From positions 812,001-876,000 of the forward strand of contig NZ_RWJI01000001.1 of NCBI RefSeq assembly GCF_003933235.1: 64,000 bases of DNA. The letters are read 5' to 3'. This stretch comes from Sphingorhabdus wooponensis. GTDB taxonomy: Bacteria > Pseudomonadota > Alphaproteobacteria > Sphingomonadales > Sphingomonadaceae. The position numbers were made by a program, and so were the translations under genes. The notes under the pieces were generated by a model, which saw only the letters and a list, made by a program, of their open reading frames with translations, searched no databases and was not told the origin of the DNA. Of this stretch, positions 1-64,000 are shown piece by piece (position 1 is the first letter of the stretch; each line of letters opens with the position of its first letter).

Positions 1-871
1 ATCACTTGGCTTTGCACCATTGCCAAAAAGCTTTTGGGATCGCGCGCAGTTTATCAAACCTGCCGACCGCGAAGTCGTCTGCCACGCCTCAGCTTGGAAT
101 GTGGACAATGTCGACGATTTGCGCATCAAAATGTGCATCAAGGTCAACAGCACCGATTTTGTGACGATCCACCATGAACTTGGGCATAATTATTATCAGC
201 GCGCGTATAACAAGCAGCCATATCTTTATTTAAATGGTGCCAATGATGGTTTTCATGAGGCGATTGGCGATGCCATCGCTTTGTCGATCACGCCAAATTA
301 TCTCGTCCAGATCGGCTTGCTAGATCCAGCCAAGGTCCCCGGCGCGGACAAGGACAATGGCCTTTTGCTGCGACAAGCCATGGACAAGGTTGCGTTTCTA
401 CCCTTTGGTTTGTTGATCGATAAATGGCGTTGGGGTGTGTTCAACGGGACGATCACACCTACCAACTATAACAAGGGCTGGACCGATTTACGCCTCCAAT
501 ATCAGGGTATTATTCCGCCGGTGGAACGTCCGGCCGACCGTTTTGATGCTGGGGCCAAATATCATATCCCCGGCAATACGCCCTATACGCGCTATTTCCT
601 CGCCCGCATATTGCAGTTCCAATTCTACAAGGCGGCTTGCGATATTTCAGGCTGGAAGGGGCCGCTACACCGCTGTTCGTTCTATGGTAACAAGGATGTG
701 GGCACGCGGCTGAACGCAATGCTCGAAATGGGCGCGTCGAAGCCTTGGCCAGATGCGCTTCAGGCCTTTACCGGCACGCGCGAAATGTCTGGTAAGCCGA
801 TGCTCGAATATTTTGCGCCACTGATGAAATGGCTCAAGGTGCAGAATAAGGGTGTGGAAAAGGGCTGGTAA
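1..871 (+). CDS. M2-family (ACE-like) zinc metallopeptidase, C-terminal part
   Basis: The reading frame is open to the left edge, so the N-terminus lies outside the window; the first in-frame start-like codon (TTG at 20) is internal and not a real start. About 290 residues are visible. They contain HHELGH, the HEXXH zinc-binding and catalytic motif, followed about 25 residues later by GFHEAIGD, which carries the third zinc-ligand glutamate. This pairing is the signature of peptidase family M2 (angiotensin-converting-enzyme-like dipeptidyl carboxypeptidases). Bacterial members are usually exported, but the signal peptide would be in the missing part. A strong hairpin follows the stop codon. 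The family assignment is secure; the substrate is unknown. Confidence 0.9.
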   Translation, partial: SLGFAPLPKSFWDRAQFIKPADREVVCHASAWNVDNVDDLRIKMCIKVNSTDFVTIHHELGHNYYQRAYNKQPYLYLNGANDGFHEAIGDAIALSITPNYLVQIGLLDPAKVPGADKDNGLLLRQAMDKVAFLPFGLLIDKWRWGVFNGTITPTNYNKGWTDLRLQYQGIIPPVERPADRFDAGAKYHIPGNTPYTRYFLARILQFQFYKAACDISGWKGPLHRCSFYGNKDVGTRLNAMLEMGASKPWPDALQAFTGTREMSGKPMLEYFAPLMKWLKVQNKGVEKGW

Positions 872-880
872 GTAATTATA

Positions 881-908
881 GCCCCGCCGCAAAGGGCGGG
901 GCCATTTT
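881..908. terminator. Rho-independent terminator between convergent genes
   Basis: An 8-bp GC-rich stem (GCCCCGCC at 881-888, GGCGGGGC at 895-902) with a short loop is followed by CATTTTT. It sits between the stop of the M2 peptidase and the stop of the minus-strand Lys/Ala-rich gene. The T-run is on the plus strand, so it mainly serves the peptidase gene. Confidence 0.75.
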
Positions 909-917
909 TAACAATTG

Positions 918-1421
918 TTAGGCAGTCGTTTTTGCGGCGGGTTTCGCCGGAGCCGTTTTCTTTACCGCTGGTTTTGCCCGCGTTGCAGGCGCCTTAGCGG
1001 CCGCAGGCTTCGCAGAAGGCTTAACCGCAGCGGCGGGCTTCGCGGCAGGTTTGATCACCGCTTTCTTCGCAACAGGTTTCTTCGGTGCAGGCTTTTTCGC
1101 AGCTGGTTTTTTGGCCGCAGGCTTCTTCGCTGCAGGCTTTGCGCTGCTTGCAGTTTTGCGATCATATACCTTCTTACCAGCCACGGCGGCTGCTGCAGTT
1201 GCGATAACCGCGCCAGCCACGGCGGCGGACTTGCCAGGATTTTCCTTAATGGCTGTGCCAGCGGTCGTGGCGACATGAGAGGCGGAATCTACCGCGGACT
1301 TAGCGGTGGTGGTCGCCGTTTCAGCCGCCGAACGCGCCTTGCCAGATAGCGAGCCGGTCAAACCGCGCAACCTGCTCAAAAATTTGTTCAATATACCAGT
1401 TTTTTCAAGTTCTTTCGGCAT
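918..1421 (-). CDS. Lys/Ala/Pro-rich protein with one membrane segment and a histone-H1-like tail
   Basis: No specific family is recognised. The 167-residue protein has an amphipathic Ala/Thr/Ser-rich N-terminal half, one hydrophobic Ala/Val stretch at about residues 63-82, and then about 80 residues made almost entirely of Lys, Ala and Pro with repeated PAAKK units. The tail is strongly basic, like bacterial histone-H1-like proteins, but the preceding membrane-like segment suggests the protein is anchored. The start is supported by GGAGGAG just upstream of ATG 1421. It resembles in style the small Lys/Ala-rich proteins encoded at 45107-46885. It lies 68 bp downstream of amn and on the same strand. 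Nucleic-acid or cell-envelope binding by the tail is only inference. Confidence 0.75.
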   Translation of the reverse strand: MPKELEKTGILNKFLSRLRGLTGSLSGKARSAAETATTTAKSAVDSASHVATTAGTAIKENPGKSAAVAGAVIATAAAAVAGKKVYDRKTASSAKPAAKKPAAKKPAAKKPAPKKPVAKKAVIKPAAKPAAAVKPSAKPAAAKAPATRAKPAVKKTAPAKPAAKTTA

Positions 1422-1489
1422 GGGCCGCTCCTCCTTGGGTTGTAATGCAATGATAATAATCGTTGGGCGCTGTCTTCGTTACTAATTGC

Positions 1490-2935
1490 TTAGCGGAATG
1501 GTGGTTCGTTGAATGCGCGCAGCTTGCGGCTGTGTAAGCTGTTGCCAGCCTCACGCAGCAACTCACAGGTTTGAATGCCGATCTGTAAATGTGCGGCAAT
1601 CGCCTCTTCGTAAAACCGGTTTGCCTGACCCGGCAATTTGATTTCGCCGTGCAGCGGTTTGTCCGAAACACATAGCAAAGTGCCATAGGGAACGCGGAAA
1701 CGATAACCCTGCGCCGCAATCGTGGCGGATTCCATGTCGATGGCAATCGCACGGCTTTGTGAGAAACGCAGCGCGGATGCGGAATAGCGCAGTTCCCAAT
1801 TGCGGTCATCTGTCGTGACAACAGTGCCGGTGCGCATCCGCCGCTTGAGGTCCGCGCCGCTGGTGCCAGAGACATCTTCCGCCGCGCTTGCCAAGGCTTG
1901 TTGCACTTCGGCGATGGGTGGGATGGGAATTTCGGGCGGCAGGACTTCATCCAAAATATGGTCATCGCGCAAATAGGCGTGGGCGAGCACATAATCGCCA
2001 ATCCGCTGCGTCTCGCGAAGGCCGCCGCAATGGCCAATCATCAACCAAGCTTCCGGCCGAAGTACTGCCAAATGGTCGCAAATCGTTTTGGCATTGGACG
2101 GACCAACGCCGATATTTACCAAGGTGATACCCGAACGATCTGGCGCGATCAGGTGATAAGCGGGCATCTGGTGCCGCCGCCATGTGCTGTCGGCGATAAG
2201 CTGCGCCGCATTGTCTGTCGGCTGATCCACATATAGGCCACCGGCACCAGACAATGCGGTGTAACGGCCATTGCCAACCTGCGTGCATGCCCAACTGACA
2301 AATTCATCCACATAACGGTGGTAGTTGGTGAACAGGATATAATGCTGCACATGCTCGGCAGGTGCGCCGGTATAGTGCCGCAAACGGGCCAAGGAAAAAT
2401 CGGTGCGCAGGCCGTCAAATAATGCGAGTGGCGAACTGCTGTTACCCTTTACGCGCAATAGGCCATCGGCGATTTCATCGCCAATATCAGCCAATTCCGT
2501 TGTTGGAAAATGACGGGCTAACTCGTTCGGACTAATGGTTCCTAATTCAAGATCGGCCGAACCATCCAACACATAAGGGAAGGGGATTTCCTGCTTGCTG
2601 CGGCCAACCGAAATTTCGAGCTCATATTGCTCATTCAATAGGTCGAGCTGCTCGCCAATATAATCGGCAAAAAGTTCGGGCTTGGTAAAGGTGGTCCGGA
2701 ACGTACCGATCTTCTCCAGCTTGCCAAATGCGAGGTTCGATTTGGTCTCGCGCGTCTTGCCGGCATAAGTGATGACGAGTTCGGGATAGCAGAAGTCATT
2801 GCGTGCACGCTGCTCTGCGCTTGGCGGCGTTCTGTCCTTCAAATAACCCGCAAGCGCGGATTGAAGGCGTTTTACCGAAGCTTCATATTCAGTAACGAGT
2901 TGATTAATGATGTTTTGAGATTGTTCACTAGGCAT
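1490..2935 (-). CDS. amn: AMP nucleosidase
   Basis: This enzyme hydrolyses AMP to adenine and ribose 5-phosphate and helps control adenylate pools. The 481-residue length matches the E. coli enzyme (about 484). The N-terminal half is the Amn-specific domain. The C-terminal half is a nucleoside-phosphorylase-like fold, with MIGHCGGLRETQ in the purine-binding region and AIDMESATIAAQGYR near the ribose-binding site. ATG 2935 is preferred because GGTGAAG lies about 7 nt upstream; an in-frame GTG at 2941 would add two residues. A terminator separates it from the upstream peroxiredoxin gene, so it probably has its own promoter within a short gap. Confidence 0.93.
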   Translation of the reverse strand: MPSEQSQNIINQLVTEYEASVKRLQSALAGYLKDRTPPSAEQRARNDFCYPELVITYAGKTRETKSNLAFGKLEKIGTFRTTFTKPELFADYIGEQLDLLNEQYELEISVGRSKQEIPFPYVLDGSADLELGTISPNELARHFPTTELADIGDEIADGLLRVKGNSSSPLALFDGLRTDFSLARLRHYTGAPAEHVQHYILFTNYHRYVDEFVSWACTQVGNGRYTALSGAGGLYVDQPTDNAAQLIADSTWRRHQMPAYHLIAPDRSGITLVNIGVGPSNAKTICDHLAVLRPEAWLMIGHCGGLRETQRIGDYVLAHAYLRDDHILDEVLPPEIPIPPIAEVQQALASAAEDVSGTSGADLKRRMRTGTVVTTDDRNWELRYSASALRFSQSRAIAIDMESATIAAQGYRFRVPYGTLLCVSDKPLHGEIKLPGQANRFYEEAIAAHLQIGIQTCELLREAGNSLHSRKLRAFNEPPFR

Positions 2936-2970
2936 AAGCACGCTTCACCGAATTTGACCATTTTGGCAAC

Positions 2971-2997
2971 AAAAAAGGGAGGGTAACCCCTCCCTTT
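2971..2997 (-). terminator. Rho-independent terminator of the peroxiredoxin gene
   Basis: A perfect 10-bp stem (2974-2983 with 2988-2997) and 4-nt loop, read on the minus strand, runs straight into a T-tract (A-run 2971-2976 on the plus strand). It lies 31 bp beyond the peroxiredoxin stop codon and just upstream of amn. Confidence 0.85.
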
Positions 2998-3028
2998 CAT
3001 CTAGCATTTAGTCAGACTTTAGTAAAAA

Positions 3029-3508
3029 TCAGAGCTGTCCCAACATATATTCAGCCGAACTCACGTTGAAATCGCCCGGTGCTTCGACATTGACTTGCTC
3101 AACCACGCCATCGTTGACGACAAGCGAGAAACGCTGGCCGCGCTTGCCCATGCCAAATGCGCTGCCGTCCATTTCTAATCCGAGCGCAGCCGCGAAATCG
3201 CCATTGCCGTCTGCGAGCATAGTGATAGCGTCTGAGCCGCTCGCCTTATTCCAAGCGCCCAAAACAAATGCATCGTTCACAGCCGTGCAAGCGATTTCGT
3301 CTATCCCCTTGGCAGAAAGTTCGTCGGACTTTTCGACAAAGCCGGGAAGGTGGCGTGCCGAGCATGTTGGCGTGAATGCGCCTGGGACAGAGAATAATGC
3401 AACGCGGCGTCCAGCGAAATATTCTGCAGCCTGAACAGGCTGGGGGCCTTCCGCGGTTGCCTTGACCAATTTAACGTCAGGGATTTTGTCGCCGATAGAG
3501 ATGCTCAT
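3029..3508 (-). CDS. Peroxiredoxin of the Prx5 (redoxin) type
   Basis: This is a thiol peroxidase that reduces hydrogen peroxide and organic hydroperoxides, usually with glutathione/glutaredoxin or thioredoxin as reductant. The peroxidatic site PGAFTPTCS is at about residues 39-47, and the Prx5-typical stretch ACTAVNDAFVLGAW follows near residue 73 with a second cysteine. The 159-residue length fits the family. AAAGGAAA precedes ATG 3508. It is followed by its own terminator and is probably monocistronic. Confidence 0.92.
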   Translation of the reverse strand: MSISIGDKIPDVKLVKATAEGPQPVQAAEYFAGRRVALFSVPGAFTPTCSARHLPGFVEKSDELSAKGIDEIACTAVNDAFVLGAWNKASGSDAITMLADGNGDFAAALGLEMDGSAFGMGKRGQRFSLVVNDGVVEQVNVEAPGDFNVSSAEYMLGQL

Positions 3509-3660
3509 GAGAAATTTCCTTTAGGAAGAAAGAATGTTGCAGCTTCATCCGTGACCAACTGAGCCAAGTCAAGCGGGGGGATGTTCAACGATTGATTTTC
3601 TGAGGTAAATTACAAGCTTCAGGGTGTGTTTTGCCTAAAAATCCCACCTTATGGCATATC

Positions 3661-3680
3661 ATATAAAGCAATCTTTATAT
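3661..3680. promoter_or_regulatory. Perfect inverted repeat upstream of ahcY, candidate operator
   Basis: ATATAAAG (3661-3668) and CTTTATAT (3673-3680) form a perfect 8-bp inverted repeat around CAAT, 63 bp before the ahcY start codon. AT-rich palindromes of this form fit a dimeric winged-helix repressor such as an ArsR-family SAM/SAH-responsive regulator (the SahR type). The palindrome is seen directly; the regulator is inferred, and none is encoded in the window. Confidence 0.6.
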
Positions 3681-3743
3681 TTGATTTCGCCAAAATCCGT
3701 CGCTATGACGTGCATCATCTAAAACCTCCCGGAGAATAAGCCT

Positions 3744-5138
3744 GTGGCTTTTAACGATTATGTCATTGCCGATATCGGCGAGGCCGATTTTGGCCGTAAA
3801 GAAATCAATATTGCCGAAACCGAAATGCCTGGCCTGATGGCATTGCGTGAAGAATTTGTTGCGTCACAGCCTTTGAAGGGTGCGCGCATTGTTGGTTCTT
3901 TGCACATGACGATTCAAACCGCAGTTCTGATCGAAACGCTGACGGCGCTTGGCGCGGACGTGCGTTGGGCGACGTGTAACATCTTTTCGACCCAAGACCA
4001 TGCCGCTGCTGCCATTGCGGCGCAGAACATTCCAGTGTTCGCAGTAAAGGGCGAAAGCCTTGCCGATTATTGGGACTATGTCGGCCGCATCTTCGATTGG
4101 GGTGATGAGACCACGGCCAACATCATCCTTGACGATGGCGGCGACGCAACGATGTTCGCATTGTGGGGCGCAAAGCTTGAGCGCGGCGAAAGCTTTGGTG
4201 AGCCAGAGAATGAAGAAGAAGTCGAATTCCAGCGCGCGCTGAAGGCATTTGTTGCCAAAAAGCCCGGCTATTTGACGCAAACGGTCAAGAATTTGAAGGG
4301 CGTTTCGGAAGAAACCACCACCGGCGTTCACCGCTTGTACGAAATCGCGAAGAAGGGTGAACTGCCTTTCCCCGCCATTAACGTCAATGATAGCGTGACT
4401 AAGTCGAAGTTCGACAATCTGTATGGCTGCAAGGAATCGCTCGTCGACGCCATTCGTCGCGCCACAGACGTCATGCTCGCGGGTAAAGTTGCTTGCGTCG
4501 CTGGCTTTGGCGATGTCGGCAAGGGATCGGCCCAGTCGCTCCGCAATGGAGGCGCGCGGGTTATGGTCACGGAAATCGATCCGATCTGCGCATTGCAGGC
4601 CGCGATGGAGGGCTTTGAAGTTGTGACTATGGAAGAAGCCGTGCAACGCGCGGACATCTTCTGCACAGCAACCGGCAATGCTGACGTTATCACGGCCGAG
4701 CATATGATGAACATGAAACCCATGAGCATCGTGTGCAATATCGGTCACTTTGACAGCGAAATTCAGATTTCGGCTTTATCCAATTATAGCTGGAACGAAG
4801 TGAAGCCAGGAACCGATCTCGTGCAGTTCCCGGACGGAAAGCAGATCATTGTTCTTGCGAAGGGACGCCTGGTCAATCTGGGTTGTGCAACCGGACATCC
4901 AAGCTTTGTGATGTCGGCAAGCTTTACCAACCAAGTGCTCGCCCAAATCGAGCTATGGACTAACGGCGACAAGTATAAGAACGAAGTCTATGTTCTGCCA
5001 AAGCATCTCGACGAGAAGGTTGCGACACTGCATCTCGAAAAGCTTGGCGTGAAGCTAACCAAGCTGACGGACAAGCAAGCGGGATATATTGGCGTATCGA
5101 CCGAAGGTCCGTTCAAGCCAGACCATTATCGTTATTAA
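3744..5138 (+). CDS. ahcY: Adenosylhomocysteinase (S-adenosylhomocysteine hydrolase)
   Basis: This NAD-dependent cytoplasmic enzyme splits S-adenosylhomocysteine into adenosine and homocysteine, relieving product inhibition of methyltransferases and feeding the methionine cycle. The 464-residue length fits the bacterial form with its extra insertion. Visible features are the NAD-binding motif [12 protein letters not shown] near residue 250, the substrate-domain sequences around [13 protein letters not shown], and the canonical C-terminus FKPDHYRY. The start codon is GTG, supported by GGAG at 3731-3734. A palindromic candidate operator lies upstream and a strong terminator follows, so it is probably a single-gene unit. 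Confidence 0.97.
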
Positions 5139-5165
5139 TCGCATTTCATAATGTGATAAAAAGAG

Positions 5166-5196
5166 AGCCTGCTGCGGAAACGTGGCAGGCTTTTTT
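5166..5196 (+). terminator. Rho-independent terminator of ahcY
   Basis: The stem AGCCTGC (5166-5172) pairs with GCAGGCT (5185-5191) and runs into TTTTTT, 27 bp after the ahcY stop codon. Confidence 0.85.
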
Positions 5197-5229
5197 CGTT
5201 GCGTGTACCCAGCATTTGGGCATTTCATA

Positions 5230-5243
5230 GGTCCTGACCCTAA
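5230..5243. repeat. Solo terminal-repeat remnant of the 14292-14560 element
   Basis: GGTCCTGACCCTAA differs at one position from each terminus of the MITE-like element between trxA and argJ, and the preceding 10 bases also keep partial similarity. No second end is visible nearby, so this looks like a decayed or solo end. It lies in the non-coding gap between ahcY and tsaE. Confidence 0.5.
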
Positions 5244-5374
5244 TGACAAGTGATGGCGCTGTGGCCCATGAATCACGCTTTGGCACGGCAGATAATTGAA
5301 TTGCGTGGTGGCACTTTTCATTTTCATTCTGCAAAGGGTAAGAAAACCACAATCATCATGGCGCTACCAAAGAA

Positions 5375-5806
5375 ATGATTATTACAAACGACGAAGATAT
5401 GCGCGCTTTCGGTCATGCGCTCGCCCAAAATTTACAGCGTTCAGATTGGGTCGCGATTAACGGTCCGCTGGGTGCGGGCAAAACCGTGTTATGCGCGGGG
5501 ATATTGGCGGGCCTTGGTTTTAAGGGCGAAGTCGCCAGCCCATCTTATGCCATCGTGCATAGTTATGAACCGCCAGATGTTTTGGTTGCCGTTGCCCATG
5601 TCGATTTGTATCGCCTCGATGATGCGGATGAATTGGATGAATTGGGGCTGGCGGAGGAACGCAGTGAACGCATCACGCTTGTTGAGTGGGCCGAACGCTT
5701 TGGGGACGCCTATGTGGTCCCGAGCCATATAATCGACATAACGCCGCAAGCGGACGGAAGCCGCATATTGACTTTGAAAATGGATACGGATGACACAATT
5801 AACTAA
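5375..5806 (+). CDS. tsaE: tRNA N6-threonylcarbamoyladenosine biosynthesis ATPase TsaE
   Basis: TsaE is the small P-loop ATPase that works with TsaB and TsaD to make t6A at position 37 of ANN-decoding tRNAs. The 143-residue protein has the Walker A motif GPLGAGKT (residues 30-37), the SPSYAIVHSYE segment and the HVDLYRLDDADELDELGL region typical of the family. It opens a tightly packed operon: its 3' end overlaps amgK by 17 bp, and amgK, murU, addB and addA follow with overlaps. Confidence 0.95.
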   Translation: MIITNDEDMRAFGHALAQNLQRSDWVAINGPLGAGKTVLCAGILAGLGFKGEVASPSYAIVHSYEPPDVLVAVAHVDLYRLDDADELDELGLAEERSERITLVEWAERFGDAYVVPSHIIDITPQADGSRILTLKMDTDDTIN

Positions 5807-6785
5807 CATGGCACCGCCCGCAGGATTGGACGAATTTCTGCGATTGCATGGTTGGGAAGGCGCAATAGTGGCGCCGGTTGCGGGCGATGCATCTTTCCGT
5901 CGTTATTTCCGCGTGGAGTCCGCGACGCGCGGCAAGGCGATTTTGATGGACGCGCCGCCACCGCATGAGGACCCGCGTCCTTTCATACATATCGCACAAT
6001 ATTTGAACGGGCATCAGTTCCGCGCACCCGAAATCTTCGCCACCGACCTGACCCGCGGACTGTTGCTGATAGAAGATTTTGGCGACCGGCGGATGCGGGA
6101 GCATCTGGACGAAAATCCCGAAGATGAGGCGGCGGTCTATCGCGCGGCTATCGATGCGATTGTCCGGTTGGCGCAGACGCCTGCGGTGCAAGCGCAGCCT
6201 TATGACATGGCGACGTACATGCGCGAAGTGCAGCTTTTGTCGGAATGGTACATGCCGGCGATGGGTATATCGTTTGACGCAAGCGCATTTGATCAGCTTT
6301 GGACCGACGCGCTGGCCCCGCTTGCGGATTATCAGAAAGTCACTGTGCTGCGCGATTACCATGCTGAAAACATCATGCTGCTGGACGATGGTCAACAGGG
6401 AATAATTGATTTTCAGGACGCTTTGGTCGGACATCCGGCCTATGATTTAGTGTCCTTGCTGCAAGATGCACGGCGCGACGTTTCGCCTGCGTTGGAAGCC
6501 GAGATGCTGGCTTATTATCATGCTGTGGCAAAACCCGGTGCTGATTTTGACGCGCATTACGCCTTGCTGGGTGCGCAGCGGAATACCAAGATTATCGGTA
6601 TCTTCACGCGTCTATGGAAACGCGATGGCAAGGAACGGTATTTATCTTTCTTGCCGCGCATGTGGGCGCTGCTGGAACGCGATTTGGCCCATCCAGACCT
6701 TGCGCCTGTCAAACTTTGGTTCGACACGTTTATTCCTTCGGACGTGCGCCATAAATTGCCGACGGAATTGAATATCGATGGTTAA
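5790..6785 (+). CDS. amgK: N-acetylmuramate/N-acetylglucosamine kinase AmgK
   Basis: This aminoglycoside-phosphotransferase-fold kinase phosphorylates the anomeric position of MurNAc or GlcNAc in cell-wall recycling. The catalytic loop is RDYHAENIM, a Brenner-type loop, followed by the metal-binding DFQDALVGHPAYD. The N-terminal part has the GDASFRRYFR nucleotide-binding turn seen in AmgK. The 331-residue length fits. Its direct partner murU overlaps its 3' end by 8 bp, which makes the AmgK assignment much stronger than a generic phosphotransferase call. Confidence 0.9.
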   Translation: MTQLTNMAPPAGLDEFLRLHGWEGAIVAPVAGDASFRRYFRVESATRGKAILMDAPPPHEDPRPFIHIAQYLNGHQFRAPEIFATDLTRGLLLIEDFGDRRMREHLDENPEDEAAVYRAAIDAIVRLAQTPAVQAQPYDMATYMREVQLLSEWYMPAMGISFDASAFDQLWTDALAPLADYQKVTVLRDYHAENIMLLDDGQQGIIDFQDALVGHPAYDLVSLLQDARRDVSPALEAEMLAYYHAVAKPGADFDAHYALLGAQRNTKIIGIFTRLWKRDGKERYLSFLPRMWALLERDLAHPDLAPVKLWFDTFIPSDVRHKLPTELNIDG

Positions 6786-7506
6786 GCATGTGGATACAGC
6801 GATGATCATGGCGGCGGGCAAGGGGACGCGGATGATGCCCCTGACCGCGGACCGGCCAAAGCCCCTGATCGAAGTGGGCGGTGTTGCATTGCTGGACCAT
6901 GTGCTTGATCATTTGCGCGATGCTGGTGTCGGCAAAATCGTCGTAAACGTGCATTATCTTGCACAACAAGTGGAACAGTATTTGGCCGTTTCAGCGGCGG
7001 ATTTGGATGTGCGCATTTCCGATGAGCGCGCGTTGTTGCGCGACACAGGGGGCGGCTTGGTGCACGCGTTGCCGCTCATTTCCGATGATCCCTTCATTTG
7101 CGTCAACGCCGACAATTGGTGGACCAATGCGGGCGACAATGCGATCTCGCAGCTTATGGCGCATTGGGATGATGCCCGCATGGATGTACTCATGCTCCTC
7201 ATTCCGTTGGAGACTGCGTATAATAGCCAAGGCATTGGTGACTTTAATATGGATGCAGATGGCCGACTGTCACGTCGTCAAGGTGATGCGCCTGCATCTT
7301 ATGTGTGGACCGGTATTCAAATGCTGTCGAAGCGCCTCATTGTCGATGCGCCTGCAGACGTGTTCTCAACCAATATATTCTGGGATCGTGCAATAGCCCA
7401 AGGCCGTTGCATGGGTATCGTGCATGACGGCCTGTGGTTCGATGTCGGCTATCCAGCGGCAATAGCGGCAACCGAAGCGAAATTGGCAGAACAATATGGC
7501 GGATAA
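6778..7506 (+). CDS. murU: N-acetylmuramate alpha-1-phosphate uridylyltransferase MurU
   Basis: MurU transfers UMP to MurNAc-1-phosphate to give UDP-MurNAc, bypassing MurA/MurB de novo synthesis. The protein is a 242-residue sugar-phosphate nucleotidyltransferase with the N-terminal signature AAGKGTRMMPLT (residues 12-23) and the RPKPLIEVGG segment. It contains INADNWWTN-like metal-binding sequence around VNADNWW. It lacks the C-terminal acyltransferase domain of GlmU, as expected. It overlaps amgK upstream and addB downstream (11 bp). Confidence 0.9.
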   Translation: MVKHVDTAMIMAAGKGTRMMPLTADRPKPLIEVGGVALLDHVLDHLRDAGVGKIVVNVHYLAQQVEQYLAVSAADLDVRISDERALLRDTGGGLVHALPLISDDPFICVNADNWWTNAGDNAISQLMAHWDDARMDVLMLLIPLETAYNSQGIGDFNMDADGRLSRRQGDAPASYVWTGIQMLSKRLIVDAPADVFSTNIFWDRAIAQGRCMGIVHDGLWFDVGYPAAIAATEAKLAEQYGG

Positions 7507-10465
7507 AGGCTCCGCGCCCCGCGCTCATGTGTTCAATGTACCGCTGGGTAATGACCTATGCGATGTAACCGCGCAATGGATATTGCAGTCCGCTGGCGCA
7601 GACCCGCTGGCGATTAGTAACAACATACTCCTCTTGCCGAATAACCGCGCGATTAAGGCCATGACGGAGGCTTTTGTGCGGCAGGCGGCGCCGGGTATGC
7701 TTTTGCCGCGTATGGTTGCCGTGGGTGACATGCAGATGGACGAAGCCTTAGGCCCGATGCTTGACCCCATAGAGATGGGTAGCACGATATGGCCATCTAT
7801 CGCGCCCTTTGAACGGCTGATGTTGTTGGCGAAGCTCGTCAAAGACTATCAGCCCGGTGATGCGCCGCTTTCGCCTGCGGAAGCATTACGACTTGCGCGC
7901 AAATTGGCAGAATTGATCGATGCGCTTGAGGTTGATCTGGTCGACTTTGCCGCTTTCGCAGATATTAAAGTTGAGGCTGATTTGGCCGGACATTGGCAAG
8001 ATGCTTATGCGCGGCTTTTGCAGATATTGCCTGCCTATCGGGCGGCTTTAACCGCGCGCCAATTGCTGGGGCCAGCAGAACGTCGGAACCATTTGTTGGC
8101 GGCGCTTGAGCAGCGTTTAGCGCAAAATGCCGGTGAAGCTCCGATCATAGCGGTGGGGATTACAACCTCTGCAAAGGCTGTCGCCCGCGTGCTGCGCCGT
8201 GTCGCACTTATACCAAACGGGCACGTCATCTTGCCGGGCGTGGATATTGATATGCCGGATGCGCGATGGGACAATCTATCGCCACCCAATTTGGATAACC
8301 CAAGCTTTGGCCGCCGTCATAATGTCGAGGTGCATCCGCAGTTTCATTTGAAACATTTACTGGAACTCATGGGCATAGATCGCAGCGAGATTACGGTTCT
8401 CCCAACCGCTAAGTCGGTACCAGAAGCCACAACGATTTCGGAGATATTCTGCCTTCCAGAACATAGCGTATATTGGCAGGAACTGCCACCGGAGCGCAAA
8501 AGCCTTCCGCATGCTAAATGGTTGGAGGCGGAAGATAGCGCCCAAGAAGCCAAGGCCATTGCGGTGCGTATTCGTGGGGCGTTGGAAACCGCGCAAAAGC
8601 GGGTTGCGCTGATTACCCCAGATCGCGAATTGGCGGTGCGGGTCGCTGGGCAGTTACGCCGCTGGGGTATAGAGGTTGACGACAGCGCGGGTATACCCTT
8701 GCTGCAAACACCGCCGGGCACGCTTGCGCTGGCGCTGGTAGACGCGATTTGGAGCCGATTTTCCGCGTCGAGCATCTTGGCCATTGCCAAGCATCCTTTG
8801 GTATTTGCCGGTACGCAAAGGCTCGACTGGTTGGACCATGTGCGGCAGCTTGATCTTGCATTGCGGGGCACAGCTACTGGCATTGGGCTTGCGGCGATCA
8901 CGCGGCGGTTGGAGACAGCGCGCAAACCAAATGAAGCGCTTATCGCGTGGTGGTCTGGCGTTGTCACCATGTTGGCACCGCTAGAGAATGCCGATGGCCA
9001 GTCATTTGAATATGTTCTTGCGACACTGCGCGATGTGGCCACGGCGCTTACCGATGGTGGCATCTGGCGGGGCGCAAGTGGCCGCGAACTGGCACGCAAT
9101 TGGGAGGAGATCAGTTCGAGCAATCTGTCGACGCTTGGCCGTATCGATACAACCGGCTTGGTTGGGACGTTTAAGGAAATTTTCTCCGGCGCGGTTGTTC
9201 GTCCGCCTTATGGTGGGCATCCGCGCGTCGCGATTTACGGCCTGTTGGAGGCGCGGCTACAACAGGCAGACTTACTGATTTGTTCCGGCTTGAACGAAGG
9301 CACATGGCCACAAATCGCGCAGCCTGATCCATGGTTGGCCCCCGCTATCCGACGGCACCTGAAACTGCCAACCTTGGATAGAAATATTGGCCTATCGGCG
9401 CATGATTTGGCGACGGCCTTGGGGGCGCAAGAGGTGTTGCTGACCCGCGCGCGGCGGGATCGTGGCGGGCCAACGGTGGCGTCGCGCTTTCTGTTACGGA
9501 TCAAAGCGCTGATGGGAAAGGCGCTTGCGGTTGATGATGCATTATTGGACTGTGCCGATGCGCTGGATCGTCCTGCCGAAAAGGAACCGTTCGCTACGCG
9601 GCCAGTGCCAATGCCAAATGCAAAACAGCGTTTGGTTTCCTTGTCCGTTACCGATTTCGATCAGTTGAAATCTGACCCTTATTCCTTTTACGCTAAGCGT
9701 ATTCTGGGGCTGCCCGTGTTGGAAAAGGTTGATGCCGAACCCAGTTTTGCGTGGCGCGGGAGCCTCGTCCACGACATATTGGAAAAATGGTTCACCCACG
9801 ACGCTTGCGCGGTTGATAAGCTTGTTGCACGCGCCGATGCCTTGCTGGCGCAGGAAGCGAGCGATCCCTTGCTGCGCACATTATGGCAGCCACGTATTGC
9901 CGCTGGGTTGCGCTGGGTGGCCGAAGAAACCAAGCGCCTAATGACCGAACAAGGTCGCGTCGTGGCGGTTGCCGAGCAACCCGGCACTGTCCATCTCAAA
10001 GGTATCGCCGTCAAAGGGCGGGTGGACCGTATTGATCGAACCGCAGATGGCGACTTGGTTATCATTGATTATAAAACCGGATCACCACCAACGGCCAAGC
10101 AAGTTAAGGCGGGCTTCGCGCTACAACTGGGCCTCATCGGTTACATGGCGGAAGAGCTGGCCATCAAAGGCGTGTCAGGCGAAGCGAGCCATTTCGAATA
10201 TTGGAGCCTTGCCAAAAACAAGGAAGCTTTCGGCCATATTGTTATGCCGACAAGCACACGTACAGGCGATAAAAAACCTGATCGCAATGAATTCATTGCC
10301 TTTGCGGTTGAACACGCGGAAGCGGCGATTGGTAAATGGATATTGGGTGACGCGCCCTTTACCGCAAAGCTGCACCCCGAATTCGCTCTTTATGGCGATT
10401 ATGACCAATTGATGCGCTTGCAGGAATGGAATGGGCGTCAGGCAATAATCGAGGACGCGGCATGA
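7496..10465 (+). CDS. addB: Double-strand break repair protein AddB
   Basis: AddB is the nuclease and Chi-scanning subunit of the AddAB helicase-nuclease, the alphaproteobacterial counterpart of RecBCD. The 989-residue protein begins with the alphaproteobacterial AddB helicase-like region (NNILLLPNNRAIK). It ends with a PD-(D/E)XK nuclease domain whose core is VIIDYKTG, at about residue 860. Start and stop overlap murU and addA, so production is probably translationally coupled with AddA. Confidence 0.93.
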   Translation: MADKGSAPRAHVFNVPLGNDLCDVTAQWILQSAGADPLAISNNILLLPNNRAIKAMTEAFVRQAAPGMLLPRMVAVGDMQMDEALGPMLDPIEMGSTIWPSIAPFERLMLLAKLVKDYQPGDAPLSPAEALRLARKLAELIDALEVDLVDFAAFADIKVEADLAGHWQDAYARLLQILPAYRAALTARQLLGPAERRNHLLAALEQRLAQNAGEAPIIAVGITTSAKAVARVLRRVALIPNGHVILPGVDIDMPDARWDNLSPPNLDNPSFGRRHNVEVHPQFHLKHLLELMGIDRSEITVLPTAKSVPEATTISEIFCLPEHSVYWQELPPERKSLPHAKWLEAEDSAQEAKAIAVRIRGALETAQKRVALITPDRELAVRVAGQLRRWGIEVDDSAGIPLLQTPPGTLALALVDAIWSRFSASSILAIAKHPLVFAGTQRLDWLDHVRQLDLALRGTATGIGLAAITRRLETARKPNEALIAWWSGVVTMLAPLENADGQSFEYVLATLRDVATALTDGGIWRGASGRELARNWEEISSSNLSTLGRIDTTGLVGTFKEIFSGAVVRPPYGGHPRVAIYGLLEARLQQADLLICSGLNEGTWPQIAQPDPWLAPAIRRHLKLPTLDRNIGLSAHDLATALGAQEVLLTRARRDRGGPTVASRFLLRIKALMGKALAVDDALLDCADALDRPAEKEPFATRPVPMPNAKQRLVSLSVTDFDQLKSDPYSFYAKRILGLPVLEKVDAEPSFAWRGSLVHDILEKWFTHDACAVDKLVARADALLAQEASDPLLRTLWQPRIAAGLRWVAEETKRLMTEQGRVVAVAEQPGTVHLKGIAVKGRVDRIDRTADGDLVIIDYKTGSPPTAKQVKAGFALQLGLIGYMAEELAIKGVSGEASHFEYWSLAKNKEAFGHIVMPTSTRTGDKKPDRNEFIAFAVEHAEAAIGKWILGDAPFTAKLHPEFALYGDYDQLMRLQEWNGRQAIIEDAA

Positions 10466-13400
10466 GTGCAGAACCTAAAAAGCTGCATCCCTTAATCTCC
10501 GCGCAAGCCAGCGCTGTTGTTCCGCGCGACAATATTTGGCTTAGCGCATCGGCTGGTACGGGTAAAACGCAAGTGCTGACGGCGCGTGTCATCCGGCTGT
10601 TGTTGGAAAATGATGTTGAGCCGGAAAATCTGCTGTGCATCACATTTACGAAGGCTGGCGCGTCCGAAATGGCGGACCGCATCAATCAGCTTTTGGCGAC
10701 ATGGGTGCAGATGGACGGCACCGCGCTAGGTAACGACCTAAAAGCAATTGGTGCAGATTTTGGTCCCGAGGCGCGCAGAAAAGCACGGCAATTGTTCGCA
10801 AAGGTTCTGGATGCGCCCGGCGGTGGGTTGCAGATTTTGACCATCCACAGCTTCTGCCAATCCTTGCTTGGTAGCTTTCCAGAAGAGGCTGGCCTTGTGC
10901 CGGGGTTCAAGCCGGTTGAGGGGCGCGAGCAGCGCGAATTGCTCGACGCGGCGCTCGCGAATTTGGTTTTGGATGCCGAAGCGCGTGGTGACGGCAGGAT
11001 GATTGCCAATTTGCAGGAACTGAGCGTCAACATGGGCGAGGAAGCGGCGCTGCGCTTCTTGCATCGCACCGCGGCGGCCCCTGATGTGATGGCCGGTATC
11101 CCCGATGATGCAGGGGCCGTGGTCTGGGCGCGGCGCTTGGCGGATGTCAGCTTTTCCGGATCCGTTGAGGATATGTTAGCGGCCGCGTTTGCTGACGAAC
11201 ACATTCCGCGCGCGGACCTGCAATCCATTATCGACGCCAATCTTTCATGGGGCAAAAATAAAGCCGATAGCCGTGGTGGCAAGCGTGCGGCGGTGCTTCA
11301 AAACTGGTTGTCCCGTTCTCCGGCAGAGCGGGCAGTTTTATTCGCGGATCTTCATGGTTGTTGGTCAACGAAGGACGGCGAAGTGCAGAATGCGTCCAAG
11401 AACTTTACCCCACTGACGGATGAATATGCCGCGCAAGCGTTGGCGCTGTTCGAATGGACCAACCAGTTGATGGGGCAGGTGGTGCGCGCGCAATATGCCG
11501 ACAGGCTGGCGCGGGCCTTGTTGGTCGGCAAGGAATTTGCGGCGCAATATGGCAAAGCGAAGCACGCGCTGGGCGCGGTCGATTTCGATGACATGATCCG
11601 GCGCACGGCGGCGTTGCTGCAACATGGCCAGATGGCAGATTGGGTGCGGTTTAAGCTCGATCGGCAGATCGACCATATATTGGTTGATGAAGCGCAGGAC
11701 ACCAACGCCGCGCAGTGGGAGATTATTGGCTCACTCACGGGAGATTTTTACAGTGGTATGGGCGTGAAGCCCGACAAGATACGCACTTTATTTTCCGTGG
11801 GCGACTTCAAACAAGCCATTTACGGGTTCCAAGGGACCGCGCCGGAACGCTATGAAGCCGCAGGTGTATCTTTTGCCGACCGTATTGGTAAATCGGGGGC
11901 TGCGTTGAGCCGTCTTAGTCTATCGCAAAGTTTCCGTTCAACGCCGCCAATCCTTGAATTCGTTAATGCTGTTATCGATGAAGCGGGGCCTGAAAGTTTC
12001 GGAATAAACGGTGAAATCGCGGAGCATTATAGCGACAAGCCGCACATTGGCATGGTCGAGCTGTTGGAACCCATTTCCGCCAAACCCAATGGGCAGGATG
12101 ACAGCAGTTCGGACGAAGAAGAGGATTGGTTCAGCGATGAAAAACGCGCACTGGCCGAGAAGCTCGCGGACCATGTCAAAGCGCTGATTGACGCAAAACC
12201 TTGGCTCGTCAGCAAAAATCGTCCCCTTGAGCCCGGCGATATCCTGTTTCTATTGCGCAGCCGTGGTGACATGGCGTCGATGCTGGTGGCGCAATTGCAT
12301 GAACGCAATGTGCCCGTTGCAGGTATCGACCGGCTTCGTTTGTTGCAGCCTTTGGTGGTGCAAGATTTGCTGGCCGCCATCAAATTTGTGCTGCAACCCA
12401 ATGATGATTTTAGTCTGGCCTGTGTGTTGGTTTCACCCATCATTGGTTGGTCGCAGGAAACGTTGCTCCAATATGGCTATGTCGGCGACCGCAAGGGCAG
12501 CCTGTGGCAGCATATTCGTGACCGGCCAGAGCTTGAACCGCACATCGCCCTGCTGCGCGATATGCTTGCGATGGCCGATTTCACGACGGTTTATCATTTC
12601 CTGGAACAGATATTGTCCGGCCCCATCGGCGCGCGGCGTAAGTTCACCGCGCGTCTGGGCAGTGAGGTTTTGGTTCCTATTGAAGAGATGCTGAATTCCG
12701 CGTTGCAATTTGAACAGCAACATAGCGGGGGCTTGCAAAAATTCCTTGCATGGTTCGACCGGGGTGACACCGAAATCAAGCGCGAGGGCGACAGCAGTAG
12801 CAAAGAGGTCAGGATTATGACCGTCCATGGCGCAAAGGGGTTGCAAGCCCCAGTTGTCATTTTGGCGGATGTGACATCTGACCCGACCAAGAAACCAGAC
12901 CAGTCTGCCGAGCTGTTGATGGATGAGGGGCAGCGCATACCCTTGTTACCTATCCGCAAGGCGGAACAATCGGGGCAGTTGCTGGAAACCGTTCAGCGGC
13001 AAAAGACCCGTGAACTGCAAGAGCATAAACGCTTGCTCTACGTCGCGATCACGCGCGCAGAGGAACGGCTGATTATGGCCGGATCTTTGGGCATCAGCCG
13101 CAAGGGAGAGGCGCCCGCCGAAAGCTGGTGCGCGCTGTTGCAACGGGGCATGACAGCGCTTGGGTGCGATTGGGAAGATGATGCTCGCTGGGGCAAGGTG
13201 CTACGCCATGTTGGGCAACATGGGGCCTCCCTGACGCCGCCAGAAGACAGCCCTACTGCCTCTACGCAAACGCAAGCGCCCGTTGTGATGCCCGATTGGC
13301 TTTTTGCCCCAGCGCCAGAGGAGCGTCGCCCGCCGCGTCCTTTAGTCCCGTCGCGCCTGAACGATGATGATTATGGCGATGCACCAGCGATTTCCGCCAT

Positions 13401-13893
13401 GCGCAAGGCCGCCGAGCGCGGCAAGTTGATCCACGCTTTGCTCGAACGCATCATGGATGAGACATCTCTGCAAAAAGCGGAGCAATGGCTAAATGCGCAG
13501 ACACTGGATCATGCCATTGATGAGGGCCAGCTTATCGCTGAGGTGCGGGAAATCATCACCAACCCGCAATGGGCACCTTTCTTTAGCACGTCCGCACGTG
13601 CGGAGGTCCCATTGGTCGCTGTGGTAGGCGAAATGGTAATCAATGGCCGGATTGACCGGCTGTTGGTGGAACCAGGTCTGGTGCGTGCCATTGATTTCAA
13701 AACGGGTCGGCAGGTGCCGCAGGATGAAAGCGGCGTGCCCGCCCCGCATTTGCGGCAAATGGCACATTATCGTGCCGCATTGCAGACGATTTTCCCCGCG
13801 TCGCGTGTTGAAGTGTCGCTGCTATTCACTTATGCGCCGCGTTTCATCACGCTTTCAGACGACATCTTGGCCCCTTATTACCCGGCCTCTTGA
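10462..13893 (+). CDS. addA: Double-strand break repair helicase AddA
   Basis: AddA is the UvrD-like 3'-5' helicase and second nuclease subunit of AddAB. The start is taken at ATG 10462, which overlaps the addB TGA in an ATGA junction; an upstream in-frame start at 10426 would extend into addB without support. The 1143-residue protein shows Walker A SASAGTGKT, motif Ia ITFTKAGASEMADR, Walker B DHILVDEAQDTNA, motif VI LLYVAITRAEER and a C-terminal nuclease core IDFKTGRQ. Confidence 0.94.
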   Translation: MSAEPKKLHPLISAQASAVVPRDNIWLSASAGTGKTQVLTARVIRLLLENDVEPENLLCITFTKAGASEMADRINQLLATWVQMDGTALGNDLKAIGADFGPEARRKARQLFAKVLDAPGGGLQILTIHSFCQSLLGSFPEEAGLVPGFKPVEGREQRELLDAALANLVLDAEARGDGRMIANLQELSVNMGEEAALRFLHRTAAAPDVMAGIPDDAGAVVWARRLADVSFSGSVEDMLAAAFADEHIPRADLQSIIDANLSWGKNKADSRGGKRAAVLQNWLSRSPAERAVLFADLHGCWSTKDGEVQNASKNFTPLTDEYAAQALALFEWTNQLMGQVVRAQYADRLARALLVGKEFAAQYGKAKHALGAVDFDDMIRRTAALLQHGQMADWVRFKLDRQIDHILVDEAQDTNAAQWEIIGSLTGDFYSGMGVKPDKIRTLFSVGDFKQAIYGFQGTAPERYEAAGVSFADRIGKSGAALSRLSLSQSFRSTPPILEFVNAVIDEAGPESFGINGEIAEHYSDKPHIGMVELLEPISAKPNGQDDSSSDEEEDWFSDEKRALAEKLADHVKALIDAKPWLVSKNRPLEPGDILFLLRSRGDMASMLVAQLHERNVPVAGIDRLRLLQPLVVQDLLAAIKFVLQPNDDFSLACVLVSPIIGWSQETLLQYGYVGDRKGSLWQHIRDRPELEPHIALLRDMLAMADFTTVYHFLEQILSGPIGARRKFTARLGSEVLVPIEEMLNSALQFEQQHSGGLQKFLAWFDRGDTEIKREGDSSSKEVRIMTVHGAKGLQAPVVILADVTSDPTKKPDQSAELLMDEGQRIPLLPIRKAEQSGQLLETVQRQKTRELQEHKRLLYVAITRAEERLIMAGSLGISRKGEAPAESWCALLQRGMTALGCDWEDDARWGKVLRHVGQHGASLTPPEDSPTASTQTQAPVVMPDWLFAPAPEERRPPRPLVPSRLNDDDYGDAPAISAMRKAAERGKLIHALLERIMDETSLQKAEQWLNAQTLDHAIDEGQLIAEVREIITNPQWAPFFSTSARAEVPLVAVVGEMVINGRIDRLLVEPGLVRAIDFKTGRQVPQDESGVPAPHLRQMAHYRAALQTIFPASRVEVSLLFTYAPRFITLSDDILAPYYPAS

Positions 13894-13974
13894 CGCTTCA
13901 AGCAAAACTATTGCGCATGGTCCTTGTCAGCCCTTGGCGGCAGGAATACATGGGGCACAACAAAGGAGATTGAA

Positions 13975-14295
13975 ATGGCTACCAAAACCGTAGGCGATAA
14001 TGATTTCGCCGCAACTGTGCTTGCATCAGGCAAACCCGTATTGGTCGATTTTTGGGCCGAATGGTGCGGCCCATGCAAGATGATTGGCCCAAGCCTCGAA
14101 GAAATCAGTGATGAGCTTGCTGGGCAAGTTGAGATTGTGAAGCTGAACATTGATGATCATCCTGACACGCCTGCCAAATATGGCGTGCGCGGGATACCCA
14201 CGATGATCCTTTTCAAGGGTGGCGAAATTGCCGATACCAAAGTCGGCGCCGCTCCTAAGGCACAATTGAAAAGCTGGCTCGAAGCCGCGCTTTAG
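13975..14295 (+). CDS. trxA: Thioredoxin
   Basis: This is a cytoplasmic protein-disulfide reductant of 106 residues with the active site WCGPCK (Trp30 to Lys35), the family-typical VDFWAEWCGPC context and the cis-proline region GIPTMILF. ATG 13975 is chosen over an upstream in-frame start because AAAGGAGA lies just ahead of it. Its TAG stop codon lies inside the terminal repeat of the adjacent MITE-like element, yet the C-terminus (LKSWLEAAL) looks complete. It is 81 bp downstream of addA and may be co-transcribed. Confidence 0.96.
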   Translation: MATKTVGDNDFAATVLASGKPVLVDFWAEWCGPCKMIGPSLEEISDELAGQVEIVKLNIDDHPDTPAKYGVRGIPTMILFKGGEIADTKVGAAPKAQLKSWLEAAL

Positions 14296-14560
14296 GGTCA
14301 GAACCACTTAAATACACCTCCGCGGTTTGAGGCCATTTTGTTCAGTGCAAGGCGGCAAAGCGCAGGCTTAGTGGTTCTAAGTCTAGCTTTGCCAACGCGG
14401 CAATGGACAAAATAGATCAAATCCGAAGGACGTCAAAATGGCCTAGATCTCGAAATAAAATGCCCTTGCAGGCAGAATAACTGCCTGCGGCGGACATTTT
14501 CCTTCGATATCTTTGCCATTTTGACGCCGCGAAGGTGGATTTAAGTGGTCCTAACCCTAA
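14292..14560. mobile_element. MITE-like cruciform element with 34-bp terminal inverted repeats
   Basis: The two ends (14292-14325 and the complement of 14527-14560) match at 30 of 34 positions and both begin TTAGGGT. Inside are two independent hairpins. The left one has GGCAAAGC (14354-14361) paired with GCTTTGCC (14386-14393). The right one has CGTCAAAATGGC (14431-14442) paired with GCCATTTTGACG (14515-14526), and a central GCAGGCAG/CTGCCTGC stem (14468-14488). There is no open reading frame of note, so mobility would need a transposase in trans. Ends reading TA-GGGT would suit a TA-targeting (IS630/Tc1-mariner type) transposase; that is inference. The stop codons of trxA and argJ both lie in the terminal TTAGGG. 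Confidence 0.75.
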
Positions 14561-15780
14561 CTGCGATAATCGGCGTTGATGCTTATGTAGCCGTGGGTCA
14601 GGTCGCACGTCCACACTGTGGCGTGCCCCGACCCAAGGCCCAGATCAACGCCTATTTCGATTTCCTTTTGCTTTAGGTGACGCGCCACGGGCGCTTCATC
14701 ATAATCGGCCACCGCCAGTCCGTTGCGCGCGACCAAGGTCGAACCAAAACGGATGGAAAGCGTGTCACGATTTGCAGGCTCACCGGCCTTGCCAACAGCC
14801 ATCACGACGCGGCCCCAATTGGCATCCTCACCCGCTATCGCCGTTTTGACCAAGGGTGAATTGGCAATCGCCAAGCCGACGCGCCGCGCGCTGTCATTGC
14901 TGGCGGCCCCCGTAACCTGAATTTCGATGAATTTCTGCGCCCCTTCGCCATCGCGCACCACAAGATGCGCTAATTGGCGGCAGACATCGCTCAGCGCGGC
15001 GGCAAAGGCGTCTGCACCGGCATCATCATATGATGTTAGCTGCATATTACCTGCTTGGCCTGTGGCAAAAGCAAGCACAGTGTCGCTGGTGGAGGTGTCG
15101 CTATCCACGGTAATGCAGCTAAAGCTTGATTTATTGGCGGCAGACAAAAGCTGCTGCAAAAACGCCGCGTCGACGGCCGCGTCAGTGAATATATATCCCA
15201 ACATGGTGGCCATGTCGGGTGCAATCATACCCGAACCCTTGATTATGCCGACAATCTGAACCTTACGACCATCGACCATCGCGCTGGCGGTTGCGCCCTT
15301 GGCGAAGGTATCGGTGGTGCCAATGCCATGCGTGATATCTGCCCAACTGCATGGTGCCGCGCCAAAAGCCGCTTCAAGACCGGCCTGCGCCTTGTCGATA
15401 GGCAAAGGCACGCCAATAACGCCTGTCGAAGACACGAATATCTCGGTCACATCGCAGCTCAAATGCGCTGCAACCTGCCCAACAATAACGTCCACCGCAT
15501 CTTTGCCCCGCTGCCCTGTGAAAGCGTTGCTGTTGCCCGCATTCACCACCAACGCACGCGCAAGGCCATGCCGCAAATGCGCGCGGCATAGGTCGACCTC
15601 AGCCGAACAGCATAAATTTTGCGTGGTTACACCCGCAACCGTTGTGCCCGCATCGAACCGAACATAGCTCAGGTCACAGCGGTCCCATTCCTTATACCCT
15701 GCGCGGGCAACATAGGGCGTTGCACCCGCGATATCGGGCATGATAGGAAAAGATATGGCGAGTGGAGAAGTGCTAGACAA
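14557..15780 (-). CDS. argJ: Bifunctional glutamate N-acetyltransferase / amino-acid acetyltransferase ArgJ
   Basis: ArgJ recycles the acetyl group between N-acetylornithine and glutamate in arginine synthesis, and bifunctional forms also use acetyl-CoA. The 407-residue protein contains ATMLGY near residue 190, where self-cleavage leaves a new N-terminal catalytic Thr, and ends in the canonical INADYRS. The best start is TTG 15780, because the residues that follow (SPLAISFPIMPDIAG) match the usual N-terminus; ATG 15741 is the alternative. The TAG stop lies in the right terminal repeat of the neighbouring element. Confidence 0.95.
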   Translation of the reverse strand: MSSTSPLAISFPIMPDIAGATPYVARAGYKEWDRCDLSYVRFDAGTTVAGVTTQNLCCSAEVDLCRAHLRHGLARALVVNAGNSNAFTGQRGKDAVDVIVGQVAAHLSCDVTEIFVSSTGVIGVPLPIDKAQAGLEAAFGAAPCSWADITHGIGTTDTFAKGATASAMVDGRKVQIVGIIKGSGMIAPDMATMLGYIFTDAAVDAAFLQQLLSAANKSSFSCITVDSDTSTSDTVLAFATGQAGNMQLTSYDDAGADAFAAALSDVCRQLAHLVVRDGEGAQKFIEIQVTGAASNDSARRVGLAIANSPLVKTAIAGEDANWGRVVMAVGKAGEPANRDTLSIRFGSTLVARNGLAVADYDEAPVARHLKQKEIEIGVDLGLGSGHATVWTCDLTHGYISINADYRS

Positions 15781-15828
15781 GTATCTGTAACCTTGTGATA
15801 TTCTTAGAAATCTTCGGAGGGTATTTAA

Positions 15829-15885
15829 ATGTTACATTTCGTTTATCTGTTGGCCGCAATTGGCGCAACCGGCAATGCATTCTAA
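15829..15885 (+). CDS. 18-residue hydrophobic micro-ORF upstream of secA, possible leader peptide
   Basis: The peptide reads MLHFVYLLAAIGATGNAF. The reason to call it is the strong Shine-Dalgarno GGAGGG at 15816-15821, 7 nt before the ATG. It is the first plus-strand translation signal after the divergent argJ, and is followed 71 bp later by a short secretory ORF and then secA. It shares a YLLA core with the signal peptide of that ORF. It could be a leader peptide, a small membrane peptide or a chance ORF; no family is known to me. Confidence 0.4.
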   Translation: MLHFVYLLAAIGATGNAF

Positions 15886-15956
15886 ACAGCGCGCTTCGGG
15901 ATAGACGCGCAGCCTTTGTATCCCTATATGCTGTGTAGCACCTCATAAGGCAGAAT

Positions 15957-16229
15957 ATGCGTTTACTGATTTATCTACTGGCGATGATGAGCGGATTTTC
16001 CGCTGCGGAGGCGGCGCGTCCGGTATCCTCTGCGTCTGCATCGGTGGATACGGCGGTTGCGCAGGCTTATGTTGCCGCTGCTGCGTTTGAGGTTGTTTCT
16101 GTTTCTGAACCCGTGGTGCGTGAGACAGCGAAGGCGCGGGTTTCCCTTGCGCCAGCCATTGGTGAAGCGCGCCTGGTGGCTGTTTCGCCCGATACGCCGA
16201 TTGATCGGCACGATATCATTTTAGGTTAG
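15957..16229 (+). CDS. Small predicted secreted protein immediately upstream of secA
   Basis: The 90-residue protein is not recognised. Its first 19 residues are a textbook signal peptide (Arg, then LLIYLLAMMSGFSAAEA, with cleavage probably after AEA). The mature part is about 70 residues, Ala/Val/Ser-rich and without cysteines. AAGG precedes the ATG. It ends 87 bp before secA on the same strand, and two hairpins lie in the gap. The arrangement is like SecM-secA in gammaproteobacteria, where a secreted nascent chain stalls and regulates secA, but the E. coli arrest sequence and RAPP-type motifs are absent. A regulatory role is therefore a hypothesis. Confidence 0.6.
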   Translation: MRLLIYLLAMMSGFSAAEAARPVSSASASVDTAVAQAYVAAAAFEVVSVSEPVVRETAKARVSLAPAIGEARLVAVSPDTPIDRHDIILG

Positions 16230-16236
16230 GCTTTTT

Positions 16237-16252
16237 GCACCCTTTTGGGTGC
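16237..16252 (+). promoter_or_regulatory. Hairpin between the small secreted ORF and secA
   Basis: GCACCC and GGGTGC form a perfect 6-bp stem around TTTT, 7 nt after the stop codon of the small ORF. A second GC-rich hairpin (CGCGC/GCGCG around 16270-16288) follows before the secA ribosome-binding site GAAGGAA (16303-16309). Neither visibly sequesters that site. There is no T-run, so it is not an obvious terminator. Confidence 0.4.
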
Positions 16253-16316
16253 GTTCAACAGCGACCTACCGCGCGCCGATTGTGCGCGTTTCCAATATAT
16301 TTTGAAGGAATTATCC

Positions 16317-19046
16317 ATGCTCGGCGGATTTGCCAAAGCCATATTCGGGTCATCGAACGACCGTTACGTTAAATCGATTATGAAGATCGTTGATAAGATC
16401 AACGCGCTTGAAGTCGACATCGCCGCCATGGATGATGACCGACTGAAAGGTCAAACGCAGTTGTTCCGCGACCGTCTGGCCGCGGGTGAAACGCTAGACG
16501 ATATCCTGCCAGAGGCGTTTGCCACTGTGCGTGAAGCGTCAAAGCGCGTGATGGGTATGCGCCATTTCGATGTACAAATGGTCGGCGGCATTGTGCTGCA
16601 TCGCGGCGAAATCGCTGAAATGCGCACAGGCGAGGGTAAAACATTAACCGAAACATTGGCATGCTACCTCAACGCGCTTGAGGGCAAGGGCGTCCATGTT
16701 GTGACCGTGAACGACTATCTGGCCCGCCGTGATGCGGAATGGATGGGCAAGATTTACGGCTTCCTTGGCCTGACCACGGGCGTTGTCGTTCCCAATATTT
16801 CCGAATATGAACGCCGTGACGCGTATAATTGCGACATAACTTATGCGACCAACAACGAGCTTGGTTTCGATTATTTGCGCGACAATATGAAATATGAGCG
16901 CGCACAAATGGTGCAGCGTCCATTCAACTTCGCGATTGTCGATGAAGTCGATTCTATCTTGGTAGATGAAGCGCGGACTCCCTTGATTATTTCGGGTCCC
17001 ACCGACGATAAATCCGAACTCTATATGCAGGTGCACTCAGTGGTTCTGCAGCTAGACGACGGCGATTATGAAAAAGACGAGAAGAGCCGCAACGTCACCT
17101 TGACCGAAGATGGCACCGAAAAGGTGGAGCGCTTGCTTGAAGATGCTGGCTTGCTCACAGGCTCTAATCTGTATGATTATGAAAATACCTTGGTCGTGCA
17201 CCATCTCGACCAAGCGCTAAAAGCCAATGTGATGTTCAAGCGTGACATTGATTACATCGTCAAGGATGACAAGGTCATCATTATTGACGAATTCACTGGG
17301 CGCATGATGGACGGACGTCGCTGGTCAAACGGCTTGCACCAAGCGGTGGAGGCCAAAGAAGGCGTCACGATTGAGCCGGAAAACCAGACACTGGCGACCA
17401 TCACGTTCCAAAATTATTTCCGTATGTATCCCAAATTGTCCGGCATGACGGGCACCGCGGCCACCGAGGCCGGCGAATTTCATGAAATCTACAAGTTAAA
17501 CGTCGTCGAAATCCCGACCAATTTGCCTGTGCAGCGTGTGGATGAGGACGACCAATTCTACAAAAACACCCAAGATAAATTCGGGGCGATCGCCAAAACG
17601 ATCAAAGAGGCGAATGATCGCGGTCAGCCTGTTTTGGTCGGAACGGTATCGATTGAAAAATCCGAGCTGCTTGCCGAATTTTTGGAAAAGGAAGGCGTCA
17701 AGCACAGCGTCCTGAATGCCCGCTTCCATGAAAGCGAAGCGCATATTGTGGCGCAAGCGGGGCGTTTAGGCAGCGTTACCATCGCCACCAACATGGCGGG
17801 TCGCGGCACCGATATTCAGCTGGGCGGCAATTTCGAATTCCGGTTGGACGATGAATTGCGCGACATGCCCGAAGGTCCGGAGCGCGATGCCACTATCGAA
17901 GCGTTAAAAGCCGAAATTGCGGCAGAAAAAGCAAAGGTTATCGAAGCCGGTGGATTGTTTGTCCTTGCGACAGAACGCCATGAAAGCCGTCGTATTGATA
18001 ATCAGTTGCGCGGCCGTTCGGGACGCCAAGGTGACCCAGGGCTCTCGCGCTTCTATCTGTCGCTAGACGATGATCTTTTGCGCATTTTTGGCAGCGAAAC
18101 GTTGTTCTCCAAAATGATGAACTCCAGCCTTGAAGACGGAGAGGCAATTGGCGGCAAGTGGCTGTCAAAAGCTATCGAAACCGCGCAGAAAAAGGTCGAG
18201 GCGCGCAATTATGATATCCGCAAGCAGTTGGTTGAATATGACAATGTCATGAATGACCAGCGCAAGGTCATTTACGAACAACGCAGTGATATCATGGATG
18301 CCGAAGCCGTCGATGACATCATTGAGGATATGCTCAACGATACGGTGAACAATATTGTTGGTGATCACTGCCCCGAAGGGACCTATCCCGAGCAATGGAA
18401 TGTCGAAGGCCTTAAGCAGAAATGCGCTGAAGTGCTTGGTCTCGCGCCCGATATCGATAGCTGGCTTCAGGAAGACGGTCTTGAACCCGAAATGATCGAA
18501 ACCCGCATTGCCGAATTGGCGGGGGTACGATTCAAGGCGAAGGGCGCTGCGTTAGATGAAACCATCTGGCGTCAGGTTGAAAAAAGCATCTTGCTGCAAA
18601 CGCTCGACCATCATTGGAAAGAGCATTTGTCGACGCTCGATGCCTTGCGTCAGGTAATTTATCTGCGCGCTTATGCACAGAAAAACCCCGTCAACGAATA
18701 TAAGCAAGAAGCCTTTGGCCTGTTTGAACGCATGTTGTCGGCGATCCGCGAAGGCGTGACCAAAACCATTGCCACCAATGACTTCCGCGCTGAGGAAGAA
18801 TTTGTTCCGCAAGATTTACCCGAACTACCCGACTTCCTAACAACGCATATCGACCCGTTGACGGGTGCAGATAATAATGACGACAATGACGGCGCTTCTC
18901 TTGGGTTGGTAACAACAAAAATACAGCGTCCAGAAATGCTATCTGCGGGCACTGACCCTTATGCTGGCGACCCTGATCTGCGCCGCAATGACCCATGCCC
19001 TTGTGGTTCGGGGCAGAAATATAAGCACTGTCACGGCGCTTATTGA
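16317..19046 (+). CDS. secA: Preprotein translocase ATPase SecA
   Basis: SecA is the motor that drives unfolded preproteins through SecYEG. The 909-residue protein shows the N-terminal [14 protein letters not shown], Walker [22 protein letters not shown], the [10 protein letters not shown] helicase motif, and a C-terminal zinc-binding SEC-C tail (CPCGSG...HCHG) that binds SecB and phospholipids. ATG 16317 is chosen because GAAGGAA lies upstream and the N-terminus then matches the family. An in-frame extension to 16245 is unsupported. Confidence 0.97.
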
Positions 19047-19070
19047 TAATCTGATGGGGGGAGGGCGAAG

Positions 19071-19817
19071 ATGATCTGGTTGGCCAGCCTCTTTGCTCTT
19101 GTCGCCTTTGTATATGCATCGGTTGGCTTTGGCGGCGGCTCCACCTACACGGCGCTGCTTGCCTTATGGGGCGTGGATTACCGTCTAATTCCGGTGATTG
19201 CACTCGTCTGCAATATAATCGTCGTGACCGGCGGCAGCATTCGGTTTGCGCGTGCAGGCTTGGTGTCTTGGCGGCAAGTTCTACCTTTACTCTTGGTATC
19301 CGCACCGCTCGCCTTTGCAGGCGGGCTGGTGCCGCTGAAACAAGTTGTGTTTCTGACGATATTGGGTTGCACATTATTGGCGTCTGCAATCGCCCTTTTC
19401 CTCCAAGCGGACAAGATGACGCCGCGCACCGTTCCCAAGCCATTCTTGTTGGCGCTTTCGGGCGGCGTGGGCTTACTGGCGGGGCTGTCGGGTATTGGTG
19501 GCGGCATATTCATGGCGCCGGTCTTGCACCTGATCCGCTGGGCAGAACCGCGCCGGATTGCCGCTTTTGCGTCGCTCTACATATTGATTAACTCAGCAGC
19601 CGGTTTGTTGGGCCAAATATTGAAATCAGGGGCGCAATCGCTTGCGGAGCCCGCGCTGCAATATGGTTTGTTGCTCGGCGCGGTATTGGTGGGCGGACAA
19701 TTGGGCAGTCTGTTCGGCATGCGCTATCTGTCCCCACGCTTGTTGCGTGTGCTGACGGCGATATTGGTGGGCTATGCCGCACTCCGTCTGCTCTGGCAGG
19801 CGCATGGGCCGTTTTAG
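19071..19817 (+). CDS. TSUP (TauE/SafE) family membrane permease
   Basis: A 248-residue integral membrane protein with about eight hydrophobic segments and the glycine-rich N-terminal repeat signature (VGFGGGSTYTALL) echoed by the second-half motif LSGIGGGIFMAPVL. These two half-motifs identify the TSUP family, whose members export sulfite, organosulfonates or related anions; the substrate here is unknown. GGGAGGG gives a strong ribosome-binding site, and the gene lies 24 bp after secA, so read-through from secA is likely. Confidence 0.85.
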   Translation: MIWLASLFALVAFVYASVGFGGGSTYTALLALWGVDYRLIPVIALVCNIIVVTGGSIRFARAGLVSWRQVLPLLLVSAPLAFAGGLVPLKQVVFLTILGCTLLASAIALFLQADKMTPRTVPKPFLLALSGGVGLLAGLSGIGGGIFMAPVLHLIRWAEPRRIAAFASLYILINSAAGLLGQILKSGAQSLAEPALQYGLLLGAVLVGGQLGSLFGMRYLSPRLLRVLTAILVGYAALRLLWQAHGPF

Positions 19818-19913
19818 CGTCTGACAAGCCAGAGATGGCACCCCAAGAGGATGCTTTGGGGGCAGTGGGTGAATTTGGGCACGCTTGTTGAGTGAAGCGA
19901 GCCGTGAATTCGG

Positions 19914-21044
19914 TCAATCCAGAACCAACATGTTTTTAGAGCGCACGATCCGCTTCGTAAGGCAAATTGCCATCGCTTCCTGACCGCCGACTTGTTCAAT
20001 GAGCCCATTCAGTTGTTCGCTTGCGCTGTGCGCCGCGAGGTCCTGGGCTCTGGCGAACATCCAGAGCATGTGTGGCGCGCTGCCGCGCTTCATCGTCACA
20101 CCGCGCCAAGGATATTCGACCTTACCGACATTTGGGTGCACTTGTGGCTGACCCGATTTCGAGACCAAATCGCCAGTCTGCTGGTGCGCGGCCCATGCAT
20201 TGAAGCAGTCGGCATCAGCTTTCAATCCGGGCGTCCAGTCAGCAAAGACAATTTTGAGGACAGCGATGAGGCTTTCGGGAACTGTATCCTTGTCGCAATA
20301 CTCCTCGCCATAGCCAGGATATTCGCCGTCGCTAATCGGCGCAGCATTCATCCGTTCCGTCCAGCGATATAGATTAGGTGCTTTTGTTTTCATCAGCATG
20401 GCCGGAACAGGATCGCGGCCGAGATGCGCGAATAATGGCGCCATCATGCCAAAGTCCCCGCGACACGGCCTGCCGCCCAGCAGATAAGGGTGATGCTGAA
20501 AATGATTATCCAGTGCATCGATGAGCGCCAGATAGGTATCTTCCATCGCAGCGAAGACCTCTGGTACAACACCAAGGTTGGGCAAGAAGCCGGCAAAAAA
20601 CGTCATCGTCTGCGCCGCAGCTTCGCGTCGTGTGGCACGATCAACACCCGCAGCCAGCGCGCGCCCGAATTCAGCACGCAAGAATGTCTCCTGCTCACTA
20701 CGGTAGGACCAGCGATAGTGCATCGCCAGCGGCAGTAGATATTCAGAACCAAATGCGTCAAAAATCAACGACACCCATTGTTGCACAGGCGATTGAGGTT
20801 CGAGCAATGGCTCAGCATGGCGCTGCTCCAGAAAATCGATGATATCGCCACTGTCCTGGATAATCTCACCCTTGTCCGTTTCCAGCACGGGGACAACAAA
20901 ATGGCCGACTGCAGGCAGTATCCTGCTGCCAAACTCTGGATCGGAAGGATATCGCTCACGAAAAGGCAGGCCCTTTTTGATCAGATAGGATCGTGCTTTG
21001 CCCGAATAAAGAGAATGGGCCGAGCCCCATAATGTGTATGTCAT
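19914..21044 (-). CDS. Glutathione S-transferase-like protein
   Basis: The 376-residue protein starts with a thioredoxin-fold GST N-domain (YTLWGSAHSLYSGKARSYL, with VPVLETDKGEIIQDSGDIIDFLE at about residues 52-75, the glutathione-binding Asp-Ser turn). An all-alpha C-domain follows. It is longer than a typical GST (about 200-230) and has an extra C-terminal region of about 110 residues with no recognised family. ATG 21044 is preferred for the AGGG site 7 nt upstream; TTG 21050 is possible. It is convergent with the TSUP gene, and the 96-bp gap holds nothing obvious. Substrate unknown. Confidence 0.8.
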   Translation of the reverse strand: MTYTLWGSAHSLYSGKARSYLIKKGLPFRERYPSDPEFGSRILPAVGHFVVPVLETDKGEIIQDSGDIIDFLEQRHAEPLLEPQSPVQQWVSLIFDAFGSEYLLPLAMHYRWSYRSEQETFLRAEFGRALAAGVDRATRREAAAQTMTFFAGFLPNLGVVPEVFAAMEDTYLALIDALDNHFQHHPYLLGGRPCRGDFGMMAPLFAHLGRDPVPAMLMKTKAPNLYRWTERMNAAPISDGEYPGYGEEYCDKDTVPESLIAVLKIVFADWTPGLKADADCFNAWAAHQQTGDLVSKSGQPQVHPNVGKVEYPWRGVTMKRGSAPHMLWMFARAQDLAAHSASEQLNGLIEQVGGQEAMAICLTKRIVRSKNMLVLD

Positions 21045-21161
21045 CGTCAAACCCTAATGGATAAAAATCTTGGGTTCAACAGGCTGGATCAAACAGCTGA
21101 CATGAGCGAGCATCCAAACTATATACGAGCCATGAGATAAGGAATAACAAATAAGTCATTC

Positions 21162-21179
21162 AATGCCATAAAAGGCATT
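21162..21179 (-). terminator. Hairpin downstream of tRNA-Asn, possible terminator
   Basis: AATGCC and GGCATT pair around a 6-nt AT-rich loop, just beyond the 3' end of tRNA-Asn on the minus strand. There is no clean T-run after it, so termination here is only likely by position. Confidence 0.35.
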
Positions 21180-21181
21180 AA

Positions 21182-21256
21182 TGGCTCCCCGGGAGGGATT
21201 CGAACCCCCGACCAATTGATTAACAGTCAACTGCTCTACCACTGAGCTACCAGGGA
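21182..21256 (-). tRNA. tRNA-Asn (anticodon GTT)
   Basis: A 75-nt cloverleaf with encoded CCA. The acceptor stem TCCCTGG pairs with CCGGGGA with one G-T wobble. The anticodon arm is TTGA-CTGTTAA-TCAA, giving GTT, and the T-arm contains GGTTCGAATCC. It lies between nadK and the GST-like gene. Confidence 0.96.
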
Positions 21257-21286
21257 ACAGCCCGATATTCTCGGGCAGAGGCGCGC

Positions 21287-21315
21287 CTATAGCAGCGCTT
21301 TTTTGCTTTTGGCAA
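21287..21315 (-). promoter_or_regulatory. Predicted sigma-70-type promoter of tRNA-Asn
   Basis: Read on the minus strand, TTGCCA (21315-21310) and CTATAG (21292-21287) are separated by exactly 17 bp and end 30 bp before the mature tRNA-Asn 5' end. The position between nadK and the tRNA fits an independent tRNA promoter. Confidence 0.6.
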
Positions 21316-21330
21316 GCACCCATTGCCCGT

Positions 21331-22107
21331 TCAGACAATAAATTGTTCCATCGCAATGCGGTCATCCAAAGCATGCTCCGGATCGAACAACAAAGTGAGC
21401 GCGCGGTTGCGGTCCAAGGCGACTTCGACCTGTGCAATATCGCGGATTTCGCGTTGGTCCGCGACGGCGCTAACCGGCCTTTTGCTCGCGTCTAATATAT
21501 TGATTCGGATGACATAGCGGTCCGGCAATATTGCGCCTTTCCAACGTCGCGGCCGAAATGGGCTGATCGGCGTCAATGCGAGCAGAGACGAATCCAAAGG
21601 CAAAATGGGGCCATTGGCGGATAAATTATATGCGGTGGACCCAGCCGGCGTTGAAACCAATATGCCGTCGCAGATAAGTTCAGGGATAACGGCCCTGCCG
21701 TTGACGGAAATCTCTAGCTTGGCCGCCTGACGCGTCTCGCGCAGCAGCGACACTTCGTTAATGGCGGGTAAAGTGAATTTTTGGCCACTGATTGTGGTGA
21801 TCTCCGCCGTCAATGGACGAACCGAAAAGGACTTAGCGCGTTGCAACCGTCCGGGAAGGTCATGCACGTCCCAACCATTCATCAAAAAGCCAATGGTGCC
21901 GCGGTTCATGCCATAAGCGGGAATGTCGCGGCGGCTTTCCAACAATTGGTGCAAGACCTGAAGCATGTGGCCGTCGCCTCCAAGCACGATGACGGCATCG
22001 GCGCTGTCGAGCGGCACAAATTCATGCACTTCGCGCAAAAGTGCTTCGGCTTCACGTGCTTGCGGGGTTGCCGATGAGATGATCGCAAGTTGCATATGTG
22101 TGTTCAT
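21331..22107 (-). CDS. nadK: NAD kinase
   Basis: NadK phosphorylates NAD to NADP with ATP or polyphosphate. The 258-residue length is typical of the short alphaproteobacterial form. It has the catalytic GGDG motif at residues 43-46 (VLGGDGHMLQ), the NRGTIGFLMN loop, and the substrate-site ICDGILVSTPAGSTAYNLSANGPI region (seen as TPAGSTAYNLSANG). Its ATG overlaps the moaA stop codon by 4 bp, so the two are translationally coupled. Confidence 0.94.
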   Translation of the reverse strand: MNTHMQLAIISSATPQAREAEALLREVHEFVPLDSADAVIVLGGDGHMLQVLHQLLESRRDIPAYGMNRGTIGFLMNGWDVHDLPGRLQRAKSFSVRPLTAEITTISGQKFTLPAINEVSLLRETRQAAKLEISVNGRAVIPELICDGILVSTPAGSTAYNLSANGPILPLDSSLLALTPISPFRPRRWKGAILPDRYVIRINILDASKRPVSAVADQREIRDIAQVEVALDRNRALTLLFDPEHALDDRIAMEQFIV

Positions 22108-23090
22108 CCACCTGTTGCGTTCATATGCCGCGCAAGCCGCAAATCGGGCTGCGCAAGCTGGGTTTCGAATTCATGGCGTTGGGGTTTAAGCCGCAAAGCC
22201 TTTTGAAGCAAATAATCGACATCGGCCAGCGTGTCCGTGCGCAGCGCTTTGCGCAAATCGACGTGGAGTTCTGAGCCGAGACACATGTAAATCTTGCCAT
22301 CGGTGGTCAGACGGATCCGGTTGCAATGATCGCAGAAATTATGGCTCATGGGTGTAATGAGACCCAAGCGAAGGCCCAATGGTTCGACGCGCCAATAGCG
22401 GGCAGGGCCAGCGCTTTTATGGGCTAAAGGAAGCAGAGTGTAGCGCGCACGAAGTGGCGCCGTGAAGTCATCGAGCGAAATAAAGCTCTCTTCGCGTTCC
22501 AAAATACCAGCACCCAAGGGCATGGTTTCTATCAACGTAAGATCAAGCTTATGTTCGGCGCAGAAATGCGCCATTGGCAAAAGCGCGTCTTCGTTCTGCT
22601 GCTTCAGCGCGACCATGTTGATTTTGACATCCATGCCGTGCGCGCGCGCTGCGTGGATGCCAGCCAGCACCGTATCAAGATCGCCACCGCGGCTGATGCG
22701 GCGACAGGCGTCTGCGTCGAGCGTGTCGAGGCTGACATTTATTCTTTTCACGCCCGCCGCCGCGAGCAAGGGGGCAAATTGCTCCAGCCTACTGCCATTG
22801 GTCGTCATGGTCAGTTCCTCGAGCCTACCATCGCGAACATGCTGACCCAGCGCTTCAATTAAGACATGGATGTCGCGCCGTACAAGTGGTTCGCCGCCGG
22901 TAAGGCGGATTTTGCGGATGCCATGCGCGATGAACCGTTCGACCAGAAGCATGATTTCGTCATAGGTCAGCAGGTCGCGATGTGGCAGAAAGCTTTGCTG
23001 TTCCGGCATGCAATAGGTGCACCGAAAATTGCAACGGTCGGTCACCGATATTCGTAAATAGTCGATATTGCGTCCGAAACCGTCGATCAT
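22104..23090 (-). CDS. moaA: GTP 3',8-cyclase MoaA (molybdenum cofactor synthesis)
   Basis: This radical-SAM enzyme converts GTP to 3',8-cyclo-7,8-dihydro-GTP, the first step of molybdopterin synthesis. It has the N-terminal cluster motif CNFRCTYC (Cys20, Cys24, Cys27), the second-cluster cysteines around FCDHCNRIR and CLGSE, and the C-terminal GlyGly required for activity. ATG 23090 is chosen because it gives the family N-terminus (IDGFGRNIDYLRISVTD); the frame extends 54 codons further upstream without family support. No other moa genes are in the window. Confidence 0.94.
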   Translation of the reverse strand: MIDGFGRNIDYLRISVTDRCNFRCTYCMPEQQSFLPHRDLLTYDEIMLLVERFIAHGIRKIRLTGGEPLVRRDIHVLIEALGQHVRDGRLEELTMTTNGSRLEQFAPLLAAAGVKRINVSLDTLDADACRRISRGGDLDTVLAGIHAARAHGMDVKINMVALKQQNEDALLPMAHFCAEHKLDLTLIETMPLGAGILEREESFISLDDFTAPLRARYTLLPLAHKSAGPARYWRVEPLGLRLGLITPMSHNFCDHCNRIRLTTDGKIYMCLGSELHVDLRKALRTDTLADVDYLLQKALRLKPQRHEFETQLAQPDLRLARHMNATGG

Positions 23091-23217
23091 TTTTGCGATG
23101 TAAGCGCAAAACCCTGCGGACGAAAGCTGAATCCAACAGAGGCTATATGCGGGCAAGATTATGCGTCGCGCATGGCATTTGCCGCCAAGCGCTCCGACGT
23201 TTGCGCTGATGCAGGGC

Positions 23218-26200
23218 TTAGCTCGATTTGCGCGCCAGACTGGCGAGGCCACGTGACAGTTGCAAACACCCGTTGAGCCGTGCCGCAGGGTCGCCCCAAA
23301 CGCGGTTAATCACCAGCTTGCTATCGGGGCGCAACTTCGCCGTTTGGCCAAGCTTGTCGACATAAGCGAGCAAGCCCGCCACATTGGGCGGCGTATCCTG
23401 ATGGAAGCTCACCAATGTTCCGCGCGCGCCGACCTCAATTTTGGCGACCTGCGCGATGAGTGCGTTTTGCTTAATCTGGATAAGCTTAAGCAGATTTTGC
23501 GTGGGTTCCGGAATTGGACCAAAGCGGTCCGTCATTTCCGCAGCGAAGCCTTCGACGTCCTGACCTTCTTCGAGATCGTTCAAACGGCGATATAGCGCCA
23601 TGCGAACCGACAGGTCGGGCACATAGTCGTCCGGAATGAGGATGGGCGCATCGATGGTGATTTGCGGCGAGAATCCACCACGCGGTTTCGCCAGTCCTTG
23701 CGCGCCAGCACGGGCTTCCAAAATCGCTTCTTCCAGCATCGATTGATACAATTCAAAGCCGACCTCTTTGATATGGCCGGATTGTTCGTCACCCACCAAA
23801 TTGCCTGCGCCGCGAATGTCGAGGTCATGGCTTGCAAGCTGGAAACCTGCGCCCAGGCTATCGAGGTCGCCCAGCACTTTCAGACGTTTCTCCGCTGTTT
23901 CCGTAAGCACACGGTTCGGCTCGTGCGTCAGATAGGCATAAGCGCGCGTTTTGGAGCGTCCCACACGGCCGCGAAGTTGATATAATTGCGCAAGTCCGAA
24001 ACGGTCGGCACGGTGGATGATCAAGGTGTTGGCGCTTGGAATGTCGAGGCCGCTTTCGACAATGGTCGTTGAAAGCAGAACGTCGTACCGCTTTTCATAA
24101 AAAGCGCTCATCCGTTCCTCGACTTGGGTGGGCGACATTTGGCCATGCGCGGTGACATATTTCACCTCGGGTATTTCGGTACGCAGAAATTCCTCAATCT
24201 CGGTCAAATCGGTAATGCGCGGCACAACGAAGAAGCTTTGCCCGCCGCGATAATGTTCGCGCAGTAAGGCTTCCCGCAGCACAACGGGATCCCAAGGCAT
24301 AACATATGTCCGCACGGCCAGACGGTCGACAGGCGGGGTTTGAATGACCGACAGTTCACGCAAGCCCGACATCGCCATTTGCAATGTGCGCGGGATGGGT
24401 GTCGCGGTGAGCGTGAGCATATGCACGTCGGTCTTGAGCGCCTTCAACTGCTCTTTATGATTAACGCCAAAGCGCTGCTCTTCGTCCACGATGACAAGGC
24501 CAAGGCGCTTGAACGCGAGCGATTTTGCCAGCACGGCATGCGTTCCGATCACAATGTCCACGGTCCCATCGGCAAGGCCCTCACGCGTTTGCGTGGCCTC
24601 TGCCGCCGGCACAAGCCGCGACAGGCGACCCAGTTTCAAAGGCAAATCACGGAAACGCTCGGCGAAATTCGCATAATGCTGCCGCGCCAGCAACGTGGTC
24701 GGCGCAATAACCGCGACCTGAAGACCCGCCATCGCTGCGGCAAAAGCGGCACGCATCGCGACCTCAGTTTTTCCAAAGCCAACATCGCCGCAGACCAGAC
24801 GGTCCATGGGTTTGCCAGCCGATAGGTCCTGAAGCACTTCTTCGATAACGCGGAGCTGATCTTCGGTTTCCTCATAAGGAAAACGATCGACGAAGCTCGC
24901 ATAAGCAGGGCCGTCCACCTCAATAACCGAACCCGCCCGCAATGCGCGTTCGGCAGCGGTCTTAAGCAATTCGCCGGCAATGGCACGGATACGTTCTTTC
25001 AGCTTTGACTTGCGCCGCTGCCATGCTTCGCCGCCCAATTTGTCGAGCGCGACATGTTCGCTGTCTGAACCATAACGCGACAGCACATCGATATTTTCAA
25101 CCGGGACATATAATTTGTCGCCGCCCGAATAGGTCAGCGCTACACAGTCATGTGGGCTGTTACCGACAGGGATGGAAATCAAGCCATCATAGCGCCCGAT
25201 ACCATGGTCTTGGTGTACCACAAGGTCACCGGGCGTCAGCGCGGCCAATTCAGCGAGGAAAGCGTCCGCCGACTTGCGCCGTTTCTGACGCCGCACCAAA
25301 CGGTCGCCAAGCATATCTTGCTCGCTAAGGACAACCAGATCGGGTGTGGTGTAGCCGTGGTCGAGCGGCAGGACGACGATTGCGGTTTGACCGGGCGCGA
25401 CGCCCAAGGCCTGCTGCCAACTGTCGACTGCGACAAGCGTGGGGGCCTTATGGTCGGCCAGCAGGCCTTTCAATCGTTCGCGCGCGCCCACCGAGTAGCT
25501 GGCGATGATGGTTTTGGTTTTGGCGGTATGCAGCGATTTAAGGTGCGCGGCTACCGCTTCATACACATTCGCCTTTTGCGCCCGTTCCGGCGCAAAATCG
25601 CGCGCGGCACCAATGCCAAAGTCGATGATACTTGCCGAGTCCGGCTGTGCAAAGGGTGTGACGAGATGCGCCGCGTTATCCGCGAATAATTTCTCAAGCG
25701 CATCCCCGCTTAGGTATAGCATTTCGGGCGGGAGCGGACGATAGCTGCCGGGCTCTGCCGCCTGTGCTTTTACCCGGTTTTCGTGATAGTCGGTGATGGA
25801 ATCGAGCCGCGACTGCCCCGCGGCAATTGCACCACTGTCACGGATAACGAGTGCGTCCGCGCCAACATGGTCGAATATCGTCGCCATGCGCTCTTCGAAC
25901 AAAGGCAACCAATGGTCCATGCCGGACAGTCTGCGGCCTTCGGAGACCGCTTGATATAATGGGTCGCCCGTTGCGGTGACGCCAAATCGTTCGCGATAAC
26001 CGACACGGAAGCGTTTAATCGCCTCTTCATCCATTAAAGCTTCGACGGCAGGTAAGATGTCGAAATGTTCGACCTGATCAATGCTGCGTTGGTCTGCTGG
26101 ATTAAAGCGGCGGATGCTTTCAATTTCATCGCCAAAGAAATCGAGGCGAAGGCCGACTTCGCTTCCGGCGGGAAACAGATCGACAATGCTGCCACGTATC

Positions 26201-26688
26201 GCGAATTCGCCAGCGTCGGCGACGGTGTCGACGCGGAAATAGCCGTTGGATTGCAGCAACGACGCAAGCCGTTCGCGGCTAATCTCACGGCCAGCGGCTA
26301 ATCGCTCGCCCGTTTGCCGAATACGAAATGGCGTCACATATTTTTGAATAACCGCGCCGATGGTCGTAACCACAAGCTGCTTCTTTTTCGCAGGTTGCTG
26401 CAGCGCTTGCAGCGTCGACATACGCTGTGATGTGACCGCGACGGATGGCGAGGCGCGGTCGTAAGGCAGGCAATCCCATCCGGGTAAAATGAGAATTTCG
26501 ATTTCAGGCGCAAAAAAGGGCACCGCATCGGCAATGGCGCGCATCGCCGATTCATCGGGCGCAATATAGAGCGCGCGCGTTTTCGCCGCTCGCGTCAGGT
26601 CCGCCAACAATAATGGCGCAAAGCCATTGGGAACCGACGCCAGCGTCAGCGCTTGGCGGCTGTTTATGATACGTTGCAGGTCAATCAT
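23218..26688 (-). CDS. mfd: Transcription-repair coupling factor Mfd
   Basis: Mfd displaces RNA polymerase stalled at DNA lesions and recruits UvrA. The 1156-residue protein has the UvrB-like N-terminal region, the RNA-polymerase-interaction domain ([18 protein letters not shown]), and the RecG-like translocase with Walker [19 protein letters not shown] and TATPIPRTL. It also has the TRG region [13 protein letters not shown] and the C-terminal TRCF domain. Its start overlaps the sdhE stop by 4 bp. Confidence 0.97.
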
Positions 26689-26972
26689 GACTTATGGGTG
26701 CTTAGCCCTTCGGGAAGGACAATGAAATCCAGCTGCATCAACTGGTCTATTAACGGGCCAGCAAAAGCAGGGTCGGGCTCCGCCGTGCCAAGCGCCCATG
26801 CCATGATGTCGACATCCTGTTCCTCCAGCAGCCGTTCGAACCACGCATATTCCGCTTCGCCCCATTCGGCGGAACAATGATCGAAAAATCCACCGACCAT
26901 AGCGTCGGCCTCACGCGTGCCACGGTGGTGCGCGCGATAATGCAGTTTGCGACGATAGGGGTCAGCGTCCAT
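26685..26972 (-). CDS. sdhE: Succinate dehydrogenase assembly factor SdhE
   Basis: SdhE helps attach FAD covalently to the succinate dehydrogenase flavoprotein. The 95-residue protein contains the RGTREAD motif (the conserved RGxxE) followed by VGGFFD, and the acidic, Trp-containing helices typical of the family. It overlaps mfd by 4 bp and is divergent from recG. Confidence 0.9.
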   Translation of the reverse strand: MDADPYRRKLHYRAHHRGTREADAMVGGFFDHCSAEWGEAEYAWFERLLEEQDVDIMAWALGTAEPDPAFAGPLIDQLMQLDFIVLPEGLSTHKS

Positions 26973-27032
26973 GGCGCGCGTCCTTTAAGCTTGTGGTGGA
27001 ATATGAATATCGGGTTATAAGCGGCCCTAATC

Positions 27033-29093
27033 ATGCGCCCCGATATACTCAATCCGTTATTTACAGACATACGTGCCCTAAAGGGGGTCGGTCCTGGTCT
27101 TGCCAAGCCGTTAGAGCGGCTTGGGTTGGAGCGGGTGAAGGATGTGCTGTACCATTTTCCCAACAGTTGGACCTATCGCAAGTCTGTGTCCTGTTTGGAT
27201 GCGGCCGATGTGGGCCAAAACATCATTCTAACCGTTACAGTCATGGATCATCGGGGCGGCAATAGTCCGCGCGCGCCATTACGCATCTTCGCGGCGGACG
27301 CGGAACGCAATTACATCACGCTGACCTTTTTTGGTCGGAATGGCGGATGGGCGCGAAAACAGCTTCCTGTTGGGGAAAAACGCATCATATCGGGCAAATT
27401 GGACCATTATGGGGACGAGCTTCAGATGGTGCATCCCGACCATATTGTTCCCCTCGACAGTGACTCTTCGCCGGGCTTGGCCGAACCGATTTATCCGCTG
27501 TCCGATGGGCTGACAAACAAGCGTATGGGCCAATTAGCGGCGACATCGTTACAAGCTGTGCCGGATTTGGCGGAGTGGATTGAACCGACCTTGTTATCCA
27601 GTCGAGGATGGTCAAGTTGGTCGAAGTCTATCAACCTACTACACAACAAGGATGACCAAGACGCGCGGGATAGGCTGGCTTATGATGAGCTATTCAGCAA
27701 CCAACTTGCGATGCGTTTAATCCGTGCGGCGATGGATAAACGCGCCGCGGTGCCGATATGCGGCGACGGGTCTTTGGTGTCAAAATTAGCATTGCCCTTT
27801 GCGCTTACAGGGGCGCAGCAGCGCGCGATTGCGGATATTGAGGGCGACCTTGCGCAGTCGCGGCCCATGCTCCGCTTACTGCAAGGGGATGTCGGCGCCG
27901 GCAAGACGATGGTCGCATTAATGGCGCTTTTGCGCGGTGTTGAGGCAGGGATGCAGTCGGCAATGCTCGCCCCCACTGAAATTTTGGCGCGGCAACATTA
28001 TGCCAGTCTGCAAAAATTACTTTCGGGGCTGCCGATTAACATCGCGATTCTTACGGGGCGCGAAAAGGGCAGTCTGCGTGAGGCAACTTTGATGGGTTTG
28101 GCCGACGGATCTATCCACATCTTGGTCGGGACACATGCGATATTTCAGGAAGCGGTGACCTATAAGGCGCTTGCGGTCGCCGTGATTGATGAACAGCACC
28201 GCTTTGGTGTTTCGCAAAGGCTGATGCTGTCCCGCAAGGGCAGGGGTGTTCCGCATTTGCTGGTTATGACCGCAACACCAATCCCGCGCAGCCTTGCGCT
28301 CGCGGCTTATGGCGAAATGGATAGTTCGATTCTCGACGAGCTTCCTCCAGGTCGTACGCCGGTCGAAACCCGCGTGATGTCACAGGACCGGCTATCGGAG
28401 CTCGTCGATGGCGTCGCACGGCATCTTGCCGCTGGGAAACAAGCATTTTGGGTGTGCCCATTGGTGGAGGAAAGCGACAAAAGTGACCTTGCCGCTGCCG
28501 AACAACGTGCTGAACAGTTGCGTTTGCGCTTTGGTGATCAGGTCGCGTTGGTGCACGGACGGATGCGCGGGCCTGAAAAAGACGCGGTCATGGAACGTTT
28601 CGTTGCGGGAGAAACCCGCTTGTTGGTTGCCACAACGGTAATTGAAGTTGGCGTTGATGTTCCAAACGCGAGCCTCATGGTGATTGAGGCAGCAGACCGT
28701 TTTGGCCTCGCGCAACTCCACCAATTGCGCGGGCGCGTTGGCCGTGGATCGGAAAAATCCGTCTGCATATTGGTACGCAGCACGCAAATTGGGGAAACAG
28801 CTCGTGCGCGCTTGGCGTTGGTGCGTGAGACAAATGACGGTTTTCGAATAGCTGAGGAAGATTTGAAATTGCGCGGTGCGGGCGAATTGCTGGGCACACG
28901 GCAGTCCGGAGAAAATCCATTCCGCGTCGCAACGCCCGAACAGGTCCGCGCGCTGATTGGCGTCGCTGCCGATGACGCGCGCCTGCTGCTTGATCGCGAT
29001 GGCGGGCTTGATGGCGCACGCGGCCAAGCGGCGCGGGTGGCGCTTTATTTGTTTGAACGAGACGCAGGCGTAGCGACGTTGCGCGGCGGTTAG
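27033..29093 (+). CDS. recG: ATP-dependent DNA helicase RecG
   Basis: RecG regresses stalled replication forks and branch-migrates Holliday junctions. The 686-residue protein has the GVGPGLAKPLERLG wedge-domain start, the OB-fold region, Walker A GDVGAGKTMVA, DEQHRFGV, TATPIPRSLAL, and the QLRGRVGRG motif followed by the TRG region. It is divergent from sdhE-mfd and convergent with tyrS with only 10 bp between stop codons. Confidence 0.97.
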   Translation: MRPDILNPLFTDIRALKGVGPGLAKPLERLGLERVKDVLYHFPNSWTYRKSVSCLDAADVGQNIILTVTVMDHRGGNSPRAPLRIFAADAERNYITLTFFGRNGGWARKQLPVGEKRIISGKLDHYGDELQMVHPDHIVPLDSDSSPGLAEPIYPLSDGLTNKRMGQLAATSLQAVPDLAEWIEPTLLSSRGWSSWSKSINLLHNKDDQDARDRLAYDELFSNQLAMRLIRAAMDKRAAVPICGDGSLVSKLALPFALTGAQQRAIADIEGDLAQSRPMLRLLQGDVGAGKTMVALMALLRGVEAGMQSAMLAPTEILARQHYASLQKLLSGLPINIAILTGREKGSLREATLMGLADGSIHILVGTHAIFQEAVTYKALAVAVIDEQHRFGVSQRLMLSRKGRGVPHLLVMTATPIPRSLALAAYGEMDSSILDELPPGRTPVETRVMSQDRLSELVDGVARHLAAGKQAFWVCPLVEESDKSDLAAAEQRAEQLRLRFGDQVALVHGRMRGPEKDAVMERFVAGETRLLVATTVIEVGVDVPNASLMVIEAADRFGLAQLHQLRGRVGRGSEKSVCILVRSTQIGETARARLALVRETNDGFRIAEEDLKLRGAGELLGTRQSGENPFRVATPEQVRALIGVAADDARLLLDRDGGLDGARGQAARVALYLFERDAGVATLRGG

Positions 29094-29103
29094 CAGCCGT
29101 GTC

Positions 29104-30330
29104 TTATACGAAATTGATTAACCCGTGTTTCTTCTTTCCTGCTGAGATTTTGACTGGCCCCGCCTGCGTCGGGATGACCGCGTCTTCGTCTGTCACTGCA
29201 TCACCATCGACACGCGCGCCGCCGCCTTGAATCATCCGGCGTGCTTCTTTCTTTGACGTAACGAAGTTAAGGGCAACCAACGCATCAATGACGGAAATTT
29301 CACCCGACGCGTCAAAGCTTGGCAAATCGCCGCCGGATGCGCCTTCTTCAAATGTTTTCCGCGCGGTTTCTGCGGCAAGTATCGCCGCTTCGGCGCCACG
29401 GCACAATTCGGTCGCGGCGTTTGCCAAGGCAATCTTCGCCACATTGATTTCCGAACCCCCCAGCGATTCAAGTCGCTGTATTTCGTCAATCGGCAAATCG
29501 GTAAACAAGCGCAAAAAGCGGCCAACATCGCGGTCGTCGGTGTTCCGCCAGAATTGCCAATAATCATAATCGGGCAATTGATCACGGTTTAACCAAATCG
29601 CGCCAGACACCGACTTACCCATTTTTGAACCGTCGGCCTTAGTAATCAGCGGGGTTGTTAGACCAAACACCTCCGCACCATCCATTCTACGGGCGAGTTC
29701 CATGCCGTTGATGATGTTGCCCCATTGGTCCGACCCGCCCATTTGCAGGCGAACGCCCATTGTCTTGCTCAAGTGGCGAAAGTCATAGCCTTGCAAGATC
29801 ATATAGTTGAATTCGAGGAAGGTCATCGGCTGTTCACGCTCTAGGCGCAGTTTCACCGAATCAAATGTCAGCATGCGGTTGATGGTAAAATGCGTGCCAA
29901 CCTGCTGCAGCAGTTCAATATAACCCAGCTGCCCCAACCAATCATGGTTGTTGACCATTACGGCGTCAGTGGGGCCGTCGCCAAATGTTAGAAATTTCTC
30001 GAACGCTGTTCGTATCGAAAGGATATTCGCTTCGATCGTGTCGTCGGTCAGCATTTTGCGGACTTCGTCCTTGCCCGTCGGGTCGCCAATCCGCGTTGTC
30101 CCGCCGCCCATAACCACCACTGGTTTGTGCCCGGCCTGCTGCAAGCGACGCAGCAGCATGATCGAGACAAGATTGCCGACATGAAGCGATGGCGCCGTCG
30201 CGTCGAAGCCTATATAGCCAGGCACAATCGCTTGTGATGCCAATGCGTCCAGCGCCGGAGCGTCGGTTGTTTGGTGAATATAGCCACGTGCATCGAGCAG
30301 GCGGAGGAGATCGGATTTATAAGCGGTCAT
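29104..30330 (-). CDS. tyrS: Tyrosyl-tRNA synthetase
   Basis: TyrS charges tRNA-Tyr. The 408-residue class I synthetase has the HIGH-type motif LHVGN (residues 49-53), the tyrosine/tRNA region [14 protein letters not shown] in place of KMSKS at about residue 236, and a C-terminal S4 RNA-binding domain ([15 protein letters not shown]). ATG 30330 matches the family N-terminus; in-frame sequence up to 30378 is not supported. Confidence 0.96.
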
Positions 30331-30362
30331 AACGCGTTTGCGCCTAGCATGGAGTTTCGACA

Positions 30363-30905
30363 TTGGCCAATATTTCAATGACTGAAGTGCCTTTGATTTG
30401 TCACGCCCAATCAGATTCGGGCGGCATTGAGGAAATTGGCGTCACCATTACGCATGTGGAAAACGGCGAACTTATATTGGCTTATCGCGTATCTGGCGAA
30501 GTCAGCGCACTAAAAATTCCGGTCCAATCAAATCCAGGTCGCATGGAAGGGTTATGGAAAAATACATGTTTTGAGATATTTATAGGAAATTTTGAAGATG
30601 ATGGTTATTTAGAATTTAATTTTTCGCCATCGCGCCAATGGGCTGCATATCAATTTGCCGGCTATCGTTCGGACATGGATGATTTGGACACAAAAGCTCC
30701 AATCATCACAGTAGCGCAAATGGCCGATGCGCTTACGCTTATCGCGACGATCATGTTACCCGATGCGTGGCAGGGGCGCAGCCTGCGGGCAGGCATAAGC
30801 GCAGTTATTGCTACGAAAACTGGTGATATTTCTTATTGGGCTGCAGCGCACTCCGCGGGCAAGCCGGATTTTCATCATAAGGATTGCTTTGCCCTGCAAC
30901 TGTAG
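30363..30905 (+). CDS. DOMON-like domain protein
   Basis: The 180-residue protein contains [13 protein letters not shown] and [19 protein letters not shown], the signature of a DOMON-like (DOH-related beta-sandwich) family common in sphingomonads. It has no obvious signal peptide. A TTG start at 30363 has GGAG 8 nt upstream; ATG 30378 is the alternative. It is divergent from tyrS and followed 14 bp later by the NamZ-like gene, so the two may form an operon. The ligand (sugar or haem in related families) is unknown. Confidence 0.75.
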
Positions 30906-30919
30906 GCACGAAGCGCTAC

Positions 30920-32119
30920 ATGAAATTTGGAATTGATCGCCTTCTGGCAGAACCCGATCTGCGCGCGCCCTTGAAAGGCAAGCGCGTTGCTTTGTTGGCG
31001 CACCCCGCATCCGTTACGGCGGACCTTACGCATTCGCTTGATGCTCTCGCGGCGTTAAGGGACATCAATGTTACGGCCGCCTTTGGTCCCCAACATGGCC
31101 TGCGCGGTGACAAGCAGGACAATATGATGGAATCTCCGGATTTCATGGATCCTACGCACAAAATACCCGTATTCAGCCTATATGGTGAAGTGCGTCGTCC
31201 AACCGCAGATTCTATGGAGACTTTCGATGTCCTCCTCATTGATCTGCAGGATCTGGGTTGCCGCATTTACACGTTTATCACCACATTACTTTACATGCTG
31301 GAGGCTGCTGCTGTGCATGGAAAGTCAGTTTGGGTACTGGACCGCCCAAACCCCGCCGGACGCCCTGTAGAAGGCCTTACGCTTCGTTTGGGATGGGAAA
31401 GCTTTGTCGGGGCAGGGCCTATGCCTATGCGGCATGGTCTGACACTGGGCGAGATGGGGAAATGGTTCATCGATCATTATAAGATTGATGTCGACTATCG
31501 CGTGATCGCAATGGAGGGCTATGCTCCGGAAGCTGCCCCAGGGTTCGGTTGGTCTGCGGACCGGCTATGGATTAACCCAAGCCCCAATGCGGCTAATGTC
31601 AATATGGCGCGGGCTTATGCGGGAACCGTTTTGCTTGAAGGCACGACCTTGTCCGAGGGCAGGGGCACTACGCGTCCGCTCGAGATATTCGGCGCACCTG
31701 ATATAGATGCGCGCGCCGTCATCGCTGAAATGCAAAGCTTCGCACCTTCATGGCTGAAAGGCTGCAGCTTGCGCGAAATCTGGTTTGAACCGACATTCCA
31801 CAAGCATGTACACCAGCTTTGCCATGGCGTGCATATCCATGCTGAAGGAACGGGTTACGACCATCAAGCCTTCCGGCCTTGGCGCCTGCAGACATTGGCG
31901 TTCAAGGCTATCCGGCGATTGTATCCGGACTATGATCTTTGGCGCGATTTTCCATATGAGTATGAACTGGGCAAGCTAGCCATTGATGTCATCAATGGCG
32001 GACCAGCTTTACGCGAATGGGTTGATGCTGCAGACAGTACACCAGAAGAATTTGACGCCTTATCGTCTGTCGATGAGCTTGCTTGGATCGAAGAACGGCG
32101 AAAACATTTGCTATATTAA
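30920..32119 (+). CDS. DUF1343 / NamZ-like exo-beta-N-acetylmuramidase
   Basis: DUF1343 includes NamZ, an enzyme that removes MurNAc from the non-reducing end of peptidoglycan fragments. The 399-residue protein shows the family's GPQHGLRG (residues 56-63), the FSLYG turn, IDLQDLGCRIYTFITTL, VLDRPNPAGR and MRHGLTLGEMG. The well-known members I recall have PEHG; here the glutamate is glutamine (Gln58), so catalysis may differ from classic NamZ or belong to a subgroup. ATG 30920 is chosen for the family N-terminus. There is no signal peptide, so a cytoplasmic role is likely. Its product would feed AmgK/MurU at 5790-7506. Confidence 0.8.
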   Translation: MKFGIDRLLAEPDLRAPLKGKRVALLAHPASVTADLTHSLDALAALRDINVTAAFGPQHGLRGDKQDNMMESPDFMDPTHKIPVFSLYGEVRRPTADSMETFDVLLIDLQDLGCRIYTFITTLLYMLEAAAVHGKSVWVLDRPNPAGRPVEGLTLRLGWESFVGAGPMPMRHGLTLGEMGKWFIDHYKIDVDYRVIAMEGYAPEAAPGFGWSADRLWINPSPNAANVNMARAYAGTVLLEGTTLSEGRGTTRPLEIFGAPDIDARAVIAEMQSFAPSWLKGCSLREIWFEPTFHKHVHQLCHGVHIHAEGTGYDHQAFRPWRLQTLAFKAIRRLYPDYDLWRDFPYEYELGKLAIDVINGGPALREWVDAADSTPEEFDALSSVDELAWIEERRKHLLY

Positions 32120-33300
32120 TGCCCGTGCTTGCGGCTGAGTTCGCGCATTGCGTCATCTAAGCCTTCGAGCGTGAGCGGATACATGCGGTCGTTCATCAGT
32201 TCCTTGATGATCTTCGTCGACTGTGAATAACCCCATTGCTTTTCCGGCACGGGGTTCAGCCAAACGGTCGCAGGATAGGTGCTGGTGATACGGTTCATCC
32301 AAACCGCGCCTGATTCTTCGTTGAAATGTTCAACCGAACCGCCCGGATGCGTGATCTCATAAGGGCTCATGGAGGCATCGCCGACCATCACTACCTTATA
32401 ATCATGTGGGAATTTGTGCAGCACGTCCCACATTTGTGTGCGTTCGCTAAAACGGCGCTTATTGTCTTTCCACACGCCTTCATAAGGACAGTTGTGGAAA
32501 TAGAAAAATTCTAGGTTTTTGAATTCACTAGTGGCCGCACTAAATAATTCTTCGCAAAGTTTGATGAACGGATCCATCGAGCCGCCAACGTCCAACATCA
32601 ACAGCACTTTGATGGCATTGCGGCGTTCAGGCCGCATTTTGATGTCTAGCCAACCTTGGCGCGCAGTGCCATTGATTGTGCCGTCAATATCCAGCTCTTC
32701 CACCGCACCATCGCGGGCAAAGCGGCGTAGGCGGCGCATTGCGATTTTGATGTTCCGTGTGCCCAATTCCTTGGTGTTATCAAGGTTTTGAAACTCGCGC
32801 TTGTCCCAGACCTTCACTGCGCGCTTGTGCTTCGACTCGCCGCCAATTCGCACGCCTTCGGGGTGGTAGCCAGAATTGCCATAAGGCGATGTCCCGCCAG
32901 TGCCGACCCATTTATTACCACCTTGATGGCGCTTTTCCTGTTCTTCGAGGCGCTTTTTCAACGTCTCCATGAGCTCGTCCCAACTGCCCATTTTCTCAAT
33001 CTTCGCCATTTCTTCGGGCGAGAGATATTTTTCGGCAATGGCCTTCAACCAATCCGCAGGGACATCGACGGGATTTTGTCCATATTCCGTAAAGACGCCT
33101 TTGAACACTTTACCAAAAACTTGGTCAAAACGGTCAAGCAACGCTTCATCTTTCACAAGTGTCGCGCGCGCCAGATAATAAAACTCTTCTGGGCTTTGGC
33201 CAATCACGTCAGCATCTAACGCCGCAAGCAGTGCCAGATGTTCCTTCAGTGATGCCGAGATGCCGGCAGACCGCAACTCTTCCATGAATGAGAAAAACAT
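32116..33300 (-). CDS. VWA-domain protein (CoxE-like), partner of MoxR ATPase
   Basis: The 394-residue protein has an N-terminal helical region and a C-terminal von Willebrand A domain. The metal-site motif is DVGGS (residues 237-241) rather than the usual DxSxS, so one coordinating serine is glycine. VWA proteins encoded beside MoxR ATPases act with them as metal-insertion or complex-assembly chaperones, as in CoxD/CoxE. The MoxR gene lies 80 bp upstream. Its stop codon overlaps the convergent DUF1343 stop by 4 bp. The client protein is unknown. Confidence 0.85.
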   Translation of the reverse strand: MFFSFMEELRSAGISASLKEHLALLAALDADVIGQSPEEFYYLARATLVKDEALLDRFDQVFGKVFKGVFTEYGQNPVDVPADWLKAIAEKYLSPEEMAKIEKMGSWDELMETLKKRLEEQEKRHQGGNKWVGTGGTSPYGNSGYHPEGVRIGGESKHKRAVKVWDKREFQNLDNTKELGTRNIKIAMRRLRRFARDGAVEELDIDGTINGTARQGWLDIKMRPERRNAIKVLLMLDVGGSMDPFIKLCEELFSAATSEFKNLEFFYFHNCPYEGVWKDNKRRFSERTQMWDVLHKFPHDYKVVMVGDASMSPYEITHPGGSVEHFNEESGAVWMNRITSTYPATVWLNPVPEKQWGYSQSTKIIKELMNDRMYPLTLEGLDDAMRELSRKHGH

Positions 33301-33380
33301 CGGCTGGATCCTGTCTATAGTGACCGATTAGGTTTTTGGCGAACGAGCGATTCTAGAGGTAAAAAGCCAGCGGACGAATT

Positions 33381-34226
33381 CTAGCTGTTGGGGCGGCGGG
33401 CCATGAATGCAAGCCGTTCAAACAACATGATGTCCTGCTCATTTTTGAGCAGCGCGCCGTGCAAAGGCGGGATGGCCTTGGTCGGATCGCGCGATTGAAG
33501 AACATCCAATGGCATATCTTCGTGTAGCAGTAGCTTCAACCAATCGAGCAATTCGCTTGTGCTTGGCTTTTTCTTTAGGCCCGGCACATCCCGAACCTCA
33601 TAGAAAATGTCCATTGCCTTTGAAACGAGCATTTTTTGAATGCCGGGAAAGTGGACATCGATAATTGACTGCATCGTCGCACGATCGGGAAATTTGATAT
33701 AATGGAAGAAACAACGGCGCAGAAACGCGTCCGGTAGTTCTTTTTCATTGTTGGATGTGATGATGACGATGGGGCGCTCGACCGCTTTGACGGTCTCTTG
33801 CGTTTCGTAAACGAAAAATTCCATACGATCGAGCTCTTGCAACAAATCGTTCGGAAATTCGATGTCGGCCTTATCGATTTCGTCGATTAACAGCACGGGC
33901 AATTGGGGGGCGGTAAAGGCCTCCCACAATTTTCCCTTTTTGATATAATTTTTGATGTCATGCACACGCTCATCGCCCAATTGGCTGTCGCGTAGACGAG
34001 CAACGGCATCATATTCGTAAAGGCCTTGATGCGCCTTGGTCGTGGATTTGATATTCCATTCGATGAGTGGCGCACCCAGCGCGGTCGCTATTTCCTGAGC
34101 AAGAACGGTTTTGCCGGTGCCGGGCTCACCCTTGACCAGCAAAGGCCGACGCAATTTTGTGGCGGCGTTAACGGCGACCTTCAGGTCATCAGTGGCGACG
34201 TAATTATCGGTGCCTTCAAAGCGCAT
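33381..34226 (-). CDS. MoxR-family AAA+ ATPase
   Basis: A 281-residue AAA+ ATPase with Walker A GEPGTGKT (residues 33-40), Walker B LLIDEIDKAD, sensor-1 ITSNNEKELPDAFLRRC and the MoxR-typical KFPDRATMQSI segment. It is followed by a VWA-domain gene, the standard MoxR-VWA arrangement in which the ATPase and VWA protein assemble or activate a partner. About 180 bp separate it from rpoD, with the rpoD terminator in between. Confidence 0.93.
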   Translation of the reverse strand: MRFEGTDNYVATDDLKVAVNAATKLRRPLLVKGEPGTGKTVLAQEIATALGAPLIEWNIKSTTKAHQGLYEYDAVARLRDSQLGDERVHDIKNYIKKGKLWEAFTAPQLPVLLIDEIDKADIEFPNDLLQELDRMEFFVYETQETVKAVERPIVIITSNNEKELPDAFLRRCFFHYIKFPDRATMQSIIDVHFPGIQKMLVSKAMDIFYEVRDVPGLKKKPSTSELLDWLKLLLHEDMPLDVLQSRDPTKAIPPLHGALLKNEQDIMLFERLAFMARRPNS

Positions 34227-34350
34227 GGACGAACCCTTTTTGTTAATCGAACGATTAATTCGTTAAGTGGGCTCATCATTATATGCAACAGGATACTGCG
34301 CGACAATATATCCAGCCTGATGCCCGATGATGGCGCGAAGCAGGATATAC

Positions 34351-34387
34351 AAAAAACGGGCCCTATCCTGAGAGTAGGAAAGGGCCC
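34351..34387 (-). terminator. Rho-independent terminator of rpoD
   Basis: GGGCCCT (34358-34364) pairs with AGGGCCC (34381-34387), with further pairing inside (ATCCT/AGGA-type). Read on the minus strand it ends in a T-tract (A-run 34351-34356). It lies 23 bp past the rpoD stop codon. Confidence 0.85.
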
Positions 34388-34410
34388 AGTTTTGCATGAT
34401 TGTTTAGGGA

Positions 34411-36450
34411 TTATTGGTCCAGGAAGCTCCGCATTTTGCGGCTGCGGCTTGGATGCTTAAGCTTGCGCAACGCCTTAGCTTCAATCTGGCGTATGCGCTC
34501 ACGCGTCACGCTGAACTGCTGACCGACTTCTTCAAGCGTGTGGTCGGTGTTCATGCCAATACCAAAGCGCATACGCAGGACGCGCTCTTCGCGTGGGGTC
34601 AGGGACGCCAGAACGCGTGTCACTGTTTCCTTCAAATTGGCTTGAATTGCGGCATCCACCGGAATGATCGCATTTTTGTCTTCGATGAAATCGCCCAAAT
34701 GGCTGTCTTCTTCGTCGCCAATCGGTGTTTCAAGGCTGATAGGTTCCTTGGCGATTTTCATCACCTTGCGCACTTTTTCAAGCGGCATGGAAAGGCGTTC
34801 AGCCATTTCTTCTGGTGTAGGCTCGCGGCCCTGTTCGTGCAGGAACTGGCGGCTTGTGCGCACCAGTTTGTTGATCGTTTCGATCATGTGCACAGGGATA
34901 CGGATGGTCCGTGCCTGGTCGGCAATCGAGCGGGTTATTGCCTGACGAATCCACCAAGTTGCGTAAGTGCTGAACTTGTAGCCACGGCGATATTCAAACT
35001 TATCGACCGCTTTCATAAGGCCGATATTGCCTTCTTGAATAAGGTCGAGGAACTGCAAACCACGGTTGGTGTATTTTTTGGCAATGGAAATCACGAGGCG
35101 CAAATTCGCCTCAACCATTTCCTTTTTCGCGATGCGCGCTTCGCGTTCGCCCTTTTGCACCATGTTCACGATACGACGGAATTCGCCAAGTGACATGCCG
35201 GTATTGGCGGCGATGTCGGCTATCTCGCTGCGGATGCGCTCAACGCTTTCAGCTTCGTTTGTTGCGAAAGCAGTCCATTTCTTGTCGATGTTAGCCACTT
35301 CGGCGAGCCAATTTTCATCCAGCTCATGACCCATATAGCTGTCGAGGAACGCCTTGCGGGGAACCTTGTGCCGTTCGGCCAAACGCAGCATCTGACCACC
35401 AAGGGCGGTCAGGCGGCGATTGAATGAATATAATTGATCGACGAGATATTCGATCTTGTTCGCGTGGAATTGAACGCTTTCAACTTCTGCGGTCAATTCT
35501 TCACGCAATTTGTGATATTTGTTTTCCGACGCTGTGGAAAAATCTTCACCGGCGTTCAGCGCGCGCATACGCTCAAGCTGAATGTTTGAGAATTTCTTGA
35601 ACAGCGACGTGATTTTGGCGAAGCGCTCAAGCGCTGCGGGCTTCAACGCCTCTTCCATTTGCGCGAGGCTGAGGGTGTTATCTTCTTCCTCTTCCTCGAC
35701 AGGACGCGAGCGCCGCTCCGTCAGATCTTCATCATCGTCGCTAGCCGCTTCAGGTTCGTCGTCGACTTCATCTTCCTCTTTATAGGAAGGGCCAGCTGTC
35801 TTCTCGCTGATTTCACCATCGCCTTCTTCTTCGCCATCTTCGGTCAGCGATTCTGGGGCGGGCTCTTTCGAAAGCATGGCATCGAGGTCAAGAATTTCGC
35901 GCAACTGCATTTCGCCGTCATTGAGCGCATTGGACCAGTCTATGATAGCGTGGAACGTGATCGGGCTTTCGCACAAGCCCAAAATCATAGTGTCGCGACC
36001 CGACTCAATTCGCTTGGCAATAGCGATTTCGCCTTCGCGTGACAGCAATTCCACCGCGCCCATTTCCCGCAAATACATGCGGACTGGGTCATCAGTACGT
36101 TCGCCCGTGCCTGTTTTCTTAGTTGTGTTTGTCAGCGAGCGGGGATCATTTTCAGAAATATTGTCGATGGTTTCGACTTCTTCCTCGGCATCGTCCTCGC
36201 TGTCGTCGCCAGCTTCGTCATTCTCGACGATTTGCACGCCCATGTCGTTAATCGCCGACATGACATCTTCAATTTGTTCGGATGACATCTGATCCTGCGG
36301 TAGGGCCGCATTCAGTTCATCATATGTCAGGAAACCCCGGCGCTTAGCTTTAGCGAGCAGTTTTTTTACAGTCGCATCATTCAGGTCAATCAGCGGTGCA
36401 TCACCGTTTTCGCCGATATCGTCTTCGTTCTCATTTGCGCGACTTGCCAA
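34411..36450 (-). CDS. rpoD: RNA polymerase primary sigma factor RpoD
   Basis: This is the housekeeping sigma-70. The 679-residue protein has region 1.1 at the N-terminus, a long acidic linker (about residues 80-240), regions 2.1-2.4 ([20 protein letters not shown]), region 3, and the region 4.2 helix-turn-helix ([22 protein letters not shown]). The start codon is TTG 36450 with GGGGAA about 5 nt upstream. It lies 18 bp after dnaG in the macromolecular-synthesis operon, with a terminator after it. Confidence 0.97.
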
Positions 36451-36468
36451 AATAATTCCCCGATAAAC

Positions 36469-38334
36469 TTACAAACTATCCGTATCACGCCGAAAAAATT
36501 CGATGATACGGTCGTCAAATGCCTTTTTCTCGTGTCGCAACCTTTGCTGTTCAGCAAAAGTCTCTTCAGTCATCTCTGAACTCGCCAACTGCGTAGCGCG
36601 TTCCAGAGCTTCTTCCAGCGCTGGGCGCTGCTTCATAAGCCTGATTGCTTCACCCAAATCTTTTGAAGCGCTGGACAATCCATCGCTCCCTGTTCCGAAC
36701 TCTCCGCGGTTAAAGGCGAAAACCTTACCGTTGCTGTGGAGTAGTCCCGAAGCGACATTATACAACTTCTCGCCCAATATGGTAATTAGCCCCTCGGTAT
36801 CAAGCGTTTCTTTGCCAAAAGATTCGTTGAGCATTGCATTGAGCAAAGCTGCATGATTCGGGTCCGGCGGAACAAAGTCGCTCAGCGCCTCATAATGTTG
36901 GGAAATAAGGGAAGGATGGCGCAGTAACGCTGCCAATACACCCTGGATAAGAAAGTCCGAATCTTTGGCATTGAAGCTTTTTGTTTCTGCGCCCGGCGGT
37001 AAAATTTGCGGCTTGCCCCACACGGGCTTGCGTCCGCGCACGAAGGTTGTGGGTGGCGTAAATGACGCGCGTGGTCGCTGCGCGAAGAGATTGTCGAACC
37101 GTTCGCGAAAGGCATCGGCATAATGGCGACGAATTTCCCCGTCCGCGATATTTGCCATATGTGCCCCCAGGCGCTGTTTAAGCCCCGCACGGTCCTCTGG
37201 TGTGTCTAGTGAGCCAGCAGACATTTCTGCCCTCCATAGCCTTTCTACGAGCGGCTGAGAGGATTCTAAGAGTACTGTAAGCGCCGCGGGGCCAGATGCC
37301 TTCACAAGGTCGTCGGGATCTTGTCCTTCCGGTAAGGTCACAAACTGAAGACTATGGCCGGGCTTTAACAATGGAAGGGCGCGTAAAGCTGCACGCATGG
37401 CTGCTTTTTGACCTGCAGAGTCACCGTCAAAACACAATAAAGGCTTTTCGGTCATCCGCCACAGCATCTGGATTTGCTGTTCGGTTAATGCTGTTCCTAG
37501 GGGCGCCACGGCGTCGGCAAAGCCCGCCTGCGCAAGGGCAATGACGTCCATATAGCCTTCGACGACAATTACGCGGCCTGTCTGGCGCGAAGCTGGCGAA
37601 CATTTGTCGAGATTGTAGAGCGTGCGGCCCTTGTCGAACAACGGCGTGTCGGGTGAATTCAGATATTTCGGTTCGCCTTCACCTAAAATCCGCCCACCAA
37701 AGGCAATCACCCGGCCACGTGGATCGCGGATCGGGATCATTAATCGTCCACGAAAACGGTCATAGGGCGCCTTGCCATCGACCGAGATGAGCAATCCAGC
37801 CTCAATTAACATCGGGTCGCCAAATTGCTTTAACGCGGTTTTTAAACCCGTACGGTTGTCGGGCGCTAGGCCGAAGCCAAAGTCGCGGATCGTTTGTTCC
37901 GTAAATCCACGTTGCTTCAGATATCCGCGTGCAGCGGAACCCTCAACACCAAGCAATTGTGTAACAAACCAGTCCTGCGCCGCCGTCATGACGTCATATA
38001 GGCTATTTGCCTTCTCGGCCCGCTGGGCTGCCTTCGGATCCGGGGCAGGGACTTCCATCCCGGCCTCTGCCGCCAGCTCCTTTATCGCATCCATGAAAGA
38101 CAGGCCGCGCTGGTCGGTCATCCAACGAATGGCATCACCATGCGCGGAACAGCCAAAACAATGGTAAAAACCTTTTTCGTCGTTGATCGTGAAACTAGGC
38201 GATTTTTCGTTATGGAACGGACAGCAGGCCTTAAACTCGCGGCCAGCCTTTGTGACCTTAACGGTGCGGCCAATCAACGCAGAAAGCGTAATCCGCGCGC
38301 GTAATTCGTCCAACCATTGCGGGGTAAGTGCCAC
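36469..38334 (-). CDS. dnaG: DNA primase DnaG
   Basis: DnaG makes RNA primers for replication. The 621-residue protein has the CHC2 zinc finger (Cys38, His41, Cys59, Cys62), the catalytic TOPRIM domain (VVEGYMDVIALAQ and CFDGDSAGQKAAMRA), and a C-terminal DnaB-binding region. Translation starts at GTG 38334, which lies 1 bp past the stop codon of the upstream yqeY-like gene, so it is probably translationally coupled to it. Confidence 0.96.
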   Translation of the reverse strand: MALTPQWLDELRARITLSALIGRTVKVTKAGREFKACCPFHNEKSPSFTINDEKGFYHCFGCSAHGDAIRWMTDQRGLSFMDAIKELAAEAGMEVPAPDPKAAQRAEKANSLYDVMTAAQDWFVTQLLGVEGSAARGYLKQRGFTEQTIRDFGFGLAPDNRTGLKTALKQFGDPMLIEAGLLISVDGKAPYDRFRGRLMIPIRDPRGRVIAFGGRILGEGEPKYLNSPDTPLFDKGRTLYNLDKCSPASRQTGRVIVVEGYMDVIALAQAGFADAVAPLGTALTEQQIQMLWRMTEKPLLCFDGDSAGQKAAMRAALRALPLLKPGHSLQFVTLPEGQDPDDLVKASGPAALTVLLESSQPLVERLWRAEMSAGSLDTPEDRAGLKQRLGAHMANIADGEIRRHYADAFRERFDNLFAQRPRASFTPPTTFVRGRKPVWGKPQILPPGAETKSFNAKDSDFLIQGVLAALLRHPSLISQHYEALSDFVPPDPNHAALLNAMLNESFGKETLDTEGLITILGEKLYNVASGLLHSNGKVFAFNRGEFGTGSDGLSSASKDLGEAIRLMKQRPALEEALERATQLASSEMTEETFAEQQRLRHEKKAFDDRIIEFFRRDTDSL

Positions 38335-38335
38335 C

Positions 38336-38788
38336 TTAACCCAACGCGGCCTTCACCAAAGCACTGGCCTTGCTCATGTCGAGTTGTGGGCCATGACGCT
38401 CCTTCAGGACGGCCATGACGCGGCCCATGTCTTTCAAGCTTTCTGCGCCAAGCTCTGCCTTGATGCCTTCGATCGCCGCGCTGGTTTCCGCATCGCTAAG
38501 CTGTGCAGGAAGAAAATCCTCAATAATTGCCAGCTCAGCAGCCTCAACTGCCGCAAGCTCGGCACGACCACCTTGCTCATATAAGGCTATCGATTCGCGG
38601 CGTTGCTTGATCATTTTCTGCATAACCTCAACCACCATCGCGTCATCATCGGGCTGCTGCGATGCAGTGCGAAGCTCTATGTCGCGGTCTTTGATCTTGG
38701 CGAGGATCAGGCGGACGGCGGCTAAGCGATCTTTATCGCCGGCTTTCATTGCGGTGATTTGGGCGGCTTTTATGGTGTCACGAATCAT
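38336..38788 (-). CDS. GatB/YqeY domain protein
   Basis: The 150-residue helical protein matches the stand-alone YqeY family, related to the tail domain of GatB: KIKDRDIELRT, VVEVMQKMIKQRRES, IIEDFLPAQLS and MGRVMAVLKERH are visible. In GatB this domain contacts tRNA; the free protein has no firm function, although its place just ahead of dnaG-rpoD is common and resembles rpsU in E. coli. GGAAC lies ahead of the ATG. Confidence 0.92.
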   Translation of the reverse strand: MIRDTIKAAQITAMKAGDKDRLAAVRLILAKIKDRDIELRTASQQPDDDAMVVEVMQKMIKQRRESIALYEQGGRAELAAVEAAELAIIEDFLPAQLSDAETSAAIEGIKAELGAESLKDMGRVMAVLKERHGPQLDMSKASALVKAALG

Positions 38789-38838
38789 ATATGGTTCCGA
38801 TTTTTGATATTAAATGCCGTTAGACGAACATCCAAATT

Positions 38839-38869
38839 CCGTCACCCTGAAACAAGTTGAGTGTGACGG
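38839..38869. repeat. REP-like palindrome upstream of carA
   Basis: CCGTCAC (38839-38845) and GTGACGG (38863-38869) form a 7-bp stem, with an imperfect inner CCTGAAAC/GTTGAG pairing. The same CCGTCAC.../...GTGACGG ends occur at 55432-55464. The form resembles short extragenic palindromes known in sphingomonads. Confidence 0.5.
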
Positions 38870-38996
38870 TTGAAAACGCATTGTATGAAACATTCCACAG
38901 CTTTCTCGATTTCCGCATTGACGCTATGGCTCACCATCTCTAGGCGCGATGCCTTAGCGACATTGCTGTAATCTGTTTATCAGGAGCGACCCCATC

Positions 38997-40154
38997 ATGG
39001 CCGACCCCAACTCTTCGCGCGCGCCTTCTGGAGCGACGGGGGTATTGGTTTTGGCGTCCGGGGAAATCATCTGGGGCCAGGGCTTTGGCGCTGAGGGGCA
39101 AGCCGTTGGAGAAGTCTGCTTCAACACCGCGATGACGGGTTATCAAGAGGTAATGACTGACCCGTCTTACGCTGGACAAATCATTAACTTCACATTTCCG
39201 CATATTGGTAATGTTGGCACGAACGCCGAAGATGTAGAGGCGTTGAACCCGCATGCCTTGGGCGCGATTGTCCGGCAAGATGTGACGGACCCGTCCAATT
39301 TTCGGAGCACCCAGCATTTCGATGCATGGATGAAGGCCAATGGCCGCATCGGGATCTCTGGCGTGGACACACGCGCAATGACGCGGCTGATCCGCATTGC
39401 GGGCGCGCCAAACGCTGTGATTGCGCATTCCGCCAGTGGCGATTTTGATGTGACCGCTATGTTGGCGCAGGCAAATGCTTGGGCCGGATTAGAAGGCATG
39501 GATCTCGCCAAGGATGTAACGACGTTTCAAACTTATGGTTGGGATCAAGGGCTTTGGAAGCTGGGTGCAGGCTATGCAACGCCAGCCAATGGCCGCAAAA
39601 AAGTTGTCGCCATTGATTATGGCATCAAACACAACATCCTACGCAACCTTGTTGACGTAGGTTTCGACGTGACCGTGGTGTCGGCCACCGCAACTTTCGA
39701 AGAAATCATCTCCCACGCGCCCGATGGATTGTTCTTGTCCAATGGACCCGGCGATCCTGCGGCAACTGGTGTATATGCCGTGCCGGTAATCCAAAAATGG
39801 TTGGAAACCAAAAAACCTTTATTCGGCATTTGCTTGGGGCATCAAATGCTTGGCCTCGCGGTCGGCGCGAAGACCGAGAAGATGCATCAGGGCCATCGTG
39901 GCGCGAACCATCCGGTCAAGCGCCTCAGCGACGGCGCGGTTGAAATCACGAGTATGAACCACGGCTTTGCTGTGGACGCAGATACCTTGCCCGCCAATGC
40001 AAAGGCAACGCATATCAGCCTCTTCGACGGGAGCAATTGCGGTTTCGAACTCGCGGACCAGCCAGCCTTTAGTGTCCAATATCATCCCGAAGCCTCACCC
40101 GGCCCGCAGGACAGCCATTATCTGTTCGAAAAATTCGCGGGGATGATGGGATGA
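38997..40154 (+). CDS. carA: Carbamoyl-phosphate synthase small subunit
   Basis: CarA hydrolyses glutamine and passes ammonia to CarB for carbamoyl phosphate synthesis (arginine and pyrimidines). The 385-residue protein has the N-terminal small-subunit domain (GFGAEGQAVGEVCFNTAMTG) and the C-terminal class I amidotransferase with the nucleophile in FGICLGHQML and the His-Glu pair in QYHPEASPGP. GGAG precedes the ATG. carB follows after 109 bp. Confidence 0.97.
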   Translation: MADPNSSRAPSGATGVLVLASGEIIWGQGFGAEGQAVGEVCFNTAMTGYQEVMTDPSYAGQIINFTFPHIGNVGTNAEDVEALNPHALGAIVRQDVTDPSNFRSTQHFDAWMKANGRIGISGVDTRAMTRLIRIAGAPNAVIAHSASGDFDVTAMLAQANAWAGLEGMDLAKDVTTFQTYGWDQGLWKLGAGYATPANGRKKVVAIDYGIKHNILRNLVDVGFDVTVVSATATFEEIISHAPDGLFLSNGPGDPAATGVYAVPVIQKWLETKKPLFGICLGHQMLGLAVGAKTEKMHQGHRGANHPVKRLSDGAVEITSMNHGFAVDADTLPANAKATHISLFDGSNCGFELADQPAFSVQYHPEASPGPQDSHYLFEKFAGMMG

Positions 40155-40263
40155 TCGCTCCGAATGTTCCACAAAAATGGGAATATAAAGCTGTTCATCA
40201 TGTGGGAGTTTTATCGAATAGCATCTTGGCTACGGCCTGTATTCTCAAGCGACAGGTAGTCTA

Positions 40264-43200
40264 ATGCCCAAACGCACTGACATCAAATCCATCCTCATCA
40301 TCGGCGCCGGCCCCATCATCATCGGGCAGGCGTGCGAGTTTGATTATTCGGGGACGCAAGCTTGCAAAGCGTTGCGCGAAGAGGGCTATCGCATCATCCT
40401 CGTCAATTCCAATCCGGCGACGATTATGACCGATCCGGATATGGCAGATGCGACCTATGTTGAGCCGATTACGCCCGAAATCGTAGCCAAGATCATAGAA
40501 AAAGAACGTCCCGACGCGGTGTTGCCGACCATGGGCGGGCAGACCGCGTTGAACGTGGCTTTGGCATTGTTCAACGATGGCACGCTGGCGAAATATGGGG
40601 TCGAAATGATCGGCGCGGATGCAGAAGCCATCGACAAGGCCGAGGACCGGATCAAATTCCGCGACGCGATGACCAAAATTGGTCTGGAATCGGCGCGTTC
40701 AGGCATCGCCCATTCGATGGATGAGGCTTTGGAGGTGCTTGAGCGCACGGGCCTGCCATCAATCATTCGCCCCAGCTTCACCATGGGCGGCACCGGCGGC
40801 GGAATTGCGTATAACCGCGACGAATTTATCAAGATCGTCACCGGCGGACTGGATGCGTCGCCAACCACTGAAGTGTTGATTGAAGAATCTCTGCTCGGTT
40901 GGAAAGAATATGAGATGGAGGTTGTCCGCGACCGCGCTGACAACGCCATCATCATCTGCTCCATTGAAAATGTCGACCCGATGGGCGTGCATACCGGCGA
41001 TTCCATTACCGTTGCTCCCGCATTGACGCTGACCGACAAAGAATATCAGATCATGCGCAATGCGAGCATCGCGTGCTTGCGTGAAATTGGTGTAGAAACA
41101 GGTGGTTCGAACGTACAGTTCGCAGTCAATCCGAAGGATGGCCGTCTTATCGTCATTGAAATGAACCCGCGCGTCTCGCGTTCCTCGGCGCTGGCGTCAA
41201 AGGCGACGGGTTTTCCTATCGCCAAGGTTGCGGCAAAGCTGGCCGTTGGTTTCACGCTCGATGAAATAACCAACGACATCACTGGCGCAACGCCAGCATC
41301 GTTTGAACCAACGATTGATTATGTCGTAACCAAAATCCCGCGCTTCGCCTTTGAAAAGTTCAAAGGGGCCGAACCATTGCTGCATACCGCTATGAAATCG
41401 GTAGGCGAAGTGATGGCGATAGGCCGCAATATCCACGAAAGCATGCAGAAGGCGCTTCGTGGCCTTGAGACTGGCTTGTCGGGCTTTAATTATATCGATG
41501 CTTTGCGCGGCGCATCTCAGGACGAATTGTCTGCCGAACTAAGTCGTGCAACACCCGACCGCTTACTGGTCGCGGCACAAGCGTTGCGTGAAGGCATGAC
41601 CGTCGCCGAAATTCACGCAATCGCGAAGTTTGATCCATGGTTCCTCGAACGGCTACAAGAAATCATCGCCGCCGAGAATGACGTTAAGACCAATGGCCTG
41701 CCTAATAATGCCGACGCGCTGCGCCGTTTGAAGGCCATGGGCTTCTCAGACAAAAGGCTTGCCTATCTTGCGGTGGAATCGGTCAATATGCGGCCGGGTA
41801 TGGAAACGGCAGTCCGCCGTGGTTCTGGTATTGCGATGCAGGCTGCCCGCGCAATGGCAGGCGCCGTGACCGAGGACGAAGTGCGCGCGTTGCGCCACAA
41901 ATTGGACGTCCGTCCGGTGTTCAAGCGCATCGACACCTGTGCTGCGGAATTTGAGGCAAAAACGCCGTATATGTATTCCACGTATGAGGCGCCAAGCTTT
42001 GGCGCGCCGGAATGTGAGAGCCAGCCAAGCAATCGCGAGAAAATCCTTATCCTGGGCGGTGGGCCAAACCGTATTGGGCAGGGGATTGAGTTTGATTATT
42101 GCTGTGTCCATGCCTGCTTCGCGCTTGCGGATGCTGGCTATGAAACAATCATGGTCAACTGCAACCCCGAAACAGTGTCGACGGACTATGATACGTCCGA
42201 TCGCTTGTATTTCGAGCCTCTAACTGCCGAGGATGTTCTCGAAATTCTGCATGTCGAACAACAAAATGGCACACTAAAAGGTGTTATCGTTCAGTTCGGC
42301 GGGCAAACGCCGCTAAATTTGGCGAAGGCACTTGAGGCGGCAGGCATTCCTATTTTGGGAACGTCACCCGATGCCATTGACTTGGCCGAAGACCGGGAGC
42401 GTTTTGCCGCGTTGGTCAATAAATTGAAGCTCAAGCAGCCCGAAAACGGCATCGCGCGCAGTCGCGATGAGGCGATCAAGGTCGCAGAAAATATTGGCTA
42501 TCCTGTACTGATGCGACCGTCTTACGTGCTGGGTGGTCGCGCGATGGAAATCGTCGATACGCAAGCGCAACTGGAAAATTATATCCAGACGGCAGTTATC
42601 GTATCCGGAGATTCGCCCGTTTTGATCGACAGCTATCTGCGCGATGCGATTGAGGTCGATGTTGATGCTTTATGCGATGGCGACGAAGTTGTTGTTGCGG
42701 GTATCTTGCAACATATCGAAGAAGCTGGCGTTCATAGTGGCGACTCAGCGTGCACAATTCCGCCATATAGCCTACCTGCCAGTATCATTACGGAAATCCG
42801 TCGTCAGACTGAATTACTGGCGATTAACCTGCATGTGCGCGGCTTGATGAACATCCAGTTCGCCGTGAAAGACGGCGAAGTTTACCTGATTGAAGTTAAT
42901 CCTCGGGCGAGCCGCACCGTGCCCTTCGTTGCGAAAGCCATCGGCGCGCCCATCGCGAAGATCGCCGCGCGCGTTATGGCAGGCGAAATGTTGAAGGACT
43001 TGCCGCCCATCAATCTTGATATTGATTATATAGCGGTGAAAGAGGCGGTATTCCCGTTTGATCGCTTCCCTGGTGTTGATCCCGTGCTGTCGCCTGAAAT
43101 GAAGTCAACGGGTGAAGTTATGGGCATTGATCGTGATTTTGCGACGGCCTTTGCCAAATCGCAAATCGGCGCGCGTATGCCTCCTCCGATGAGCGGGAAG

Positions 43201-43584
43201 CTATTTGTATCCGTGAAAGACACGGACAAGCCAGTGATTGTTCCGGCGGTCCGTCAAGCTATCGCATGTGGCTTTACCGTCTGTGCAACTGGCGGCACTG
43301 CCGACTATTTGCTGGCACAGGGTATAGAGGTCGAACGCGTAAACAAGGTCGCCCAAGGTCGTCCACACATCGTTGACAAGATTAAAGATGGCGAAATTCA
43401 GCTTATCTTTAACACGACGGAAGGTTGGCAAAGCTTGAAAGACAGCGAAGAAATTCGCCGTTCAGCGTTGGCTGGCAAGGTTTCGCAATATACGACTGCT
43501 GCGGGAAGTGTTGCGGTTGCACAGGCAATTGCCGCGCTGCAACAACGGCAACTTGAAGTTCGGCCACTTCAAGACTATTATTAA
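40264..43584 (+). CDS. carB: Carbamoyl-phosphate synthase large subunit
   Basis: CarB makes carbamoyl phosphate from bicarbonate, ammonia and two ATP. The 1106-residue protein has two homologous ATP-grasp halves, each starting with an [13 protein letters not shown] or [14 protein letters not shown] loop, an oligomerisation domain in between, and a C-terminal MGS-like allosteric domain ([14 protein letters not shown] onward). It lies downstream of carA and upstream of greA on the same strand. Confidence 0.97.
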
Positions 43585-43682
43585 TAAGAGCAGTATCTTT
43601 CCCAGACAACTGAACTGCATATCGGACGGGTGGTATCCGCCTTTACGGTCGGGATATTTTTGTGACGAAGGGTTTTTGCCTG

Positions 43683-44159
43683 ATGGCGAGTTTTGAGAAA
43701 TATCCGATGTTGGCCGAAGGCTATGAAAAGCTGACGAGTGACCTGAAGCGCCTTCGTGACGAGCGTCCGTTGATTGTGGAAGCAATCGAGGAAGCGCGTG
43801 CGCATGGCGATTTATCGGAAAATGCCGAATATCACGCTGCAAAAGAACGCCAGGGGCAGGTTGAGGCCGCGATTTCGGAAATCGAGGACAAGATTGGCCG
43901 TGCACAGATTATTGACCCTTCGACGCTGTCGGGCGATAAAATCGTCTTTGGTGCGACTGTCACATTGCTAGATGAAAATGATAAGCCCGTGCGTTATCAG
44001 CTTGTTGGTGAAACCGAAGCGGACGCAAAAGCTGGTCGCATTTCGTATAATTCGCCATTGGGTCGCGCCCTGATTGGTCGCGTCGTTGAGGATGAAGTCG
44101 AATTAACGGTGCCATCCGGCGACAAATATTATCTTGTATCGAAAATCGAGTTTATCTGA
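43683..44159 (+). CDS. greA: Transcription elongation factor GreA
   Basis: GreA rescues backtracked RNA polymerase by stimulating transcript cleavage. The 158-residue protein has the N-terminal coiled-coil with the acidic tip ([20 protein letters not shown], the Asp-Glu pair) and the C-terminal FKBP-like domain ([18 protein letters not shown]). ATG 43683 gives the family N-terminus ([13 protein letters not shown]) with GAAGGG upstream; a GTG at 43662 in frame is less likely. Confidence 0.95.
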
Positions 44160-44163
44160 TCAT

Positions 44164-44182
44164 GCGCTTCGGTGGGAAGCGC
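44164..44182 (+). other. Hairpin downstream of greA
   Basis: GCGCTTC (44164-44170) and GAAGCGC (44176-44182) form a perfect 7-bp stem with a 5-nt loop, 4 nt after the greA stop and 13 nt before the rhomboid start. No T-run follows, so it may protect the mRNA or partly separate the two genes rather than terminate. Confidence 0.4.
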
Positions 44183-44195
44183 CTAACGACCTGAC

Positions 44196-44858
44196 ATGCA
44201 GTTTCCGCGTGGCCCTGTTACCAATGCATTGGTTGCCATCAATTTGGCGATTGCTGCAATATTGTTGGTTCCATCTTGGTGGCAATATGCGGTGATATCG
44301 GGCGGACTATTCCCCATCCGCCTCATCAGCTCTAGTGCTGCATTTGCCGATATTGGTTTCCTTGTGCCTGCGTTTTTAACGCCCCTTTCGGCGGCATTCC
44401 TGCATGGCGGTGTCGCGCATGTGGTGATGAACATGCTGATGCTTTTGCTTATTGGTAAGATGGTGGAGCGTGTATTGGGTAGTAGGCTCTATCTCGCCCT
44501 CTACATCGGATCGGCATATATTGCAGCAGCTATGGAGTGCCTCGCGTCAGTCATGGCTTGGCCTATGTCCGTGGACATGATGGCGCCAGCTATTGGCGCA
44601 AGCGGGGCGATTTCTGGTGTTATTGGCACTTATGTGCTGCTTTTTCCGAACAAAAAACCGAAAGCTTGGGGAGCAATTCCTGCAGAATATGCCAGGCCAT
44701 TGCAGCTAACCATTGCTTGGGTAGGGTTAAATCTCGCGCTTGGTTTTGTTGGGCCTGGTTTGGGAATATCTATCGCAATATGGTCACATATTGGCGGGTT
44801 TGTTGCCGGATTATTCTTAGCGAGGCCATTATTGTTGTGGCGGTATCGGCACGCCTAA
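44196..44858 (+). CDS. Rhomboid-family intramembrane serine protease
   Basis: The 220-residue membrane protein has about six membrane segments, the catalytic serine in GASGAISG (Ser136) and the catalytic His198 in SHIGGFVAGL. The upstream HGGVAHVVMNMLML segment (His70 and following) is the usual L1/TM2 motif. Rhomboids cleave single-pass membrane proteins; the substrate is unknown. It lies 36 bp after greA. No clear ribosome-binding site is visible. Confidence 0.9.
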   Translation: MQFPRGPVTNALVAINLAIAAILLVPSWWQYAVISGGLFPIRLISSSAAFADIGFLVPAFLTPLSAAFLHGGVAHVVMNMLMLLLIGKMVERVLGSRLYLALYIGSAYIAAAMECLASVMAWPMSVDMMAPAIGASGAISGVIGTYVLLFPNKKPKAWGAIPAEYARPLQLTIAWVGLNLALGFVGPGLGISIAIWSHIGGFVAGLFLARPLLLWRYRHA

Positions 44859-44877
44859 TCGACGTTGCGTGCCGTTA

Positions 44878-45096
44878 TCAGCTTTCCGGTTGTAAAAGCT
44901 TGTGCAAATGCACCACAACATATTTCATTTCGGCATCATCCACCGTACGCTGGGCCGCCCCGCGCCATGCTTCCTCAGCACTTGCATAATCGGGAAACAT
45001 CCCGACGATGTCTAAATTTTCGAGATCAGTAAATTTTAACGTTTGCGGGTTGTCAACGCGTCCACCAAAAACGAGATGTAATTTCGTATCGCTCAA
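44878..45096 (-). CDS. DUF4170 protein
   Basis: A 72-residue soluble protein with KLHLVFGGRV, IVGMFPDYASAEEAWRGAAQRTVDDAEMKY split across its length, matching the small alphaproteobacterial family DUF4170. The function is unknown. It lies 10 bp downstream of the last gene of the membrane-protein cluster and on the same strand, so it is likely co-transcribed. Confidence 0.8.
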   Translation of the reverse strand: MSDTKLHLVFGGRVDNPQTLKFTDLENLDIVGMFPDYASAEEAWRGAAQRTVDDAEMKYVVVHLHKLLQPES

Positions 45097-45106
45097 ACGA
45101 CTATCC

Positions 45107-45592
45107 TTAATTCTTTTCTTTAGCTGCTTCTGTAGCGGCCTGACCGGCAGCCTTTACAGCGAGAGCAGCCTTGCTGACAAGCTCTCTGAACTGCGCACGC
45201 AATGTGTCTCCATTTAGCCCAAGCGTATCGACTTGGCTCATACCGGCAACCTTTGCCGCTTCTGCTATCTTGCGGGCTTTTTTGTTCAATTTCTTGCCTG
45301 CTTTACCCAAGACTTTTGTCTCACGTTCGGTCCCTGGTAAAAGTGCACCGACGATCGCACCGATAGCAATTCCGCCCATTATGATTGCTAGTGGGTTTTT
45401 ATCCACTCCTTCTTTCGTTTTTGCTTTTGCTTGGCGTGCAATTGCCTTCGATTGATCTATTCCGATAACGGCAGCATCTTGACCTCTTTTAACTGCTACC
45501 GAAGCTTTTTTACGTGCCGCAGCGCTTGCCTGTGAGGTTTTTGTTTTCGCGCTATCAGCTGCAGATGTGATGGTGTCGCCAATCTTGCTCAT
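45107..45592 (-). CDS. Small Lys/Ala-rich membrane-anchored protein, hypothetical
   Basis: Unrecognised. The 161-residue protein has a basic Ala/Lys/Ser-rich helical first third, a single hydrophobic segment at about residues 66-86 (NPLAIIMGGIAIGAIVGALL), and a basic Ala-rich C-terminal half likely to be helical. The layout (charged helix, Gly-rich membrane segment, charged helix) resembles DUF883/YtxH-type proteins. It follows the 111-residue gene by 14 bp in the same minus-strand cluster. Confidence 0.7.
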   Translation of the reverse strand: MSKIGDTITSAADSAKTKTSQASAAARKKASVAVKRGQDAAVIGIDQSKAIARQAKAKTKEGVDKNPLAIIMGGIAIGAIVGALLPGTERETKVLGKAGKKLNKKARKIAEAAKVAGMSQVDTLGLNGDTLRAQFRELVSKAALAVKAAGQAATEAAKEKN

Positions 45593-45606
45593 ATATCGTT
45601 CCTATA

Positions 45607-45942
45607 TTATTTGCTGGGGGGCGTTTTGGTTTTACTGTTTCGCAGCTTTGAAATCCAACGCGAAATCGGTCCGCGAGCCGCAATCAATATGGCGCTTACT
45701 CCAATGGCGCCAATGATTGGGGCATTTTTTTTTGCAATTTGAACTGTCTCGTCTGCGAACTGCTTGGCTTGGGTAGATTGGCGTTTGACAAACCGTCGAA
45801 GTTGATTGTGTGGATGAAGAATATTGCGCGTGACTGCCAAGCTGTCCTTGAACTTACGCCGCAAATACCGCCGCTCAGCGTCGGACAGGATCACGCTTTC
45901 TCTGTCGGTGACAACAGGCTCTTCAGGCAACATCGTCGACAT
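45607..45942 (-). CDS. Small single-pass membrane protein, hypothetical
   Basis: Unrecognised 111-residue protein. A basic helical N-terminal part (RRYLRRKFKDSL) leads to one hydrophobic segment at about residues 74-93 (APIIGAIGVSAILIAARG) and a short basic tail. Its start overlaps the holin-like gene by 20 bp, which supports an operon. Position and size recall the small third gene (yqjK) of the E. coli yqjD-yqjE cluster, but sequence similarity is not evident. Confidence 0.65.
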   Translation of the reverse strand: MSTMLPEEPVVTDRESVILSDAERRYLRRKFKDSLAVTRNILHPHNQLRRFVKRQSTQAKQFADETVQIAKKNAPIIGAIGVSAILIAARGPISRWISKLRNSKTKTPPSK

Positions 45943-46324
45943 TTTTTGGCATTTCCGGGAAGTAAACTTTCCGCATCCATCTTCGGGCCATTGCGGCGAA
46001 AACGATGCCGATCATCGCAAAGCTTATGGTGACAAGCAAAGTTGCCGCCAATGGACCAATTAACGGAGAAAGAGTAAGAACCAGTCCTAGCACCAGCGCA
46101 ATGGATGCCCCGCTAAATGCGAAAGCCGCGATAGCTCCATAGCGGAATGACCAGCGAAATACGTGGCGCGTGTAAGCTAATCGCGACCGGTGATAGTGCA
46201 TCTCTGCCTTCACCATCGCACGCAGATCCTCCATCACCAACGCAATCTGTTCGCTCGCGCTTGGTTCAATCGTTGGCGTTAGGTCTTCTAACGCTTCCAG
46301 CTGTGGCTCTTCAATCTTCATCAT
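45923..46324 (-). CDS. Phage-holin-family (YqjE/DUF1469-like) membrane protein
   Basis: The 133-residue protein has a soluble N-terminal helix (LVMEDLRAMVKAEMHYHRSRLAY) followed by two long hydrophobic segments (about residues 61-84 and 88-109). This matches the superfamily III holin-like proteins related to E. coli YqjE. Despite the name there is no phage context here. It is second in a cluster after a DUF883-like gene, as yqjE follows yqjD in E. coli, where YqjD is linked to membrane-associated ribosomes in stationary phase. Confidence 0.75.
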   Translation of the reverse strand: MMKIEEPQLEALEDLTPTIEPSASEQIALVMEDLRAMVKAEMHYHRSRLAYTRHVFRWSFRYGAIAAFAFSGASIALVLGLVLTLSPLIGPLAATLLVTISFAMIGIVFAAMARRWMRKVYFPEMPKNVDDVA

Positions 46325-46375
46325 GCCTGCTTATCGGCCATTGGCGGCAATTTGCAATGCCGCCTGTGTTGGTAT

Positions 46376-46885
46376 TCAAGCGTCTTTGCCACCCGAACGG
46401 ACGAGCCTTGCTAAAACAAAGCCGATTGCAGCGGCGGCACCAATAGCGACGGCAGGGCTTTTGCGGATAAATTGCCGTGCATCTTCTGCCAACGCATCGA
46501 CATCCTTGGCGTCCATCTTGCCAGCAAAGCCTTCAACCATGTCGGCTGCGCTGCGTGCATAGTCGCCATATTGCTTACCTACATTCTCGTCGATGGTACC
46601 AGCGCTATCACGGATAAGCTTGCCGATGCTGCCAACTGCCTCAGTGGCGCGATCTTTACCTTTGGTTGCTGCCGCGCGGACACTTTCGGTGGCTTGGGCT
46701 TTAAAGTCATTCATGTCGGATTTGACTTTCGATTTGACATTATCATTCTTGCCTTTGGCTGGCTGTACCTTGGCGACTGCCTTTGGTGCAGGGGATTTCG
46801 CTTTGGAAGGCTTGGCGACAGCCTTTGGTGCTGCTGATTTAGATGCTGCTTTCTTAGCGACTGCGGGCTTTTCGGTCTCGGCCAT
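46376..46885 (-). CDS. DUF883-like (ElaB/YqjD-type) membrane-anchored protein
   Basis: The 169-residue protein begins with about 45 residues of Lys/Ala/Pro-rich repeats, continues with a long amphipathic helical region, and ends with a C-terminal hydrophobic anchor (AVAIGAAAAIGFVLARLVR, about residues 143-161). Tail-anchored helical proteins of this type form the DUF883 (ElaB/YqjD) group. AAAGGAGT precedes ATG 46885. It is first in the minus-strand cluster and divergent from eno. Confidence 0.75.
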   Translation of the reverse strand: MAETEKPAVAKKAASKSAAPKAVAKPSKAKSPAPKAVAKVQPAKGKNDNVKSKVKSDMNDFKAQATESVRAAATKGKDRATEAVGSIGKLIRDSAGTIDENVGKQYGDYARSAADMVEGFAGKMDAKDVDALAEDARQFIRKSPAVAIGAAAAIGFVLARLVRSGGKDA

Positions 46886-46994
46886 AAGAATGACTCCTTT
46901 TGAACAACTGGGGCAAAATAAATGGACTTGCTAAGGATGGATATTTGTATTGCGGGTGCCTTAGTCAACTATAGCACCGCAAATTTAGTTTTAA

Positions 46995-48359
<1,365 letters not shown>

Positions 48360-48405
48360 CCCTGATTTCCTTGCCAACTCGTGTAAAATATGATTCAGTC
48401 TGATC

Positions 48406-48717
48406 ATGGTTCGAGGGAATAAAAAACCGGAATATATGAAATCGGTTGTCGGACCTGCTCTGGGGCTTCTGGCGTTGCTCGGAATTGCATCATACGCTTT
48501 GTTGGGCCCGACGGGTATCATCGCGTGGACCGACTATCGCGCGGCATTAAGCGAGCGCAAAATTGAGCTGGCAAAGTTACAGAAAGAACGGGACGCTTTG
48601 CGTAATCGACAACTCCTGTTGGACCGAGACAATGTAGACCCGGATCTTGCAGGTGAGCTCATGCGCAAAGAATTGAACGTTGTCGCCCCTGATGAAGTTG
48701 TCGTTCCGTTAAAGTAA
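48406..48717 (+). CDS. ftsB: FtsB-like septum formation initiator
   Basis: FtsB is a bitopic divisome protein that bridges FtsL and FtsQ. The 103-residue protein has a short cytoplasmic start, one membrane segment at about residues 15-36 (GPALGLLALLGIASYALLGP), and a coiled-coil (about residues 45-75) rich in Glu/Lys/Leu/Arg ending in RKELNVVAPDEVV. The eno-ftsB order is widely conserved. The exact start is uncertain, because no clear ribosome-binding site precedes ATG 48406; ATG 48436 is an alternative. Confidence 0.85.
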   Translation: MVRGNKKPEYMKSVVGPALGLLALLGIASYALLGPTGIIAWTDYRAALSERKIELAKLQKERDALRNRQLLLDRDNVDPDLAGELMRKELNVVAPDEVVVPLK

Positions 48718-48842
48718 GTCACTGGCCGCCAAATGAATAGCTATGCAGTGCTTTTCGACACGGAAAAGCGCTTTTCAGCTTTGCCGAATTTGGCTAGGCG
48801 CCATTCCAAGCGCAAATAAAAATTCCAACAAAGGAAATGATT

Positions 48843-49913
48843 TTGGCCACCACCCCAGCGAAAAAATCTGCTTCCAAGAAGGCAAGCGTCAGCGAAGACG
48901 CCGCACGCGCCAATCGGGAGCGTCCAACCGAACCGGTGCCGTATAAAGCGACCAAGGAAGAGCTTTTAAAGTTCTACCGAGATATGCTGTTGATCCGACG
49001 GTTTGAGGAGAAGGCGGGGCAGCTGTACGGTCTGGGTCTGATAGGTGGCTTTTGCCATTTGTATATCGGACAAGAAGCCGTTGCGATTGGACTTCAATCT
49101 GCTCTTACACCGGGTAAGGATAGTGTTATTACTGGGTATCGCGACCATGGCCATATGCTGGCTTATGGTATCGACCCAAATGTCATTATGGCCGAACTGA
49201 CTGGCCGCGCCGCTGGAATATCAAAAGGCAAGGGCGGTTCGATGCACATGTTTTCGACCGAGCATAAATTTTACGGCGGACATGGTATTGTTGGAGCGCA
49301 AGTATCGCTCGGCGCTGGGCTTGCGTTTGGACATAAATATACCAATGATGGTGGCGTGTGCCTCGCTTATTTTGGCGACGGGGCATCTAATCAGGGGCAG
49401 GTGTATGAAAGCTTCAACATGGCGGAGCTTTGGAAACTGCCCATTATCTTCGTGATTGAAAATAACCAATATGCCATGGGCACTAGCGTTAACCGAGCCT
49501 CTTCCGAAGACCAGCTTTACCGCCGTGGTGAGAGCTTTCGCATTCCTGGGATTCAGGTCGATGGCATGGATGTGCTCGCTGTACGCGGTGCGGCAGAAGT
49601 CGCACTGGACTGGGTACGCAGCGGTAAGGGACCTGTATTGTTGGAAATGAAAACCTACCGTTATCGGGGGCATTCCATGTCCGACCCTGCCAAGTACCGC
49701 AGCCGTGACGAGGTCCAGTCGGTCCGCGACAACAGCGACCCTATTGAAGGTTGCAAGGCCTATCTCGCCGAAATGGGCGTAACCGAAGACGCGCTGAAGG
49801 TGATTGAAAAAGAGATACGGAAAATTGTGAATGAGTCGGCCGACTTTGCGGAAACATCCCCTGAGCCCGATCTTACCGAACTCTATACTGACGTGCTGGT
49901 GGAGCAATATTGA
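48843..49913 (+). CDS. pdhA: Pyruvate dehydrogenase E1 component, alpha subunit
   Basis: PdhA with PdhB forms the thiamine-diphosphate E1 that decarboxylates pyruvate. The 356-residue protein has the [21 protein letters not shown] active-site region, the cofactor motif GDGASNQG...IENN, and the [14 protein letters not shown] phosphorylation-loop-like segment. TTG 48843 is preferred: the AAAGGA site is 7 nt from it but almost touches the in-frame ATG 48837. The stop overlaps the pdhB start by 1 bp. Confidence 0.95.
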
Positions 49914-51271
49914 TGGCAATCGAACTTAAGATGCCGGCGCTTTCGCCAACGATGGAAGAAGGCACCTTGGCCAAATGGCTGGTTAAAGAAGGCGATCACG
50001 TCAAATCTGGCGATATTCTTGCCGAAATAGAAACCGACAAGGCGACGATGGAATTCGAAGCCGTCGATGAAGGTGTGATTTCGTCGATTACCGTTGCCGA
50101 AGGGACCGATGGGGTCAAAGTCGGCACAGTGATTGCCGTAATAGCCAATGATGGGGAGGATGCTGTGCCTACGCCCTCGCTCAAACCAGTGGCACCGCGC
50201 CCGGTCGAGACAAAGGCACAGACTGCATCTTCTGTGAGCGTACCGGAGGCTAAGCCTAATCCGTCCATCTCTGTCGCCGCAAACGGCGCGTTGCAAACCC
50301 TTACCTTGCGTGAAGCTTTGCGCGATGCAATGGCCGAGGAAATGCGCCGTGATGACCGTGTGTTTGTTATGGGTGAGGAAGTCGCCGAATATCAAGGGGC
50401 CTATAAGGTCACGCAAGGCTTGCTCGAAGAATTCGGCGCGCGTCGGGTTATCGATACGCCAATTACGGAATATGGATTTGCTGGCGTTGGCACCGGGGCC
50501 GCAATGGGCGGCTTACGACCCATCATCGAATTCATGACCTTTAACTTTGCCATGCAAGCGATTGATCACATCATAAATTCGGCCGCCAAGACGAATTATA
50601 TGTCGGGCGGTCAGATGCGGTGTCCCATCGTGTTCCGTGGCCCCAATGGTGCCGCGGCGCGCGTTGGCGCGCAGCACAGCCAGAATTATGCGCCATGGTA
50701 TGCTAGCGTGCCCGGCCTCATCGTAATCGCGCCTTATGACGCTGCCGATGCCAAAGGTCTTTTGAAAGCAGCCATCCGTTGCGAGGACCCTGTCGTATTC
50801 CTCGAAAACGAGTTATTGTATGGCCGCAGCTATGACGTTCCCGTGGACGACGATTATGTTCTGCCTATCGGTAAGGCGCGCATCATGCGCGAGGGAACCG
50901 ACGTAACCATTGTCAGCTACTCTATCGGCGTTGGTTTATCGCTGGAAGCCGCGGACAGATTGGCCGAAGAGGGCATTAGCGCCGAGGTCATCGATCTGCG
51001 CACCATTCGTCCGCTTGATAAGGCGACGGTTTTGGCAAGCCTTGCCAAAACCAATCATTTGGTTGTTGCAGAAGAGGGCTGGCCAACATGCTCGGTCGGT
51101 AGCGAAATTCTGGCGATATGCATGGAAGAAGGTTTCGACGATTTGGACGCACCGGTTTTGCGCATCACAAACGAAGACGTTCCTATGCCTTATGCGGCGA
51201 ATCTGGAGAAGGCGATGCTGGTGAACGCAGACAAGATTGTGGCCGGCGTTCGCAGAACACTCGGGCTCTAA
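49913..51271 (+). CDS. pdhB: Pyruvate dehydrogenase E1 component, beta subunit with N-terminal lipoyl domain
   Basis: The 452-residue protein begins with a lipoyl domain (residues 1-78, lipoylated Lys43 in ETDKATMEF), then a flexible Pro/Ala-rich linker, then the E1-beta catalytic module ([20 protein letters not shown], about residue 135 onward). The added lipoyl domain is typical of alphaproteobacterial PdhB. GGAG precedes the ATG. The E2 gene is not in the window. Confidence 0.96.
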
Positions 51272-51346
51272 TCCTGCTGTGACCAGATTGTCGCGGCTTT
51301 GGGGCTTGCATGCTGATTGTCGCATAGCGGTATCAGAAGCTGGCAT

Positions 51347-51946
51347 ATGACGATGAACGCTGTTTTGGATTTGGATCCGCCCACTCGCTTGGCAATTGCC
51401 TATGCGCGGTCAGACATTCGGTCTGCATTTGCGCTGCTTCTGCAAATTGACAACCGCTTCGCCGATATATTGCGTAATTCGCGCGAGCCGATGATCGCGC
51501 AAATCAAAATGGCGTGGTGGCGCGAAGCATTTGCAAGTGCAGCTGAGACGCGACCGAAAGGGGAGCCATTGCTGCAAGCGCTCAACGAAACGGGGGGCCG
51601 TATCCCGTTAAGCGCGTTGGAGGCACTGGCTTCAGCTTGGGAGCATCTCTTGGGTCATGAGCAGTTTAGCCAAGAGGCCATCGACACTCATTCTGAATTA
51701 CGCGCTGAGGCGATTTTTAAGACCTATGCGACTTGGATGGGCAGCATGGATGATATGCATCCCATTGGACGGAGCTGGGCGTTTGAAACGCTGCGTATGG
51801 GCTTTCCCGAACGCTTTGCAGACTGCACTATGCCATCTGCGCCGCTGCCCAAAGCGCGGGCCTTGCGTCCATTGTCTATTTTGACAATGTCGGTACGGAC
51901 GGGATCAGGTCTGCGATTAATTTTACATGCGTTAACAGGTGTCTAA
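51347..51946 (+). CDS. Squalene/phytoene-synthase-like protein (NDUFAF6-like), probably non-catalytic
   Basis: The helical protein of about 199 residues resembles the first part of the squalene/phytoene synthase fold (RLAIAYARSDIRSAFALLLQID, QIKMAWWREAF). The DxxxD prenyl-diphosphate motifs are not visible, and the length is shorter than active synthases (about 280-300). Similar proteins without the motifs act in complex I assembly in mitochondria (NDUFAF6); that role here is inference. ATG 51347 or 51353 are both possible. It follows pdhB by 75 bp. Confidence 0.7.
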   Translation: MTMNAVLDLDPPTRLAIAYARSDIRSAFALLLQIDNRFADILRNSREPMIAQIKMAWWREAFASAAETRPKGEPLLQALNETGGRIPLSALEALASAWEHLLGHEQFSQEAIDTHSELRAEAIFKTYATWMGSMDDMHPIGRSWAFETLRMGFPERFADCTMPSAPLPKARALRPLSILTMSVRTGSGLRLILHALTGV

Positions 51947-51988
51947 GTATAAGAACGGCATGCGAGGTATCCATAAGGGGCGATTGCA

Positions 51989-52453
51989 ATGCAGCGTATC
52001 TTAATTGGTGGTGTTGCTGCCTTACTCATGGCGGGCGGGGGATTATTGGTCTGGCAAAGCATGGCCTATCAACCGCAGCTGATTCCTGCGCCGCCACCGC
52101 CTGAAGTCATTTCCGACAAGCTGCCGGAAGCAGGGACCGATGCGCCAGCCTTTGGTCCCGCGCCACCTACCCCGCCAGAGGCACCCAAAGCCAGTCGCGA
52201 GGAAATGCGGTTCAACCGTTATGACCGCAACAAGGATGAGCTTATTTCTCGCCTTGAAATGATGGGCAGCCGCACCAAGGCGTTCAAGGCGCTGGACAGA
52301 GATGGGAATAATTTGCTGACGTTTGAGGAATGGGCCGCCGCCACGGGGCAGCGCTTTGCGAGTGCTGATGGTAACAAAGATCAGCTTTTAACACGCAAGG
52401 AATTTGCAAAAACCCGTCCTAAAATAACGGCAAAGCCTGGGTGCCGTTGCTAG
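51989..52453 (+). CDS. EF-hand calcium-binding protein with N-terminal membrane anchor
   Basis: The 154-residue protein has an N-terminal hydrophobic segment (IGGVAALLMAGGGLLVW, residues 5-23, uncleaved anchor or signal), a Pro-rich linker, and three EF-hand-like loops in order: DRNKDELIS, DRDGNNLLTFEE and DGNKDQLLTRKE. AAGGGG precedes the ATG. Calcium binding in the periplasm is likely from the motifs; the cellular role is unknown. It is convergent with trmFO. Confidence 0.85.
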   Translation: MQRILIGGVAALLMAGGGLLVWQSMAYQPQLIPAPPPPEVISDKLPEAGTDAPAFGPAPPTPPEAPKASREEMRFNRYDRNKDELISRLEMMGSRTKAFKALDRDGNNLLTFEEWAAATGQRFASADGNKDQLLTRKEFAKTRPKITAKPGCRC

Positions 52454-52462
52454 AGCCTGTTC

Positions 52463-53800
52463 CTAGGCTGCGATGGCTTGGGCGGCGATCCAGCTGCTTA
52501 AATCTGTCCGCGCCCTGCCTGTCATCGCGGCCTTGCGCGATTTCTTGTGCACTTTCTCGTCCAACGGAGCGAACAGGCCAAAATTAATGTTCATTGGCTG
52601 ATAATCGTCGGCCAGCGCGTCGCCCGTGATATGGCCAAGCAATGCACCAAGTGCGGTGGTCGATGGTGGTGCTGTAATTGAGCGTCCGGCCAACTCCGCG
52701 GCCGTCATAATGCCAGCCATCAAACCGACCGCACTGCTCTCCACATAGCCTTCGCAGCCGGTGATCTGTCCTGCAAAGCGGATATGCGGCGCAGATTTCA
52801 ACCGTAGCTGACGATCCAATAATATGGGCGAGCGGATGAAGGTGTTACGGTGCAAGCCACCAAGCCGCGCAAATTCAGCTTTTTCGAGGCCCGGAATAGT
52901 GCGGAGTAGTTCGACCTGTGCGCCGTGCTTCATCTTTGTTTGAAAGCCGACCATGTTCCACAAAGTGCCTTGCTTATTATCCTGCCGCAATTGCACAACG
53001 GCATGTGCCCAACGGCCTGTTCTGGGGTTGTCGAGGCCAACTGGCTTCATAGGGCCAAAGCGCAGCGTGTCTAATCCACGCGATGCCATGACCTCAATCG
53101 GCATGCAGCCTTCGAAATAGGGCGTGTTGGTTTCCCATTCCTTGAACTCCGCTTTATCTGAGTCCAGCAAACCTTGATGAAAGGCACGATATTGCGCCTC
53201 ATCCATCGGGCAGTTGATATAATCCTTGCCATCGCCCTTGTCCCAGCGTGAGGCATACCATGCAATGTCCATGTCAATGCTGTCATGATAGACAATGGGT
53301 GCAATTGCATCGAAGAAAGCGAGGCGGTCCTCACCGGTCTTGGCCATGATGCTTTCGGCGAGATTTGTCGCCGTCAGCGGGCCAGTGGCGACAATCACGG
53401 GGCGGTCGGATGGAATGACGTCCACGCGTTCGCGCACGATTTCAATGTTGCTGTTGTTCTCAAGCTGTTTTGTGACTGTTTCAGAAAACACATCGCGATC
53501 GACGGCCAGGGCGGAGCCCGCTGGTACTTTGGCGACTTCAGCTGCCTGCATAATCAGCGAACCCAAATCACGCATTTCCTGATGCAACAGGCCAACGGCA
53601 TTATTTTCGGCGTCATCTGACCGGAAACTGTTGGAACATACCAGTTCAGCCAAGCCATCTGTTTGATGGGCGGGCGTCATGTCCCCTGAGCCACGCATTT
53701 CCGATAGCCGCACACGGATACCGCGTTGCGCCAATTGCCACGCGGCTTCGCATCCCGCGAGGCCGCCACCGATAATCTGCACATCATAATTTTTGGTCAT
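52463..53800 (-). CDS. trmFO: Methylenetetrahydrofolate-tRNA-(uracil-5)-methyltransferase TrmFO
   Basis: TrmFO makes ribothymidine at position 54 of tRNAs using methylenetetrahydrofolate and FADH2. The 445-residue protein has an N-terminal FAD-binding [14 protein letters not shown], the [13 protein letters not shown] segment, and a C-terminal [20 protein letters not shown] second nucleotide-contact motif. ATG 53800 gives the family N-terminus; the frame remains open to 54160, where it would cross nnrD, without family support. Confidence 0.95.
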
Positions 53801-53858
53801 GTTGGCGCGGCTATCAAAAATCTTTGGCGCTGCACAGGCAAAAGCGCCAAGATGGGCT

Positions 53859-54713
53859 ATGGGATTTACACCTAACTCTTCAAGTGATGGGACTATCTTG
53901 CGGCCATTGCTCGTGCCGCCGCCATCTGACGCACACAAATATAGTCGTGGGCACGCGATGGTGTGGAGCGGTCCGGTCCTGCATACAGGCGCGTCTAGGC
54001 TCAGTGCGCAAGCGGCATTGGCTGTGGGGGCTGGTTTGGTAACTCTTATAGGCGAAAGGCCTGCGTTGGCTGAACACGCCGCGCACGTAACCGCAATCAT
54101 GTTGCGCGAAGCGGATATGACCTTAGCCTGTGTAGATGATCGCGTTACCGCTTTGGCCATTGGTCCAGGGGCAGGGGCGTCTGTGCGGCAGGCTGTTCTT
54201 CAAATCTTGGACCGGAATGTCCCTACGATATTTGATGCGGATGCCCTGACTGCTTTTGAGGGGAACTCCGCCAGCTTGTTCGGCGTAACCGGACCGACGG
54301 ATGTGATGACGCCGCATATTGGTGAGTTCCGAAGCCTTTTTCCAGACATATCGACCGATAATCGTGCGGAGGCCGTGCGTAGGGCGGCGGATCGTGCGCA
54401 ATGCGTTGTGCTGCTTAAAGGTTCGGAAACATGGGTAGCTGCGCCTGATGGCCGTATGTTGGTGAATCACCATGCGTCACCTTGGCTGGCAACAGCTGGA
54501 TCGGGTGATGTGCTCACCGGACTGATTTGTGGGTTGATGGCGCAAGGGGTGACGGCGTTTGACGCGGCCTGCATGGGGGCATGGCTGCATGGTGATATTG
54601 GCGTACGCGGCGGCCCTGGGCTAACCGCGGACAATATGATTGGTCATATTCCGCTTGTTTTGCGCGGGTGTTTGCACGATGCAAAGAAACATGGCTCAGG
54701 ATCTTGCACATAA
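53859..54713 (+). CDS. nnrD: ADP-dependent NAD(P)H-hydrate dehydratase (NnrD), stand-alone
   Basis: NnrD repairs damaged hydrated NAD(P)H. The roughly 284-residue protein has the ribokinase-like YjeF C-terminal domain: [31 protein letters not shown], and [17 protein letters not shown]. The epimerase half (NnrE), fused in most bacteria, is absent here, and the upstream DNA is the divergent trmFO. The start is uncertain (ATG 53859 chosen, frame open to 53793, weak ribosome-binding sites). It overlaps or abuts the YhhN-family gene. Confidence 0.85.
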
Positions 54714-55374
54714 ACGCCCCTATTTGCTCGGCAGCTTGATTGCTGGCATAAGCTTCCCTGCGACATGGTTGTACCTACCGATTGATGGCGGGTTATATGC
54801 CATGGTCTGGAAAATGGCGGCAGTCGGGCTACTTGTGCCATTTGCGTTGCGTCGCCACCATCAGGGTGAATTTATTTTGTTGGCGATAATGCTGGCATTT
54901 TACGCGCTTGGTGACGGGTTGATTGAACTCAGCATGGTTGCAGGCGCCTTGGCATTTGCCGTCGGTCATTTGGTAGCCATGCTCATCTATTTTCGTCACC
55001 GGCGCGTCAAACCGGTGCTCAGCCAAAAGTTGCTGGCCGCGACAATATTTTTGGCCACGCCAGTTATTGCATATTTTCTTCCGCCTACCCAAGACGAAGG
55101 CATTCAAGTGGCGGCGTATAGCGTCATCCTCGCCGCCATGGCGGCTATGGCATGGAGTAGTAATTTTCCGCGTTACCGCGTCGGTTTTGGGGCAATATTG
55201 TTTGTGGTTTCCGACCTTTTGATCTTTGCAGAGCTTGGTCCGCTGGCGGGATCAACCATGACGGGCATCGCCATCTGGTATCTCTATTATTTCGGTGTGC
55301 TGATGATTGCCGTTGGTGTCGCGCAGACATTAGTAAAGCGCGGGCATTTTGCCGATGGTGAAGAGCGCGACTGA
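54691..55374 (+). CDS. YhhN-family membrane protein, lysoplasmalogenase-like
   Basis: The 227-residue protein has about eight hydrophobic segments and the YhhN/TMEM86 features LLAIMLAFYALGDGLIE and LFVVSDLLIFAELGPL, the two halves carrying acidic residues (GDGLIE, VSDLL) proposed to be catalytic in lysoplasmalogenases. It overlaps the 3' end of nnrD. ATG 54679 is an alternative start that would add four residues. Confidence 0.8.
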   Translation: MAQDLAHKRPYLLGSLIAGISFPATWLYLPIDGGLYAMVWKMAAVGLLVPFALRRHHQGEFILLAIMLAFYALGDGLIELSMVAGALAFAVGHLVAMLIYFRHRRVKPVLSQKLLAATIFLATPVIAYFLPPTQDEGIQVAAYSVILAAMAAMAWSSNFPRYRVGFGAILFVVSDLLIFAELGPLAGSTMTGIAIWYLYYFGVLMIAVGVAQTLVKRGHFADGEERD

Positions 55375-55431
55375 ACAGGTAAGAATTCAGCTTAAAAATA
55401 AGAGAAGATGTTTCCCGTCAGCTCCGCCTTT

Positions 55432-55464
55432 CCGTCACCCTAAGAACGAGCCTTTGGGTGACGG
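55432..55464. repeat. REP-like palindrome downstream of gyrA
   Basis: CCGTCACCC (55432-55440) and GGGTGACGG (55456-55464) form a perfect 9-bp stem in the convergent gap between the YhhN gene and gyrA. It shares its CCGTCAC ends with 38839-38869. There is no T-run, so it is more like a REP element than a terminator, but it may protect the gyrA mRNA 3' end. Confidence 0.55.
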
Positions 55465-55473
55465 CAGTTTGCT

Positions 55474-58206
<2,733 letters not shown>

Positions 58207-58244
58207 GCCGCGATAATCCTTATATTTTTATAATGAAGTTACCC

Positions 58245-58261
58245 TAGACCCAATGGGTCTA
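58245..58261. promoter_or_regulatory. Inverted repeat in the gyrA upstream region
   Basis: TAGACCC and GGGTCTA form a perfect 7-bp inverted repeat around AAT, 39 bp upstream of the gyrA start codon. It lies close to TGGCCA copies at 58264 and 58278. It could be an operator or a leader hairpin of the gyrA mRNA. Confidence 0.4.
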
Positions 58262-58304
58262 AATGGCCACATGTGACTGGCCAAATTGCGCACTTTTCAC
58301 CAGC

Positions 58305-58313
58305 TTATCCACA
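58305..58313. promoter_or_regulatory. Consensus DnaA box upstream of gyrA
   Basis: TTATCCACA is an exact match to the high-affinity DnaA box, in the 127-bp gap between gyrA and the SDR gene, about 100 bp upstream of the gyrA start codon. It is a single box, so it is not evidence of a replication origin. Confidence 0.5.
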
Positions 58314-58333
58314 GATTCACGCTATGGTGGAAA

Positions 58334-59029
58334 TTAGGGTGTAATGAGGCTTCCATCATAAGCAAAAATTTGCCCGCTTTGTTCAGGTTTCAGTCGCTGG
58401 AGCACATTGAGCATGTCCTGTGCTGCCCGCGCTGGGGTGAGGCGTTCATGCGCAGGATTGCCCTTAAATGGGGCGCTAAGTGCCGTCTCGACAGTGCCAG
58501 GATGCAGACCGACAACAACGGATTGCGAATTTTTGCGCTGCCATTCGATCGCGATATTACGGATAAACATATTCAGTGCGGATTTAGACGCACGATAGCT
58601 ATGCCATCCACCCAAGCGATTGTCGGAGATGCTGCCCACCCGCGCAGACAAGGCCGCAAAGCAGATAGGACCTTGCTTGGCCATGATCGGCAAGAAATGT
58701 TTCGCAACGAGCGCTGGGCCAACCGCGTTGATGCGAAAGTTTTCCATCATCCAGTCCGGATCAAGCTCGCGAAGGCTCTTTTCTGGACCTTTACTTGTCG
58801 AATGCAGCAGCCCAGTTGCAACAATGACCAAGTCTATCGGCGGATATGTGGTCATTAGGCTTGCTGCGGCTGCCGCGATACTCGCCTCATCGCTTATATC
58901 ACAGGGCGGGGCGCTCTCGCGATGCAGCCGGATAACCTGCGCATAATTTGGATCTTGTTCCAAAGCATTTGCCAGCGCCGCGCCAATGCCGCCACGCGCT
59001 CCGATAATTACTGCACTGCGATCACCCAC
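58334..59029 (-). CDS. Short-chain dehydrogenase/reductase (C-factor-like SDR)
   Basis: The 231-residue protein has the N-terminal cofactor motif GARGGIG (residues 10-16), the catalytic triad Ser128 with Tyr145-x3-Lys149 (YRASK), and HPGTVETAL as in C-factor/CsgA-type SDRs. The substrate is unknown. It is transcribed toward gyrA and is divergent from the repeat-protein gene at 59158. Confidence 0.88.
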   Translation of the reverse strand: MGDRSAVIIGARGGIGAALANALEQDPNYAQVIRLHRESAPPCDISDEASIAAAAASLMTTYPPIDLVIVATGLLHSTSKGPEKSLRELDPDWMMENFRINAVGPALVAKHFLPIMAKQGPICFAALSARVGSISDNRLGGWHSYRASKSALNMFIRNIAIEWQRKNSQSVVVGLHPGTVETALSAPFKGNPAHERLTPARAAQDMLNVLQRLKPEQSGQIFAYDGSLITP

Positions 59030-59157
59030 TTGTTTTTTGCTCCGGTTCGTTCATCGGAAATATATTCAATCGCGCTATGGTAATTGCACTGACGATAGCA
59101 AGCTTCTATAAACTAAGCTTTAGCATGCCCAAGGCTTATTAATTTGCGGAGAGTTAC

Positions 59158-60483
59158 ATGAAATTGGTTTCAAAATTTGCCCTCGCTTTGTCGTTGGTAG
59201 CGGTTTCAGCCGCTCCTGCTGCATTTGCGCAGTCCAATGAAAAGCCCAAGAAGGAAAAAAAGGGTAAGGAAGCGGTCGCCCCTAAGAGAAATTACTCAAA
59301 ACCATTTATTGCCGCTTATATGCCTGTGTCGGATTTGTTGAACAAAGCAAAAAACGCTGCAGCAGCTAAAGCAGAATTTCCTAAGGTTGTCGCGGCTATT
59401 GGCAATGACGATGATCGTTATGAAGCGGGCATATTGGCCATAAATATTGGCGCGCCGTTGAAGGATTTGGCGTTTCAGGAGCAGGGCATTGATTTGTTGA
59501 TTGCTTCAGCCTCCACCCCGGCCGATTTGAAGAAAGAATATACGTTTCGTAAGGGCGCCATCGCATATGATGGTAAGCGATTTGCAGACGCCGAAAAACA
59601 TATGGTCGACGCCTATAACTTGGGGCATCGCGGCAATAATATAGAATTTCTGATTTCCAATGCCATGTCGCAACAGAGCAAAGATGCAGATGCAGTCTCA
59701 TGGATTAGCAGGGCAATTGATGCTAGCAAGGCCGCTGGTTCTGTGAACAAAACCTATATCGTACGTGCCGCAATACTTTCGGCTAAGGCGAAGAATTACG
59801 CAGGTGCGGCCAATTTTTACAAAGACTTGATCATAGCGGAAAATAATCCTGATTACTGGCATGATGCGCTCGCATTTTTTGACCGCTCGCGTGATTTCAA
59901 TCCAGAAGAAACACTCGACATCATGCGTTTGATGCGCGCCACCGATGGTCTTCGCTTCCAACAAGAATATGCCGCATATCTCGACAGCCTTAGCTATATC
60001 GGGGTGCGTTACCCGGCAGAGGCAGTTTCTTTGCTGGATGAAGGCTTTGCCAAGGGGGTAATTTCGCGCAACAATGTGACGTTCAGTGAGCGGTATAATG
60101 AAGCGAAGGCGCGGCTTGCAGAAGATACGCGTACACTGGCTGGAACAGTTGCACCCGCCAAGGCTAGCCCGAGGGGCATGTTGGCCTCGCTTACTGGCGA
60201 CTCCTTTTTCTCGCACAAGGATTACAAAACAGCGAAGGAATTGTATGAATCTGCGTTGAGCAAAGCGCCCATTTTAGACAAGGATGGCGGTGACCAGACC
60301 GAGCGCACGCGCTTCCGTCTTGCCATGTCAAAGGCTATGCTTGGTGATCATGAAGGGGCGAGGGCGGACTTCGCGATGATCAAAGGCGCAAACCGTAAGG
60401 CAATAGCCGAATATTGGTTGATGTTTATCAACCATCGCGCAAATGCCGCGGCGGCAACTGTTGCCGCAGTACCAGCAACCTAA
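59158..60483 (+). CDS. Predicted periplasmic helical-repeat (TPR-like) protein
   Basis: No specific family is recognised. The 441-residue protein has a clean signal peptide (residues 1-24, AFA-QS cleavage), then a short Lys/Glu-rich stretch, then mainly helical sequence with TPR-like repeats (EYTFRKGAIAYDGKRFADAEKHM split over one repeat, and KDYKTAKELYESALSKAP near residue 355). It is likely a periplasmic scaffold. GGAGAG precedes the ATG, and a bidirectional terminator follows. Confidence 0.75.
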   Translation: MKLVSKFALALSLVAVSAAPAAFAQSNEKPKKEKKGKEAVAPKRNYSKPFIAAYMPVSDLLNKAKNAAAAKAEFPKVVAAIGNDDDRYEAGILAINIGAPLKDLAFQEQGIDLLIASASTPADLKKEYTFRKGAIAYDGKRFADAEKHMVDAYNLGHRGNNIEFLISNAMSQQSKDADAVSWISRAIDASKAAGSVNKTYIVRAAILSAKAKNYAGAANFYKDLIIAENNPDYWHDALAFFDRSRDFNPEETLDIMRLMRATDGLRFQQEYAAYLDSLSYIGVRYPAEAVSLLDEGFAKGVISRNNVTFSERYNEAKARLAEDTRTLAGTVAPAKASPRGMLASLTGDSFFSHKDYKTAKELYESALSKAPILDKDGGDQTERTRFRLAMSKAMLGDHEGARADFAMIKGANRKAIAEYWLMFINHRANAAAATVAAVPAT

Positions 60484-60501
60484 GCTTTGATACATAAATG
60501 G

Positions 60502-60531
60502 AAAAGGGTCCGCGTAACCGGGCCCTTTTTT
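60502..60531. terminator. Bidirectional Rho-independent terminator
   Basis: AAAAGGG (60502-60508) pairs with CCCTTTT (60523-60529), with further CC/GG pairing inside and an 8-nt loop. It lies between the repeat-protein gene and the convergent Lrp gene and has T-runs on both strands. Confidence 0.8.
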
Positions 60532-61006
60532 ATGCCTGGGGAATAGGCACGCCGGGTTCGTCTTTCGCTGTGCGGATCGTTAAAGATGTTTTGACGCTGC
60601 TCACATTAGGCGCCGACGTAAGGTTAGAGGTCAGAAATTCCTGAAATGACTGAAGGTCACGCGCTACAATCTTCAGAATAAAATCTATTTCGCCATTAAG
60701 CATATGGCACTCGCGCACATCTGGTAATGCGCGGACATGTTGTTCGAACGCTTTAAGGTCATCCTCGGCCTGGCTTTTGAGGCTGACCATTGCGAAAACG
60801 GTAATAGTATACCCTAATGCGCTAGCGTCTACATCGGCATGGTAGGATTTTATCGTCCCCGATTGTTCGAGCGCACGCATACGGCGTAAACAGGGAGGTG
60901 CGGTCAGACCAACCTTTGTAGCGAGCTCAACATTGGTAATGCGACCATCAGCCTGCAATTCGGCCAAAAGCTTCATATCTATCGCATCAAGGTTCGTATT
61001 AGCCAT
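60530..61006 (-). CDS. Lrp/AsnC-family transcriptional regulator
   Basis: The 158-residue protein has the N-terminal helix-turn-helix (LDAIDMKLLAELQADGRITN, LATKVGLTAPPCLRRMRALE) and the C-terminal RAM effector-binding domain (HMLNGEIDFILKIVARDLQSFQEF). ATG 61006 gives the canonical N-terminus; the frame extends 19 codons upstream without support. Targets and effector (usually amino acids) are unknown. Confidence 0.93.
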   Translation of the reverse strand: MANTNLDAIDMKLLAELQADGRITNVELATKVGLTAPPCLRRMRALEQSGTIKSYHADVDASALGYTITVFAMVSLKSQAEDDLKAFEQHVRALPDVRECHMLNGEIDFILKIVARDLQSFQEFLTSNLTSAPNVSSVKTSLTIRTAKDEPGVPIPQA

Positions 61007-61285
61007 GATTTGGTAATTTCCATTTCTATTTTGCCCAATGCTTATAATATAATTATGCTGCATTGCAATTGTCCCATATCGTCATGCTCGCCAATAGATG
61101 CATTTATAGGGGGTGTATTGCCCCGGGGAACATGTATCTTGTGGGCGTTTATAGCCTCTTTCTAAGATTGGCGCATTTTGACACTATGCTTTCCTTTTCA
61201 AATTTACATGGTTTATGTCAGATAAGGACTTGCGCATTCTGCTAAAGTTCGGCTATCGGCGCGCAGGTAGTTGGCGAGCCGGTTA

Positions 61286-61362
61286 GGGCCTGTAGCTCAG
61301 TTGGTTAGAGCTGGCCGCTCATAACGGCTAGGTCGGGGGTTCGAGTCCCTCCGGGCCCACCA
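61286..61362 (+). tRNA. tRNA with CAT anticodon, probably tRNA-Ile2 (or elongator Met)
   Basis: A 77-nt cloverleaf with encoded CCA. The acceptor stem GGGCCTG/CGGGCCC (with one wobble) and the anticodon loop CTCATAA give CAT. Position 1-72 is a G-C pair, so it is not the initiator. The GC-rich anticodon stem and the G-rich acceptor resemble Ile2, in which C34 becomes lysidine; the identity is inferred. Confidence 0.9.
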
Positions 61363-61427
61363 GTTTCGCATCGCGAAGTTGGCAGGCAGCCAGCCGCGAG
61401 GACATTGTTATACCAGTGATCCCATGT

Positions 61428-61866
<439 letters not shown>

Positions 61867-63474
61867 TCAGACATTGGCGATATCTTCGCGACGTGAAATC
61901 CGGATTGCCTCTTGTGCGGTGGTATAACCGGCGAGGACAAGCTTACGAGCCGCTGAACTCAGATTTGGCTTATTTATGAATGCGTGCCGCGCCAAAATAG
62001 CTTCGTCGCCACCGTCGTTAATAAGACGACGGATGGTGGCATCCACCCGCACGGCCTCAAAAACGCCAATTAGTCCCTGAAATCCAGTATTATCACATTC
62101 GCCACAACCAACGGCCTGGTACATTGCTGTACCCTTGTCGAGCCCGAGCAAGGATGCCGCATTACCGTCCGCTTGAATAATTTCTCGACACGATGAGCAG
62201 AGGCGGCGGACTAACCTTTGCGCGATCACGGCGCGCAGCGTCGACGCGAGCAGAAACGGCTCAACCTTCATATCACGGATACCTGTAATCGCCCCGACGG
62301 CGTCATTCGCGTGCATAGTGGTTAGCACCAAATGTCCAGTCAAAGCTGCTTGGAAAGCGACTCGTGCCGTTTCACTGTTCCGAATTTCACTGACCATAAC
62401 CACATCTGGATCCTGCAGTAGTATGGCGCGCAAACCGTTTACAAAAGTCACGCCTAGATTGGCACTAACCTCCGTCTGACCGATCCCTTCCACGGGATGT
62501 TCAATGGGATCTTCGACTGTCAGTATGTTTCGGGTTCCGTCATTCAGACCCTTCAACCCAGCATATAGCGTTGTGGTTGTCCCTGACCCAGTTGGGCCAG
62601 TTACCAGAATGACGCCATTCGGCTCGGAGAGCGCATCTCGCAATGTCCTCAGTGTGTCTGCCGACATCCCCGGCAGCTCAAGGGGAATATTTGCACTTTC
62701 CTCGTTCACTATACACAGCACTATCCGCTCTCCAGCGCGGCTAGGCAATGTCGAAACGTGCACGTCGACCAGCTTTCCGGCAAGCGTCAGCCCAATCCGT
62801 CCATCTTGTGGAATTCGATGCTCAGCGATGTCGAGCCGTGCCATGACTTTGATGCGGCGAACGATCATAGGCACGATATTGGCGGGTAAACGCAGGCACT
62901 GCTTCAAAATACCATCAGTACGCGTCCGAACGACCAAGCCTGTTTCATAAGGTTCGACATGGATGTTGGACGCGCCCTGCCGCACAGCTTCCGCAATGAT
63001 GCCGTAGATTAGCCTGATCACGAGGGTATCATTAGCACTATGGGGCAGATCGTCTGCGCCGGGCAACATATCAGAAAATAAGTCGCTATTGCCCGCGGTA
63101 ATTGTTTCGACCATGGCGGAAGCCGAGCCATCCATTGCATATTGATCGGACAAATAACGGTCAAATGTTACGCTATCGGCGATTTCGACATCGGCGGGGA
63201 TCGCAAAATACCTGAGGACTCGTAGCAGCGTCAGGGGGTCGGCTCCCTCCCGCATGGCAACTACCATCCCACTTTCATTTACATTTCGCAGAACTATCCC
63301 ATAGGTTTTCGCAAAGCTTTGAGGCAGATCAATCAATGGGGGAGTTGGCGCCCTTGCTGCGGCTCCTCCGTCAACGATCGCTGGGTCAGCAACACTCGCG
63401 TCGCCTCGACGAACTATCACTGGCCGCCCATTTATTTTCAAAATATTACGGGGTGGAACGTCCGCACGTTGCAA
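61867..63474 (-). CDS. GspE-type secretion ATPase lacking the Walker A lysine, probably inactive
   Basis: The uninterrupted 535-residue frame matches the type II secretion ATPase GspE along its length: N-terminal domain, VMARLDIAEHRIPQDGRI, TVEDPIEHPVEGIGQTE, the HLVLTTMHANDA histidine box, and a four-cysteine zinc site (Cys426, Cys429, Cys457, Cys460). Key residues have changed. Walker A reads GPTGSGTTTT, with Thr299 where Lys is invariant (codon ACA, 62578-62580). The Asp of ASDIH is Asn170, the Arg of VLRLL is Cys254, the Arg of ILRQDPD is Leu353, and GEIRD is SEIRN. The start is TTG 63474 without a good ribosome-binding site. No other gsp gene is present. It is probably a decaying gene or pseudoenzyme. 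Confidence 0.8.
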   Translation of the reverse strand: MQRADVPPRNILKINGRPVIVRRGDASVADPAIVDGGAAARAPTPPLIDLPQSFAKTYGIVLRNVNESGMVVAMREGADPLTLLRVLRYFAIPADVEIADSVTFDRYLSDQYAMDGSASAMVETITAGNSDLFSDMLPGADDLPHSANDTLVIRLIYGIIAEAVRQGASNIHVEPYETGLVVRTRTDGILKQCLRLPANIVPMIVRRIKVMARLDIAEHRIPQDGRIGLTLAGKLVDVHVSTLPSRAGERIVLCIVNEESANIPLELPGMSADTLRTLRDALSEPNGVILVTGPTGSGTTTTLYAGLKGLNDGTRNILTVEDPIEHPVEGIGQTEVSANLGVTFVNGLRAILLQDPDVVMVSEIRNSETARVAFQAALTGHLVLTTMHANDAVGAITGIRDMKVEPFLLASTLRAVIAQRLVRRLCSSCREIIQADGNAASLLGLDKGTAMYQAVGCGECDNTGFQGLIGVFEAVRVDATIRRLINDGGDEAILARHAFINKPNLSSAARKLVLAGYTTAQEAIRISRREDIANV

Positions 63475-63875
63475 TCCGCTATCGATTGTCGGACGCTAAG
63501 CTTGGCTCGTAGTACTAACGGCAACGTCATTCGGTCCGACGTCTGCTAGAACCGGGTATCCGTACAGCGGCTGCTGTAGAACAAATGATCCTGCACAATT
63601 TTTGGTCTGGCATGCTTATTTTCCGCAACACATATAAACTTCCCGTAATAGGTAGCTGCGACGGTCCAGATAATAAGTTACCTGTCGTCTACGGTGCGAA
63701 TAGAAATGATCTGTGACATGGTGATGTTTATTATATTGCAGTTAGGAGAATATTTTGCGTCAATGATATGGCGCCGCGTAGTTTATCAACGTCTGTTCTT
63801 TACAACCCCACAAAAAAAAGGGCAGGCACATTGCCCACCCCGTTTTAATTTGTGCAGTAATTCGGTGAATTTAAA
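63475..63875. other. Intergenic region without recognisable gene
   Basis: About 400 bp with frequent stops in all frames. Short plus-strand frames are unrelated to any protein I know. The minus-strand sequence, where a gspD-like 3' end would be expected in a secretion operon, shows no such match. A terminator of the gene at the right edge lies near its end. Confidence 0.4.
63812..63836 (-). terminator. Rho-independent terminator of the right-edge gene
   Basis: Read on the minus strand, GGGCA pairs with TGCCC (63832-63836 with 63820-63824) around a 7-nt loop and is followed by eight T residues (A-run 63812-63819). It lies 40 bp past the stop codon of the partial gene. Confidence 0.7.
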
Positions 63876-64000
63876 TCAGCGCGACGCCATCCGCGTTTGT
63901 AAACCGGCATAAGCCATCTTTGCCGCATCCTTAGAATTCATTACACGACCGTCGGCAAGTACCAGTTCGACATTATCACGGCTATGCAAAGCAGCCTTGA
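63876..64000 (-). CDS. C-terminal 40 residues of an unidentified protein, cut by the window edge
   Basis: The frame is open to the right edge and ends at TGA (63876-63878). The visible part includes HSRDNVELVLADGRVMNSKD and AAKMAYAGLQTRMASR. I cannot name a family. The coding character is supported by the well-placed terminator downstream and by a sensible codon pattern. It is too short for the usual ORF cut-offs. Confidence 0.55.
   Translation of the reverse strand, partial: KAALHSRDNVELVLADGRVMNSKDAAKMAYAGLQTRMASR

Follow-up and report, generated by a model that had tools for sequence, protein, structure and literature searches.

A miniature inverted-repeat transposable element supplies both stop codons of the convergent trxA and argJ genes in Sphingorhabdus wooponensis

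The BOX, RUP and SPRITE repeats of Streptococcus pneumoniae are small folded repeats that, according to the accessible part of PMC3049150, are over-represented between convergent genes; the same text reports that, in one pneumococcal genome, 36 annotated genes take their stop codon from BOX. ERIC (or IRU) and Correia elements are likewise small, with inverted ends, TA termini and a target duplication, as described in the portion of PMC2229807 available to us. Closest in design are the miniature inverted-repeat transposable elements (MITEs) of the IS5 family, which have inverted ends, duplicate a TA, prefer a YTAR target (reported for IS5 duplications in the consulted part of PMC10359306), lack coding capacity and occur in many copies. 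Here we describe an element of S. wooponensis that is like each of these systems in the properties just listed. It lies in a 64,000-nucleotide stretch of contig NZ_RWJI01000001.1 (positions 812,001 to 876,000, forward strand), hereafter the window, by whose own numbering all positions are given unless a genome or contig is named.

The element between trxA and argJ

In the window, trxA (thioredoxin, 106 aa; 13975–14295, plus strand) and argJ (14557–15741, minus strand; 394 aa from the start codon picked by our gene finder) converge on an element with 34-nt arms at 14292–14325 and 14527–14560. Recomputing the arms reproduced the 30 of 34 complementary positions (88%) given by an earlier sequence-only reading of this DNA. 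Once the outermost TA is removed from each side, the body proper spans 14295–14557 (263 bp), starts with GGGTC and ends with ACCC. It is bordered by two copies of the duplicated TA target, the left at 14293–14294, where relatives have the empty site GCGCTTTAACTGCG, and the right at 14558–14559, placed by comparison with empty sites. Arm pairing defines the terminal inverted repeats (14295–14325, plus; 14527–14557, minus). Between them lie hairpin arm A (14326–14421, plus; helices 2–4 of the covariation model) and hairpin arm B (14431–14526, plus; helices 6–9), which is mostly absent from shortened forms of 166–178 bp. In the TAG stop of trxA (14293–14295), the target provides TA and the element's first base provides G; in that of argJ (complement of 14557–14559), the TA is completed by the element's last base. 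This confirms that both stops fall within the element ends. Both genes have identical called lengths in several relatives, in agreement with the earlier remark that the proteins look full-length. The 263-bp element does not fully contain any ORF of at least 80 aa. Gene ends throughout come from our own codon-usage finder, trained on the window and applied to other genera too, in place of a published annotator.

Within the window the left 34-bp end is unique at up to 3 mismatches, but it recurs genome-wide. The search of host and related genomes proposed with the sequence-only reading found 11 full-length copies (83–100% identity, the window's copy among them) in the 2.18-Mb, 8-contig host genome (G000), together with an 86-bp derivative at C1:199540–199625 that supplies both stops of a prephenate dehydrogenase and an acyltransferase gene. 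With up to 2 mismatches, element ends were found in 34 of the 45 genus genomes, some of which have a single end only, against two hits in total for a reversed-pattern control; one genome, G416, has 198 ends. The 34-base version of the end matches 64 stretches, all from Sphingorhabdus, Sphingomonadales or Sphingomonadaceae. Family-wide, the element was matched in at least 28 of 397 genomes and 12 of 96 genera, its own included, these being lower bounds as two candidates per genome were scored. Inverted ends that recur in other copies, TA duplication at a site found empty in relatives, the lack of a transposase gene, dispersed copies, and outer ends common to autonomous IS5-family elements (see below) establish the trxA–argJ element as a MITE, as its appearance had suggested. 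At one host copy, L003 (G000:C1:366907–367172), the neighbouring genes on both sides, as called, extend into the element for 36 and 17 bases, which may have added short element-encoded tails to the two proteins.

Target sites, stop codons and scars

The trxA–argJ junction was compared across the genus, where argJ is present in 44 genomes and 30 loci were fetched and read. In 16 of the 30 the junction is bare, and the two stops overlap by 4 bp (TTAA or CTAA); in the window, the element sits inside the TA of these overlapping stops with a TA on either side. The comparison therefore documents both the empty site and the TA duplication that had been suggested for checking. The remaining junctions hold a 104-base partial copy (G389), a 14-base insert (G415, G416, G428 and G410), a 9-base gap of other sequence (five genomes) or a different gap of 56–58 bases (three genomes). 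None of the 29 other junctions carries the full element, and other copies exist elsewhere; a plain intergenic structure conserved at trxA–argJ is rejected by the bare overlaps. Because the body begins with GGG on either strand, insertion changed both TAA stops to TAG, and neither protein's length was altered. The sequence-only reading had offered a target resembling stop codons and replacement of the original stops as alternatives; both apply, since YTAR includes TAA and TAG and the TAA stops of the empty sites were rewritten. In the three junctions with 56–58-bp gaps (L134, L137 and L138, from G400, G399 and G409), the sequence before argJ ends in ...GACCCTAAC or ...GTCCCTAAC, possibly marking another small element.

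A second convergent pair, encoding an alpha/beta hydrolase and a DNA ligase, also carries the element in the host, again with both stops rewritten and protein lengths unchanged. Among the 25 of 28 ligase loci that were read, six carry a 14-base insert, identical in five and with an altered centre in the sixth, three have longer gaps and 14 were called as bare 4-base overlaps; a fifteenth (G406) looks bare by sequence, although the finder picked another frame. All 15 bare alleles have C or T before the TA, the bases with which the ligase stop can form, and all seven occupied alleles have G or A, as if this base were freed once the element provides the ligase stop.

To place these pairs among other insertions, we considered 43 copies from G000 and G416, comprising 34 full-length and nine shortened forms, with L200 left out as it shares the site of L002. 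The G416 sample takes 32 of 33 end pairs chosen by eye from the 100 places listed of 198. A pyrimidine precedes the TA in 40 of the 43 copies, and a purine follows the right TA in 41, which defines the YTAR target. YTAR contains TAA and TAG, and with GGG opening the body on either strand, any such stop that runs into the element is converted to TAG. At least one stop is supplied by 13 of the 43 copies, and both stops by three. The expected share is 6.5% for random non-coding TA and 18% for YTAR (57 of 319 non-coding and stop YTAR sites, drawn from the window and from flanks in G000 and G416, with L009, whose locus overlaps L003, and L200 omitted). The observed overlap is thus 1.7 times the YTAR expectation (p = 0.03). 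YTAR preference accounts for most of it and leaves a small excess, and strong stop targeting by the larger copies was rejected. Nor are the larger copies clearly enriched between convergent genes (10 of 43 copies, against 9 of 49 gene pairs in the window). Elsewhere in the family, ends could be placed in 23 of the 28 loci found (four of the 23 from the host's genus); nine of these copies supply a stop, three of them both.

A much stronger association was seen at what appear to be remnants. The pattern TAGGGTC(NN)GACCCTA occurs at 56 sites in 24 of the 45 genus genomes, while the reversed pattern occurs at none; the host genome itself has no such scar. In 49 of the 56 the centre is AG or CT, giving the 16-bp scar TA-GGGTC(AG/CT)GACCC-TA, the product expected of slippage between the GGTC...GGTC or GACC...GACC of the two ends. 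At 48 of the 56 sites, and at 35 of the 41 distinct loci, an adjacent gene terminates in the scar's TAG, with loci grouped by flank similarity and scored as a stop if any member is; by locus, p is about 1e-20 against the YTAR expectation, most scars sitting in genomes other than the two that provided it. At 14 sites (seven loci) the TAG serves both genes, and 36 of the 56 scars lie between convergent genes. Stop association is far greater for scars than for larger copies (Fisher p about 3e-7). Given the modest enrichment of the larger copies, the strong scar bias rests on a survivorship argument: presumably, remnants elsewhere are free to vanish, and at stops only those that keep the stop survive. 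At dnaA, where 30 of 46 places were read, the scar is present in G427, G421 and G415 and decayed forms in G418 and G389, with an intact TAA in the host.

Shortened forms, which arise by internal deletion, also occur. In L012 and L195, the internal deletion runs exactly between direct repeats (GCCATTTTG and CTTCGAT, respectively). Five G416 copies (L193, L196, L198, L200 and L201) share an identical 86-bp deletion in arm B, and for this reason the arm-B-deleted form seems to have spread in G416 as its own subfamily. Elsewhere in the window, another convergent pair has a 9-bp gap, GCTAGAGCCTGTTCCTAGG, with TAG-type stop edges around a short insert (52453–52463), perhaps the scar of a different element.

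Candidate helper transposases

A transposase with matching ends, as the sequence-only reading proposed to look for, was found in other genomes, and the proposed helper is based on these, since PF01609 and PF13358 gave no transposase hits in the host genome. The decayed transposase L206 of G428 has TAGGGTCAGGACT at its end, and its fragment scored 152 bits against the NCBIfam IS5-family model NF033580 (cut-off 110). Relatives of L206 are present in 174 of 397 family genomes and were not found in G000. A scan of 33 transposase loci for ends starting with TA found, at 12 of them, TA-GG[GC]TCAGG as inverted ends 831–848 bases apart. At six of the 33, all in other genera, TAGGGTCAGGAC stands at both ends of an IS5-type element of 831–844 bp. 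The other 21 have no such end pair, L250 among them with a weaker version. The ends common to the MITE and the IS5-type elements cover about 12–13 bp. When 36 PF01609/PF13358 loci were separately scanned for this end motif, just two resembled a transposon bearing it: L206, with one end and no left end found, and L211, with both; L211, in G407, measures about 870 bases and has ends GGGTCAGGATT and GGCTCAGGATG. Most other end-motif hits near these loci were set aside as neighbouring element copies. Taken together, IS5-family elements of about 840 bp in related genera are the likely helper, and IS5-type transposases would move the MITE.

A 1440-bp end-to-end interval in G416 (L169, about 2041–3480; G416:C12:204040–205479) appears to be an element copy split by an IS630-type insertion sequence, and was rejected as an autonomous partner.

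Proposed history, rivals and known systems

We consider the best explanation, with a probability of about 0.85, to be that a non-autonomous MITE of the IS5 family enters YTAR sites, rewrites stops to TAG and shrinks by slippage to a scar that keeps them. An IS5-family transposase, presumably acting in trans, would insert the MITE at the TA of a YTAR and duplicate that TA, as comparison of empty and filled sites indicates. With GGG at the start on either strand, any TAA or TAG stop read into the body would become TAG; at a palindromic stop (TTAA or CTAA) common to two convergent genes, both codons would be rewritten and protein lengths kept, as observed at trxA/argJ and hydrolase/ligase. The YTAR target, together with probable selection against insertion within genes, would bring copies to gene ends. 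The palindrome would later be lost when short direct repeats within the ends slip on one another, a step suggested by its products, and the resulting scar would retain both TAG stops and could erode or vanish.

The folded interior invites other explanations. As predicted by the sequence-only reading, it forms strong hairpins: the DNA fold has a z-score of -12.8 and the RNA folds of the two strands -15.2 and -16.4, with none of 200 shuffles as good in any case. A 99-pair three-way structure leaves 96.4% of cells paired in an alignment of 25 copies from 10 genera, made up of 21 of the 23 other-genome copies with placed ends and four host copies (eight of the 25 from the host's genus). Both-side changes affect 67 of the 99 pairs, amounting to 418 cells, compared with 124 after shuffling and no more than 82 for six slid versions, scored on the same sequences from which the structure was derived. 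The pair cells comprise 2281 Watson–Crick, 102 G–T, 41 A–C and 48 other combinations. The interior match across 12 genera, its own included, exceeds what a plain MITE needs, and the covarying pairing reflects either selection for paired arms or their repair by template switching. The element might be kept at convergent ends because its RNA terminates, protects or insulates both messages, the stops being a by-product. The very stable fold on both strands, the compensatory changes across genera and the full elements at the trxA–argJ and hydrolase–ligase pairs speak for such a role, but terminator-like sites (a GC-rich stem plus a T run) are at chance level in the 901 bases scanned (two weak sites, 1.4 expected), leaving the bidirectional terminator proposed between trxA and argJ without support. 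An Rfam search of the 3269-base locus returned four matches at E up to 5, the best at 0.18 and all below gathering scores, which led us to reject a known RNA family. These two null results count against a simple RNA role, as do the corresponding places in the relatives read, which are either bare or occupied by a 14-bp remnant, with a partial copy or other spacer in one case, and the larger copies, which have no clear preference for convergent pairs; we regard the explanation as unlikely. Promoter-like sites numbered three in the 901 bases (0.6 expected), one of them within the element on the minus strand. A purely mutational origin of the covariation, in which template switching in a quasi-palindrome copies one arm onto the other, is a serious contender at somewhat under even odds. 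It would fit the large excess of both-side over one-side changes and the scarcity of non-Watson–Crick cells, and the accessible text of PMC8794818 reports that template switching creates and maintains hairpins. However, repair by itself predicts neither the persistence of the structure and its near-equal length across genera nor the near-invariance of some arm sequences among copies.

The remaining alternatives concern the sites. The 16-bp palindrome could have no link to the element and be under selection as a gene-end motif in its own right, given its concentration at stops and between convergent genes and its sharing by several species at dnaA and the ligase gene, within a scar search confined to the genus. 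Yet its letters are those of two element ends fused, the same TA at trxA–argJ and at hydrolase–ligase is occupied by the full element in the host and by a 14-bp insert in other species, and the dnaA motif is decayed in two genomes and absent from the host, all of which makes this account very improbable. More evenly balanced, though tilted slightly against it, is the idea that patchy occupancy stems from repeated insertion into the same TA instead of one old insertion followed by losses. Opposite orientations at the same TA (the window versus G389, and L002 versus L200) and mosaic states on the argJ–ligase tree favour repeated insertion; recombination between the 34-bp ends could likewise invert the element, and dnaA scars common to several related genomes and lost in G000 fit a single insertion with losses. 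Returning to insertion, rewriting and shrinkage as the preferred history, one may speculate, with considerable doubt, that the element end and target are matched to the stop codon on both strands, such that insertion, partial deletion and scar can all preserve termination; gene ends would then be a safe harbour exploited by the family, with the two-arm fold serving mobility or removal.

A target and an end that in combination convert TAA or TAG stops to TAG on either strand, with a scar that keeps the stops, constitute a simple, testable rule for low-harm entry into a compact genome. The finding of empty, full, shortened, scar and restored stages at the same places is useful for deciding between selection and template-switch repair, and it points to transposon history behind some of the TAG stops, and of the short gaps separating facing genes, in these genomes. 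Literature searches, with subscription papers mostly outside their scope and without an insertion-sequence database, yielded no recognised report of the element. The accessible part of PMC3049150 makes no mention of both convergent stops being rewritten at a duplicated TA, or of stop-keeping scars, and 'stop codon' and 'convergent' are both absent from the consulted part of a MITE review (PMC10969869). Repeats that provide stops are already known from BOX, and we found no report of a two-strand form with stop-keeping scars. By description, as opposed to sequence, BOX, RUP and SPRITE are different elements in a different host; ERIC and Correia, also compared by description, belong to other hosts, and the available portion of PMC2229807 states no stop-codon rule for them. 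The outer ends of the trxA–argJ element also occur in IS5-family elements from within its bacterial family. It differs from IS5-family MITEs in that no helper was found in its host genome, and in its long interior, whose two covarying hairpin arms are conserved across genera.
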